45,084 bases of DNA from Bacteroidota bacterium (GTDB taxonomy: Bacteria > Bacteroidota > Bacteroidia > Cytophagales > Microscillaceae). The DNA is taken from contig RDXZ01000021.1 of NCBI GenBank assembly GCA_004293265.1, positions 1-45,084 on the forward strand, written 5' to 3'. The notes under the pieces were generated by a model. That model searched no databases, was not told the origin of the DNA, and saw only the letters and a list, made by a program, of their open reading frames with translations. A program made the position numbers and the translations under genes. Below, in pieces: positions 1 to 45,084 of the stretch (positions are counted from its first letter, which is position 1; each line of letters starts with the position of its first letter).

Positions 1-181
1 CTAAACTATGTTTTTTTTTCATAATCTAAAATTAGTAAGAAAAATCTGCCTTTTTTAATTTTTAACAAAAAATTAAAAAATTATGTCCAAAGTTTAAATA
101 ATATAAACTAAATAAAAACAGGTACTTAAAAGTAATTATTTTAAACTTGGCGCAAGTATGGGCGATTGTATAATATATTGA

Positions 182-201
182 TGCAAGCGTCCAAATTTGC
201 A
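182..201. repeat. Dispersed palindromic repeat, copy 1
   Basis: The sequence TGCAAGCGTCCAAATTTGCA is an imperfect palindrome. Related copies lie at 3333-3356 and, inverted, at 18027-18050, with half copies at about 18074-18083 and 18107-18117. All share the core GCAAGCGTCCA or its complement and all are intergenic. This suggests a REP-like dispersed repeat of this genome. Confidence 0.6.
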
Positions 202-335
202 CTCAAAGGACTTAAATAGTTCCGAATAAAAAATATTTTTAATATTCGCAATCAATTTCGTTCTTTACAATCACACACACATCATAAATTATAAACAAAT
301 CACTCAATTATTTTAACAAATTAGAATAAAGGTAT

Positions 336-343
336 TATATTTG
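336..343 (+). promoter_or_regulatory. Candidate -7 box for the SulP transporter gene
   Basis: TATATTTG followed by C matches the Bacteroidota -7 consensus TAnnTTTG exactly. It lies 34 nt before the ATG at 378. No clear -33 TTG is seen at the expected spacing. Confidence 0.5.
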
Positions 344-377
344 CAAAAAAAATAAGAAAAATATTTATTTTCTCAAA

Positions 378-2612
378 ATGACAACAAATCATAAAACATC
401 AATATTTCAATTAAAAAATTTACGTGCTGATATTTTTGCCTCGTGTATGGTTTTTTTGTTGGCATTGCCTTTTTGCTTAGGAGCGGCTTTGGCTTCGGGT
501 ATGCCTTTGTTATCAGGAATCATTACTGCAGGTTTGGGTGGAATTTTTGTTAGTTTTTTAGGTAGTTCACAACTGACTATCAAAACTCCATCTTTAAGTA
601 TTGTGGCGGTAATAGCCTTGTCTTTTCAATATTTAGGGAATAATAATTTTTGGTTAAATCCATACAAAGAATTACTGACAATTTTGGTTTTAGCAGGTGC
701 AATTCAATTTTTATTTGGTTTGTTTCGATTAGGCGAAATTTTATACATCTTACCTGAAGCCATTATTTATGGACTTTTGGCAGTTTGTGGTGGTTATATT
801 ATCTTACAACAAATTCCGTTTTTATTAGGATTTACGCCAAAAAGTTTTAGTTTTTGGTATATTTTGGTCAATATTCCTTATTATATTTGGAATATGCAAG
901 TTGAAATTTTAATAGTTGGTTTGGTTTGTGTGATGATAATGTTTTCGTTTTCGTCATTAAGATATGATTTTGTGCCTATTATTCCTGCGGAAATGGTAAC
1001 GGTTTTAGTGGGTGTTATTTTGGCTTTTTATTTTAATTTTACAACATTTGAAGAATATAGAAAATTATTTTTACCTTATTCTTATCAACCTATTGTGTAT
1101 GTTTGGGAAGGGGCAAATTTTTTAACACAAATTCAAAATCCAAAAATTTGGTATTATGCAGTAGTGATTGCTCTTTTGGGTTCATTGGAAACAATTTTAA
1201 ACCTCAAAACTATAGATTCTTTGGATTTTTATAGACGAAAATCTAATCTACAAAGGGAGTTGATGGCTTTGGGTTTTGTCAATAGTTTGGGAGGAATTAT
1301 AGGTGCATTGCCGATGGTTTCTTCTTTAGAATATAGTTCAACCAACGTGAATAGTCGTGCTAAAACACGCTTATCAGGTTTTATTTTTGGTATTTTGATT
1401 TTGGGTGCGGGCTATTTTTTGATTCCAATTTTTACGTATATTCCTATCACGGTTTTATCAGGGATTTTAATTTATCACGCGTATAAACTTTTTTCACCTT
1501 CACTTTTCAAAAACATTTATTATATCGGTCCTTATCAATTATTAATGTTTATTGTTACAATTGTTTGTACTTTGTTAGGTGGGATTTTATTAGGAATTTT
1601 GGGCGGATATATTAGTAGTTTGATTGTTTATATGAGGTTTAAAACTAAATTAAAACATTTATTTAGAGTCGATTCGAAAACTGTAGATATGGGCAACAAT
1701 CGTTATACAATTCGTATTCGTAGTGAAGCATTGGCATCTAATTATTTGCATCTCAAAACTATTATTTCTAAATTACCCAAAGATGCCACCATTTATTTAG
1801 ATTTTGCCAAAAGTCCGATGATTGATTATAATTTTTTAGAATTGGTATATCAACACCCTTATAATTATGAAAATCAAGCAGGTTCAATGGAATTACAAGG
1901 AATGGACGACCATAAATTACTCTCAAAACACCCGCTATCCACTCGAATATTGATGCCCAAAGGTTCTCAATTTGATGTAAAAACAACTTTTGGAGAGCGT
2001 CAATTAGATGTTTGGGGCGTGGCATCTATCAACAATACCAAATTTAGACCAAATATGACGTATGACGGCTCAAAATTACAAGGTTTTAAATTTGCGTTAG
2101 GATACGAAATAAAATACAGAGAAAATAAATTTTCAAAGAATTTTATTTCGCCATTATCTTCAAAACCTATTAAAATTGAATTTTTTGATGTATTCTTTTC
2201 TAAGGGAATTAGAATGAGTGAACAAAATAAATTTTTATCAGGATATTTGATAACAGATTTACCCAATGAAATACCAGATTTTACGCTTACGCAAGAAAGT
2301 TTTATGTCGCGTGTGTTACAAACAGTTGGTTATGAAGATATTAATTTTGATAATTTTCCATTTTTTTCTGAAAAATATTTATTAAAAGGAGAAAATGAAA
2401 AAAGTATCAGAGATTTTTTTTCGGATAAACTAATCCAATTTTTAGAAAAAAATATGCAATTTAATATCGAATGTGCTGAAAATCGTATTTTAGTTTATTT
2501 AGATGTGCAAATAATGAACAGAACAGAAATAGAAGATACTTTGATTTTCATTGAACAAATGTTACAAATTATTTACACTCAAGAAGAAAATTTGGCAGAA
2601 ATAGAAAATTAA
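378..2612 (+). CDS. SulP-family anion transporter with STAS-like region and extra C-terminal domain
   Basis: A 744-residue integral membrane protein. Residues 1-430 hold about ten to twelve hydrophobic segments and the SulP pattern: an early LPFCLGAALASGMPL segment, then a loop containing ETILNLKTIDSLD and a later VSSLEYSSTNVNSR. This points to an inner-membrane permease for sulfate, bicarbonate or a similar anion. Residues about 435-540 resemble a divergent STAS regulatory domain (TIYLDFAKSPMIDYNFLELV). Residues about 540-744 form a further soluble domain that I do not recognise; ordinary SulP proteins end with STAS. The ATG at 378 follows a good -7 box. The gene is monocistronic, with adk starting 94 nt downstream behind its own promoter. 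Substrate cannot be determined from sequence. Confidence 0.85.
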   Translation: MTTNHKTSIFQLKNLRADIFASCMVFLLALPFCLGAALASGMPLLSGIITAGLGGIFVSFLGSSQLTIKTPSLSIVAVIALSFQYLGNNNFWLNPYKELLTILVLAGAIQFLFGLFRLGEILYILPEAIIYGLLAVCGGYIILQQIPFLLGFTPKSFSFWYILVNIPYYIWNMQVEILIVGLVCVMIMFSFSSLRYDFVPIIPAEMVTVLVGVILAFYFNFTTFEEYRKLFLPYSYQPIVYVWEGANFLTQIQNPKIWYYAVVIALLGSLETILNLKTIDSLDFYRRKSNLQRELMALGFVNSLGGIIGALPMVSSLEYSSTNVNSRAKTRLSGFIFGILILGAGYFLIPIFTYIPITVLSGILIYHAYKLFSPSLFKNIYYIGPYQLLMFIVTIVCTLLGGILLGILGGYISSLIVYMRFKTKLKHLFRVDSKTVDMGNNRYTIRIRSEALASNYLHLKTIISKLPKDATIYLDFAKSPMIDYNFLELVYQHPYNYENQAGSMELQGMDDHKLLSKHPLSTRILMPKGSQFDVKTTFGERQLDVWGVASINNTKFRPNMTYDGSKLQGFKFALGYEIKYRENKFSKNFISPLSSKPIKIEFFDVFFSKGIRMSEQNKFLSGYLITDLPNEIPDFTLTQESFMSRVLQTVGYEDINFDNFPFFSEKYLLKGENEKSIRDFFSDKLIQFLEKNMQFNIECAENRILVYLDVQIMNRTEIEDTLIFIEQMLQIIYTQEENLAEIEN

Positions 2613-2646
2613 AAATATCAAATGATTATTTTTTTAATAATTTTAT

Positions 2647-2654
2647 TACCTTTG
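2647..2654 (+). promoter_or_regulatory. -7 promoter box of adk
   Basis: TACCTTTG followed by C fits TAnnTTTG exactly and lies 52 nt before the adk start codon. It suggests adk is transcribed independently of the upstream transporter. Confidence 0.55.
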
Positions 2655-2706
2655 CGTTATTAAAATAAATATTCTAAAATCATTTTCAATAAATATTTAA
2701 AAAAAA

Positions 2707-3276
2707 ATGTTAAATATTATACTTTTTGGACCTCCAGGGTCAGGTAAAGGAACTCAAAGCAAAAAAATTATCGAAAAATTTGGCTTGATACAAATTTCAA
2801 CAGGTGATTTGTTACGAAATGAAGTAATGTTAAAAACTGAATTGGGACTGAAGGCAAGAGAATTAATGATGACAGGAAAATTAGTACCTGACGAAATCGT
2901 AATCGGTATGATAGATAATAAAATCAGAGAAAATCCGGGTTGTGCAGGCTTTGTTTTTGATGGATTTCCAAGAAATATCAAACAAGCACAAATTTTAGAT
3001 GAGTTATTTGCTACCCGAAAACTAAATATTGATTTTGTAATAAGTTTGATTGTCAATGAAGAAGAACTTATCAAAAGAATTTTACAAAGAGGTAAAGAAC
3101 AAAATAGATTTGATGACCAAAATGAACTTATCGTAAAAAATCGCGTCAAATTATATTTTTCCGAAACCAAAATTGTCAGTGATTATTATCAAAAACAAGA
3201 TAAATTTTATTCTTTGAATGGCGAAAATATAATAGACGAAATTTTTACGGATATTTGTAAAGTAATTCAAAAATAA
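2707..3276 (+). CDS. adk: Adenylate kinase
   Basis: A 189-residue cytoplasmic enzyme that interconverts ATP plus AMP and two ADP. The N-terminal P-loop FGPPGSGKGTQSKKI (about residues 6-20), the AMP-binding ISTGDLLRNE, the signature VFDGFPRNIKQAQ and the LID-proximal Arg residues (RILQRGKEQNRFDD) are all present. The LID is short and lacks the four-Cys zinc cluster, as in the short adenylate kinases common in Bacteroidota. Length is normal for that subgroup. It stands alone behind its own -7 box. The C-terminal third is more divergent than usual (YYQKQDKFYSLNGE), but nothing essential seems missing. Confidence 0.93.
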   Translation: MLNIILFGPPGSGKGTQSKKIIEKFGLIQISTGDLLRNEVMLKTELGLKARELMMTGKLVPDEIVIGMIDNKIRENPGCAGFVFDGFPRNIKQAQILDELFATRKLNIDFVISLIVNEEELIKRILQRGKEQNRFDDQNELIVKNRVKLYFSETKIVSDYYQKQDKFYSLNGENIIDEIFTDICKVIQK

Positions 3277-3687
3277 ATCTTGCATTTTTTATTTATTCTT
3301 AAAAAAGTAAAAATATAACATAAAAAAAACTTCGTGCAAGCGTCCAAGCTTGCACGAGATACTATAATTGGTGAATGGATTTTTTATTTTTATAAAAAAT
3401 TTATCCGTACAAATGTTATAAAAACCAATATTTCATAATAAAATTATGTAGTATTTTATTAATCCAATTTTTATTTTCTATATAAATCTAAAAAAACAAA
3501 AAATCTTCATATAATTTTTTTTATTTACCAATCAAAGCAAAAAATTAGTACAATAATTTTTTTATTCAAAATAATTAAAAATAAAAATCATTATACAAAT
3601 ATCTTTAAAAAATACAAAATTAAAAAAAAATATTGTTAATAAATAACAATTTTTTGTTTGGAATGTAACTTTGTATTGTTTTTGGCG
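3277..3687. other. Gene-free AT-rich spacer
   Basis: About 400 nt without a credible gene on either strand. The only recognisable element is the palindromic repeat at 3333-3356. The rest is A/T-rich sequence leading to the promoter of the micropeptide gene. Confidence 0.6.
3333..3356. repeat. Dispersed palindromic repeat, copy 2
   Basis: A perfect 9-bp stem (CGTGCAAGC / GCTTGCACG) with a 6-nt loop, sharing the core of the copy at 182-201. Its place just after adk means the hairpin could also help terminate adk transcription, but no T-run follows. Confidence 0.65.
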
Positions 3688-3695
3688 TATCTTTG
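3688..3695 (+). promoter_or_regulatory. -7 promoter box of the micropeptide gene
   Basis: TATCTTTG followed by C matches TAnnTTTG. Transcription from here would give a leader of roughly 100 nt before the micropeptide start at 3810. That leader holds a perfect 16-bp palindrome at 3713-3728. Confidence 0.5.
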
Positions 3696-3712
3696 CATAG
3701 AGAACGAAAGAA

Positions 3713-3728
3713 GTTATAAATTTATAAC
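3713..3728. promoter_or_regulatory. Perfect 16-bp palindrome in the micropeptide leader
   Basis: GTTATAAATTTATAAC is fully self-complementary and lies just downstream of the predicted transcription start. It could be a repressor site or an RNA hairpin; sequence alone does not decide. Its AT-richness makes chance occurrence possible. Confidence 0.35.
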
Positions 3729-3809
3729 ACTATTTTGGTTTAATAAATAAAAAATGTTTATTATTACAAAATACTTTCAGTAATTTAACAAAAAAAACAA
3801 TATTTAATT

Positions 3810-3890
3810 ATGTTAGTAGCTATTTTATTAGCAGGTTTCACTGCAGTTTTTTACTTTCAAGCGTTAAGTTTAAAACGTCAAACCAAATAA
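3810..3890 (+). CDS. 26-residue single-pass membrane micropeptide
   Basis: The ORF encodes MLVAILLAGFTAVFYFQALS followed by LKRQTK: a hydrophobic helix of about 20 residues with a positively charged C-terminal tail. That pattern is typical of tail-in inner-membrane micropeptides that associate with larger membrane complexes. A good -7 box lies 115 nt upstream and a strong hairpin terminator begins about 30 nt after the stop, so the unit looks like a complete small gene rather than chance. I do not recognise the family, and no partner gene is adjacent (adk upstream, a convergent sensor kinase downstream). Confidence 0.55.
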   Translation: MLVAILLAGFTAVFYFQALSLKRQTK

Positions 3891-3917
3891 TCTTTTGAAT
3901 TATCTTTTATTTACATA

Positions 3918-3949
3918 AAAAAAAAGCCTCTATTTGTAGAGGTTTTTTT
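3918..3949. terminator. Bidirectional hairpin terminator
   Basis: An A-run and GCCTC, an 8-nt loop TATTTGTA, then GAGG and a T-run form a stable stem usable on both strands. It sits between the micropeptide gene (plus) and the convergent histidine kinase gene (minus). Confidence 0.8.
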
Positions 3950-3970
3950 ATTTATATTCTAAAAAAAATA

Positions 3971-5707
3971 CTATTTTAATGGTAAAGAAAATGTAATCAA
4001 TGTGCCTTCATTCTCTTTGCTTTTGATATTAATAAGTCCTTTGTTTGCTTCCACAAACTCTTTGCATAACATCAGCCCTAAACCTGTTCCTGCTTCTCTT
4101 TCTGTTCCTTTGGTTGTAAAATTTGTTTTTCCACCAAAAATTTTCTTTAAATTTTCCTCAGAAATTCCTACACCTGTATCTTGCACGCCCACATATATTT
4201 TATCCGCAGTTTTATGAGCAATAATAGTGATTTTTCCTTCTTTGTGCGTAAATTTAATAGCATTATTGATTAAATTTCTTAATACTGTATCAATTTGAAC
4301 TTGGTCAGCAAAAGCAATATCGTTTTCAGTGAGTTCGTTTTCGATAGTAATATTTTTAAATTGTGCAGTAGTTTGAAAAAATCTTCTTTGTTTTTCCACC
4401 AAATGATACAAACTAATTCTTTCTGCTTTTGGATTGATACCGACCATTTGCGATTTTGCCCATTGCAACAAAATGTCTAAGGTTTCAAGTGTTACACCTG
4501 ATATTTTTCGCATATTATCTACCATCAAAACTTCCTCTTCTTCGGTCATTCCGCCAATTCTCAAAAGAGTTGTAAAATTATGAAAAGCAATCATAGGCGA
4601 ACGCAAATCGTGTGCGATAATAGAAAAAAGTTTGTCTTTTATTTGGTTTAAATCATTTAATTCATCTCTTTGTTTGGTTAATAATTCATTTTTTCTTTTT
4701 CTATCATAAAATAAATACAACAAAAATAAACCAATTAGACCGAAAAAAATAATAATTGTGATTGAATAATAAATTTTATTATTGGCACTTTCTAATCTAT
4801 TTTGAATTTTTTGTTTTTCGGCTTCATTTTTATTTTTTTCGCTGACGATTGCCAACTCTTTTATTTTTCTATCTTTTTGTAAATTTTCTATGGCTAATTC
4901 TTGTTTACTTTTGGTGTTCATTAAGTCCTCCACTTGTCTATTGATAGAAATTAATTTTTCTTCATCTTTTATGAGTTCTTTTTGTGCCAATTCTAATTCT
5001 AATTCTTTTATTTTTTTTGTTTTTTCTAAATTTTCATTTTCAATTTTTATTTTTTCATATTTAGCGGCTTTGTCTTCTGTTTTTTTGGTAAGCATTTCGT
5101 TTATATCTCGATATAATACAAAATATTCATTACTTTTTTGGCTATTATTCATTTTGCTATAGGTTTCGTACAACATTCCATAACACAATCGCATATCTTT
5201 TAAGTTGTATTTTTGACGTGCCAACTCCAAAGATTCTTCCAAATAAATGATACTTTTTTCGTATGTTTTCAATTTATTAGAAACCACTGCCATATTGACT
5301 AACGTAGCACGTATTCCCTCTTCATTACTTTTTTTACGCCAATCATATACTTTTTGAAAATAAAAAAGAGATTGTTGATAACTTTCCTTGTCTGCATTAA
5401 TCAAAGCCAAATTACTATAAAGTGAAATTATACCTGATTGATTGCCAATACTTTCGTTGAGTTGGATAGATTGGTTAAAATAATTAATGGCTTGGTCATA
5501 GTTTTTACTTTCCCAATAAATGGTGGCTACTTCATTCAAAAATCTTGAGGATTCTTTAATATCACCTGCTTGTTTTTTTTCGTTTGATTTTTCTAACAAT
5601 TTTTCTATATTTTGTGCTGTTAGATTATTGGGTTGTGCTAATAATAAATCAATAAAAAAAATAAAATAGAAGAAAATAAAAAAAATAATGTATAAATATA
5701 AACGCAT
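3971..5707 (-). CDS. TPR-containing sensor histidine kinase
   Basis: A 578-residue hybrid of sensing repeats and kinase. It begins with a signal or anchor segment (about residues 5-24), followed by tetratricopeptide repeats through about residue 220 (NYDQAINYFNQSIQLNESIG is one), a Lys/Glu-rich coiled coil to about 310 and one membrane helix at about 315-337. The kinase core follows: H-box FSIIAHDLRSPM with the phospho-accepting His near 365, N-box NLINNAIKFTH, and G-boxes DTGVGISEENLKKIFGG and GTGLGLMLCKEF. This periplasmic TPR to cytoplasmic kinase layout is common in Bacteroidota. No response regulator is adjacent, so the partner must be encoded elsewhere. The ligand or signal is unknown. 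Confidence 0.9.
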   Translation of the reverse strand: MRLYLYIIFFIFFYFIFFIDLLLAQPNNLTAQNIEKLLEKSNEKKQAGDIKESSRFLNEVATIYWESKNYDQAINYFNQSIQLNESIGNQSGIISLYSNLALINADKESYQQSLFYFQKVYDWRKKSNEEGIRATLVNMAVVSNKLKTYEKSIIYLEESLELARQKYNLKDMRLCYGMLYETYSKMNNSQKSNEYFVLYRDINEMLTKKTEDKAAKYEKIKIENENLEKTKKIKELELELAQKELIKDEEKLISINRQVEDLMNTKSKQELAIENLQKDRKIKELAIVSEKNKNEAEKQKIQNRLESANNKIYYSITIIIFFGLIGLFLLYLFYDRKRKNELLTKQRDELNDLNQIKDKLFSIIAHDLRSPMIAFHNFTTLLRIGGMTEEEEVLMVDNMRKISGVTLETLDILLQWAKSQMVGINPKAERISLYHLVEKQRRFFQTTAQFKNITIENELTENDIAFADQVQIDTVLRNLINNAIKFTHKEGKITIIAHKTADKIYVGVQDTGVGISEENLKKIFGGKTNFTTKGTEREAGTGLGLMLCKEFVEANKGLINIKSKENEGTLITFSLPLK

Positions 5708-5745
5708 TTTTGAGTTGATTGTAAAATTATTAGAAGTAACGTATG

Positions 5746-5753
5746 CAAAATTA
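5746..5753 (-). promoter_or_regulatory. Candidate -7 box of the histidine kinase gene
   Basis: On the minus strand this reads TAATTTTG followed by C, matching TAnnTTTG, 39 nt before the start codon. A second match (TATATTTG, 5787-5794) lies further upstream, so two start sites are possible. Confidence 0.45.
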
Positions 5754-6060
5754 AATTATTTAACGAAAATAATAATAATTTTTTTACAAATATAAGTATT
5801 TTTCGACAAATAACGACTTTTTATAGATAAAAATATTTTTTCTTTATTTTATTTTTCTAAAACTTAATCAAAAATAGTTTCATATAGACAAAAATTTAGA
5901 AAAATTATATAAAATTAGTCCAAAAATAACAAAAAAAATGCAAATCATTTGTGTTTAAAATTTTATAGAATAAGATTTAACACACTTTTAACGTGAAATA
6001 TTGAATTAAAATTATACAAAAAATGTTAAAAAGTAAGTGTTCTATTTACGCACTTTTTTT

Positions 6061-7617
6061 ATGCAAACTCAAACCATTGACTTCGAAAAAAGTCATCAAT
6101 TTTCGACTATTTTTTTGGATTATATACAACAAAATGAAAAATTAAAACCTTTTTATCAACATTTTCCAACTATAGAAAATTTCGAAAAACAAATCGAACT
6201 AAAAAAAAACTTTCTCCCTCATCAAAGAAATATTTTAGTCGAATCTTTGCAAAATCAATATAAAAATATTCATATAGATATTCCGAAATCAGTTGACTTA
6301 TTAACACAAAAAAATACATTTACTATCACAACAGGTCATCAATTATGTTTAGCCACAGGTCCTTTGTATTTTATTTATAAAATCATCACTGCTATCAATA
6401 CTGCCAAACAACTCAAAAAAAAATATCCAGATTATCATTTTGTGCCTATTTATTGGCTTGCCTCAGAAGACCACGATTTTGCAGAAGTAAATCATTTTTA
6501 TTTGTTTGGTAAAAAAATAGAATGGAAAAATGAACAAAAAGGCGGAGTAGGACGCTTTTTATTGGAAAATTTAGCTGAAACTTTAACAGAGATTGCAGAT
6601 TTTCCAGCAGATTGGATTCAAAATTTTTATAAAAAAGAATTAAATTTAAGCCAAGCAACACGATTATTAGTAGCCGAATTATTCAAAAATACTGATTTGG
6701 TTTGTATTGATGCTGATGATAAATTACTAAAAAAAAGTTTTACTTCTATCATAGAAAAAGAAATTTTTACTCAAAAATCTTTTGAAATTGTTGAAAAAAC
6801 AACAGAAAAATTAGCTCAAAACTATAAAACACAAATCAATCCAAGAGAAATCAATTTGTTTTATATTGATACTCAATTGCGAGAAAGAATTGTTAAAAAT
6901 GGGAATAATTTTGAGGTTTTAAATACAAATATAACTTTTTCTGAAGAAAAATTAAGAGAAGAAATTAATCTTTTTCCCGAAAAATTTAGCCCAAATGTTG
7001 TTTTAAGAGGTATTTATCAAGAATTTATTTTACCAAATTTGGCATATATTGGCGGACCAGGAGAACTCGCATATTGGTTTCAGTTGAAAGATGCGTTTGA
7101 AAATTATGAGGTAACATTTCCAATATTGATGCCTCGAAATTTTGCATTGTATATATCGGCAGGACAAGCAAAAAAAATCAATAAATTTGATTTTTCTTGG
7201 GAAAATTGGTTTGAAAACGAAAACAATTTAAAAAAAATGTATTTGCTCAAAAACGAGGAAACTAATGTAAGTTTGAACGAAGAAAATATAAAAATAAAAG
7301 AAATTTTTGACCAAATCAAGCAAAAAACTGAACGTTTGGACAAGGGCTTGATGGATTGGATTGGAGCAGAAGAAACCAAAATTACCAAAGCCTTAGAAAA
7401 TATCGAAAAAAAATTGCAAAAAACTGCCGAAACAAAAGCTGAAACGATATTAAAACAAATTTTTGCTGTCAAAGAAAAATTATTTCCTAATGGGAGTTTA
7501 CAAGAACGACACGATAATTTTTTAAATTTTTATATCAATAATAAATTATTTATTCAACAATTAGAAAATCATTTGAATCCTTTTGATTTTAGATTACATA
7601 TTTTGATAGAAGAATAA
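6061..7617 (+). CDS. bshC: Bacillithiol biosynthesis cysteine-adding enzyme
   Basis: A 518-residue protein matching BshC, the enzyme that adds cysteine to glucosaminyl-malate in the last step of bacillithiol synthesis. Hallmarks are TITTGHQLCLATGPLYFIYK near residue 100, YWLASEDHDFAEVNHFYLFG near 140, IGGPGELAYWFQLKDAF near 330, and the C-terminal coiled coil and NGSLQERHDNFLNFY. The ATG at 6061 was chosen. An in-frame GTG at 6037 would add eight residues (FYLRTFF-type) that look translated only by chance. Bacillithiol is the major low-molecular-weight thiol in many Cytophagales. bshA and bshB are not in this window. The preceding 350 nt are AT-rich with no other gene. Confidence 0.93.
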   Translation: MQTQTIDFEKSHQFSTIFLDYIQQNEKLKPFYQHFPTIENFEKQIELKKNFLPHQRNILVESLQNQYKNIHIDIPKSVDLLTQKNTFTITTGHQLCLATGPLYFIYKIITAINTAKQLKKKYPDYHFVPIYWLASEDHDFAEVNHFYLFGKKIEWKNEQKGGVGRFLLENLAETLTEIADFPADWIQNFYKKELNLSQATRLLVAELFKNTDLVCIDADDKLLKKSFTSIIEKEIFTQKSFEIVEKTTEKLAQNYKTQINPREINLFYIDTQLRERIVKNGNNFEVLNTNITFSEEKLREEINLFPEKFSPNVVLRGIYQEFILPNLAYIGGPGELAYWFQLKDAFENYEVTFPILMPRNFALYISAGQAKKINKFDFSWENWFENENNLKKMYLLKNEETNVSLNEENIKIKEIFDQIKQKTERLDKGLMDWIGAEETKITKALENIEKKLQKTAETKAETILKQIFAVKEKLFPNGSLQERHDNFLNFYINNKLFIQQLENHLNPFDFRLHILIEE

Positions 7618-7630
7618 TTTTTTATATTAT

Positions 7631-7776
7631 ACTATAAACTTGGGAAATTTCTAAAATACTTTGCAGAAGGTGGCATAAATGCCACCGCTATACATAATGT
7701 AACATCTTTTTATGTAAAAAAATAGCATTTTTGTCACGCCAAATCCCGTTTTTCAAAGATTTCCCAAGTTTATACT
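7631..7776. repeat. Small inverted-repeat element (MITE-like)
   Basis: Arms containing ATAAACTTGGGAAAT (left, from about 7634) and its exact reverse complement (right, to about 7773) enclose about 110 bp. Inside is a second perfect hairpin, TGGCATAAATGCCA (7671-7684). The element fills the space between the convergent bshC and DUF1016 genes. No transposase is present, so it would be a non-autonomous element or a large hairpin terminator. Confidence 0.6.
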
Positions 7777-7782
7777 AACTGA

Positions 7783-8799
7783 CTATGTTTCTAAAATTTC
7801 TCTTACTTTTTGCTGAAGTTCTTGTTTATCGGGTAAATAAAGTTGATAACGCGATACAAAAAGATTATTTGTAATACCTCCTAAGGCATATTCAACCATT
7901 ACATCATTTTTGCGTGCGGAGAGAATAATACCAATAGGTTCATTATCGTCCTCTACATTTTCCTCTGTTTTGAAATAATTGATATACATATTCATTTGCC
8001 CAATATCTCCGTATGACACTTTTTGTAACTTCAAATCTATCAATACAAAACATTTCAAAATGCGATGATAAAATACTAAATCTACAAAATAATGCACACC
8101 ATCAAGCGTAATACGATATTGTTTGCCCATATAAGCAAATCCTTTACCTAATTCAAGCAAAAATTTTTGTAAATTTTCTATCAATTTTTCTTCTAATTGA
8201 CTTTCTTTTTTGAGTGTTTCTTCAGAAATTCCTAAAAATTCAAAAACATAAGGGTCTTTCAATATATCCTGTGGTAACTCATATTTTTGTCCTTCTTGTG
8301 ATAATTTTAAAACTTCCTCTTTATTTTTACTCAAAGCAAAACGCTGAAATAAAGCACTATCCATTTGCCTTTCTAATTCTCGTACACTCCAACTTTCGTT
8401 TATACATTGTTTTTCATAAAAACTTCGTTCCAAATCATCATGAATTGATAAAAGTGAAACATAATGCGACCAGCTCAATTGGTCAGACAGTGTCTGACTT
8501 TTTGGATATTTGAGATAGATAAGACGCATATAGACCAAATTGGTGCGGCTAAGACCTTTTCCACCTACTCTTTTACGCAAATCTTTAGAAACTTCCAAAA
8601 GAACTTTTTTACCATATTCGGATTTTATATTTCCTTTTTGTTCATATTCTATAACATATTGTCCGATGCGCCAATATCCTAATAACATAGTTGTATCTAT
8701 TGCTTTGCGTGCTTTTTGGCGTAAGATAAGGTATTCAGCCTCTAATATATCAATAAGTCTTTGATAATTGTTGTCTTTGGTAATACTTTGATTTTCCAT
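7783..8799 (-). CDS. DUF1016/YhcG-type PD-(D/E)XK nuclease
   Basis: A 338-residue, full-length DUF1016 protein. The N-terminal helical half has AIDTTMLLGYWRIGQYVIEYE and LSWSHYVSLL. The C-terminal nuclease half has GVHYFVDLVFYHRILKCFVL followed by IDLKL, giving the D...D-x-K pattern of the PD-(D/E)XK fold (about residues 235-255), then YGDIGQMNMYINYF. Family members are associated with mobile DNA and defence loci; the precise role is unsettled. Codon 104 is the centre of a perfect DNA palindrome (8482-8498), a feature shared with the truncated paralogue at 34454. It is a single-gene unit between bshC and a phage-like Bro-N gene. Confidence 0.88.
   Translation of the reverse strand: MENQSITKDNNYQRLIDILEAEYLILRQKARKAIDTTMLLGYWRIGQYVIEYEQKGNIKSEYGKKVLLEVSKDLRKRVGGKGLSRTNLVYMRLIYLKYPKSQTLSDQLSWSHYVSLLSIHDDLERSFYEKQCINESWSVRELERQMDSALFQRFALSKNKEEVLKLSQEGQKYELPQDILKDPYVFEFLGISEETLKKESQLEEKLIENLQKFLLELGKGFAYMGKQYRITLDGVHYFVDLVFYHRILKCFVLIDLKLQKVSYGDIGQMNMYINYFKTEENVEDDNEPIGIILSARKNDVMVEYALGGITNNLFVSRYQLYLPDKQELQQKVREILET
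8482..8498. repeat. Perfect palindrome inside the DUF1016 gene
   Basis: GTCAGACA-G-TGTCTGAC: two perfect 8-nt arms around one central base at 8490. The central base is the first position of codon 104 (Leu of QTLSDQLSW). The truncated DUF1016 gene has a different palindrome at the homologous base. Confidence 0.85.
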
Positions 8800-9047
8800 A
8801 ATTTTTTATGATGTTTTTTTGTTTGTGATTGATAAAAGGCGTGTAAGTCTGCGATTTGTTTAACTTTTCAAAAGCTTACAACTTTTGGAAAGTTTAGTTC
8901 TGATAAAAATATAAAAACACAAAGAAATCTTGTATTTTTATATCTTTTATTTTTTTAAGTATTTATTCCATAATTGATAAAATAGCATTTTTAAAAGACT
9001 TTTTTAGTAATATCTTGATGTTATGAGAAGTGTTTTTTTAGATTTTC

Positions 9048-9722
9048 TTAAAATTCTAATACTTTTGCTAATATATCTTTATGATAACCATTTACTTCAC
9101 CGAATTTTGAGTCGTGGATACGTATAATGGGCATAGCGGCTATCTCACTTGCTTTTTTTAGTTTTTTACCTAATTGTGCTGCTTGCGTTTGTGATAAATT
9201 CCAAACCTGTTTTTTCAAGGCATAATAACCTGCCAAACTCAAATAATCTTTGTTTACAGTATTGATTTGTCCTTCTATTTCACTAATGCGTGTTTCGTGA
9301 TTTTCGATTCTTTGTTGATGTTCTTGTAACTTTTTTTCATGTTCGACAAGTAATTGTACTGTTTCTAATAAAACTTCAACCTTACTTTTAGGTTCTAACT
9401 GATAACTACCTGTTTTGCGAATAGTTTCCACCACTTCAGCCACCCAATTAGTAAATTTTTCTGCTTCAGGCTTGTTACTTCTAAAAGCAAGTTTATAAAT
9501 AGCACGTTCATTGATAAACCATGTTTTTTGAACCCCTCCCAAAGTTTGGGAGTCCTCAAAGATTGCCCATTCTTTAGGAATTTGTCTTTGCCAGAGGCTA
9601 TCGGCTCCGCGCCAAGATAAATCAAGCATTTCAAAAATATCTTTAGCCATAAACCAGACTTGATTTTCATTTTCAATTACCCCAACTGATTTATCAAGGT
9701 AAGTTTTAATTGTTGTATTCAT
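9048..9722 (-). CDS. Bro-N / ORF6C antirepressor-like protein
   Basis: A 224-residue protein in two parts. The N-terminal Bro-N domain (about 1-100) has KTYLDKSVGVIENENQVWFM, AKDIFEMLDL, KTWFINERAIYKLAFRSNKP and FTNWVAEVVETIRKTGSY. A coiled coil (about 110-160) leads to an ORF6C-like C-terminal domain (ALKKQVWNLSQTQAAQLGKK, FGEVNGYHKDILAKVLEF). Such proteins are prophage-type antirepressors or DNA-binding regulators. The ATG at 9722 was chosen because it lies just behind a near-perfect promoter; a longer frame to 9773 would run through that promoter. It stands without other phage genes, so it is probably a moron or a stranded regulator. Confidence 0.88.
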   Translation of the reverse strand: MNTTIKTYLDKSVGVIENENQVWFMAKDIFEMLDLSWRGADSLWQRQIPKEWAIFEDSQTLGGVQKTWFINERAIYKLAFRSNKPEAEKFTNWVAEVVETIRKTGSYQLEPKSKVEVLLETVQLLVEHEKKLQEHQQRIENHETRISEIEGQINTVNKDYLSLAGYYALKKQVWNLSQTQAAQLGKKLKKASEIAAMPIIRIHDSKFGEVNGYHKDILAKVLEF

Positions 9723-9742
9723 AATTTTTAAAATAATTTTTG

Positions 9743-9801
9743 CAAATATAAACAAGGTATTGCAAAAATGCAATTAAATTGTATAAAAAATATGCAATAC
9801 C
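9743..9801 (-). promoter_or_regulatory. Promoter and operator-like repeats of the Bro-N gene
   Basis: On the minus strand a -7 box TATATTTG (9743-9750) is separated by 20 nt from a TTG (9771-9773), ideal Bacteroidota spacing. Between and beyond these lie inverted copies AGGTATTGCA (9755-9764) and TGCAATACCT (9792-9801), plus the smaller palindrome ATTGCAAAAATGCAAT. An arm of the repeat falls within the promoter spacer, so a bound repressor would block transcription. Autoregulation by the Bro-N protein is a reasonable inference. Confidence 0.6.
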
Positions 9802-9833
9802 TGTAAATATTTTAATTTGTAATAACAACAAAC

Positions 9834-9881
9834 AAGGTATAAAACTACAATTTTTAGATAAATCTTGTAGTTTTATACCTT
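9834..9881. terminator. 16-bp hairpin after the small membrane protein gene
   Basis: AAGGTATAAAACTACA and its exact reverse complement flank a 16-nt loop. It lies 26 nt past the stop of the minus-strand gene at 9907-10206. No strong T-run follows, so it may instead be an operator: AAACAAGGTAT occurs here and also at the Bro-N promoter 80 nt away. Confidence 0.5.
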
Positions 9882-9906
9882 ATGTGTTACTTATTTATTT
9901 TAATGA

Positions 9907-10206
9907 TTATTCCTGCTTGTTTTTTGTAATCAAAAATAAACTACCTATTAATAAAATGGCAAGTATTATATCAACAATGTTCCATAATTCTCTACCCAAT
10001 GAGATTTTAGTAATCGGATTTATCAACAATGCAGCCACTATCCAAACAAAAAATAATATCTTATTTTCGTTATCTTTTTCGCAGAAGGCTAAAAAAGCAA
10101 ATCCTAACATTCCCAAAAATCTAACCATTTGAAAATAAGCATAAGGCATTTTTGTTAAACACAACAACAACAAAAATGCTAAAATAATTTTAATGGTTTT
10201 TTCCAT
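9907..10206 (-). CDS. Small four-helix membrane protein, possibly DUF6804-like
   Basis: A 99-residue, almost entirely hydrophobic protein with about four membrane helices: IKIILAFLLLLCLTKMPYAY, MVRFLGMLGFAFLAF, ILFFVWIVAALLIN and IVDIILAILLIGSLFLIT. The MPYAYFQMVRFLG segment recalls the small DUF6804 family (from memory, not certain). It lies just outside the 48-bp repeat that bounds the neighbouring cassette, so it probably belongs to the ancestral sequence downstream of metH. Function unknown. Confidence 0.7.
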   Translation of the reverse strand: MEKTIKIILAFLLLLCLTKMPYAYFQMVRFLGMLGFAFLAFCEKDNENKILFFVWIVAALLINPITKISLGRELWNIVDIILAILLIGSLFLITKNKQE

Positions 10207-10228
10207 TTTTAAATATTTTTATACTTCT

Positions 10229-10276
10229 TTACCCCCTAATCATAATTCAAAACAGGTCTTAACCACTTCTCCGCTT
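10229..10276. repeat. 48-bp direct repeat, left copy (att-like)
   Basis: Identical over 48 bp to 14247-14294. The right copy holds the last 41 nt of metH and 7 nt beyond; this copy lies in non-coding DNA just past the DUF262 gene. The identity stops abruptly on both sides (10228 T against 14246 A, and ATTC against CCTC after the repeat), as expected for attachment-site duplication. Confidence 0.9.
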
Positions 10277-10300
10277 ATTCTTCTTTTACTTGATAGCAGT

Positions 10301-11890
10301 TTATGTCTTTTCAAAATAAGAAAAATTATCAATAAATTCTTGTTCTTGTTGTTGGATAATAATTCCTCTTTTTTCAAGAAATTCATTTATTTTATCAACA
10401 TCTTTTTCTGTTTCATTTTCAATCTGTTTATAAAGCGTTTGTAATTCTTTGGTTAAAAAATATTTTGATAGTTGTTCTTCTTCCAAAGTCAAAATAAAAT
10501 CTTTGATTTCCCTTTTGTTTTTATCACTTTCAAATTCAGAACTTAATCTAAATATCATGTTGGAAGGAGTTTTATCTTTTTTATTGAAAATAAAAAATTC
10601 TTTTATACTTTCTTGGGTTTCAAGTTCCGCCCCTTTACAGATATTATTTAAAAAAAATAATTGTAATGCTTTTGGTCGTACTCCTGTAAAGTTTAGTTTT
10701 TCAGGGAAATCCAACACAGTTAGTTTAGTTGTTTCTAAAAGACCATGTTCGTGTTCATCATTTATAAAATTAACAAATAACCTATATGCTGAACGTTGCT
10801 GACTTGGTGAATAAATAGTAAAATAGTTAGAATAAGTTGTAATCCAAAACCATTTTTCTAAATCTTTTAATTTTTCTTCGGTAGGATTAGGATTCAAGCG
10901 AAAAAAATTAGCAATAAAAATAAATTGAGTGGGATAAGGCAAAAAACCAATATTTATCATAAAAATCCGTTCATATAAAAATTCTACTGCTTTTTTTATT
11001 TGAATAAAGGTGTTTTTGCTTAATTCTTCCAAATTAAATTCTGATAAACTTTCTATTTCCACATCAAAATAAACTTTGTCTTTTGCATTACAAATACAAT
11101 ACAAGATAGTATCTCTTTTTAATTTCTCAAAGTTATAAGTTTGCAATTTTGTTAAAAAAATATCTATTTCATTAGTTAATAAAAATTCTGTTTCATTGTT
11201 ATATGCTAATGCAGATAACATAAAATCAGGTGAAATATCCATTCCTGTAGAATTAACACGAGAAAATATTTCCACTGCACTTTTTATATCACCTCCTCGT
11301 ATTTCAGTATAAGGAATTTCATAATCATATAATATTTTGGTTATTGCTTTGGCATTATCAATTAAAATTCTCGTTTCACTTTTTTCCAAATTTTGATTTT
11401 CTATCTCTCTCAAAAAATCTAAAAATAGATAAGTATCAACTATTTTGTATAAGGGCATTAAATAATACTCTTCATCTTTTTGCTTAGAGATAGAAACAAA
11501 CTCTTTCGTTTTTAAATTGTAATATATGGAAAACTTACTTGTTTTGTTTTCTTTCTCATTTAATACATATTTTTGGGGATTTGCTAAGACTGCAAACAAA
11601 GTAGTAATTCTTTGTGAACCATCTAAAATATAGAGAGTGCGTGTAGGGTGTGCTTCTACTTCATAAATACCAATATTTTTTTTTACAGGATATTTTTGTT
11701 CAGGTCGCCAAAATAAAAAACTTCCCATAGGATAATCTTTGGCTATACTATCAAATAAATCCATAATTTGCTTGGTTTCCCAAACAAAATCTCTTTGAAA
11801 AATAGGAATTTGTATTTCTCCATTTCCCACATTTTCTAAAAGATTCAATAGTCTAATTTTGTCAGGTTTTACGCTTATTTTACTTTCCAT
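10301..11890 (-). CDS. DUF262-domain protein (GmrS-like fold)
   Basis: A 529-residue protein with the DUF262 signature: IQIPIFQRDFVWETKQIMDL (residues 27-46), MGSFLFW (55-61) and LDGSQRITTLFA (89-100). The fold is related to ParB/Srx nucleotide hydrolases and is found in GmrSD-type DNA-modification-dependent restriction. The DUF1524 HNH nuclease that usually follows in GmrSD is not seen. The C-terminal half is alpha-helical and ends in a Glu/Gln-rich stretch. It is the last gene of the cassette, 2 nt after the TOPRIM-like gene, so translation is probably coupled. The partner genes suggest a multi-protein nuclease system rather than a stand-alone type IV enzyme. Confidence 0.88.
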   Translation of the reverse strand: MESKISVKPDKIRLLNLLENVGNGEIQIPIFQRDFVWETKQIMDLFDSIAKDYPMGSFLFWRPEQKYPVKKNIGIYEVEAHPTRTLYILDGSQRITTLFAVLANPQKYVLNEKENKTSKFSIYYNLKTKEFVSISKQKDEEYYLMPLYKIVDTYLFLDFLREIENQNLEKSETRILIDNAKAITKILYDYEIPYTEIRGGDIKSAVEIFSRVNSTGMDISPDFMLSALAYNNETEFLLTNEIDIFLTKLQTYNFEKLKRDTILYCICNAKDKVYFDVEIESLSEFNLEELSKNTFIQIKKAVEFLYERIFMINIGFLPYPTQFIFIANFFRLNPNPTEEKLKDLEKWFWITTYSNYFTIYSPSQQRSAYRLFVNFINDEHEHGLLETTKLTVLDFPEKLNFTGVRPKALQLFFLNNICKGAELETQESIKEFFIFNKKDKTPSNMIFRLSSEFESDKNKREIKDFILTLEEEQLSKYFLTKELQTLYKQIENETEKDVDKINEFLEKRGIIIQQQEQEFIDNFSYFEKT

Positions 11891-11892
11891 TT

Positions 11893-12897
11893 TTATATGA
11901 TTTTAGCGATTTTTAAAAGGATTTGTTCTATTTCCGAAATTTCAATAACATTACCATTATTAGTTTCAAATGATATTTTATGATGCTCGCATCTTTTTTC
12001 AAGTAATTGATAAGAAAAATTCATTTCAAATATTTCAGGAAATTTTTCTTTTATTTTCTCTTCTTTTAATCCAGTATTTGATTTATCATATTTTAAAAAA
12101 TCCAATGTGCTTGGTTGCAAATTTTGTAAATATTCTTTTTGTTCGTTTGTTAATCCATAAATTTTAATAAAAACTTGTTCCAAAGGTGCATAGTTTTCTA
12201 ATGCTCTTTTGTGCCAAATGTGCCAAATAATTTTGTCAGTTGTTTCCCAATTTGTATTTTCAGATTTATCAACATTTTTTATAAAACCAATCATTTTTTT
12301 TTGAGTATTTGCTAAAGTACCATTTACTTTTTCTTTATCGTTATCAAAAATCATAAATAATTTATAACATTCAATATTCTGAAATTGTAAAGAACCAACG
12401 TAGTACTCTAAATTTTTTTTCATATCACCTGTACCTCCTCCTTCTGTTCCTATCCATTCATTTTCAAAAGCCTTTTGAATGAGTACATAAATACTTTTTC
12501 TTTTTGGGTGATTTGTATATTTATCGCAAATACCTTTTAAAAATTTCTTTTCATTTAGTTTATTTTCAACTAAAAGCAAAGACCTTTCTTTTAGTATTCT
12601 TAACGCATTATAAGGCGAAACTTCATTTTCATTGTTACCAATCACAATTTTTGTTAAAAATTGTTTATGTAATGTTGTTATATTCGCTTTTTTTTGTAAT
12701 TTTTTTGATAAATCTTGTAATTCATACTTACCAAAATAGGATTTAAAAGGTTCTTTTTCAAAAACCCATTTATCATAATCATCTTTTAAATTTTGAGTAA
12801 TTACAAAATGCTGTTCTTGCCCCAGTAAAACTAAAATTTGCTTTAAAGTATCAAAATGTGCTTCTTCAAAAACAGAAGCGTTAAAATCAAAAATCAT
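11893..12897 (-). CDS. TOPRIM-like protein, partner of AAA ATPase
   Basis: A 334-residue protein without a clear family name. A TOPRIM-like core can be traced: LLLVENKLNEKKFL with Glu111, GGGTGD at 153-158, and LFMIFDNDKEK with Asp185 and Asp187. That gives the Glu ... Asp-x-Asp pattern of OLD/RNase M5-type TOPRIM nucleases. The N-terminal 100 residues (MIFDFNASVFEEAHFDTL) are of unknown fold. Its start overlaps the ATPase stop by 4 nt (ATGA), the arrangement of split OLD-type or PARIS-type ATPase/TOPRIM pairs. It differs from Gabija, where ATPase and TOPRIM are fused. The nuclease assignment is inferred from motifs only. Confidence 0.7.
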   Translation of the reverse strand: MIFDFNASVFEEAHFDTLKQILVLLGQEQHFVITQNLKDDYDKWVFEKEPFKSYFGKYELQDLSKKLQKKANITTLHKQFLTKIVIGNNENEVSPYNALRILKERSLLLVENKLNEKKFLKGICDKYTNHPKRKSIYVLIQKAFENEWIGTEGGGTGDMKKNLEYYVGSLQFQNIECYKLFMIFDNDKEKVNGTLANTQKKMIGFIKNVDKSENTNWETTDKIIWHIWHKRALENYAPLEQVFIKIYGLTNEQKEYLQNLQPSTLDFLKYDKSNTGLKEEKIKEKFPEIFEMNFSYQLLEKRCEHHKISFETNNGNVIEISEIEQILLKIAKII

Positions 12898-14177
12898 AAT
12901 TTAGATTTATTTTTTTTGGCAAGTGCTTTATCCATTGCGTACATTTCCTGTAAATTTTCATTAAAAGCATCATCAAACCAATCGCTCAAAGTTCCTTCTT
13001 CATCAATCGTAATTGGCGTTATTTTCTGACCTCCATTTTCATTTTCATCTACCCAATAAATGATAATATCATCTTTTGTAAAACCAAAATCATTGTCAAT
13101 TACCAACTTACGAAGCCTCAAAAGTATATTTTCTGCGTGGGTTTCTATCACAAAAGTTTGATTATTGGTTTTGGCTGATTTTGCAAAAAGTTCTGCTAAA
13201 TCTGCATGTGCAAAAGTATGCAAATGTAATTCAGGTTGTTCTATGACCACAATAGAATCCTCCACATACATAAAAGCACGCACCACCAAAGGCAATGCTT
13301 GGTGCATTCCTTGCCCTACATCTGCTAAATTTACTTTTATATCGTTTTTTGAAAGTAAAAACTCATAAAATGAATTATTATCTTTTATTTCTAATTTCCA
13401 ACCAAATTTTTCTTCATACCAATTACTTACTTGGTTATAAATTGAGTTTTCATCATCTTTACCTGATAAATAACTATCAATTAAGACTTGATAGGCATCT
13501 TTACCGTTTGTACTTACACTTTTATATTCGGTTTCTCCTTCAAAATAATAATGTCTTTTGGGTAAAACTCGAAACGGTTCGATGTAATCAATTTCAAAAT
13601 CATTTAGAATAATATTATCAATGAAAGGAAAAAACTCTAACATATTCTCAAAATTCGTATGACTTATATCTAAGTCTTTATAATTTCTAATATTTTTATA
13701 ATTTTCATAAAAAATATTTAAGTTTGGTAAAAAACCTCGTAAATCTATGAATACTTGTTTTTCATCTTTAGTATGAAAAATATTTTTTTCTTTTGAGTAT
13801 TCTATAAAATCTCCGTTATTAAGTAACATTCTCCACTCCAAAAATTCAATTTTATGTGAGTTTATTGGCTGAATAATTTTTACAGATAAATTTGAATTAT
13901 TTTGATATTCAATATTAAAACTAATAGGCGAATTAGGTTCTCTACCATATACTAAATCTCTAAACTCCGCTCCAAGTTCTACGCCATAATTATTTAATAA
14001 CAAAGGGGCATCTATACGCCTTGAAAGTGAATTATCCAATAAAGTAAATAGTTTAGTGATTACACTTTTTCCTGAACTATTTTTGCCCAATAATAGCGTA
14101 ATAGGTTTTAGTTCCAAAGTTTGTTTTTCTTTGAAGGCTTTGTAATTTTCAAAAGAAATAGATTTTATTTTCATCAT
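12894..14177 (-). CDS. SMC/OLD-like AAA ATPase
   Basis: A 427-residue ABC/SMC-type ATPase. Residues 1-45 hold IKSISFENYKAFKEKQTLEL and Walker A LLLGKNSSGKS (28-38). An ABC-signature-like stretch NLADVGQGMHQALPLVV comes near 290, Walker B SIVVIEQPELHLH near 310 and the H-loop VIETHAENILLRLRKL near 340. A D-loop region and the C-terminal WVDENENGGQ...GTLSDWFDD are typical of AAA_15/DUF3696-type defence ATPases. It is the first gene of the cassette. Translation starts at 14177 or the adjacent ATG at 14174. It probably acts as the sensor or motor for the TOPRIM-like partner. Confidence 0.88.
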   Translation of the reverse strand: MMKIKSISFENYKAFKEKQTLELKPITLLLGKNSSGKSVITKLFTLLDNSLSRRIDAPLLLNNYGVELGAEFRDLVYGREPNSPISFNIEYQNNSNLSVKIIQPINSHKIEFLEWRMLLNNGDFIEYSKEKNIFHTKDEKQVFIDLRGFLPNLNIFYENYKNIRNYKDLDISHTNFENMLEFFPFIDNIILNDFEIDYIEPFRVLPKRHYYFEGETEYKSVSTNGKDAYQVLIDSYLSGKDDENSIYNQVSNWYEEKFGWKLEIKDNNSFYEFLLSKNDIKVNLADVGQGMHQALPLVVRAFMYVEDSIVVIEQPELHLHTFAHADLAELFAKSAKTNNQTFVIETHAENILLRLRKLVIDNDFGFTKDDIIIYWVDENENGGQKITPITIDEEGTLSDWFDDAFNENLQEMYAMDKALAKKNKSKL

Positions 14178-14206
14178 TTTATTTTTTTATTTAAAATACT
14201 CAAAAA

Positions 14207-14240
14207 TCAAACCTATAAAAGTAAAAAATTATAGGTTTGA
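14207..14240 (-). terminator. metH terminator hairpin overlapping the cassette promoter
   Basis: TCAAACCTAT (14207-14216) and ATAGGTTTGA (14231-14240) are exact inverted repeats separated by 14 nt, and on the minus strand the hairpin runs into a T-rich stretch. It lies just beyond the metH stop, inside the cassette. The downstream arm on the minus strand also reads TAGGTTTG (14215-14208), an exact -7 box 31 nt before the ATPase start, so the same sequence may end metH transcription and start the cassette operon. Confidence 0.6.
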
Positions 14241-14246
14241 AAAAAA

Positions 14247-14294
14247 TTACCCCCTAATCATAATTCAAAACAGGTCTTAACCACTTCTCCGCTT
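14247..14294. repeat. 48-bp direct repeat, right copy (metH 3' end)
   Basis: This is the partner of 10229-10276. It covers the last 41 nt of metH, including its TAG stop, plus 7 nt downstream. It therefore keeps metH full length despite the adjacent insertion. Confidence 0.9.
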
Positions 14295-17200
14295 CCTCAA
14301 GGCTGATATTTTTGCGTTGTGCATAATCTTCTACTTGGTCTTTGGCGATCTTTCCTAAACCAAAATATTTACTTTCTGCATTAGCAAAATAAAAACCAGA
14401 AACCGCCGCCGCAGGATACATCGCCAAACTTTCGGTAAGTCGTATGCCAATGTTTTTTTCTGCTTCTAACAATGCGAACAAAGTCGTTTTTTCGGTGTGG
14501 TCAGGGCAAGCAGGATAGCCCGGTGCAGGACGTATGCCTTCGTATTTTTCACGAATTAAATCATCATTTTCTAAATTTTCGTCTTTGGCATATCCCCAAA
14601 ATTCCTTGCGTACACGCTCGTGCATACGCTCCGCAAAAGCCTCCGCAAATCTATCTGCAATCGCTTTTATCATAATTGAATTATAATCATCATGGTCTTT
14701 TTCGAATTGTTTTGCCAATTCGTCTGCTCCAAAAATCGTAACAGCAAAACCACCAATATAATCTTCTTTGCCACTTTCTATGGGTGCAATAAAATCAGAA
14801 AGGCTTAAATTTGGTAAATTTGACGATTTTTCAGATTGCTGACGCAACGATTGTAAAATTGCTAAAGGTTTTTGCTCACGCATTTCTTCATAATGTTTGT
14901 GTGCGTGATGATGTGGTACGCCACAATCGCAATTCGCCGTTTCAAGTTCTTGAAACGAATAAACAGCCATTTGGTCGTCCTCAAAAGTATTAGCAGGATA
15001 AAAACCAATCACACCTTTTGCAGTCAAAAGATTTTCATCAATCACTTTTTTGAGTAATTTTTGGGCGTCAGCATACAATTTTTTTGCTTCTACACCTACA
15101 ATTTCATCTTCTAAAATTTTTGGAAATTTACCATGCAATTCCCACGTCTGAAAAAATGGAGTCCAATCGATGTATTTGCTCAATTCACTCAAACTATAAT
15201 GATTGAATGTTTTTGTACCCAAAAAAGTTGGTTTTTTGATTTGTGTTTTTCCCCAATCAATTTTATATTTATTTGCTCTTGCTTCTTTTAAAGTTGCAAA
15301 TTTTTTATCTTGTTGTCTGCGTGCATGTCCTTCTCGCATTTCATCATATTCTTCTTTGATGCTCAATGCAAAACTTTCTTTGGTATCTTTTCCTAATAAA
15401 TTGCTTACCACAGGCACAGACCTTGACGCATCTAACACGTGAATCACAGGAGCGGAATATTTAGGAGCAATTTTAACAGCCGTATGAATGCGTGAAGTGG
15501 TAGCACCACCAATCAACAAAGGAATTTTCAAACCTTGTCTTTCCATTTCAGTAGCCACATTCACCATTTCATCAAGGCTTGGCGTTATCAAACCACTCAA
15601 ACCAATGATGTCTGCCTTTTCTTTTTTTGCTATTTCTAATATTTTTTCAGTAGGCACCATTACTCCAATATCAATCACTTCGTAATTGTTACAAGCCAAT
15701 ACAACACCCACGATATTTTTGCCGATGTCGTGAACATCACCTTTGACGGTTGCCATTAATATTTTTGCTTGTCCTGCTGTGGCAACTTCTCCGCGTGCTT
15801 TTGCGGCTTCTTTTTCTTTTTCCATAAAAGGTAAAAGATAAGCAACAGATTTTTTCATTACTCTTGCAGATTTTACAACTTGTGGCAAAAACATTTTTCC
15901 TGCCCCAAACAAATCACCTACAATGTTCATTCCGTCCATCAACGGACCTTCAATCACTGAAAGTGGTTTATCAAATTGCAAACGTGCTTCCTCTGTATCT
16001 TCATCAATAAAATCAGTAATTCCTTTCAATAAAGCGTGTTTTAAGCGTTCTGCAACAGATTCGTTACGCCAAGCGAGGTCAGTTTCTTTGGTTTTTCCTG
16101 CTTCTCCTTTGAGGCTTTCTGCAAAATTAACCAATCTTTCTGTGGCATCTTCTCTGCGATTTAGAAGTACATCTTCTATCAATTCTAAAAAATCTTTTGG
16201 AATATCATCATATACTTCAATCATTCCTGCATTGACAATCCCCATATCCATTCCTGCTTTGATGGCGTGATACAAAAAAGCAGAGTGCATTGCCTCACGC
16301 ACTTTGTCATTACCACGAAAAGAAAACGAAATATTAGAAACCCCACCACTTACTTTGGCGTGTGGTAAATTTTCTTTTATCCATTTGGTTGCTTTGATAA
16401 AATCAACCGCATAATTATTGTGTTCTTCGATACCTGTGGCAACAGTCAAAATATTAGGATCAAAAATAATATCTTGAGGAGGAAAGCCAACCTTTTCGGT
16501 CAATATTTTATAGGCACGCTCACAAATTTGGATACGACGTTCGTAACTATCTGCCTGTCCTGTTTCATCAAAAGCCATCACAACCGTTGCGGCACCATAT
16601 TGTCGCACTAATTTTGCTTGTTGGATAAATTTTTCTTCTCCTTCTTTTAATGAAATAGAATTAACAATCGATTTTCCTTGCACACATTTCAAACCTGCTT
16701 CAATAACGCTCCATTTCGAACTATCAATCATAATCGGCAATTTGGCAATATCAGGCTCAGAAGCAATCAAATTTAAAAATTTTGTCATTACAATTTCAGA
16801 TTCCAACATACCTTCGTCCATATTGACATCAATTACTTGCGCTCCACCTTCCACTTGGTCGCGTGCTATTGCCAATGCTTCTTCGTATTTTTCATCTTTT
16901 ATCAATTTTCTAAACTTGGCTGAACCTGTAACATTTGTTCTTTCGCCTACATTCACAAAATTAATTTCAGGAGTAACGGTCAATGCTTCCATTCCACTCA
17001 AACGCAAATATTTTTCGGGAAATGCGATTGTTCTTGGGGAATATTTTTGAGCTACTTCTGCGATTGCTTTGATGTGTTCGGGAGTAGTGCCACAACAACC
17101 ACCAATGATATTTAACCAATTTTCTTTAAAAAATTCCTCGATAATATCAACCATTTCTTGTGGTGTTTGGTCATATTGTCCAAACTCATTGGGCAAGCCT

Positions 17201-18009
17201 GCGTTAGGGTGTGCGGATACGTGAAAAGGTGCATTTTTTGACAAACTTTTGATATAAGGACGCATCAAATCTGCTCCCAAAGCACAATTTACGCCAATAC
17301 TCAACAAATCTATGTGCATTGTAGAATATAAAAATGCTTCTATCGTCTGCCCTGAAAGTGTACGCCCTGCGGCATCTGTAATCGTCCCTGAAAGCATAAT
17401 CGGTAATTTTTTACCTAATTTTTCTGAAACATTTTGAATGGCAAACAAAGCAGCTTTTGAATTTAATGTATCAAAAACAGTTTCTACCAACAATATATCC
17501 GCACCACCTTCTATCAAAGCAGTGATTTGCTCTGAATAACTTTCGACTAATTGGTCAAAAGTAACAGCACGATAACCCGGATTATTGACATCAGGCGAAA
17601 GCGAAGCCGTTTTGTTCATCGGACCGATAGAACCTGCGACAAAACGAGGTTTGTCAGGATTTTTTTCAGTAAATTGATTAGCAACTTCTTTGGCAATTTT
17701 AGCAGCATTAAAATTGAGTTCATAGACCAAATTTTCCATGTGATAATCAGCCATTGAAATAGAAGTCGAATTAAAAGTATTGGTTTCGATAATATCTGCC
17801 CCAGCCTCCAAATATTTAGCGTGAATATCTTTAATGGCTTGCGTTTGCGTGAGCGTGAGCAAGTCATTATTTCCTTTCAAAGGGTGAGGATAATCTTTGA
17901 AACGCTGACCACGATAATCTTCTTCTGAAAAATTATGTCTTTGTATCATTGTTCCCATTGCTCCATCGAGGATGAGAATACGTTTTTTGAGTTGTTGTTT
18001 TATGTTCAT
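14254..18009 (-). CDS. metH: Cobalamin-dependent methionine synthase
   Basis: A 1251-residue cytoplasmic enzyme that transfers a methyl group from methyltetrahydrofolate to homocysteine. All four modules are present in order. The homocysteine-binding domain has [10 protein letters not shown] at the start and zinc ligand Cys residues in [10 protein letters not shown] near 305. The pterin domain has [17 protein letters not shown] near 355. The B12-binding domain has [15 protein letters not shown] near 755 with the cobalt-ligand His. The AdoMet reactivation domain ends [15 protein letters not shown] ... SESKYFGLG-type [20 protein letters not shown]. The ATG at 18009 gives the usual N-terminus; an in-frame ATG eight codons upstream (18033) is unlikely. 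The last 41 nt are duplicated 4 kb away at the end of the inserted cassette. Confidence 0.97.
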
Positions 18010-18026
18010 TTTTTTTTTATTTCTGT

Positions 18027-18117
18027 GGTGCAAGCGTGGACGTTTGCACCAATTTTTTTTATTTTTTTATTTTCAAGCGTGGAGGCTACATAAAAATTAT
18101 TTTGTTCAAGCGCCCAC
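18027..18117. repeat. Dispersed palindromic repeat, copy 3 with two half copies
   Basis: A nearly perfect palindrome GGTGCAA...TTTGCACC at 18027-18050 is the inverse of the copies at 182 and 3333. Two shorter CAAGCG(T/C) fragments follow at about 18074 and 18107. They lie between the metH start and the end of the PqiA-like gene. Confidence 0.6.
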
Positions 18118-18119
18118 AA

Positions 18120-19478
18120 TTAATTTTGTAAAGTAAAAATAAGCCAAGTTACCAAACAGCCAATTCCAAAAAAGGCTATTAAGTAACTGCTCTTTAACTC
18201 AATTTTTTCATATATTACTATATTTTTTTTATTTACTATATCTTCAATAATATCTGAAAAAACTAAACCTGATATTGTAAAAGTAGTAAATAATAAAAAT
18301 CCTGCCTGCAAATTTGTTTGGTCTGTTGCTAATATATTCACTAACTTGCTTATATTTTCAAAGTTTGCAAATTGATTACTTATAAGACCATTGAAACCAA
18401 TGTAAGCCATAAATATTGCGACAACAATTACATCAGCCATTGACCATTTTGAAGATTTCAATACTATAAATTTAACAAAAGGATTTTTTAAATTTTCAGG
18501 AATATTTATAGATATTACAGACATTAATAATTTGGAAACAGGAAATAAAATGCTGAATAGAAATATTAAAAAACCTATTGCAATGTTGTCTAATTTTCCA
18601 CTATTTATTAGAATAAAAACGATTTCAATTATACTTTTACTTTGATAAAACAAATATTGATTTGTAAATGATATATTTTCACCTAACAATGAAAAGTCTA
18701 TTTGTTTTATTCTTGCATCTACATCTATAATTGGAGTTAATACTCCACCAATAAGTACCAAAAAACAACCTATTGCAATAAAATATATTGATATATTTTG
18801 AAACTCGTTTGTGAGAAAAAAATGTAAAAACATAACCACTAAACACAAGGATACTAACAAACTAAAAACCCATATTGTTCTATCCGATTTTTTAAGTTCA
18901 TTTGTAATTAAATTTTTACATTCTTCTAAATTATTTTGCTTATATTTTGATAGTATTTGGTCTATTTCCGTTTTATCTTCTTTCCCAATAGCATACTCAA
19001 GAATATCATTCAATTTTTTGTCAATAAATGATATTATTTTTTCTTTGTTATCTTTGTTATTTATGTAGTCCATAGCTTCTTCTGCAAATTTTGGTATTTG
19101 TTTACCAATTGCTCTTACTTTGCCTCTCAAATCTCCAAAAAAATCTACGATTTGAAAACCTATATCATCATGTTTGTCAAATTCTAATATTACTTTTTTA
19201 AATAAATTTTCTAATGCTCCTTGAACAAGTATTTTAGTTTGTTCTCTGTTTTCCCCTGTCAATTCAAATTCACGTAATTTTTTTGATAGTATTTTTGAGA
19301 CTTGTTTTTTCCATTCATAACCATTAAAAAGTCCATATTTTACATTATTTAGTCTAAAATCATCATAACGCATATCTTTTCGATTGCTACTGAATATACT
19401 TATAGAGATTATTAAAGTTAAAATAGTAACTACCAATAAAAAATTTAGTATATAATTAGTTAAATTTTTTTGTATCAT
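18120..19478 (-). CDS. PqiA-like multi-pass membrane protein with large soluble domain
   Basis: A 452-residue protein. An N-terminal membrane helix (about 9-29) precedes a charged, helical soluble domain of about 150 residues (KLREFELTGENREQTKILVQ, then EFDKHDDIGFQIVDFFGDLR). From about residue 200 onward there are roughly six membrane helices. The last part resembles the paraquat-inducible protein A module: FLFSILFPVSKLLMSVISI and SSKWSMADVIVVAIFMAYIG (compare the W-x-M-x-DV pattern of PqiA). PqiA proteins work with MCE proteins in envelope lipid transport, but no MCE gene is next to this one. It is separated from metH by repeat sequences and from the next gene by 160 nt. Function is inferred only in part. 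Confidence 0.65.
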   Translation of the reverse strand: MIQKNLTNYILNFLLVVTILTLIISISIFSSNRKDMRYDDFRLNNVKYGLFNGYEWKKQVSKILSKKLREFELTGENREQTKILVQGALENLFKKVILEFDKHDDIGFQIVDFFGDLRGKVRAIGKQIPKFAEEAMDYINNKDNKEKIISFIDKKLNDILEYAIGKEDKTEIDQILSKYKQNNLEECKNLITNELKKSDRTIWVFSLLVSLCLVVMFLHFFLTNEFQNISIYFIAIGCFLVLIGGVLTPIIDVDARIKQIDFSLLGENISFTNQYLFYQSKSIIEIVFILINSGKLDNIAIGFLIFLFSILFPVSKLLMSVISINIPENLKNPFVKFIVLKSSKWSMADVIVVAIFMAYIGFNGLISNQFANFENISKLVNILATDQTNLQAGFLLFTTFTISGLVFSDIIEDIVNKKNIVIYEKIELKSSYLIAFFGIGCLVTWLIFTLQN

Positions 19479-19641
19479 TTTAATAAAATTTTTGTTTATT
19501 TTGAATTACTTGTTTTGTTAAAGATGATTTACATCTAAAAATATTTTTTTGATTTTTTGTTTACATTGGATTTTTAATTTCACAAACTTGGAAATACATT
19601 TTGTATGCAGATATTGTTGAGTAATTTATAACCAAAAAACA

Positions 19642-20307
19642 TTATTTATCTAATAATTTAGTTTCTAAAATCTCTTTGAACTTCCTTAAAATACCAATAA
19701 TTTGTAACAATCCATCTTTTTCAGTGCAATCATAAGACTTCGAAATACAATACGTTTTATCTTCCAAAATAAAAAAATCCCATAATTTTCCTGTAACCGT
19801 ACAACCATACAAAGTATTTTTTAAACTATTTTGTTTTTGAGCAATCAAAAATGCTTCTAATAATTGTGCAACAGGGTCACCATTTGGGTCTTTTAATTTT
19901 TTGTATTCTTGAAAATAAAAATAAGGTATTTTTGGTTTGTCCATATTTCCTTTTGCAATCATAAAATCAGTTTTTACATAAAGATAAATATCATTTATTT
20001 TTGTAAATATTTCTCTTTCATAATAAGTTTTATACCATTTTGTGTCTGATAAATGCCCTAAAATCACTACGAATGCTAAAAATTTCATTTTTAATTCTTC
20101 TTCGTTCCAGCCCTCTATATTTTGATAAGCATTTTCAAAAATAATATCAAAAGTTTGTTGCTCAAAAGCCGTCAAAATAGGCATATCAATTGTTGTCCAT
20201 TCAGACATCAAAGCCATTTTATCGTTACCTTTTAATCTATTCAAACCAAACAAATCTATCAAATCTCCTTCTGAATATTTATTTGCTTTTTTTTGTTTTT
20301 TAACCAT
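19642..20307 (-). CDS. PD-(D/E)XK-like protein of unknown function, paralogue 1
   Basis: A 221-residue protein related to its upstream neighbour (20330-20983). Shared segments are WNEEELKMKF near 70, YVKTDFMIAKG near 110, PYFYFQEYKKLKDPNGDPVA near 130 and KTYCISKSYDCTEKDGLLQI near 190. The Asp in KTDFMIA followed by Glu-Tyr-Lys in FQEYKK fits a PD-(D/E)XK nuclease core, and QLLEAFLIAQ fits the following helix. I do not recognise a named family. The two genes are 22 nt apart and are probably co-transcribed after a tandem duplication. Whether it cuts DNA cannot be judged from the sequence. Confidence 0.7.
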   Translation of the reverse strand: MVKKQKKANKYSEGDLIDLFGLNRLKGNDKMALMSEWTTIDMPILTAFEQQTFDIIFENAYQNIEGWNEEELKMKFLAFVVILGHLSDTKWYKTYYEREIFTKINDIYLYVKTDFMIAKGNMDKPKIPYFYFQEYKKLKDPNGDPVAQLLEAFLIAQKQNSLKNTLYGCTVTGKLWDFFILEDKTYCISKSYDCTEKDGLLQIIGILRKFKEILETKLLDK

Positions 20308-20329
20308 TTTTTTTATTTATCTAAAAAAA

Positions 20330-20983
20330 TTACTCCTCCCAAATTTCCTTTATTTTTATACAATTTACTTTCATCATTTTATAAATTTTTAGTAAATCAT
20401 CTGTATGCGTAGCCGAAAAAACATCACTGATACAATATGTTTTATCAGGATTTAAAACCATAAAAAACCAACTTCTACCAATGATATATGCTCCAAAAAC
20501 AGGCTTTTGAGCCATTTTTGGTACATTTAAGTTCAATTCGTAAGCCAACAACATAGCCGACAAACATTGTGCGGCAGGGTCAGGGCTATCATTGTCTAAT
20601 TCTTTTTTGTATTCGTGAAGAAAGAAAAAAGGAGCATCAATTTCTTGTTTTCCTGTGGCTATAATCAAATCAGGAAAACCATTCAATTCTTCACCATCAA
20701 CCACGCCACCAATATATCTTTCTGCAAAACAAGAAATTTCATCGGTGTCATACCGCACCAAAGTAACAATGTTTCCAATAAATTTTAATTTTACCTCTTC
20801 CTCATTCCAATAATCGATATATTTCAACATTCCTTCTCTCCAAAACTCCAAACTTTCAGCTTCAAAACGGTTGATTTCGACCTCTGAATTGAGCCATTCG
20901 ACTAAATTTGGGTGGTCATACACTCGTTTTAATCCAAATCTTTTTTTTAGTTTTTCTCTTGTCCAGCTTTTAAATGTACTCAT
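20330..20983 (-). CDS. PD-(D/E)XK-like protein of unknown function, paralogue 2
   Basis: A 217-residue paralogue of the next gene downstream. The candidate nuclease core is GFPDLIIATGKQE with Asp, then PFFFLHEYKKELDNDSPDPA with Glu and Lys, followed by AAQCLSAMLLAYELN. The N-terminal WTREKLKKRFGLKRVYDHPN matches SEGDLIDLFGLNRLKGNDKM of the partner. The two have diverged to well under half identity by eye, so the duplication is old. Such PD-(D/E)XK-like proteins with a conserved EYKK are often listed as hypothetical in Cytophagales and cyanobacteria. No toxin, methylase or phage gene is adjacent. Confidence 0.7.
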   Translation of the reverse strand: MSTFKSWTREKLKKRFGLKRVYDHPNLVEWLNSEVEINRFEAESLEFWREGMLKYIDYWNEEEVKLKFIGNIVTLVRYDTDEISCFAERYIGGVVDGEELNGFPDLIIATGKQEIDAPFFFLHEYKKELDNDSPDPAAQCLSAMLLAYELNLNVPKMAQKPVFGAYIIGRSWFFMVLNPDKTYCISDVFSATHTDDLLKIYKMMKVNCIKIKEIWEE

Positions 20984-21124
20984 TTTTACAATTATTTTAT
21001 TTTTTTAATGAAAAAATTATCGCAATTTTTATTTTTTTGCTACAAGGATTTCACGCCTACTACGTTGTTTTTTAAAATTATTAGGATAACATTTATATTG
21101 TTTAAATTTCTTTAAAAAGGTAAT

Positions 21125-21805
21125 TCAATCTATATTTTTTTGTATAGTGAGTTCAAAGTTATTCAAATTCAAACACAATAAATTACCTAATTTTGTATAA
21201 TCGTATTTTCTATGTGGTTGATTATAAACGCAACCATTGTCTAAGGCAATTATTTTGCTTTTGTTTTCAATCAGTTCTTCAATTTTATCCAAATAAGTAA
21301 CTTGATGACCATGTATAATCGTTTTTCCTTTTAATATTATCTCATCATATTCCATATTTCGAATTTCCAACATTCCATTAAAATCGTCAAAAACATTATG
21401 AACATAAATATTAAAACCTGCGTGTACCAACCAAAAATCATCTAATTCGATAAAATAAGGTAAATTAGCCACAAAATTAAGGTATTTTTCTTTTAAATTT
21501 CCATTTTCATCTAATAAATTTATACTTTTATTCATTTTTCCTACAAATGATTTGAACATTTTTTGATTATAATTATGATAAGCATACAATAAATTTTGCT
21601 CGTGATTGCCTCTCAATGCAAATATTTGATAAGCATTGTCTTGCATTTCAATAATAAAATCTATCACGCCTGCACTGTCTTTGCCTTTATCGATGTAATC
21701 TCCCAAAAAATAAATAATATCATCTTTGGAAGGTGATATTTTATTAAAAAGCATTTTCAAAGTTTTTGAGCAACCATGCACATCAGGAATCACAAAAGTA
21801 TTCAT
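21125..21805 (-). CDS. PPP-family metallophosphatase (Ser/Thr phosphatase or ApaH-like)
   Basis: A 226-residue cytoplasmic phosphatase with all three PPP metal-binding motifs: IPDVHGC (GDxHG-like, about 5-11), FLGDYIDKG near 38 and LRGNHEQN near 68. WLVHAGF near 125, IIHGHQVTYLD near 170 and IIALDNGCVYN near 195 complete the site. It could dephosphorylate phosphoproteins or hydrolyse diadenosine tetraphosphate; small bacterial members of this group do either. The ATG at 21805 places the metal motif at the N-terminus as usual. An in-frame start at 21859 would add an irrelevant hydrophobic stretch. It is a single gene, with 320 nt or so of repeat-rich DNA upstream. Confidence 0.88.
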   Translation of the reverse strand: MNTFVIPDVHGCSKTLKMLFNKISPSKDDIIYFLGDYIDKGKDSAGVIDFIIEMQDNAYQIFALRGNHEQNLLYAYHNYNQKMFKSFVGKMNKSINLLDENGNLKEKYLNFVANLPYFIELDDFWLVHAGFNIYVHNVFDDFNGMLEIRNMEYDEIILKGKTIIHGHQVTYLDKIEELIENKSKIIALDNGCVYNQPHRKYDYTKLGNLLCLNLNNFELTIQKNID

Positions 21806-21974
21806 TTTTCTTATTTTCAAATAATAATTTTTATAGGGTACAATAACCATGAATATCACTTATTGCAAATCTATCACAATCTTTATTTTTGGGTATATTT
21901 TTAGGAATATAATCCATTTTTTAATGTTTTTAGTTTATTTTATAAAAAGGTTACTGTAAAATTTTCGTATATTA

Positions 21975-22009
21975 ATTGAAGGGGCGAGGACAAGCCTCGC
22001 CCCTTCAAT
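21975..22009. repeat. GC-rich palindrome with 15-bp stem
   Basis: ATTGAAGGGGCGAGG and its exact reverse complement around the loop ACAAG. It stands out from the AT-rich surroundings. It lies on one side of 56-bp repeat copy A, as a different palindrome lies beside copy B. Confidence 0.85.
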
Positions 22010-22037
22010 CGTATTTTTTACAAAAAATATCAATTTT

Positions 22038-22093
22038 GTTGTGTAGATACATATTTTTCTTAAAATTTCAAATATATACAAAACTTTTACAGC
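22038..22093 (-). repeat. 56-bp dispersed repeat, copy A
   Basis: The reverse complement starts GCTGTAAAAGTTTTGTATAT and ends TACACAAC. It matches copy B (23747-23802, plus strand) with only about three mismatches over 56 nt. The two copies flank trpE in inverted orientation, each followed by a palindrome. Confidence 0.85.
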
Positions 22094-22135
22094 AAATATT
22101 TTCTTGATACTCACCCAAAAAATTAACATATAAAA

Positions 22136-22185
22136 ATAAAGTAAAGTTCAAAACTATCGCAAAATAGAAACGAACTTTACTTTAT
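22136..22185. repeat. 14-bp inverted repeat
   Basis: ATAAAGTAAAGTTC (22136-22149) and GAACTTTACTTTAT (22172-22185) are exact inverted repeats with a 22-nt loop. It may be a second terminator after trpE or a tiny repeat element. Confidence 0.6.
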
Positions 22186-22226
22186 AAATAAATGATAGTA
22201 ACCAAAAAATAATATAACATAAAAAT

Positions 22227-22252
22227 TTTGACAAAATAAAAACCTTGTCAAA
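22227..22252 (-). terminator. Hairpin terminator after trpE
   Basis: TTTGACAA and TTGTCAAA pair across a 10-nt loop a few nt past the trpE stop. On the minus strand the stem is followed by ATTTTTATG. Confidence 0.65.
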
Positions 22253-22258
22253 GTTTTT

Positions 22259-23656
22259 TTAAATCTTTTCTGCTTCTTCTAACGCTTTTCGAAGTGCTTT
22301 TAGTTTATTATTGACTTCCTCTAATTCATTTTGAGGAATAGATTTGGATACAATTCCTGCCCCTGCTTGATAAAACAAACAATTGTTTTTACTCAAAAAA
22401 GAACGAATCATAATCGCGTGATTGATTTCTCCTTCAAAACCTAACCAACCTAAGGCACCACCATAAAAACCTCTGTTTTGATTTTCATATTGATTTATCA
22501 AACTCAAAGCCTTGTATTTAGGTGAGCCAGAAAGCGTCCCCGCAGGAAAAGTATCCCCGAAGAGTTGTAAAGGCATTTTTTCGACATCAATTTCTGCCGT
22601 TACTTTCGAAACCAAGTGAATTAAATGAGAATAATATTGAATTTCTTTGAATGTTTCGACTTTGACGTGATGTCCATTTCTACTCAAATCATTGCGAGCC
22701 AAATCGACTAACATGACATGTTCGGCACTTTCTTTTTCGTCTGCGAATAGTTTTTTAGCCAAATTTGCATCTTCTTCATCGTTTCCTGTACGCCTAAATG
22801 TGCCTGCAATCGGGTGAATTTCTGCTTTATTTTTTTTGATAACTAATTGTGCTTCGGGTGATGAGCCAAAAATTTTAAAACTTCCATAATCAAAATAAAA
22901 TAAATAAGGAGAAGGATTGATAGACCGCAAAGCACGATAAACATTTAACTCATCACCTTGAAAATGTTGTGAAAATTGCCTTGAAAATACAATCTGAAAC
23001 ACATCTCCAATTTTACAATGGTGGATTCCTTTGTTGGCTAATGCCAAAAAATCTTCATCTTTTAAGTTAGAATTTTCTACACCTGACATAGAAAAAGAAT
23101 ACATAGGAATCGAATGCCTTGCTATCAAAGTAATAATTTCTTCTAATTTTGAAGGTGTATTGTTATATAAATGTTCAAAAATATAAAGTTCGTTTTTAAA
23201 ATGATTTATCGCAATCACAAACCGATATACACTATAAAACATATCAGGAATTTGCCTTTCTTCACTTGAAAAATCTTGTGTTTTGATGTCCTCAAAATAT
23301 CGAACACTATCAAAAGTAGTATAACCAAACAAGCCGTTATTTGGAAAATTAAAAGGTAAAATATCAGTTTTGAAACTTTTTGCAAATGTATCTAATGATT
23401 GTAAAATATCAGTAGAAATATTTTTTTCAATATTTCCATCAGGTGTATGAATTGTAACTTGTTGATTTTCAACGATAAATTTTGCGATTGGCTCAAAACA
23501 AATAAACGAAAAACTATTTTCGTGTCCATGATAATCAGAACTTTCTAATAAAATTGGATTTTCAAATTCATCACGAAGTTTTAAAAATAAACTAACAGGA
23601 GTAAGTGTGTCTGCTAATAATTTTTGATATTTTGTTTGAAGTGTAAAGTGTGTCAT
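22259..23656 (-). CDS. trpE: Anthranilate synthase component I
   Basis: A 465-residue chorismate-binding enzyme that makes anthranilate for tryptophan synthesis. The N-terminal regulatory lobe includes LLESSDYHGHENSFSFICFE, with the ESS element of Trp feedback binding. The catalytic lobe has DVFQIVFSRQFSQ, PSPYLFYFDYGSFKIFGSSP, IHPIAGTFRRTGND, HVMLVDLARNDLSRNG, FPAGTLSGSPKYKALSLI and FYGGALGWLGFEGEIN. No glutaminase partner (trpG) or other trp genes are adjacent, unlike most Bacteroidota trp operons. The ATG overlaps by 4 nt the stop of a remnant reading frame upstream, so trpE was probably once the second gene of an operon. It could also act with PabA in folate synthesis, but the ESS element and length favour TrpE. 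Confidence 0.92.
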   Translation of the reverse strand: MTHFTLQTKYQKLLADTLTPVSLFLKLRDEFENPILLESSDYHGHENSFSFICFEPIAKFIVENQQVTIHTPDGNIEKNISTDILQSLDTFAKSFKTDILPFNFPNNGLFGYTTFDSVRYFEDIKTQDFSSEERQIPDMFYSVYRFVIAINHFKNELYIFEHLYNNTPSKLEEIITLIARHSIPMYSFSMSGVENSNLKDEDFLALANKGIHHCKIGDVFQIVFSRQFSQHFQGDELNVYRALRSINPSPYLFYFDYGSFKIFGSSPEAQLVIKKNKAEIHPIAGTFRRTGNDEEDANLAKKLFADEKESAEHVMLVDLARNDLSRNGHHVKVETFKEIQYYSHLIHLVSKVTAEIDVEKMPLQLFGDTFPAGTLSGSPKYKALSLINQYENQNRGFYGGALGWLGFEGEINHAIMIRSFLSKNNCLFYQAGAGIVSKSIPQNELEEVNNKLKALRKALEEAEKI

Positions 23657-23745
23657 ATTTTTAGGTTGTCTAATTGTTGTTGTAAAAAATCATATAACGC
23701 ATCTAAAGAAGTATGGTTTAAGTCCCAAGCGTCAGTATTTGTACT
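23654..23745 (-). pseudogene. 3' remnant of a gene formerly upstream of trpE
   Basis: In the frame ending in TGA at 23654, overlapping the trpE ATG as ATGA, the sequence reads STNTDAWDLNHTSLDALYDF followed by LQQQLDNLKI. Going upstream the frame runs into repeat copy B (23747-23802) and soon meets a stop without an ATG. The 4-nt overlap is typical of translational coupling, so this looks like the C-terminal end of a real gene whose body was lost when the repeat arrived. The family is not recognised. Confidence 0.55.
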
Positions 23746-23746
23746 T

Positions 23747-23802
23747 GCTGTAAAAATTTTGTATATGTTTGAAATTTTAAGAAAAATATGTATTTACACA
23801 AC
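23747..23802 (+). repeat. 56-bp dispersed repeat, copy B
   Basis: Starts GCTGTAAAAATTTTGTATAT and ends TACACAAC. It is the near-identical inverse of copy A on the other side of trpE. It is immediately followed by the nested palindromes at 23808-23893. Confidence 0.85.
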
Positions 23803-23807
23803 CTATT

Positions 23808-23893
23808 CGCCCCTGCTTGTGTCCCACAAGCAGTCGTCGTTGGTGTAAGAATCGTTTGTTACAATATTCGCTTGTGGGACACAAGCGAGGGCG
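23808..23893. repeat. Nested palindromes beside repeat copy B
   Basis: CGCCCCTGCTTGTGTCCCAC (left, continuing to 23831) pairs with 23870-23893 with one mismatch. Each arm is itself a hairpin, GCTTGTG-TCC-CACAAGC and GCTTGTG-GGA-CACAAGC. The structure could form either two small hairpins or one long one. Confidence 0.75.
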
Positions 23894-23974
23894 TAAGAAT
23901 TTCTGAGATTGACAAATTTTATTACCAATGTTTTAAATTTTATTTAGTGAGAATAAATATATTTCAAAACTCAT

Positions 23975-24067
23975 TTATTTGTAATTAAATTTTCCTAAAT
24001 TTTTTAATTCTAATTCTTCAAAACCTTTGAAATGCTTAATCTTAAAATTTTTAAAATGATTTTCCAT
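23975..24067 (-). pseudogene. N-terminal 30-residue stub of an AAA ATPase
   Basis: From the ATG at 24067 the frame reads MENHFKNFKIKHFKGFEELE then LKNLGKFNYK and stops. This closely resembles the opening of AAA_15/OLD-type ATPases (KNFRGFKELELKDLGKIN...), which would continue into a Walker A P-loop. The stop falls just where the P-loop should begin. The rest of the gene is missing, which marks a deletion in this repeat-scarred region. Confidence 0.55.
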
Positions 24068-24090
24068 TTTGTATTATTATTTATTGAATA

Positions 24091-24121
24091 AACTTCTTGC
24101 GAAAGTGTTTCGCAAGAAGTT
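24091..24121. terminator. Strong hairpin terminator after secDF
   Basis: AACTTCTTGCGAAA and its exact reverse complement flank the loop GTG: 14 bp perfect. It lies 30 nt past the secDF stop. T-rich tracts on both sides allow bidirectional use. Confidence 0.8.
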
Positions 24122-24150
24122 TTATTGATAAAAATATAAAAGACTGATTT

Positions 24151-27100
24151 TTATTCAGCAGCCAATTGTATTGCTTTTTTACGTTGTAAATACGTAGAAA
24201 TATCTAAAACAACAGGAGAAGCAATAAAAATTGATGAATATGTACCAATGATAATTCCTACTAATAACGCATAAGAAAAACCACTCAACACTTGCCCGCC
24301 AAAGAAAAATAAGACCGCAACCACAATCAAAGTAGTACCTGAGGTCATAATGGTACGGCTCAAAGTATCATTAATAGCTGAGTTTAATTTAGCACCAAAA
24401 TTACTCTCGCGTGTATCACCCGCAAACTCACGAATACGGTCAAAAACAACCACCGTATCGTTGATAGAATAACCAATAACGGTAAGCATTGCCGCGATAA
24501 ATACTTGATCTACTTCGTAAGAAAAACCCAATGCTCTGGCAATTGTCATACCTGCAAATACTATCAAAACATCATGAAGTAAAGCCAAAACTGCCGCTAA
24601 ACTATATTGCCAACGTTTGAAACGAAGCAAAATATAGAAGAAAATAGATACCAAAGACCAGAAAATTGTCCACAAAGATGATTTATAAATATCATCTGCG
24701 ATGGTCGCACCTACTTTTGAAAAACTTACGATTTTAGGTTTTGCATTTTCAAATTTTTTCAAAGAAGATAATACTTGTGATTCTACTTTTTTATCACCTG
24801 CATCGCTCTCGTCTTCTGTCAAATAACTTGTAGTGATTTTAAATTTGCTATCGCCGTTATAAGTTTTTACTTCAACACTTCCTAAGTTTTTAACTAATTC
24901 TGCACGAGTTTCGTTCAAAGAAACTACTTTTTCAAATTCTACTACATAAGAACGTCCTCCTTTAAAATCTACGCCTAAATTAAAACCGCCTTGTACTACC
25001 CATAAAATAGCACCAATAACAATCAATGCACCAGAGAAAATATAGGCTTTGACGCGTAAATTAACGAAATTTAACTTAGAACCTACAAAAGCATTATTAA
25101 GTATAAATGAATTAAAACTAATATTGTTACCACGTTTTTCAAAAAACTCAATAATTGCTCTTGTAATAAATACAGCCGTAAATACAGATGAAACAATACC
25201 AATCATCAAAGTCAAGGCAAAACCTTTGATACCACCCGTACCAAACGCATATAACATTACCCCAATCAAAAACGTAGTGATGTTGGCATCAATAATAGAA
25301 CTATATGCTTTTTCATAACCCAAATCTGTTGCTTCTTTCAATGTTTTTCCATTGCGTAATTCTTCTTTTACCCTCTCAAAAATCAATACGTTGGCATCAA
25401 CCGACATACCAATTGTCAAAACGATACCTGCTAAACCTGCTAAAGTTAAAACTGCGTGAAAGCCTGCCAATAATCCAATAATGAAAAATATATTAAATAA
25501 TAAAGCAAGATTTGCAATTACTCCACTTGTTTTGTAATATAAAATCATAAATAAAACAACCAAACTCAAACCTAATAACATCGAATTTAAGCCTTGTGTG
25601 ATAGATTCGCCTCCTAAACTTGCACCCAAAGTTGCCTCTTCCACGATGCGTGTAGGGGCAGGCAATTTACCCGCTTTCAAAACGTTTGCTAAGTCGTTTC
25701 CTTCTTCAATTGTAAAGTTTCCACTGATTTGAGAACTACCATTTGGAATTACGCCATTGACCATTGGAGCAGAATAAACATAATTATCTAACACAATTGC
25801 TATGCGTTTGTTCAGGTTTTGTTCGGTCATTCTTTTCCAAATTCTTGCGCCTGTGGTATTCATTTGCATACTTACCGCAATTTGTTTTTGGTCAAAATCT
25901 TTGTAAGCATTCGTAATTACACTACCATCAAGAGGTGCTTTTCCGCCTCTTCCTTTTTTGATAGTAAACAAACTAATTGTGTTTGCTTTTGCATCTGCTT
26001 TTACTGCCCATAATAATTTGAGATTAGAAGGGAACATATTTTTTACTACATCACGCGACAAAAGTTCGTTTACTCTTGCTGTGTCCGTTAATTTGACTGC
26101 AAAACCATCATAATTAGGCATCAAAAGTTGCATAATTGGTGATGCTTGGCTCAAAGAATCTTTTTTAGCGTCTTTTTTATCATTTTTAGCGGTTTTATCC
26201 TTAGTAGTATCTTTTTTACCTGTATCTTTTTTAGCCACTAAATTATCTCCTTCTTTTTTAGGCGTATCTTTTTTAGCGACTAAATCATCTTCAGATTTTT
26301 TAATAGTGTCTTTTTTACCACTTTCACCAATCAAATCATCTTTTGTATCTTTTTTGATTTCTTCTTTGGCATCTTTTTTAGTAGAATTTTTGGCATTTTC
26401 TTTTACCAAATATGAATTTAATTGTTCCAAAGAAGCCAAAAGTTCATTGCCTTCATATACTTCATAAAACTCCAATTTGGCAGTTCCAGATAATAATTTA
26501 CGCACCCTTTCAGGATTTTCAACGCCCGGTAATTCTACTAAAATACGTCCTGTTCCGGGTATTTTTTGGATAGTAGGGTTAGTTACGCCAAATTTATCAA
26601 TACGAGTACGAATAATATCAAAAGACCTATCAATAGCCCCTGATACTTCTTCTTTGATGACAGAAATAACTTGTGAATTAGAAGATTTTAGGTCAATTTT
26701 GCCTTTATTTGAAGAATTTGTAAACAAATTTGCTAACGAACCATTGGGGCTTATTTTTTCATAAGCAGTTGCAAATAAATTTACAAAATTATCATTGCTT
26801 GTTTTTTGTGCTACTTCGGCTTGTTTGATAGCCTCATTGAATTTAGCATCAGTAGTATTTCCTGCCAATGCTCTCAAAATTTCTACGGGAGAAACTTCGA
26901 GTGTTGCGTGCATACCGCCTTGCAAATCCAAGCCTAAAGCCAATTCATAATCTTTGATTTGTTTGTAAGTGTATTCTATTCCTAAAAAAGAAGAAACAGG
27001 TTTATTCCACAAAGAATCAATCATTTTTTGACGTTTTTTTGTATCTAAAACGCCTTGTTTGTTAGTAGATTTTGCTTTAATATCAGCTTGTATCACGCGA

Positions 27101-27180
27101 GCTCGGTACGTAAAAGATAAATAATAGGCACAAATCAACGAGATTATAAGTGCCAATGTAATGATTACACTACGATTCAT
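24151..27180 (-). CDS. secDF: Protein translocase subunit SecDF (fused)
   Basis: A 1009-residue fused SecD-SecF, the proton-driven subunit that pulls secreted proteins through SecYEG. The SecD part has an N-terminal helix, LGLDLQGGMHATLEV near 83, SFDIIRTRIDKFGVTNPTIQ near 190 and GMSVDANVLIFERVKEELRN near 600. The SecF part has FNLGVDFKGGRSYVVEF near 735 and IGYSINDTVVVFDRIREF near 905. Twelve membrane helices are expected. Residues about 258-340 are an unusual Lys/Asp-rich low-complexity insert with repeated DDLVAKKDT/KKDT units in the first periplasmic domain. The fusion is normal for Bacteroidota; the insert is not a standard feature. It is a single-gene unit with its own terminator. Confidence 0.96.
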   Translation of the reverse strand: MNRSVIITLALIISLICAYYLSFTYRARVIQADIKAKSTNKQGVLDTKKRQKMIDSLWNKPVSSFLGIEYTYKQIKDYELALGLDLQGGMHATLEVSPVEILRALAGNTTDAKFNEAIKQAEVAQKTSNDNFVNLFATAYEKISPNGSLANLFTNSSNKGKIDLKSSNSQVISVIKEEVSGAIDRSFDIIRTRIDKFGVTNPTIQKIPGTGRILVELPGVENPERVRKLLSGTAKLEFYEVYEGNELLASLEQLNSYLVKENAKNSTKKDAKEEIKKDTKDDLIGESGKKDTIKKSEDDLVAKKDTPKKEGDNLVAKKDTGKKDTTKDKTAKNDKKDAKKDSLSQASPIMQLLMPNYDGFAVKLTDTARVNELLSRDVVKNMFPSNLKLLWAVKADAKANTISLFTIKKGRGGKAPLDGSVITNAYKDFDQKQIAVSMQMNTTGARIWKRMTEQNLNKRIAIVLDNYVYSAPMVNGVIPNGSSQISGNFTIEEGNDLANVLKAGKLPAPTRIVEEATLGASLGGESITQGLNSMLLGLSLVVLFMILYYKTSGVIANLALLFNIFFIIGLLAGFHAVLTLAGLAGIVLTIGMSVDANVLIFERVKEELRNGKTLKEATDLGYEKAYSSIIDANITTFLIGVMLYAFGTGGIKGFALTLMIGIVSSVFTAVFITRAIIEFFEKRGNNISFNSFILNNAFVGSKLNFVNLRVKAYIFSGALIVIGAILWVVQGGFNLGVDFKGGRSYVVEFEKVVSLNETRAELVKNLGSVEVKTYNGDSKFKITTSYLTEDESDAGDKKVESQVLSSLKKFENAKPKIVSFSKVGATIADDIYKSSLWTIFWSLVSIFFYILLRFKRWQYSLAAVLALLHDVLIVFAGMTIARALGFSYEVDQVFIAAMLTVIGYSINDTVVVFDRIREFAGDTRESNFGAKLNSAINDTLSRTIMTSGTTLIVVAVLFFFGGQVLSGFSYALLVGIIIGTYSSIFIASPVVLDISTYLQRKKAIQLAAE

Positions 27181-27300
27181 ATATATTAGAAATTTAAAAT
27201 TTTAAGAGAATATTTTTTTATTTAATTACAAGATATATTTTTATCTATTTTTGAATTTGAATAGATGCAAAATATTTTTTTTGAAAGATAAAATAAAAAA

Positions 27301-27681
27301 TTAAGGAGCATTGGGGGCAATATGATGCTCAAAGAGTTGAACAAAATAGGGCAAAAGGGCAGAAGATGGTGAAAAAACCTTTCCTATGGTAATAATTTGA
27401 GGAAATTTGAATTGAAAAGAAGAAATAATTTGTAAAACAAAAGGTGAAATGTGCATCACAGGCATCACAGCCTCAAAACTCATTTCTTCTAAAATCACAA
27501 TTTGGTTATCTTTTTGTGATTTAGTATCTGTTTTTTTTTCTTTTTTTTGTGTTGAAGTTATTTTTTCTTTTCCTACAATATCAATATACATCGAAACAGA
27601 TAATTGTCCTACAATCAATGTTAAAAAAAACATTGCGTAGAAAAATATTGTTTTTGAATAAGTAGATTGATATTTTTTCAT
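27301..27681 (-). CDS. Hypothetical single-pass membrane protein
   Basis: A 126-residue protein with one N-terminal membrane helix (TIFFYAMFFLTLIVGQLSVS, about 10-30). A Lys/Asp-rich linker follows (KEKITSTQKKEKKTDTKSQK), then a hydrophobic, probably extracytoplasmic tail (EEMSFEAVMPVMHISPFVLQ ... YFVQLFEHH). It lies 120 nt from secDF on the same strand, upstream of it. No family is recognised. Codon use is like the neighbours. It may be a lineage-specific envelope protein. Confidence 0.6.
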   Translation of the reverse strand: MKKYQSTYSKTIFFYAMFFLTLIVGQLSVSMYIDIVGKEKITSTQKKEKKTDTKSQKDNQIVILEEMSFEAVMPVMHISPFVLQIISSFQFKFPQIITIGKVFSPSSALLPYFVQLFEHHIAPNAP

Positions 27682-28033
27682 TTCTTTTTATTTTGAACTG
27701 CAAAGAAAAGTATTTTTTTTGACAAATCAAAATTTTTTTTGTATAAATATTTTGGTTCTTCGAAAGTTATTGCAGGAATACGATTTTTGGATAGCAAAAA
27801 AACTTACCTAAGCTTAATTTGAGGCTTCTATTTGGCAGTTCCGTAATAACTTTCTAAGAACCAAATAAAAATTATCCCAAACTCACCTTAATATACGAAA
27901 ATTTGATACTACCGAAATTTTTGAGAAATTAGTTAGTAATCAGAAATTTCAATTTTTCTTTTTGTTTTGAGAATAATAGTAGAATTTTGCAATGTTAAAT
28001 TTTTCTCAATTTATTCACTTAAAAAAAAATACT
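27682..28033. other. Intergenic region with an inverted-repeat element
   Basis: This stretch between divergent genes has no coding sequence of note. Its main feature is the inverted-repeat element at 27751-27865. No full -7/-33 promoter was found for the small peptide gene that follows. Confidence 0.55.
27751..27865. repeat. 115-bp inverted-repeat element
   Basis: TTTGGTTCTT-CG-AAAGTTATTGC at the left pairs with the right end (GTAATAACTTTCTAAGAACCAAA) with about two mismatches. The arms enclose about 70 nt. The layout resembles the elements at 7631-7776 and 44625-44820, although the sequences differ. Confidence 0.55.
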
Positions 28034-28183
28034 ATGAAAAAGTCAATTGAACCCAAGTCATCACAAAAAAAAGTAGCTATCGAAACCAAAATCTTAAAAG
28101 AACACAGAAAATGGACTTGTGCCGCGTGTGATGGTAATTCACAAACAGGTTGTTTGAGTACTACAGGTGAATGTTATAGGTAA
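28034..28183 (+). CDS. 49-residue Cys/Ser/Thr-rich peptide, possible RiPP precursor
   Basis: The peptide has a Lys-rich, leader-like N-terminus (MKKSIEPKSSQKKVAIETKI) and a C-terminal segment WTCAACDGNSQTGCLSTTGE ending CYR. The four Cys and several Ser/Thr in the last 23 residues recall class I lanthipeptide-type precursors of Bacteroidota, or a small zinc-binding peptide. There is no Gly-Gly cleavage site, and no lanthionine synthetase, radical SAM enzyme or protease lies nearby. The C39 exporter at 39847 is 11 kb away. An upstream in-frame ATG at 27992 would add MLNFSQFIHLKKNT, which is less likely. Function uncertain. Confidence 0.5.
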   Translation: MKKSIEPKSSQKKVAIETKILKEHRKWTCAACDGNSQTGCLSTTGECYR

Positions 28184-28303
28184 AAGTATGGTTTTTTGTA
28201 TTTTAATCAGACTTAAAAAATATTTTCAAAAAAAAAGTAATTTTGTTTTTTTATTAGCAAAACTTTTTATATTATTGCATTCTATAATTAATATTTTACT
28301 TTG

Positions 28304-29014
28304 ATGAAAAAAATTCGTTATTGTCGTGTTCAGTTAGAAGACGAACTCAAATCTTATGAAATCAATGCGTTGCGTGGGGCGGTGGCTGATGCGGTGAGTA
28401 AGGCAATAGGCAGAGAAAATGAAGAAAGTATTTTGTTTCATAATCACGTTCCTGAAAAAAAATATAATCAAGGTTATCCATTGATTCAATATAAAAGAAT
28501 TAAAAATAAACCAACTATTATTTTTTTGGAGGCGGCGGTTGATGTGGCTCATCATTTTTTTGCGAATGCTCCCACTAATTTGAAAATTCATACGCATTTG
28601 ATTTCGACAGAAATTGCAGAATTAGTATTAAAACAACCTACTTTACAAGTTTGGGATTCGATGTTTACGTATAAAATATTGGATTATGCCGCCATTCGAG
28701 AAAAAAATAAAGTGCAATTTGATAGTCTTGATAATTTAAAAGATAAAATTATTTTTTTAGAAAAAATGTTAATTAGTCATATTGTGGCTTTTGCTTTGAA
28801 TATTGGTTGGGCAATTAACGAACAAAAAAGAGTGGAAGTAAGTATTTTAGATATTTTAAAACATAAAACTATTCCGTTTAAAGAGATTGATTGGGACGCT
28901 TTTGATTTGGTTTTTAAAACCAATGTAAGTTTGCCTAATTTTATTGGTTTGGGTAATCATGTGAGCGTGGGCTGGGGCGTTATCAAAAATATTCAGCCTG
29001 AAAATGAATGGTAA
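28304..29014 (+). CDS. cas6: Cas6-type crRNA-processing endonuclease (Cas6b-like)
   Basis: A 236-residue protein with the Cas6b-like opening: LRGAVADAVSKAIGRENEES, ILFHNH and QGYPLIQYKRIKNKPTIIF near 50-75. It has a Gly-rich C-terminal loop NFIGLGNHVSVGWGVI. It would cut CRISPR repeat RNA into mature crRNAs for the Cmr complex. The ATG at 28304 follows a weak -7-like box (TATTATTG, near 28271). It is the first gene of the locus, 28 nt before cmr1. No array lies in the window, so it must act on transcripts from elsewhere. Confidence 0.85.
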   Translation: MKKIRYCRVQLEDELKSYEINALRGAVADAVSKAIGRENEESILFHNHVPEKKYNQGYPLIQYKRIKNKPTIIFLEAAVDVAHHFFANAPTNLKIHTHLISTEIAELVLKQPTLQVWDSMFTYKILDYAAIREKNKVQFDSLDNLKDKIIFLEKMLISHIVAFALNIGWAINEQKRVEVSILDILKHKTIPFKEIDWDAFDLVFKTNVSLPNFIGLGNHVSVGWGVIKNIQPENEW

Positions 29015-29042
29015 TTTATAAACTAAAAAATAAAAAAATAAA

Positions 29043-30125
29043 ATGAAAACAATTACTTTTACTTGTGAAACAATCACACCGATGTTCCTTTCGGGAGCAG
29101 ACCAAAACATTCCTGAACTTCGTCCTCCGAGTATCAAAGGGGCATTAAGATTTTGGTGGCGGGCGATGAATGGGCATCTTGACTTGAAAGACAAAAAAGA
29201 CGAACAAGGTAATCTTATTAAAGGTTTAAAAACTCTTGAAAGTGAAATTTTTGGCGGGACAGAGCCTGCACAGAGGAGCAAGGTGATAGTGAGAGTTTCA
29301 CATAGTTCTTTAAATAAATCATCAAATAAATTGAATGGTGAAAAAGTCCATATTGAAAAATGGGTTTATGACAGAATTGTTGGTAAAGAAGTAAAAAGAG
29401 ATATTCCAATAGATTTACTTGAATATCTGTGTTATGGAACTTATGAATATGAAAGAGGCAAAGGAAATGTTTTTACAAGAGAATATTTTTTGCCTAATCA
29501 GCAGTTTGAGGTAAATTTTATATTTATAGATAATCAATATGTGCAGGAAGTTGTAAATGCCTTTTGTTTAATTGCTAATTTTGGTGGTTTAGGTTCAAGA
29601 AGCAGAAATGGTTTTGGTAATTTCAAAGTAGTCAGTTCCGATATTGATTTACCAACGCAAGAAGACTTATTAAAAAAACTAAAAAAAGGTAATAAGGCAT
29701 CATTTACTGCTTTTTCAAATGATATACGGATTTTTAAAACTACCTTATCTTTTCCTATTGTTAATGATAAGGGTATCAAACAAAATGATGTTTGGAAAAA
29801 AGCATTATCTAAGTTAGCAAGTGCTTATCGTGTTTCTCGTAGTTCATTAGAAACCAAGCACACATACAATAAAAGAATTTATATTGCCTCACCTCTCATT
29901 GCTGATAATGAAACTCATTCCTTTTTGGATAGACACTCTAAATCATTTTTTCTAAGCATCATTGAGGAAAATGGACAATACAACGGAGTAATTCTGTATT
30001 TACCTTATTTGTATTTAGAGGGTAATACCAATTATAACAAAAAACGTAGAGAGAATTATGATGAATTTAACACAAAATTTTGTGAATTATTATTACAAAA
30101 CCAACTAACCGAAATAACCATATGA
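29043..30125 (+). CDS. cmr1: Type III-B RAMP protein Cmr1
   Basis: A 360-residue RAMP protein. It opens with TFTCETITPMFLSGADQNIP and ELRPPSIKGALRFWWRAMNG, the Cmr1 signature, then IFGGTEPAQRSKVIVRV. A central glycine loop LIANFGGLGSRSRNGFGNF lies near 185, and a second RAMP-type repeat follows. Cmr1 caps the complex near the crRNA 3' end and helps bind target RNA. The stop overlaps the cmr2 start by 4 nt (ATGA). Confidence 0.92.
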   Translation: MKTITFTCETITPMFLSGADQNIPELRPPSIKGALRFWWRAMNGHLDLKDKKDEQGNLIKGLKTLESEIFGGTEPAQRSKVIVRVSHSSLNKSSNKLNGEKVHIEKWVYDRIVGKEVKRDIPIDLLEYLCYGTYEYERGKGNVFTREYFLPNQQFEVNFIFIDNQYVQEVVNAFCLIANFGGLGSRSRNGFGNFKVVSSDIDLPTQEDLLKKLKKGNKASFTAFSNDIRIFKTTLSFPIVNDKGIKQNDVWKKALSKLASAYRVSRSSLETKHTYNKRIYIASPLIADNETHSFLDRHSKSFFLSIIEENGQYNGVILYLPYLYLEGNTNYNKKRRENYDEFNTKFCELLLQNQLTEITI

Positions 30126-31972
30126 CACACTTATTCCTATTCACCATTTCCCCTGTGCAGAGTTTTATTGCACAAGCACGTAAGACGCAAGATTTGTGGG
30201 CGGGGAGTCGTATGCTTTCTGATTTGGTAAAGAAAGTATTTGCTAAAATAGTAACCGAAAAAGGCAAAGTAATATTTCCTTTTTCTGATGCAGGTGATTC
30301 TTTGCCTAATCGAATTTTGGCTTCTTTTAATTTTACAAAAACAGACCAGGATCTCAAAAACTTAGGTAAAAAAATAGCCGATGAAGTGGCGATTGAAATT
30401 CACGAATTAACTAAAAAAGCAGAGTCCAAAATTGGTTCAACTGAATACGCCAAAATTAAAAACGATTTTGAAAAACAAGTCAAAGACTACTTTTCTACTT
30501 TTTGGGTATTTGTAGAAATTAAAAATAACAACTATGTAGAGGCTTATGACAAAGCAGACCGACTTTTAGGGGCTGTCAAAAACTCCCGCACTTTTACGCA
30601 AAACCCCGAACAAGGACGTAAATGCTCTTTGAGTGGTGAGCAAAATGCGTTGGTGTTTAGCAATACAAACGCTTTGAGTGATTTGAAAAAGAAATTTGTA
30701 AATGTATGTGCCTTAGTTGATGATGATAGTTTTGGAGATGGTGAAGGTTTATCAGCCATTTCCTATATCAAACGCATTTATCAAGGTTCGTCTGGTTTTC
30801 CTTCTACTGCAAAAGTGGCTTTAATGAAAGATTTATCAATTTTCAGTAATGATTGCCTTGATAAGTATAAAAATATTTTAGGTAAAAACTTTGATGAGCA
30901 ACTTTATTATGAAGAAAATCTAACAGCAAAATATTTTGAAAAACACAAGTTGTCACTTAAAAACTTAGATGACGCAAAAAAGCAACTTTCAAATTTGAGT
31001 TGGATTGCTAAACAGAGCAAAAGGTCTTTCACCAAATACTACGCAATCTTACTCTTTGATGCCGATAGTATGGGGGCTTGGCTTTCAGGAGAATATTTGA
31101 ACGATAGAGAAAATAAATTACAAGCCTTTCACACGCATATTTCAGGCTTACTTTCAAATTTTGCGGAATACGCTAAAAACTATGTTGATGGTAAATTGGC
31201 AGAAGAAGATAAAAAGAAAAACCCTGAACTTAAAACTGAATACCTTAAAATCAAAAAAGGTCGCACTGTGTATGCAGGTGGCGATGACTATTTGGGTTTT
31301 ATCAATTTGCATTACTTATTTGATGTAATGAAACACTTGCGAGAGCAGTTTAAAGCACAAGTAAGTGATAAATTAAAAGAAATGACAAAGCCAGATGGAA
31401 CTAAAACAACATTTGATATAAAACCTAATCCCAAAACAAATTCAGATGAAATGTCTTTTTCAGCAGGTATTTCTATTGCTCACTATAAAACGCCCCTTTC
31501 CGAAGTGCTGACTTGGGCAAGAAAAATGGAAAAAGAAGCAAAAGACACCGACAATAAAGATAGTTTTGGTATTGCTGTTTTAAAAAAATCAGGGGAGATA
31601 CATAAGGCAGTGTTGGCTTTTAAAGATGCAAAAGGCGAATATTTTTCAGATAATTTACAGAAAATACTTGATTATCTTTCTGATGAAAAGTATAGTGCAA
31701 ATTTTATCAATGTTTTGGAAAGGGAACTTTCTTTGTTTGATAAAAATTTTGAGTACCGTAAACGCATTATGAAATCAGAAGCAAAAAGGCTTGTGGAAAA
31801 TTCACGCAACAAGCAAAAAACACCTGATAAAACAGAAAATGAAAAATTGGTTGCTGTTCTCGATAAAATTTATGATGTTACTGATTTGCGTACCAATCAT
31901 AAGGATAATCATTTTCACACAACTTTAAGCATTTGCGATTTTATTAACCGAAAACTACAAGGCAATGACTAA
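30122..31972 (+). CDS. cmr2: Type III-B Cas10 (Cmr2), HD domain absent
   Basis: A 616-residue Cas10. It begins directly with FLFTISPVQSFIAQARKTQD LWAGS-type sequence, which in longer Cmr2 proteins comes after an N-terminal HD nuclease. No HD motif is found, so single-strand DNA cleavage is probably lost. The palm domain is intact: FDADSMGAWLSGEYL with Asp313 and Asp315, and the polymerase motif GGDD at 386-389, followed by SFSAGISIAHYKTPLSEV. It should therefore make cyclic oligoadenylates on target RNA binding. A single Cys in the KCSLSGEQNALVF stretch (Cys168) marks a degraded zinc site. It overlaps cmr3 by 8 nt. Confidence 0.93.
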   Translation: MTHLFLFTISPVQSFIAQARKTQDLWAGSRMLSDLVKKVFAKIVTEKGKVIFPFSDAGDSLPNRILASFNFTKTDQDLKNLGKKIADEVAIEIHELTKKAESKIGSTEYAKIKNDFEKQVKDYFSTFWVFVEIKNNNYVEAYDKADRLLGAVKNSRTFTQNPEQGRKCSLSGEQNALVFSNTNALSDLKKKFVNVCALVDDDSFGDGEGLSAISYIKRIYQGSSGFPSTAKVALMKDLSIFSNDCLDKYKNILGKNFDEQLYYEENLTAKYFEKHKLSLKNLDDAKKQLSNLSWIAKQSKRSFTKYYAILLFDADSMGAWLSGEYLNDRENKLQAFHTHISGLLSNFAEYAKNYVDGKLAEEDKKKNPELKTEYLKIKKGRTVYAGGDDYLGFINLHYLFDVMKHLREQFKAQVSDKLKEMTKPDGTKTTFDIKPNPKTNSDEMSFSAGISIAHYKTPLSEVLTWARKMEKEAKDTDNKDSFGIAVLKKSGEIHKAVLAFKDAKGEYFSDNLQKILDYLSDEKYSANFINVLERELSLFDKNFEYRKRIMKSEAKRLVENSRNKQKTPDKTENEKLVAVLDKIYDVTDLRTNHKDNHFHTTLSICDFINRKLQGND

Positions 31973-33116
31973 GAAAACAATACATATTGAGGCAATAGAT
32001 ACACTCTTTTTTAGAGATGGTAAGCCTTTTTCAATAGGTGAAGATGTGTGGGCTGATGGCATTTTTCCGCCTTTGCCTTCCGTAATTTATGGGGCTTTGC
32101 GTAGTGCTTTTATGTTTCAAAAAGGGCTTACGATTGAAGAATTAGAAGTACAAACCGAAAATTTTAAAATCACTAACATTTATTTGTTGATAGGAAATGA
32201 ACAATCTAAATTTTCGCCAGCATTTCCTTTTCCGTATGATATGATAAAACTAAAAACTCAAAACCCTACTTTTCTTGAAAGAGAAACTTATGGTAGCATT
32301 TCTTCTGATTATGCAATATTGCAAACAACATCAAAGGAAAAGGCAGAAGATGCACACGGAAAAAGTGTTTTGGAAAAACAATACTTTAATCGTTATCTTA
32401 ATGGAGATACGAAAAAACAAATTTCAAATACTTCTTTATCAAAATACCTCATTTCTGAGCCTAAAATAGGTATTGCAAGAAGTAATGATACTCGTACAAC
32501 TTCGGGAGATGCGGAAGGAAAAATGTATCGAGTAAATATGCAAAGGTTGGTAATGATTGACCAAGAAGAGTTTAAAAATGCACATTGTCTCAAAATAGGG
32601 ATTGAATATGAAGGACTTGAAAACTTAGACACAAAAGGTATTTTCCGTTTAGGTGGCGAAAATAAATCTATAAGTTACACAATAGTAGAGAACACAGAAA
32701 TTAGCATTAGTCTTGATAGTATTCATTCTAATATTATCAAAATCTATTTGGCTACTCCTGCTATTTTTGAAAATGGTTGGTGTCCCCAAGTTTTACTAAA
32801 AGATAATTTTGAAAATATACCTTTTAAACTTTTAACATACTCCATAGGCAAACCTATCTATGCGGGAGGCTTTGATATGAAAGCACAAAAACCAAAATAT
32901 ATGTTTAAGGCTGTACCTGCGGGAAGTGTTTATTATTTGCAAACCAATTCCGAAGAAGATGCCAAAGCCTTAGCACAAAAATTAAGCACTCAAAATCAAA
33001 TGGCAGACGCTTGGATAGAATGTAAAAGTATTACAAAAGAAATGAGTGAACAGGCACAAACTTTTGCAAGGCAAGGTTTTGGAAAAATTTATATAGGTGC
33101 AGACAAACAAAAATAA
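31965..33116 (+). CDS. cmr3: Type III-B RAMP protein Cmr3
   Basis: A 383-residue RAMP protein with the Cmr3 opening IDTLFFRDGKPFSIGEDVWA and FPPLPSVIYGALRSAF. The C-terminal YAGGFDMKAQKPKYMFKAVP and AGSVYYL are typical, as is QGFGKIYIG at the end. Cmr3 pairs with Cas10 and holds the crRNA 5' tag. Translation is probably coupled to cmr2 (8-nt overlap). The next gene starts 12 nt later. Confidence 0.92.
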   Translation: MTKKTIHIEAIDTLFFRDGKPFSIGEDVWADGIFPPLPSVIYGALRSAFMFQKGLTIEELEVQTENFKITNIYLLIGNEQSKFSPAFPFPYDMIKLKTQNPTFLERETYGSISSDYAILQTTSKEKAEDAHGKSVLEKQYFNRYLNGDTKKQISNTSLSKYLISEPKIGIARSNDTRTTSGDAEGKMYRVNMQRLVMIDQEEFKNAHCLKIGIEYEGLENLDTKGIFRLGGENKSISYTIVENTEISISLDSIHSNIIKIYLATPAIFENGWCPQVLLKDNFENIPFKLLTYSIGKPIYAGGFDMKAQKPKYMFKAVPAGSVYYLQTNSEEDAKALAQKLSTQNQMADAWIECKSITKEMSEQAQTFARQGFGKIYIGADKQK

Positions 33117-33128
33117 AACTTTAAAACT

Positions 33129-34427
33129 ATGAATAAAACGATAATTACCACTGTTGGTACTTCTTTGATAACAAATTTTTTGAAAATAAAAAATGATCCT
33201 GTTTCAAAAGCCTACGAAGATTTACAAAGTATTTCATTCTTTGAACTTTCAAAAAGTGATGCAGATGACTATTTTGAAAGTGCCGAAAAGATACAAAAAC
33301 CTATTTCTAACTTCTCCAACTGTGCCGAAATCAGCAGCATTTTAGCCATTGAAAAAGAACTAAAAAAAGACCTCAAAGAAAATGAAGAATTACATCTAAC
33401 TATTCATTTGCTTTGCACCGATACCATTTTGTCGCCTTTGTGTGCGGAGGTAATTGCGAGGTATTTGAAGGAAAAAAATTATACGGTTAATTTTCACGAG
33501 CAAGAAAATGTTATAAGTGAAATCAAAAATTCTAATTTTAAATCAAGTTACATTATCAGAGATTTGAGGGTTGATGATAAAGAAAAGTTTGAGAAAAAGG
33601 GACTTAAAAACCTTACTGAAATTATCTATGATTTGTCTCAAAAAGAAAATGTAGCCTTCAATATCACAGGAGGGTATAAAGGTCTTATTCCTTATATGAC
33701 AATTATTGCACAGATTACTCAATCTAAAACCTACTATTTGTATCAAGAAGAAGTGAAATCAAACCAAGAAAATAATCTTATTACCATTCCGCAAGCACCT
33801 TTTGATATAAATTGGTCTATGTTTGAAAAGTATAAAAATATTCTTGTTGAAATGAATGGTGAAATTATCGAAAATTGGAGTTCTTGGCGATATGAAAAAG
33901 ATTTGGGAGAAGATTTCTCTTTATGTGTTTATTATGACGAAAAAGATGATACAGCAATGCTTAATGGTATTGGTGAATTATTTTTAAGAAAATATCAAGA
34001 CTGGAGTTTTGTATATGTTTTACAGAATGGCGTTTTTTCAGAAAAAAGGGCTTTTGAGCAGAGATACCAATTGAATGAGGCTTTAGTTGGACTTCAAAAA
34101 TTATTATCAGATTTTATTAAAAACAATCAACTTTCAGATAAATCAAAAGTTGAAATTGAAGAGGCTTTGCATAAAATCAAGCCTGACAACTTAAATCATA
34201 CATCTGAATATAAGACTTTTTTTATTTCTAAATATCCAAAGGCAAATCCTGAAATAAGGATATTATATAATTTTGAATATGAAAATAATAATCTAAAACT
34301 TATTATATATGATTTTAGAATACGAGATTTTGACCATTCAAAATATGTAAATGAGTTTCGTACTTTTTATGAAGCAAATAAAGAAAATAAATCTTTAATT
34401 CCATTTATTCAGTACCAAATCCTGTAA
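33129..34427 (+). CDS. CARF-domain effector, TIGR02619-like, with possible RelE-like C-terminus
   Basis: A 432-residue protein. The N-terminal CARF domain has IITTVGTSLITNFLK at the start and FNITGGYKGLIPYMTIIAQI near 177-195, the two ligand-contacting motifs that bind cyclic oligoadenylate. A winged-helix-like middle (DDTAMLNGIGELFLRKY, about 275-295) follows. The last 90 residues (NPEIRILYNFEYENNNLKLI, then IYDFRIRDFDHSKY) look like the beta-sheet core of RelE/ParE-type toxins; this is a motif impression only. No HEPN R-x4-6-H motif is evident, so it is not an ordinary Csm6/Csx1. Its place inside the cmr operon supports a role as the cOA-activated effector. The stop codon lies within a small dispersed repeat (34418-34443). 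Confidence 0.8.
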   Translation: MNKTIITTVGTSLITNFLKIKNDPVSKAYEDLQSISFFELSKSDADDYFESAEKIQKPISNFSNCAEISSILAIEKELKKDLKENEELHLTIHLLCTDTILSPLCAEVIARYLKEKNYTVNFHEQENVISEIKNSNFKSSYIIRDLRVDDKEKFEKKGLKNLTEIIYDLSQKENVAFNITGGYKGLIPYMTIIAQITQSKTYYLYQEEVKSNQENNLITIPQAPFDINWSMFEKYKNILVEMNGEIIENWSSWRYEKDLGEDFSLCVYYDEKDDTAMLNGIGELFLRKYQDWSFVYVLQNGVFSEKRAFEQRYQLNEALVGLQKLLSDFIKNNQLSDKSKVEIEEALHKIKPDNLNHTSEYKTFFISKYPKANPEIRILYNFEYENNNLKLIIYDFRIRDFDHSKYVNEFRTFYEANKENKSLIPFIQYQIL

Positions 34428-34443
34428 ATCCTGAAACCTTGTC
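34418..34443 (+). repeat. 26-bp AATCCTGTAAATCCTGAAA-type repeat, copy 1
   Basis: It matches 36944-36969 in 25 of 26 positions. It supplies the last codons and the stop of the CARF gene (QIL-stop). The internal AATCCTG unit is itself repeated. Confidence 0.8.
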
Positions 34444-34453
34444 ATAAAAAAAA

Positions 34454-34831
34454 ATGCAAACCCTCTACCAAAACATCCGCCTCACCATTTTAGAGGCAAA
34501 ACAGAAAGTAATTACCACAGTCAATGTAGCAATGTTGGAGGCTTATTGGCAAATAGGTCGATATATTGTAGAAGAAGAACAACAAGGAAAGCACAAGGCA
34601 GAATATGGAAAACAACAAATGCAAGAATTAGCCAAAAAACTAACAAAAGAATTTGGTAGTGGCTTTGACCGTAGTAACTTGTTGAGAATGAAGAATTTTT
34701 ATCTTCTTTTTCCAATTCGTGACGCAGTGCGTCACGAATTGACTTGGACGCATTACCGTTGTTTACCCAATATAACAAACGAAAAAACAAGAGAATTTTA
34801 TATACAAGAAACGATTACAAAACGAAAATAA
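34454..34831 (+). pseudogene. Truncated DUF1016 (YhcG-type) gene inside the cmr operon
   Basis: The 125 residues match only the N-terminal helical half of DUF1016 proteins: VNVAMLEAYWQIGRYIVEEE, KAEYGKQQMQELAKKL, FDRSNLLRMKNFYLLFP and LTWTHYRCLPNI. The reading frame ends after REFYIQETITKRK, before the C-terminal PD-(D/E)XK domain seen in the full-length relative at 7783-8799. It sits between the CARF gene and cmr4 with short spacers (26 and 22 nt), so it is still co-transcribed. Either it is a decaying insertion, or the helical half has been kept for a binding role. Codons 87-97 overlap a perfect 29-nt palindrome. Confidence 0.75.
34713..34741. repeat. Perfect 29-nt palindrome in the truncated DUF1016 gene
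   Basis: Two exact 14-nt arms (CAATTCGTGACGCA and its reverse complement) around one central base at 34727. The central base is the first position of codon 92 (Val of RDAVRHEL). The aligned base in the full-length DUF1016 gene is the centre of the unrelated palindrome at 8482-8498. Confidence 0.9.
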
Positions 34832-34853
34832 AAATTTTAAACTATAAAAAATA

Positions 34854-35855
34854 ATGTATAAAAACGTAAAACCTTTATTTCTCATCTGCGAAACGCCTCT
34901 GCATGTAGGGAGTGGTTCAGATTTAGGAATCGTAGATTTGCCTATCCAAAGAGAAAGGCACACCAATTTCCCAAAAATAGAAGCCTCATCTCTCAAAGGG
35001 GCTTTGAGAGAGGCTTTTGAGAGTGCTTTTAAATCAGAAATAACCCACAATAACCGTTTGAAAGTACATCGTGTTTTTGGTTATGATAAAGATGGAGTTT
35101 TTAAAACTGATAAAAAGGAAGTTGATGAGTTTTTTGGTAATGATACTCAATTTTCAGGTGCGTTAGCCTTGGCTGATGCCCGTTTGTTGTTGTTTCCTGT
35201 AAAGTCTTTATATGGTGTTTTTGCGTGGATAACCTGCCCAAGAGTGATAAAAAAGTTTATTGCAGATTTGGGATTGGCAGGAATTACAACTGATTTTTCT
35301 ACTGTTGATTTTGAGAAAGAAAAAAATAAAACAACTTCAAAAGCAGAAATCTTAAAAAATAAAACACAAGCCTATTTAGAAGAATTTGTTTTTACTCTTA
35401 ATCAAGACAGTGCAAATGGTAATGTAGATAAATTGGCTGAGTGGTTGAAAGATAATTTGTTTTCTGCGACTGATACAAGTTATTGGGCTGCCAAAATAGA
35501 AAAAGACATTGTAGTCCTTGACGACAATGATTTTCGTGATTTTGTTACGTTAGCAACCGAAGTCATTACTCGTACCAAAATAGACAATAGCACAGGCACA
35601 GTACAAACAGGTGCATTATTTACAGAAGAATATTTACCTGCTGAAAGTGTGATGTATTCTTTGACAATGTTTGCTGATGAGTTTTCAGCAAAAGAAACCA
35701 AAATGAACGCAACAGAAATACAAACATTTTTTGAAAGTGGCTTAACTGCCAATCAAAATATTGTACAAGTAGGCGCAAATGCCACATTAGGCAAAGGAAT
35801 TATCAAAACTAAATTTGTAAATGACACAATCAAAAAGGAGGAAAAAAATGGATAA
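34854..35855 (+). CDS. cmr4: Type III-B backbone RAMP protein Cmr4
   Basis: A 333-residue RAMP protein, the repeated backbone subunit that cuts target RNA at 6-nt intervals. The signature FLICETPLHVGSGSDLGIVD and LPIQRERHTNFPKIEASSLK GALREAF-type opening is clear. The Asp in the GSGSDLGIVD loop region is the expected catalytic position. GALALADARLLLFPVKSLYG near 105 and the C-terminal VGANATLGKGIIKTKF are typical. The stop overlaps the cmr5 start by 8 nt. Confidence 0.93.
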   Translation: MYKNVKPLFLICETPLHVGSGSDLGIVDLPIQRERHTNFPKIEASSLKGALREAFESAFKSEITHNNRLKVHRVFGYDKDGVFKTDKKEVDEFFGNDTQFSGALALADARLLLFPVKSLYGVFAWITCPRVIKKFIADLGLAGITTDFSTVDFEKEKNKTTSKAEILKNKTQAYLEEFVFTLNQDSANGNVDKLAEWLKDNLFSATDTSYWAAKIEKDIVVLDDNDFRDFVTLATEVITRTKIDNSTGTVQTGALFTEEYLPAESVMYSLTMFADEFSAKETKMNATEIQTFFESGLTANQNIVQVGANATLGKGIIKTKFVNDTIKKEEKNG

Positions 35856-36291
35856 CGGACTTTCAACAATGAAAAGCATAGCACAAGAAAGGGCAAAATT
35901 TGCTTGGGAGCGTGCAAGTAAATATAATTCTTTGGAAACAGATACCGAAGAAGTAAAAAAACGTAAGAAAAAAGAAAAAGATGAGTATAGTGCTGTTGTT
36001 GATAAAGTTCCCACTTATATCAAAACTAACGGACTTTTAAATACTTTGGCTTTTTTGTACTCAAAAAAAGGCTCTGGTAAAAATGGTGAAGTTTTGCAAA
36101 ATATTTGTGATTGGTTAGCAGATGATACAAAAAATGAATATCATTTGATACCCAACACACATAAATCTGATATACAGTTATTAGGTTACTTGGTAGATAA
36201 AAATACTTCTGATGCAAGATTTTTAATCCAATGCACCACCGAAGTATTAGCATTATTTAATTGGTTACGTAGGTTCGCTAAATCTGAATAA
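35848..36291 (+). CDS. cmr5: Type III-B small subunit Cmr5
   Basis: A 147-residue helical protein with the Cmr5 pattern: MKSIAQERAKFAWERASKYN, VVDKVPTYIKTNGLLNTLAF LYSKK-type core and EVLALFNWLRRFAKSE at the end. Cmr5 forms the second filament of the complex. The ATG at 35848 was chosen because it follows a strong Shine-Dalgarno (AAAGGAGG), unusual in this genome. A start at 35821 would overlap cmr4 more and add a basic stretch. Confidence 0.9.
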   Translation: MDNGLSTMKSIAQERAKFAWERASKYNSLETDTEEVKKRKKKEKDEYSAVVDKVPTYIKTNGLLNTLAFLYSKKGSGKNGEVLQNICDWLADDTKNEYHLIPNTHKSDIQLLGYLVDKNTSDARFLIQCTTEVLALFNWLRRFAKSE

Positions 36292-36295
36292 AACT

Positions 36296-37315
36296 ATGGG
36301 AAAGAAAGATAAACAGCAAAGAACAGGCAATTCTTTACAAGATTTAGCAAAACTTACAGGTATGGAAAAAGAAACGCAAAGTAATCCTAATCAGGAAATT
36401 GCTCAAAATTTCTATTCTTTTTTGCATAAAAGAAATAGGTTTTATGATAAAGATGTAAAACTTAAAGAAAAAAGACAAGGTAGAGAACAAGAAAATCCTA
36501 AACCCGTTCATTCTAAGTTTGAAATTAAGAAAATCAATGTTGATTATCACACAATCAACAAGAAAGATGGGCGTGGTGATGATTGGAAAGAGGAAGTCAA
36601 ATATGTTGAAATTGATAAAGAATTTATTTGGCAGTCAAAAGACTTTTTTACAAAATTTACTCAACGTCATAAAAAAAACGCAGAATTTTTAACAGACAAC
36701 CAACTCAAAACCCAAAATTTCAAACCCGATTGGCGTTTAGCCATAGGTTTGGGCAGTGGTTCTGTATTCGAAACTTCTATTTCGTTGCATCACATTTACG
36801 GTTTTCCGTATATCCCTGCAAGTGCGGTAAAAGGCATTACACATCATTACGCACTTGAAAACGCTAAAAACGACAAAGATTTAGAGGCTATCAAAACACT
36901 ATTTGGTACAGCATATAATACAAGTTATGAATTTAAGGAGGAAAATCCTGTAAATCCTGAAATCTTGTCTGATAAAAATGAGCAAGGCAATATCATTTTC
37001 TTTGATGCTTACCCTATTGAAAGTCCGCAAGGAAAAATTAAGCCAGATATTATGAATAATCATTATGACAAGTGGTATAATGAAGGCAAACCACCTGCTG
37101 ATTATTATAATCCTAATCCTATTATCTTCTTAACGGTTCAAGCTTTAACTTTTCAATTTATAGTAGGTTTGCGAAAAGGTATAGAAAACACAAATATCAA
37201 ATTAGGTGCTAAAAGTGGCGATATGCTTTCAGTAGTTTCAGATTATTTGAAAGATGCTTTACAAGAACACGGCATCGGAGCCAAAACCGCCGTAGGTTAT
37301 GGATATATGAAATAA
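36296..37315 (+). CDS. cmr6: Type III-B RAMP protein Cmr6
   Basis: A 339-residue RAMP protein with the Cmr6 signature WRLAIGLGSGSVFETSISLH and YGFPYIPASAVKGITHHYAL near 145-185. GNIIFFDAYPIESPQGKIKP near 235 and the C-terminal ALQEHGIGAKTAVGYGYMK complete it. The basic N-terminal 80 residues (GKKDKQQRTGNSLQDLAKLT) are variable in the family. Codons near 217-224 (ENPVNPEILS) come from a 26-bp repeat also found at 34418-34443. It is the last gene of the locus and ends before a hairpin terminator. Confidence 0.93.
   Translation: MGKKDKQQRTGNSLQDLAKLTGMEKETQSNPNQEIAQNFYSFLHKRNRFYDKDVKLKEKRQGREQENPKPVHSKFEIKKINVDYHTINKKDGRGDDWKEEVKYVEIDKEFIWQSKDFFTKFTQRHKKNAEFLTDNQLKTQNFKPDWRLAIGLGSGSVFETSISLHHIYGFPYIPASAVKGITHHYALENAKNDKDLEAIKTLFGTAYNTSYEFKEENPVNPEILSDKNEQGNIIFFDAYPIESPQGKIKPDIMNNHYDKWYNEGKPPADYYNPNPIIFLTVQALTFQFIVGLRKGIENTNIKLGAKSGDMLSVVSDYLKDALQEHGIGAKTAVGYGYMK
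36944..36969 (+). repeat. 26-bp repeat, copy 2, inside cmr6
   Basis: One mismatch from 34418-34443. In this frame it encodes NPVNPEIL and keeps the gene open, so the insertion has been tolerated between two conserved blocks of Cmr6. Confidence 0.8.
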
Positions 37316-37332
37316 AAAAAATATCAATAAAA

Positions 37333-37365
37333 AAAAGAAAGGTATTTTTATTACGCCTTTCTTTT
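37333..37365. terminator. Bidirectional terminator between cmr6 and fadJ
   Basis: AAAAGAAAGG and CCTTTCTTTT form a perfect 10-bp stem with a 13-nt loop, between the converging cmr operon and fadJ-type gene. A/T runs flank both sides. Confidence 0.8.
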
Positions 37366-37394
37366 CTTTTTATTACAATTTCAAAAAATATTAG

Positions 37395-39551
37395 TTAAAA
37401 AAAAGTTTGATTTTTTTCAGCCATTTCTCTTAATTTAGCAGTCGGTCTAAATCTTTCTCCTGATGCGTCAGCCAATTCATCTAATTCTTTTACAAATTTT
37501 TTAAGTCCGACACCATCAACATAAGAAAAAATCCCGCCTGTGTAAGGAGCAAATCCCCACGCCAAAATTGAGCCAATATCACCATCGGTAGCACTATGCA
37601 AAACGCCTTCTTCTAAACATTTCACTGCTTCGATGGCTTGTCTGTGCAAGATACGTTTTTTGAGATATTCCATATCAGGTTGTTCTTTTTTGACAGGATA
37701 TAATTCTGCTAAACCTTCCCAAATATATTTTTTACCATTTTCAGGATACGCATAAAAACCTTTTCCGTTTTTCTTTCCAAATCTTTCTAATTCTTCTACA
37801 AATTTTTTCACAACTTTTCCACTTGGGATACTTTCAATTTTTTCGCCTGTATCTTGTTCTTGTTGTTTCATTACTTTGTATGCCAAATCAATCGCCACTG
37901 CATCAGCCACATCAAGCGGTCCGACAGGCATTCCTGCCATCACTCCTGCAGTTTCGACTAATTGTGGGTGGATTCCTTCTGCTACCATTTCGATTCCTTC
38001 TGATGTATATGTACCAAAACATCTCGAAGTATAAAAACCTCTCGAATCTTCGACAACGATAGGCGTTTTACGAATTTTTGTAACATAATCTACGGTAAGT
38101 GCGATGGCGTGTTCAGACGTTTTTTTACCTTTGATAATTTCTACCAACGGCATTTTATCAACGGGAGAAAAGAAATGGATACCAATAAAATTATCAGGTC
38201 TTACACTTGCTTCTGCCAAACCTGTGATGGGCAACGTAGAAGTATTAGAGCCAAAAACGGCTGTAGTAGGAATAACGGCTTCCGTTTCTTGCGTTACTTT
38301 GTATTTTAGTTCACGATTTTCGAATACTGCTTCAATAATTAAATCACAACCTTCCAAATCTTTAACGTTTTCAGTGGTTTGGATTAAATTCAACAACGCA
38401 TCTGATTTTTCTTGCGTTGTTTTTCCTTTTGAGATGCCTTTTTTGCACAAATCGCGTGAATAATCTTTGCCTTTTTCAGCAGCAGCCAAAGTTACATCTT
38501 TCAACACTACTTGCATACCCGCCATTGCTGTTACGTAAGCAACGCCTGCACCCATAAGTCCTGCCCCCAAAATACCTACTTTTTTAATATTTGCAACGGG
38601 AATATTTTTAGGTCTTGCGATGCCTTTGTTTGCTTCGCCCATTGCCACAAAAAGCGTTCTAATCATACCTCTTGGCTCTGGTCGTCCCATCAATTCCACA
38701 AAATATCTTGCTTCGATAATCAATCCTTTGTCTATTGGCACTTGCAAACCTTCATAGACACATTTCATAATGTATAATTGAGCAGGATAATTGCCTTTTG
38801 TTTTGTCCATCATCAAGGCTGTACCGGGCAACATCAACATTGCACCTTTTGGGCTTTGGATTGCACCATTTGGAATTTTGAAACTATCTTTATACACAAT
38901 TTTTCCTTTCTTTTCTTCGTCCCAAGGTTGCATTGCTTTTGGATTTGCTTCTATCCATTTGCGTGCTGCTGCCAACATTTCCTCTTTGTTTGCAGCCAAT
39001 TCGTTAATCATTCCTGCTTTGAGTGCATCTTGCGGATTCATTTCTTTTCCTTCCAATAAAATCGGTGCGGCGGCTTCGATGCCAATCATTCGAGGCAAAC
39101 GTTGCGTGCCACCTGCACCTGGGAAAAGTCCGATTTTTGCTTCAGGCAATCCAATTTTTATTTTTGGATTATTGATAGCAATTCTATAATGGCACAACAA
39201 AGTGATTTCATATCCACCACCCAAAGCGTGTCCATTGATAGCGGCTACGATTGGTTTTCCACAAGTTTCGAAACTTCTGAACATCAATTCTAAATTTTTT
39301 TGGCTTTCGAATTGAGTTTTTGCATCAAAATTTTTGAGCAATCCTTGTAACCATTTCAAATCTGCTCCTGCAAAAAAATTATCTTCTTTTTCAGAAGCGA
39401 TAATAATTCCTTTGACATTACTATCTTGGATAGCATTTGTCATATTTTCGTGAAAGGCTTTCATCGAATCATCATTCATGACATTCATTGGATAGCCTTG
39501 CATATCAAAACTAACGGTCGCGATGCCGTTTTCTATGCTGTATTTTATCAT
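37395..39551 (-). CDS. fadJ: 3-hydroxyacyl-CoA dehydrogenase / enoyl-CoA hydratase (FadJ/FadB-type)
   Basis: A 718-residue bifunctional beta-oxidation enzyme. The N-terminal crotonase domain has SEKEDNFFAGADLKWLQGLL near 60, AAINGHALGGGYEITLLCHY near 110 and GLPEAKIGLFPGAGGTQRLP near 142. The dehydrogenase domain has the NAD loop VGILGAGLMGAGVAYVTAMA near 327, GSNTSTLPITGLA near 440 and IGIHFFSPVDKMPLVEII near 460. The C-terminal domain includes DGDIGSILAWGFAPYTGG. No thiolase or acyl-CoA dehydrogenase gene is adjacent. The ATG at 39551 was chosen over one seven codons upstream because it fits the family's short N-terminus. An excellent promoter lies about 105 nt upstream. Confidence 0.93.
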   Translation of the reverse strand: MIKYSIENGIATVSFDMQGYPMNVMNDDSMKAFHENMTNAIQDSNVKGIIIASEKEDNFFAGADLKWLQGLLKNFDAKTQFESQKNLELMFRSFETCGKPIVAAINGHALGGGYEITLLCHYRIAINNPKIKIGLPEAKIGLFPGAGGTQRLPRMIGIEAAAPILLEGKEMNPQDALKAGMINELAANKEEMLAAARKWIEANPKAMQPWDEEKKGKIVYKDSFKIPNGAIQSPKGAMLMLPGTALMMDKTKGNYPAQLYIMKCVYEGLQVPIDKGLIIEARYFVELMGRPEPRGMIRTLFVAMGEANKGIARPKNIPVANIKKVGILGAGLMGAGVAYVTAMAGMQVVLKDVTLAAAEKGKDYSRDLCKKGISKGKTTQEKSDALLNLIQTTENVKDLEGCDLIIEAVFENRELKYKVTQETEAVIPTTAVFGSNTSTLPITGLAEASVRPDNFIGIHFFSPVDKMPLVEIIKGKKTSEHAIALTVDYVTKIRKTPIVVEDSRGFYTSRCFGTYTSEGIEMVAEGIHPQLVETAGVMAGMPVGPLDVADAVAIDLAYKVMKQQEQDTGEKIESIPSGKVVKKFVEELERFGKKNGKGFYAYPENGKKYIWEGLAELYPVKKEQPDMEYLKKRILHRQAIEAVKCLEEGVLHSATDGDIGSILAWGFAPYTGGIFSYVDGVGLKKFVKELDELADASGERFRPTAKLREMAEKNQTFF

Positions 39552-39656
39552 AATATTTAGTGGCTTTTTCAACTAAAAAAATAGTATGCAAGCTGAGTAT
39601 ATCAATAAAAAAAATATTTTTTGAACTTTGTATAAATCTTTCTTCTATTTAAACCA

Positions 39657-39688
39657 CAAATATAAATGTAAAGTTTTGAATTTACAAA
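39657..39688 (-). promoter_or_regulatory. Promoter of the fadJ-type gene
   Basis: On the minus strand TTTG (39688-39685), 20 nt, then TATATTTG (39664-39657): a full match to the Bacteroidota -33/-7 pattern. The predicted start lies about 100 nt before the ATG. Confidence 0.65.
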
Positions 39689-39846
39689 AATATTAATATA
39701 TTTTTTTTCAAACGATTGCAAAATCAAAATAATTGATGGTGAATTTTTATTTTTTTTAGAAATTTCGTCATTTCTTGTATTTTCGCAGGCAATCTAACAA
39801 CGACATAAAAAGTTGCTTGTGGAGAAACAGACAACGGCGGAAATCA

Positions 39847-41922
39847 TTAATTTATATTCAAAATCGTATCCGCTTTTAGCAATAAATCTTTTTGGTGAGA
39901 TATGAAAATAATTCCCAAATCTTTTTTGATTTTTTCTAAAAAACTCAAAATTTCTTTTTGCATATCCTCGTCCATACCTGTCATAAATTCATCTAAAAGT
40001 AATATTTGAGGTCTTTGATATAATGCCCTCAAAAATCCAATAAGTTGCTTTTGTCCACCTGAAAGTTTAATACCATGTTCACCTAAAATAGTAAAATAAC
40101 TTTGTGGCAATGCCTCTAAATATTTGGAAAAACCGATATTTTGACAGAAAAGGACAATTTTTTGATAATTTTCCACACTATTTTCAAGTGCTATATTTTC
40201 AAAAACATTTGCATTAAATATTTTAATATCTTGTGGCACTATGCCTATTATTTTTCGCCAATTTGGAACATTAATAAATTGCCAATCTTGATGGTTATAT
40301 AAAATTTCGCCTTTTTCAGCAGTATAAAATCGTTGCAAAATTTGAATAAATGTACTTTTGCCCATTCCACTTTTTCCAATTAATCCTAATACTTCACCTT
40401 TTTGAAGTGTAAGATTAAAGTCTTTTAACAAAGTTTTATGACCTTTGAAACGAAATGTAAGATTTTTTACTTCCAATATTTCAAAATTATCTATTTGATG
40501 TTCCTGAGTATCTTTACCTAAGTTTTCGGGAGTAACAGAGGCAAATTCATACATACGTTCAAATGCTACTCTTGCCTCTTGAATCTGTAAATGTGCGGTT
40601 ATCAATCGTACTAATGAAGGAATAAAAGAACTTACTATCGTAGTAATAGCAATCATTTCACCTAAAGGTAACTTTTTTTGTATGACCAAATATGAGCCAT
40701 AACCAAATGCTGATATCATCAAAAAAAGTCCTATCAACTCGCCCCAAAAATTAAATTTTGCCCCAATTATACCCAAATCAAATACTTGTTTTTGATAATG
40801 ATTATAAATATTTTGGATAATATTTTGAAAAAAGTGCTCCTTATTCGTATTTTTGATAACTGAAATTCCTTGCAATGTATCTATATAATAGCCTTCATTT
40901 TTTGCATAAGATTGCATCACTTGTTTTTGTTGAGAAATAATACTTTTTTGATAATAAAAAATTACTCCTAAATACCCTAAAACGCTAAAAATAGCTAAAA
41001 ATCCTATTTCCAAACGATAAAAAAACAAGAAAATTATTGACATCAAAACTACCAAAGCATCAACTAATACATTCCCTACCAAAAATGTAATCGTGCCTCG
41101 TATGCGGTTGGTATCGTGCATACGTGCAGTCAGATCGCCTATACTTCTATGGTCGAAAAAAGATTTTGGTAAGTAAAGCAAATTCCCAAAGAATGTGGAC
41201 ATCATTCTTTGTCCAAGTCCTATGCTTTGTTTCAATAAAAACCAAGTACGCAAATAGTTTAAATTATTACGTGCAAATAAAATAACACACAATAATACCA
41301 AACTTACATATAATTTAGAGTATTGTGCTTTTGGTAAAATCTCATCTATTAGTTTTTGAGAAAAAATTGCAGTAGTAAGCCCCAAACCTGCTATTGCCAA
41401 ACCTAAAGCAAAAGATACAGTGATGATACCAAAATCTTCTTGCAAAAGGTTTAAAAACCAAATACGTTTTTGTTTTTGGAGTGTATTTTTTAGTATAAAT
41501 TTATCAGTTTTTTGGAGTTGTACTAATGCCTTTGTAACCCATATCTTATCTAATTCTTCTTTAGTATAGTTGTTTATACCTTTGGCTGGATCACCTATTA
41601 CAAAAATATCTTTTTCAGTGCTTGGATAACAAACCACATAATGATTAAAACGATTTTCTATCTGAACAGGCAGAATAACAGGATTTTCGATTTGTTCCAA
41701 ATACTCAAAATTTCCTCTAAGTCCTTTGGTTTCTATGCCCAAGTCTTGCCCACCTTGTACCAAACCTAATAAGGTAGTACCTTCTAAACTCGTACCACAC
41801 AATTCACGCAAATATTCTGTATTACTTTCTCCACCAAAATACCTGATAACAGACAATAAACAAGCCACCCCGCAATCAGTGGAATCAGTTTGCAAAACAA
41901 AGTTTTTTTTGATATTTTTCAT
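39847..41922 (-). CDS. C39-peptidase ABC exporter (bacteriocin type, PCAT)
   Basis: A 691-residue peptidase-containing ABC transporter. The N-terminal C39 domain has the catalytic Cys17 in LQTDSTDCGVACLLSVIRYF, the His near 95 in NRFNHYVVCYP and an Asp near 112 in VIGDPAKG. Five to six membrane helices follow (about 150-440). The ATPase domain has Walker A GLIGKSGMGKSTF near 512, signature KLSGGQKQLIGFLRAL and Walker B ILLLDEFMTGMD. It would cut double-Gly leaders and export the mature peptide. The ATG at 41922 is preferred to one at 41955. It is the last gene of a five-gene operon; a decayed peptide core lies upstream of the operon. Confidence 0.93.
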   Translation of the reverse strand: MKNIKKNFVLQTDSTDCGVACLLSVIRYFGGESNTEYLRELCGTSLEGTTLLGLVQGGQDLGIETKGLRGNFEYLEQIENPVILPVQIENRFNHYVVCYPSTEKDIFVIGDPAKGINNYTKEELDKIWVTKALVQLQKTDKFILKNTLQKQKRIWFLNLLQEDFGIITVSFALGLAIAGLGLTTAIFSQKLIDEILPKAQYSKLYVSLVLLCVILFARNNLNYLRTWFLLKQSIGLGQRMMSTFFGNLLYLPKSFFDHRSIGDLTARMHDTNRIRGTITFLVGNVLVDALVVLMSIIFLFFYRLEIGFLAIFSVLGYLGVIFYYQKSIISQQKQVMQSYAKNEGYYIDTLQGISVIKNTNKEHFFQNIIQNIYNHYQKQVFDLGIIGAKFNFWGELIGLFLMISAFGYGSYLVIQKKLPLGEMIAITTIVSSFIPSLVRLITAHLQIQEARVAFERMYEFASVTPENLGKDTQEHQIDNFEILEVKNLTFRFKGHKTLLKDFNLTLQKGEVLGLIGKSGMGKSTFIQILQRFYTAEKGEILYNHQDWQFINVPNWRKIIGIVPQDIKIFNANVFENIALENSVENYQKIVLFCQNIGFSKYLEALPQSYFTILGEHGIKLSGGQKQLIGFLRALYQRPQILLLDEFMTGMDEDMQKEILSFLEKIKKDLGIIFISHQKDLLLKADTILNIN

Positions 41923-41983
41923 TTTTTTTGTAAACCCCACCCAAACCCTCCCCAAAAGTGGAGGGCTTTAAAGGCAAATATTT
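41923..41983. other. Short spacer with CCCTCC/GGAGGG hairpin
   Basis: Between the exporter and thioredoxin-like genes lies CCCTCCCCAAAAGTGGAGGG, a 6-bp-stem hairpin more GC-rich than its surroundings. It may tune the downstream exporter level or be a repeat remnant. Confidence 0.45.
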
Positions 41984-42490
41984 TTATTGAATATATTTTA
42001 AAATTGCTTGTATTTTAGTTTCACCTTGATAAGATTTAATGAGTTCTTTTTTGGCATTATAAATAAAAATATGAGGTATGCTTAATCTTCCAAAATATTT
42101 TTGGAGTGTATCTGCATTGCTTTTCCAAATTTGTAGGCTTGGTATTTTATGAAGATGATAGGTTTTAGAAAATGCTTTAAGCATAGGCAGTGTTTCGGAA
42201 GAAACTAAAATTATATTTGCTTTTTGAAGTTTTACTTTGTTTTTTAATAATTCTTGTGCTTCATATTGGCAATGGTCGCAAGTACTATTAAAATGTATCA
42301 AAACACTTGAAAAATTAGTATTTAATTCTTTGGGACTAACGGCTACACTATCCAACGAAAAAGAAGGAAAAATAGGCATAGTAGTAGTTTTATTGTTTTT
42401 TTCAAAGTTTTTTTGAGTAGTATTATAATATGCAAATGCTATCAAAATACCTATCAAAAGTATAAATATAGAGAGAAAACGAAAGTTCAT
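41984..42490 (-). CDS. Membrane-anchored thioredoxin-like protein
   Basis: A 168-residue protein with an N-terminal membrane anchor (FLSIFILLIGILIAFAYYNT) and a periplasmic thioredoxin-fold domain. The redox motif is CDHC in HFNSTCDHCQYEAQELLKNK near 75, and the cis-Pro region is KTYHLHKIPSLQIW near 120 followed by a second FGRLSIPHIFIYN. It resembles TlpA/ResA-type proteins. In the exporter operon it probably forms or reduces cysteines of the exported peptide; the decayed core peptide upstream has two Cys. Confidence 0.78.
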   Translation of the reverse strand: MNFRFLSIFILLIGILIAFAYYNTTQKNFEKNNKTTTMPIFPSFSLDSVAVSPKELNTNFSSVLIHFNSTCDHCQYEAQELLKNKVKLQKANIILVSSETLPMLKAFSKTYHLHKIPSLQIWKSNADTLQKYFGRLSIPHIFIYNAKKELIKSYQGETKIQAILKYIQ

Positions 42491-42509
42491 TTTTTTTAGT
42501 TTTTTTACG

Positions 42510-43268
42510 TTATTTTAACCAGTCTAATTCATTTGTTGAGTTTTCTACTTGCAAAATACTTTCTAAAAAAGTTTTTACATTTTCAAAATTTTGTGCTTTT
42601 GCATCTTGTTCTAATTCGAGCATAGTTTTATTAAATTTTATTTGCCCTTCTTTCAATAAAGCAAACGTATCACAAACATCTGCAATAATATCATATTGAT
42701 GTGAAGTGATAAAAATAGTGGTATTATTTTTTGCCATATTTTTCAAAAGCGTTGAAATTTTTTGCACTGAAAGAAAATCTAAACCATCAAAAGGCTCATC
42801 TAATATCAAATATTCAGGTTTGTGAATGAGTGCAGAAGCCAAAGAAACTTTACTTTTCATACCTTTTGAATATTGTTCTATCATTTTTTTATTATCTTTT
42901 GGCAATTCAAAAAAATCTAATAAATCTGAAATACGTTGTTTTATATCTATTTTAGGAATTTTGTGCATATTTGCTACAAAATAGAAAAATTCTTGAGCAG
43001 ATAGTTTTTCTATATAGATTGGTTTTTCAAAAACATATCCAATTTTAGCCCTAAAATCATATTTTTCAAGGTTAATTTCTTCGTCATCTACATATATTTT
43101 TCCTGAATCACAAGGCATCAAACACGAAATAATATTAATAAGAGTTGATTTACCCGCCCCATTTGCCCCTAAAAGTGCTTGAATTGTACCTTTGGGAATA
43201 TCCAAATTGACATCAGATAATACTTTTTGAGTTTTGTAGGATTTTGAAATGTGTTGTAATAATATCAT
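42510..43268 (-). CDS. ABC transporter ATP-binding protein
   Basis: A 252-residue ATPase with Walker A LLGANGAGKSTLINIISCLM near 32, a variant signature EQYSKGMKSKVSLASALIHK (KG in place of GG) and Walker B YLILDEPFDGLDFL. The H-loop is FITSHQYDIIADVC. It belongs to the CcmA/NatA type that works with separate membrane subunits, as in LanF of bacteriocin immunity. It lies 5 nt from the membrane protein gene 43274-43873. Confidence 0.9.
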   Translation of the reverse strand: MILLQHISKSYKTQKVLSDVNLDIPKGTIQALLGANGAGKSTLINIISCLMPCDSGKIYVDDEEINLEKYDFRAKIGYVFEKPIYIEKLSAQEFFYFVANMHKIPKIDIKQRISDLLDFFELPKDNKKMIEQYSKGMKSKVSLASALIHKPEYLILDEPFDGLDFLSVQKISTLLKNMAKNNTTIFITSHQYDIIADVCDTFALLKEGQIKFNKTMLELEQDAKAQNFENVKTFLESILQVENSTNELDWLK

Positions 43269-43273
43269 TTTAA

Positions 43274-43873
43274 TTAAATAAGGTGTTTGAAATAATCAAT
43301 TTTTTTGTGTACCAATATTTGTATTATCCAAATAAAGATACAAGCAAAAAATGAAATGAAAGTATAAAATATATTAAATTGTGATAATGAAAGTATAAAA
43401 AATAAAATAAGTGCAAAAATTTGAAATAAAATTTTATATAAAATACTTACTAAAAAACTTTGTTTTAAAGTAAAAATATCTGAATGTCTAAGAAAATTGC
43501 CAATAGAAATAAATCCTAATAATGTAGAATTATAAAATAAAATATCACTCAAAATATTCATATTTTCATATTTAAAAGGTAAGAAAATAAAAATAAGGTT
43601 TGTAATAATAAAACTAATATTAAAAGAAAATAGCAAAACAAGATTATTAAAAAAATAATATTTGCTCAAATTTGTTTTGTGAATTTTATAAAAAATTATT
43701 TTTTTTGAGTTATCTAATAACTGAAATATAAACATATTTTGTAAAAAGCTAATCGCAATCACCCAGAAATATTTACCCATAAATGCGTAAAAAGGTGCAA
43801 ATATGAGAAAAAATATGAAAGGTAACCAAAAATTTCCTGTTCTCAGGCTTAGTTTTAAGAAAATTAAAAACAT
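43274..43873 (-). CDS. Six-helix membrane protein, likely ABC permease subunit
   Basis: A 199-residue, extremely hydrophobic protein with about six membrane helices (LPFIFFLIFAPFYAFMGKYF, NISFIITNLIFIFLPF, LVSILYKILFQIFALILFFI among them). No conserved family motif is recognised. Its position between a second membrane protein and an ABC ATPase gene, with 5- and 9-nt spacers, suggests a permease subunit comparable to LanE/LanG of immunity transporters. Confidence 0.65.
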   Translation of the reverse strand: MFLIFLKLSLRTGNFWLPFIFFLIFAPFYAFMGKYFWVIAISFLQNMFIFQLLDNSKKIIFYKIHKTNLSKYYFFNNLVLLFSFNISFIITNLIFIFLPFKYENMNILSDILFYNSTLLGFISIGNFLRHSDIFTLKQSFLVSILYKILFQIFALILFFILSLSQFNIFYTFISFFACIFIWIIQILVHKKIDYFKHLI

Positions 43874-43882
43874 ATTTTTTAT

Positions 43883-44596
43883 TTATTCTTTTGAAAAATA
43901 CTTTTCCCAACTTCCTCCCCCTTCTTTTACAATATTTATATCAAAAAAAGGCGTTTTTTGTATTACTTTTTTTGTTTGAAAATAACACCAAAAAGGTAAT
44001 AATGAAAGTAAAATCAAAAATAAAATTTTGAGATAAATATTTATATTGATAAAAAAAGTATTTATATTTTCATGTAAGACATAATGCCATTTATCTGGTT
44101 GTAATGCATATGCCATATCAAACAATCCACAAAAAAACATCAATAAAAAATATGAGGTAGTCACAATTTCAGGAATTACCCTTATACCATATTTACTTCT
44201 TCGTCCAAAAGTAGAAAGTAATACAGAAAAAAAATTAAAAATTATGTAAAAATAGAGTAAAAAAAGTATATCAAATATATTAAACCTTCCAAATAAAATT
44301 CCAAAAAATATCAAAAAGATACAACTAATTATTTTTGGACTAAAAAAGTGTTCCCAATATATTTTTATATACTTTTCCTTGTAAGATAAAGAAAATACTG
44401 CCAAATGTGTAAAATCTTTGAATATTGTGTGTTTTATAAGAAGATTTTCATTTACTAAAACGACAGCCAAAAATATAGCAATATGCACAATAAAAAAAGG
44501 CGATAGATAAGTAAATATAGAACTTACTGCCAAAAAAAACATTGCTTGTGCAATTAATATATATTTGAGATTATATTTAAAAATAAGTTTGTACAT
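43883..44596 (-). CDS. Multi-pass membrane protein, likely ABC permease subunit
   Basis: A 237-residue protein with about six membrane helices, among them AQAMFFLAVSSIFTYLSPFF, IISCIFLIFFGILFGRF and ILFLLYFYIIFNFFSVLL. It ends in a charged tail EGGGSWEKYFSKE. It is the first gene of the five-gene exporter operon and probably pairs with the next membrane protein and the ATPase. Sequence family not recognised; weak similarity in layout to ABC-2 permeases. Confidence 0.62.
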   Translation of the reverse strand: MYKLIFKYNLKYILIAQAMFFLAVSSIFTYLSPFFIVHIAIFLAVVLVNENLLIKHTIFKDFTHLAVFSLSYKEKYIKIYWEHFFSPKIISCIFLIFFGILFGRFNIFDILFLLYFYIIFNFFSVLLSTFGRRSKYGIRVIPEIVTTSYFLLMFFCGLFDMAYALQPDKWHYVLHENINTFFININIYLKILFLILLSLLPFWCYFQTKKVIQKTPFFDINIVKEGGGSWEKYFSKE

Positions 44597-44624
44597 AAAA
44601 TTCTTTTATAAGATAAAAACAATT

Positions 44625-44820
44625 AAAAGTTTATGAACATTAAGTATCTGTTCATATTTAGTTTATATTATTTTGTCCTTTTGAGATATGAGCGAAGCGA
44701 AAAATACTGCCTCTGGCTTACAACTTGTTGATTGACAAGCAGTTGCTTCACTTCGTTCAGCAGGACAAAAATAGTACAAACTATTTTAAAGCAGGTACTT
44801 ATAAATGTTCATAAACTTTT
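44625..44820. repeat. 196-bp inverted-repeat element (MITE-like)
   Basis: Perfect 17-bp terminal inverted repeats, AAAAGTTTATGAACATT and its complement, extend imperfectly inward (AAGTATCTG against CAGGTACTT). A nested pair TTTTGTCCT / AGGACAAAA and a further pair around GAGCGAAG make the whole element foldable. No ORF inside. It lies between the exporter operon and the decayed core peptide. Confidence 0.75.
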
Positions 44821-44834
44821 GAAACACTAAGTTA

Positions 44835-44993
44835 TTCTGTACAACCTATTCCAACTCCAAGAGCAGCAACACCCACACTTGTACCATAAAGAACGTAAAG
44901 ACCCACAGCGGCACCAGGTCCTAAACCTATTCCTCCGGCAATAGTAAGCCCGTAACCCAAAATACCAAGAGCACAGCCCCAACCCCAGACTTG
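44835..44993 (-). pseudogene. Leaderless remnant of a Gly-rich bacteriocin precursor
   Basis: The open frame reads QVWGWGCALGILGYGLTIAG and continues GIGLGPGAAVGLYVLYGTSV then GVAALGVGIGCTE before TAA at 44835. It is rich in Gly and Ala, with many GxxxG spacings and one Cys near each end, like a class II (two-peptide type) bacteriocin core. A stop codon (44994-44996) lies directly upstream and no ATG occurs on this strand to the window edge, so the leader and start are missing. It probably was the precursor for the adjacent exporter operon. Confidence 0.65.
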
Positions 44994-45021
44994 TTAAATT
45001 CTAAAAAAATGTTTACTTTTG
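44991..45021 (+). promoter_or_regulatory. Promoter of the gene at the right edge
   Basis: TTG (44991-44993), 20 nt, then TACTTTTG (45014-45021): close to the ideal Bacteroidota pattern. It fires rightward into the ORF starting at 45052. Its -33 element abuts the broken 5' end of the bacteriocin remnant. Confidence 0.6.
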
Positions 45022-45051
45022 CAGTTTAGTATCCAAATAATATTTTGTTTT

Positions 45052-45084
45052 ATGGAATTTTCACAATTTATATCAAGTGTGTCT
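45052..45084 (+). CDS. Start of a gene cut by the window edge
   Basis: ATG at 45052 opens the frame MEFSQFISSVS, running to the window end without a stop. Its support is the well-formed promoter 31 nt upstream. Only eleven codons are visible, so no function can be given. Confidence 0.45.
   Translation, partial: MEFSQFISSVS

Follow-up and report, generated by a model that had tools for sequence, protein, structure and literature searches.

Genes of the DUF1016 (YhcG) family carry a DNA palindrome whose letters differ from gene to gene and whose centre stays at one codon position, and the best explanation, to which we assign a probability of roughly 0.8, is that each protein recognises, as its cognate DNA site, the palindrome carried by its own gene. 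The centre and the symmetry are conserved across the family, a residue-to-base code links the protein to the palindrome, and the code also holds for palindromes found off the canonical position. In the open-access literature we found no paper on palindromes in DUF1016/YhcG genes, and the open-access papers found assign no function to YhcG/DUF1016.

Two palindromes and their host genes

The window, the whole 45,084-nt stretch of DNA analysed, contains two DUF1016 genes. By Pfam, the product of the full-length gene has both family domains, DUF1016_N (2.5e-39) and YhcG_C (2.9e-59), together with an HTH_ParB match of 20.4 bits, just below the cutoff of 22.6, while the product of the truncated gene matches DUF1016_N (5.7e-37) and not YhcG_C. 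A first-pass annotation of this DNA had described a perfect palindrome in each gene, different in sequence and centred on the same codon base, and both are present as described: the 17-nt palindrome is centred at 8490, base 1 of codon 104 of its gene, the 29-nt palindrome is centred on base 1 of codon 92, and both centres lie 18 nt ahead of the Trp codon. A Markov-1 model of the window predicts ~3.5 odd palindromes whose arms reach 8 nt or more, so the 17-nt palindrome alone is unremarkable; the 29-nt palindrome exceeds what chance yields, none having arisen in 60 simulated windows. The reality of the observation rests on the centre shared across the family, not on the 17-nt palindrome alone. 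The annotation had also proposed looking for the palindromes as dispersed repeats in the same genome, and here the outcome was negative: in the 4.03-Mb source genome, CAGACANTGTCTG has a single site, the 17-nt palindrome, and GTGACGCANTGCGTCAC, belonging to the 29-nt palindrome of the truncated gene, likewise occurs once.

The truncated gene has a Cas_APE2256 gene on one side and a RAMP gene on the other, each ~25 bp away. The neighbours of the full-length gene (7783-14177) are Bro-N, GmrSD_N and AAA ATPase genes, an arrangement that resembles a defence cluster.

Table 1 Features of the two DUF1016 genes in the window; residue and codon numbers of the domain and contact regions are those of the full-length product
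Feature	Position	Strand	Remarks
Full-length DUF1016/YhcG gene, 338 aa	7783..8799	-	ParB/Noc-like DNA-binding domain and PDDEXK nuclease (Pfam, AlphaFold, fold comparison)
PDDEXK nuclease domain, codons 193-322	7834..8223	-	Predicted EndoMS/NucS-like fold, Z 11.4
Putative third contact region, codons 139-140	8380..8385	-	Covary with bases -3, -2
Putative second contact region, codons 108-116 (LSWSHYVSL)	8452..8478	-	Residues 111, 114 covary with bases -3, -4
17-nt perfect odd palindrome GTCAGACAGTGTCTGAC = GTCAGACA-N-TGTCTGAC	8482..8498		Proposed own recognition site
Proposed recognition helix, codons 84-97	8509..8550	-	Residues 86, 89, 90 covary with bases -7, -9, -5
Truncated DUF1016 gene, 125 aa, DNA-binding part only	34454..34831	+	Inside type III-B CRISPR (cmr) operon
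29-nt perfect odd palindrome CAATTCGTGACGCAGTGCGTCACGAATTG	34713..34741		Same alignment position as the 17-nt palindrome of the full-length gene

A palindrome at one codon position across the family

We surveyed 240 non-redundant DUF1016_N genes of several bacterial phyla, archaea and viruses, drawn from relatives of the window genome, 80 genomes across phyla, viral contigs, and samples of Pseudomonadota, Bacillota, Cyanobacteria and one archaeal phylum, the phylum names of these last samples being read from the named loci taken as centres. A site was scored as symmetric when at least 7 of the 8 pairs at positions 2-9 around the centre were complementary. With the centre 18 nt ahead of the Trp codon, 179 of the 240 genes pass, while no alternative centre in the range -45 to 0 yields more than 2. 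When synonymous codons are redrawn according to the codon usage of the gene concerned, the kind of control that had been suggested for detecting an excess of palindromes, 5.3 +/- 2.3 genes pass (maximum 12 in 200 draws), and swapping half-sites between genes leaves 8.8 (maximum 17). The earlier claim that symmetry and centre are conserved while the DNA differs thus extends to most of the family. Chance or codon bias, to which the 17-nt palindrome taken by itself could be ascribed, is refuted by the 179 genes observed under a synonymous null of 5.3, and its probability is practically nil.

The arm letters at the canonical site vary widely (GTGAGACA-C-TGTCTCAC, TTCCAGACA-C-TGTCTGGAA, CTCTCAACA-G-TGTTGAGAG and TTCTCCAACAG-G-CTGTTGGAGAA, among others), and the palindromes of close relatives differ by compensated pairs. 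The longest perfect arms there are 14 nt, and no length change occurs at this site. The palindrome encodes approximately residues 98-108, between the helices of residues 85-97 and 110-116.

The symmetry is that of DNA

Independent mismatch events within the palindromes comprise 19 A-C and 12 G-T. The sense strand thus shows no preference for G-U pairs, which argues for symmetry of the DNA rather than for an mRNA hairpin. In addition, the pair at +/-1, which a hairpin with a 1-nt loop does not allow, shows complementarity in 76% of cases compared with 35% expected, again indicating symmetry of duplex DNA. The first-pass annotation had proposed selection or a mechanism acting on DNA or RNA symmetry; these results support the DNA part and do not favour the RNA part. 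An mRNA hairpin that controls translation or is cut by the DUF1016 protein is extremely improbable in our estimation, for although perfect arms could form an RNA stem, the mismatch spectrum opposes it and some palindromes sit outside the ORF altogether.

Protein residues covary with palindrome bases

Couplings are ranked here leaving aside codons that overlap the palindrome, with residues numbered as in the full-length product of the window, and residue-base counts were taken from the representatives of 113 clusters at 75% identity. The pair 108/-12 tops the coupling ranking, but residue 108 overlaps the palindrome; the pairs coupled most strongly are otherwise 86/-7 (MI-APC z of 11.0), 111/-3 (8.9), 139/-3, 90/-5, 114/-4 and 140/-2. 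Base -7 is G in 32/32 clusters with Arg86 and C in 10/10 with Lys86, while Ser86 goes with T in 33 clusters and with C in 10. Towards the centre, Arg90 is accompanied by C at -5 (23/27), Arg or Lys114 by C at -4 (29/29), Lys or Arg139 by C at -3 (26/27) and Arg140 by C at -2 (74/75). Such pairings bear the marks of contact chemistry, made by residues that lie outside the segment encoded by the palindrome.

As residue and base are linked in one gene, shared descent inflates their covariation, an effect that tests on sister pairs and on a tree lessen and cannot abolish. Among 75 disjoint sister pairs, residue 86 and base -7 change jointly in 14 and singly in 4 and 2 (p=7e-10). On a tree built without the tested residues (1112 tests), 22 of the 37 substitutions at base -7 share their branch with a change of residue 86 (p=4e-13), 16 of the 25 changes of base -3 coincide with changes of residue 111 (p=7e-13), and the 139/-3 coupling has p=1e-8. 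The learned code also holds out of sample: all 20 genes whose palindrome is off the canonical place, flanking or displaced, score positive; they total 86.6 bits, whereas shuffling the pairs gives -69 +/- 27.5, and none of 2000 shuffles reached the observed total.

Predicted fold of the encoded protein

A search of the PDB by sequence alone found no relative. In the AlphaFold model of the full-length product (mean pLDDT 81), residues 1-53 form essentially a single long helix and residues 37-156 match the DNA-binding domains of Noc and ParB, with middling Z values of about 8-9, among them 8.8 over 103/105 residues for the Noc DBD-DNA structure 6y93; no ParB/Srx CTPase domain was detected by Pfam. 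The nuclease residues D240 and K257 are invariant in 63 sequences. The DNA-binding domains of ParB and Noc bind palindromes as dimers. In ParB, R173 of the recognition helix touches outer base 1 (Jalal et al. 2020, PMC7383237), and in Noc, R186, which equals position 201 in ParB, touches inner base 6 (PMC7383237). These published contacts follow the same outer-to-inner order as the covarying residues of DUF1016, and the published ParB motif G-x-S with R173 resembles DUF1016 residues 82-86, a correspondence that we would map residue by residue only provisionally.

Palindromes away from the canonical position

Where a gene has an insertion ahead of LSW, its palindrome is shifted and often accompanied by decayed tandem copies reading QTLSG, QTPSG or QTVFG. 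Extra copies exist in some genes, 183 nt downstream in one subgroup, ahead of the start in L363, L014 and L041, or directly past the stop. The +183-nt spacing, equal to 61 codons from the first palindrome, is seen in L014, L028, L033 and L057, and in L057 the second palindrome departs from the first by compensated bases. At L129, palindromes at -360 and +768 of the site flank the ORF; each is the exact reverse complement of the other, and both are unlike the internal palindrome in sequence. The region ahead of the gene is where one would look for an operator, yet few genes (5 or 6) repeat their own palindrome there, and an upstream operator copy was rejected as a general rule.

In the Lachnospiraceae genes L136 and L139 the canonical site is non-palindromic, and two palindromes 1100 bp apart (1370, 2470) flank the ORF. 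Homology of the DNA between loci begins or stops at the outer edge of a palindrome in L136, L139, L130 and L171, all of Lachnospiraceae. No clear palindrome was found in 20 of the 40 genes lacking the canonical one.

Across genomes, CAGACANTGTCTG is present in 13 of the 14 searched, at DUF1016 genes if G1125:C167:5487-5499 is left aside, and all 16 loci retrieved from the 13 genomes are inside or beside DUF1016 ORFs. A scan of viral sequences with four palindromes returned 32 contigs, one of which carries a DUF1016 gene; the other matches are, in our judgement, close to what chance would give in a collection this large. Six viral contigs (L346, L347, L350, L352, L354, L359) have TCCAGACANTGTCTGGA in an ORF with the motif PDTVWN..PW.WA.DW, unrelated to DUF1016, and are possibly RNA phages.

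E. coli yhcG and the apparent mobility of the gene

Of the 5,426 E. coli genomes that are complete, many contain yhcG at least partly, and 3,307 have a place that covers 80% or more of the yhcG region. The yhcG alleles have one to three internal palindromes plus one 3' of the gene, and there is about one CAGACANTGTCTG site per E. coli genome. At the first internal site (gene position 316), the 7 Lys86 alleles have C at -7 and the 3 Arg86 alleles have G. The palindrome 3' of the gene violates this rule, with C and G occurring with either residue, and the 86/-7 claim in E. coli is therefore confined to the internal site. In this 3' palindrome the differences come as compensated pairs (TGC..GCA, TCC..GGA), and several genes, yhcG included, contain palindromic units that stand in tandem and have partly decayed. 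These two observations lend partial support to the earlier suggestion of serial replacement by palindromic units.

In strains that lack yhcG, the interval from gltD to nanQ still contains GAATTCGCCAGACAGTGTCTGGCGAATT or a near variant of it. L383 (3942-4010) and L389 (1742-1810) have a perfect yhcG-type palindrome there, and in the K-12-like strain L394 one follows gltD and precedes gltF.

Relatives that are 90-96% identical in DNA and lie in different contexts share homology from within ~25 bp of the start codon to about the stop codon; the pairs L104/L108, L110/L121, L119/L122 and L154/L181 show such ORF-limited homology in unrelated contexts. DUF1016 genes thus appear to move as bare ORFs, into the operons of other genes.

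Discussion

That the palindrome could be a binding site of the nuclease itself had been raised from the window sequence, and the covariation code, the out-of-sample test, the E. coli alleles and the predicted ParB/Noc-like fold together support it strongly. The DUF1016 protein very probably binds its own site, and presumably does so by physical contact as a dimer assembled on the palindrome. An N-terminal domain of the ParB/Noc type would occupy both half-sites in the form of a symmetric dimer, with the helix of residues 84-97 reading outer bases -5 to -9 and residues 109-114 and 139-140 reading inner bases -1 to -4. Since reader and site would belong to one gene, they would travel and evolve jointly; a change in a reading residue would be matched by base changes on both arms, so that the sequence drifts while symmetry and centre persist. 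The most likely use of such a site would be as a portable intragenic operator, where the protein, by occupying the sequence that encodes it, would stop transcription and keep the amount of a dangerous nuclease in check. We favour autoregulation because an operator inside the ORF would accompany a gene that appears to move as a bare ORF; as the purpose of the site we put it at slightly less than even odds, and it leaves unexplained why strains lacking yhcG keep the palindrome.

Alternatively, the protein may bind and nick or cut the palindrome, with repair keeping the arms symmetric, multiplying the units and spreading the gene in a homing-like manner. We regard this as possible and rather unlikely. 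It is consistent with the conserved PDDEXK residues, the decayed tandem units, the compensated changes at the non-coding E. coli site, the palindrome at the yhcG-less gltD-nanQ site, the flanking palindromes at which homology begins or stops in Lachnospiraceae and the confinement of homology to the ORF in close relatives, but a gene retaining its intact site would itself be cut, unlike the genes of homing endonucleases. DUF1016 would then be a self-addressed site-specific nuclease, a modular ParB-like reader with a legible residue-to-base code and its matching target in its own ORF, acting on its own locus perhaps by limiting itself, by remodelling a hypervariable loop or by spreading itself, and paralogs in one genome would hold separate, non-overlapping addresses.

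Two further explanations carry less weight. Selection for structure rather than sequence, as a cruciform or single-strand DNA hairpin (for example, junction binding by a resolvase-like nuclease), would suit arms that vary highly while symmetry holds and that reach 14 nt when perfect. It is improbable, however, as pure structure reading does not predict a residue-base sequence code, second sites carry the sequence of the first, and the +/-1 pairs exceed the null though unable to pair in a hairpin. A mobile palindromic element, of the kind of the Rickettsia palindromic element or REP, inserted by happenstance in DUF1016 genes would leave tandem units and flanking copies, both of which occur; even so, the tested genomes contain no dispersed copies, the length at the canonical site is constant and the palindrome sequence is tied to protein residues, making this origin very improbable. 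Recognition of the palindrome by the protein of the same gene remains the preferred reading.

YhcG/DUF1016 is spread through bacteria, some archaea and phages, and our result offers it a candidate ligand, its own gene. The residue-to-base code comes with many natural variants and is testable, directly so in E. coli K-12. It would amount to a natural experiment in which a DNA-binding protein and its site change jointly inside one gene, and it is a rare case of long DNA symmetry kept within protein-coding sequence across phyla.

Comparison with known systems

The ParB-parS and Noc-NBS systems share with DUF1016 a symmetric palindromic site and, if the predicted fold with its middling Z is right, the fold of the DNA-binding domain; in all of them a residue of the recognition helix, a proposed one in DUF1016, goes with an outer base and a later helix with an inner base, and few residues would suffice to switch specificity. 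A palindromic cognate site with residue-base specificity, as in ParB and Noc, is what the computation finds for DUF1016. The systems differ in that DUF1016 has a PDDEXK nuclease instead of the ParB CTPase domain, its palindrome is odd with a free central base, its site lies in or beside its own gene, and paralogs within one genome would differ in specificity. KorB of plasmid RK2, a ParB homologue with a ParB-type helix-turn-helix, represses at short palindromic operators, and DUF1016 would resemble it in its predicted helix-turn-helix type and in its short palindromic sites; KorB operators are, by contrast, dispersed upstream of genes, and KorB lacks a nuclease domain.

Homing endonucleases resemble DUF1016 as genes for site-specific nucleases that are apparently mobile, cleavage being putative in DUF1016. 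They normally destroy their own site through insertion, the gene interrupting its target, whereas DUF1016 keeps the site intact inside the gene in 179 of 240 cases. REP elements with their RAYT transposases and Rickettsia palindromic elements likewise involve palindromes tied to a gene family or lying within ORFs, the latter elements being ~100-150 nt long (PMC4316617); those of DUF1016 are, unlike these, short and not dispersed, and they occupy a fixed codon position and are coupled to residues of the protein.
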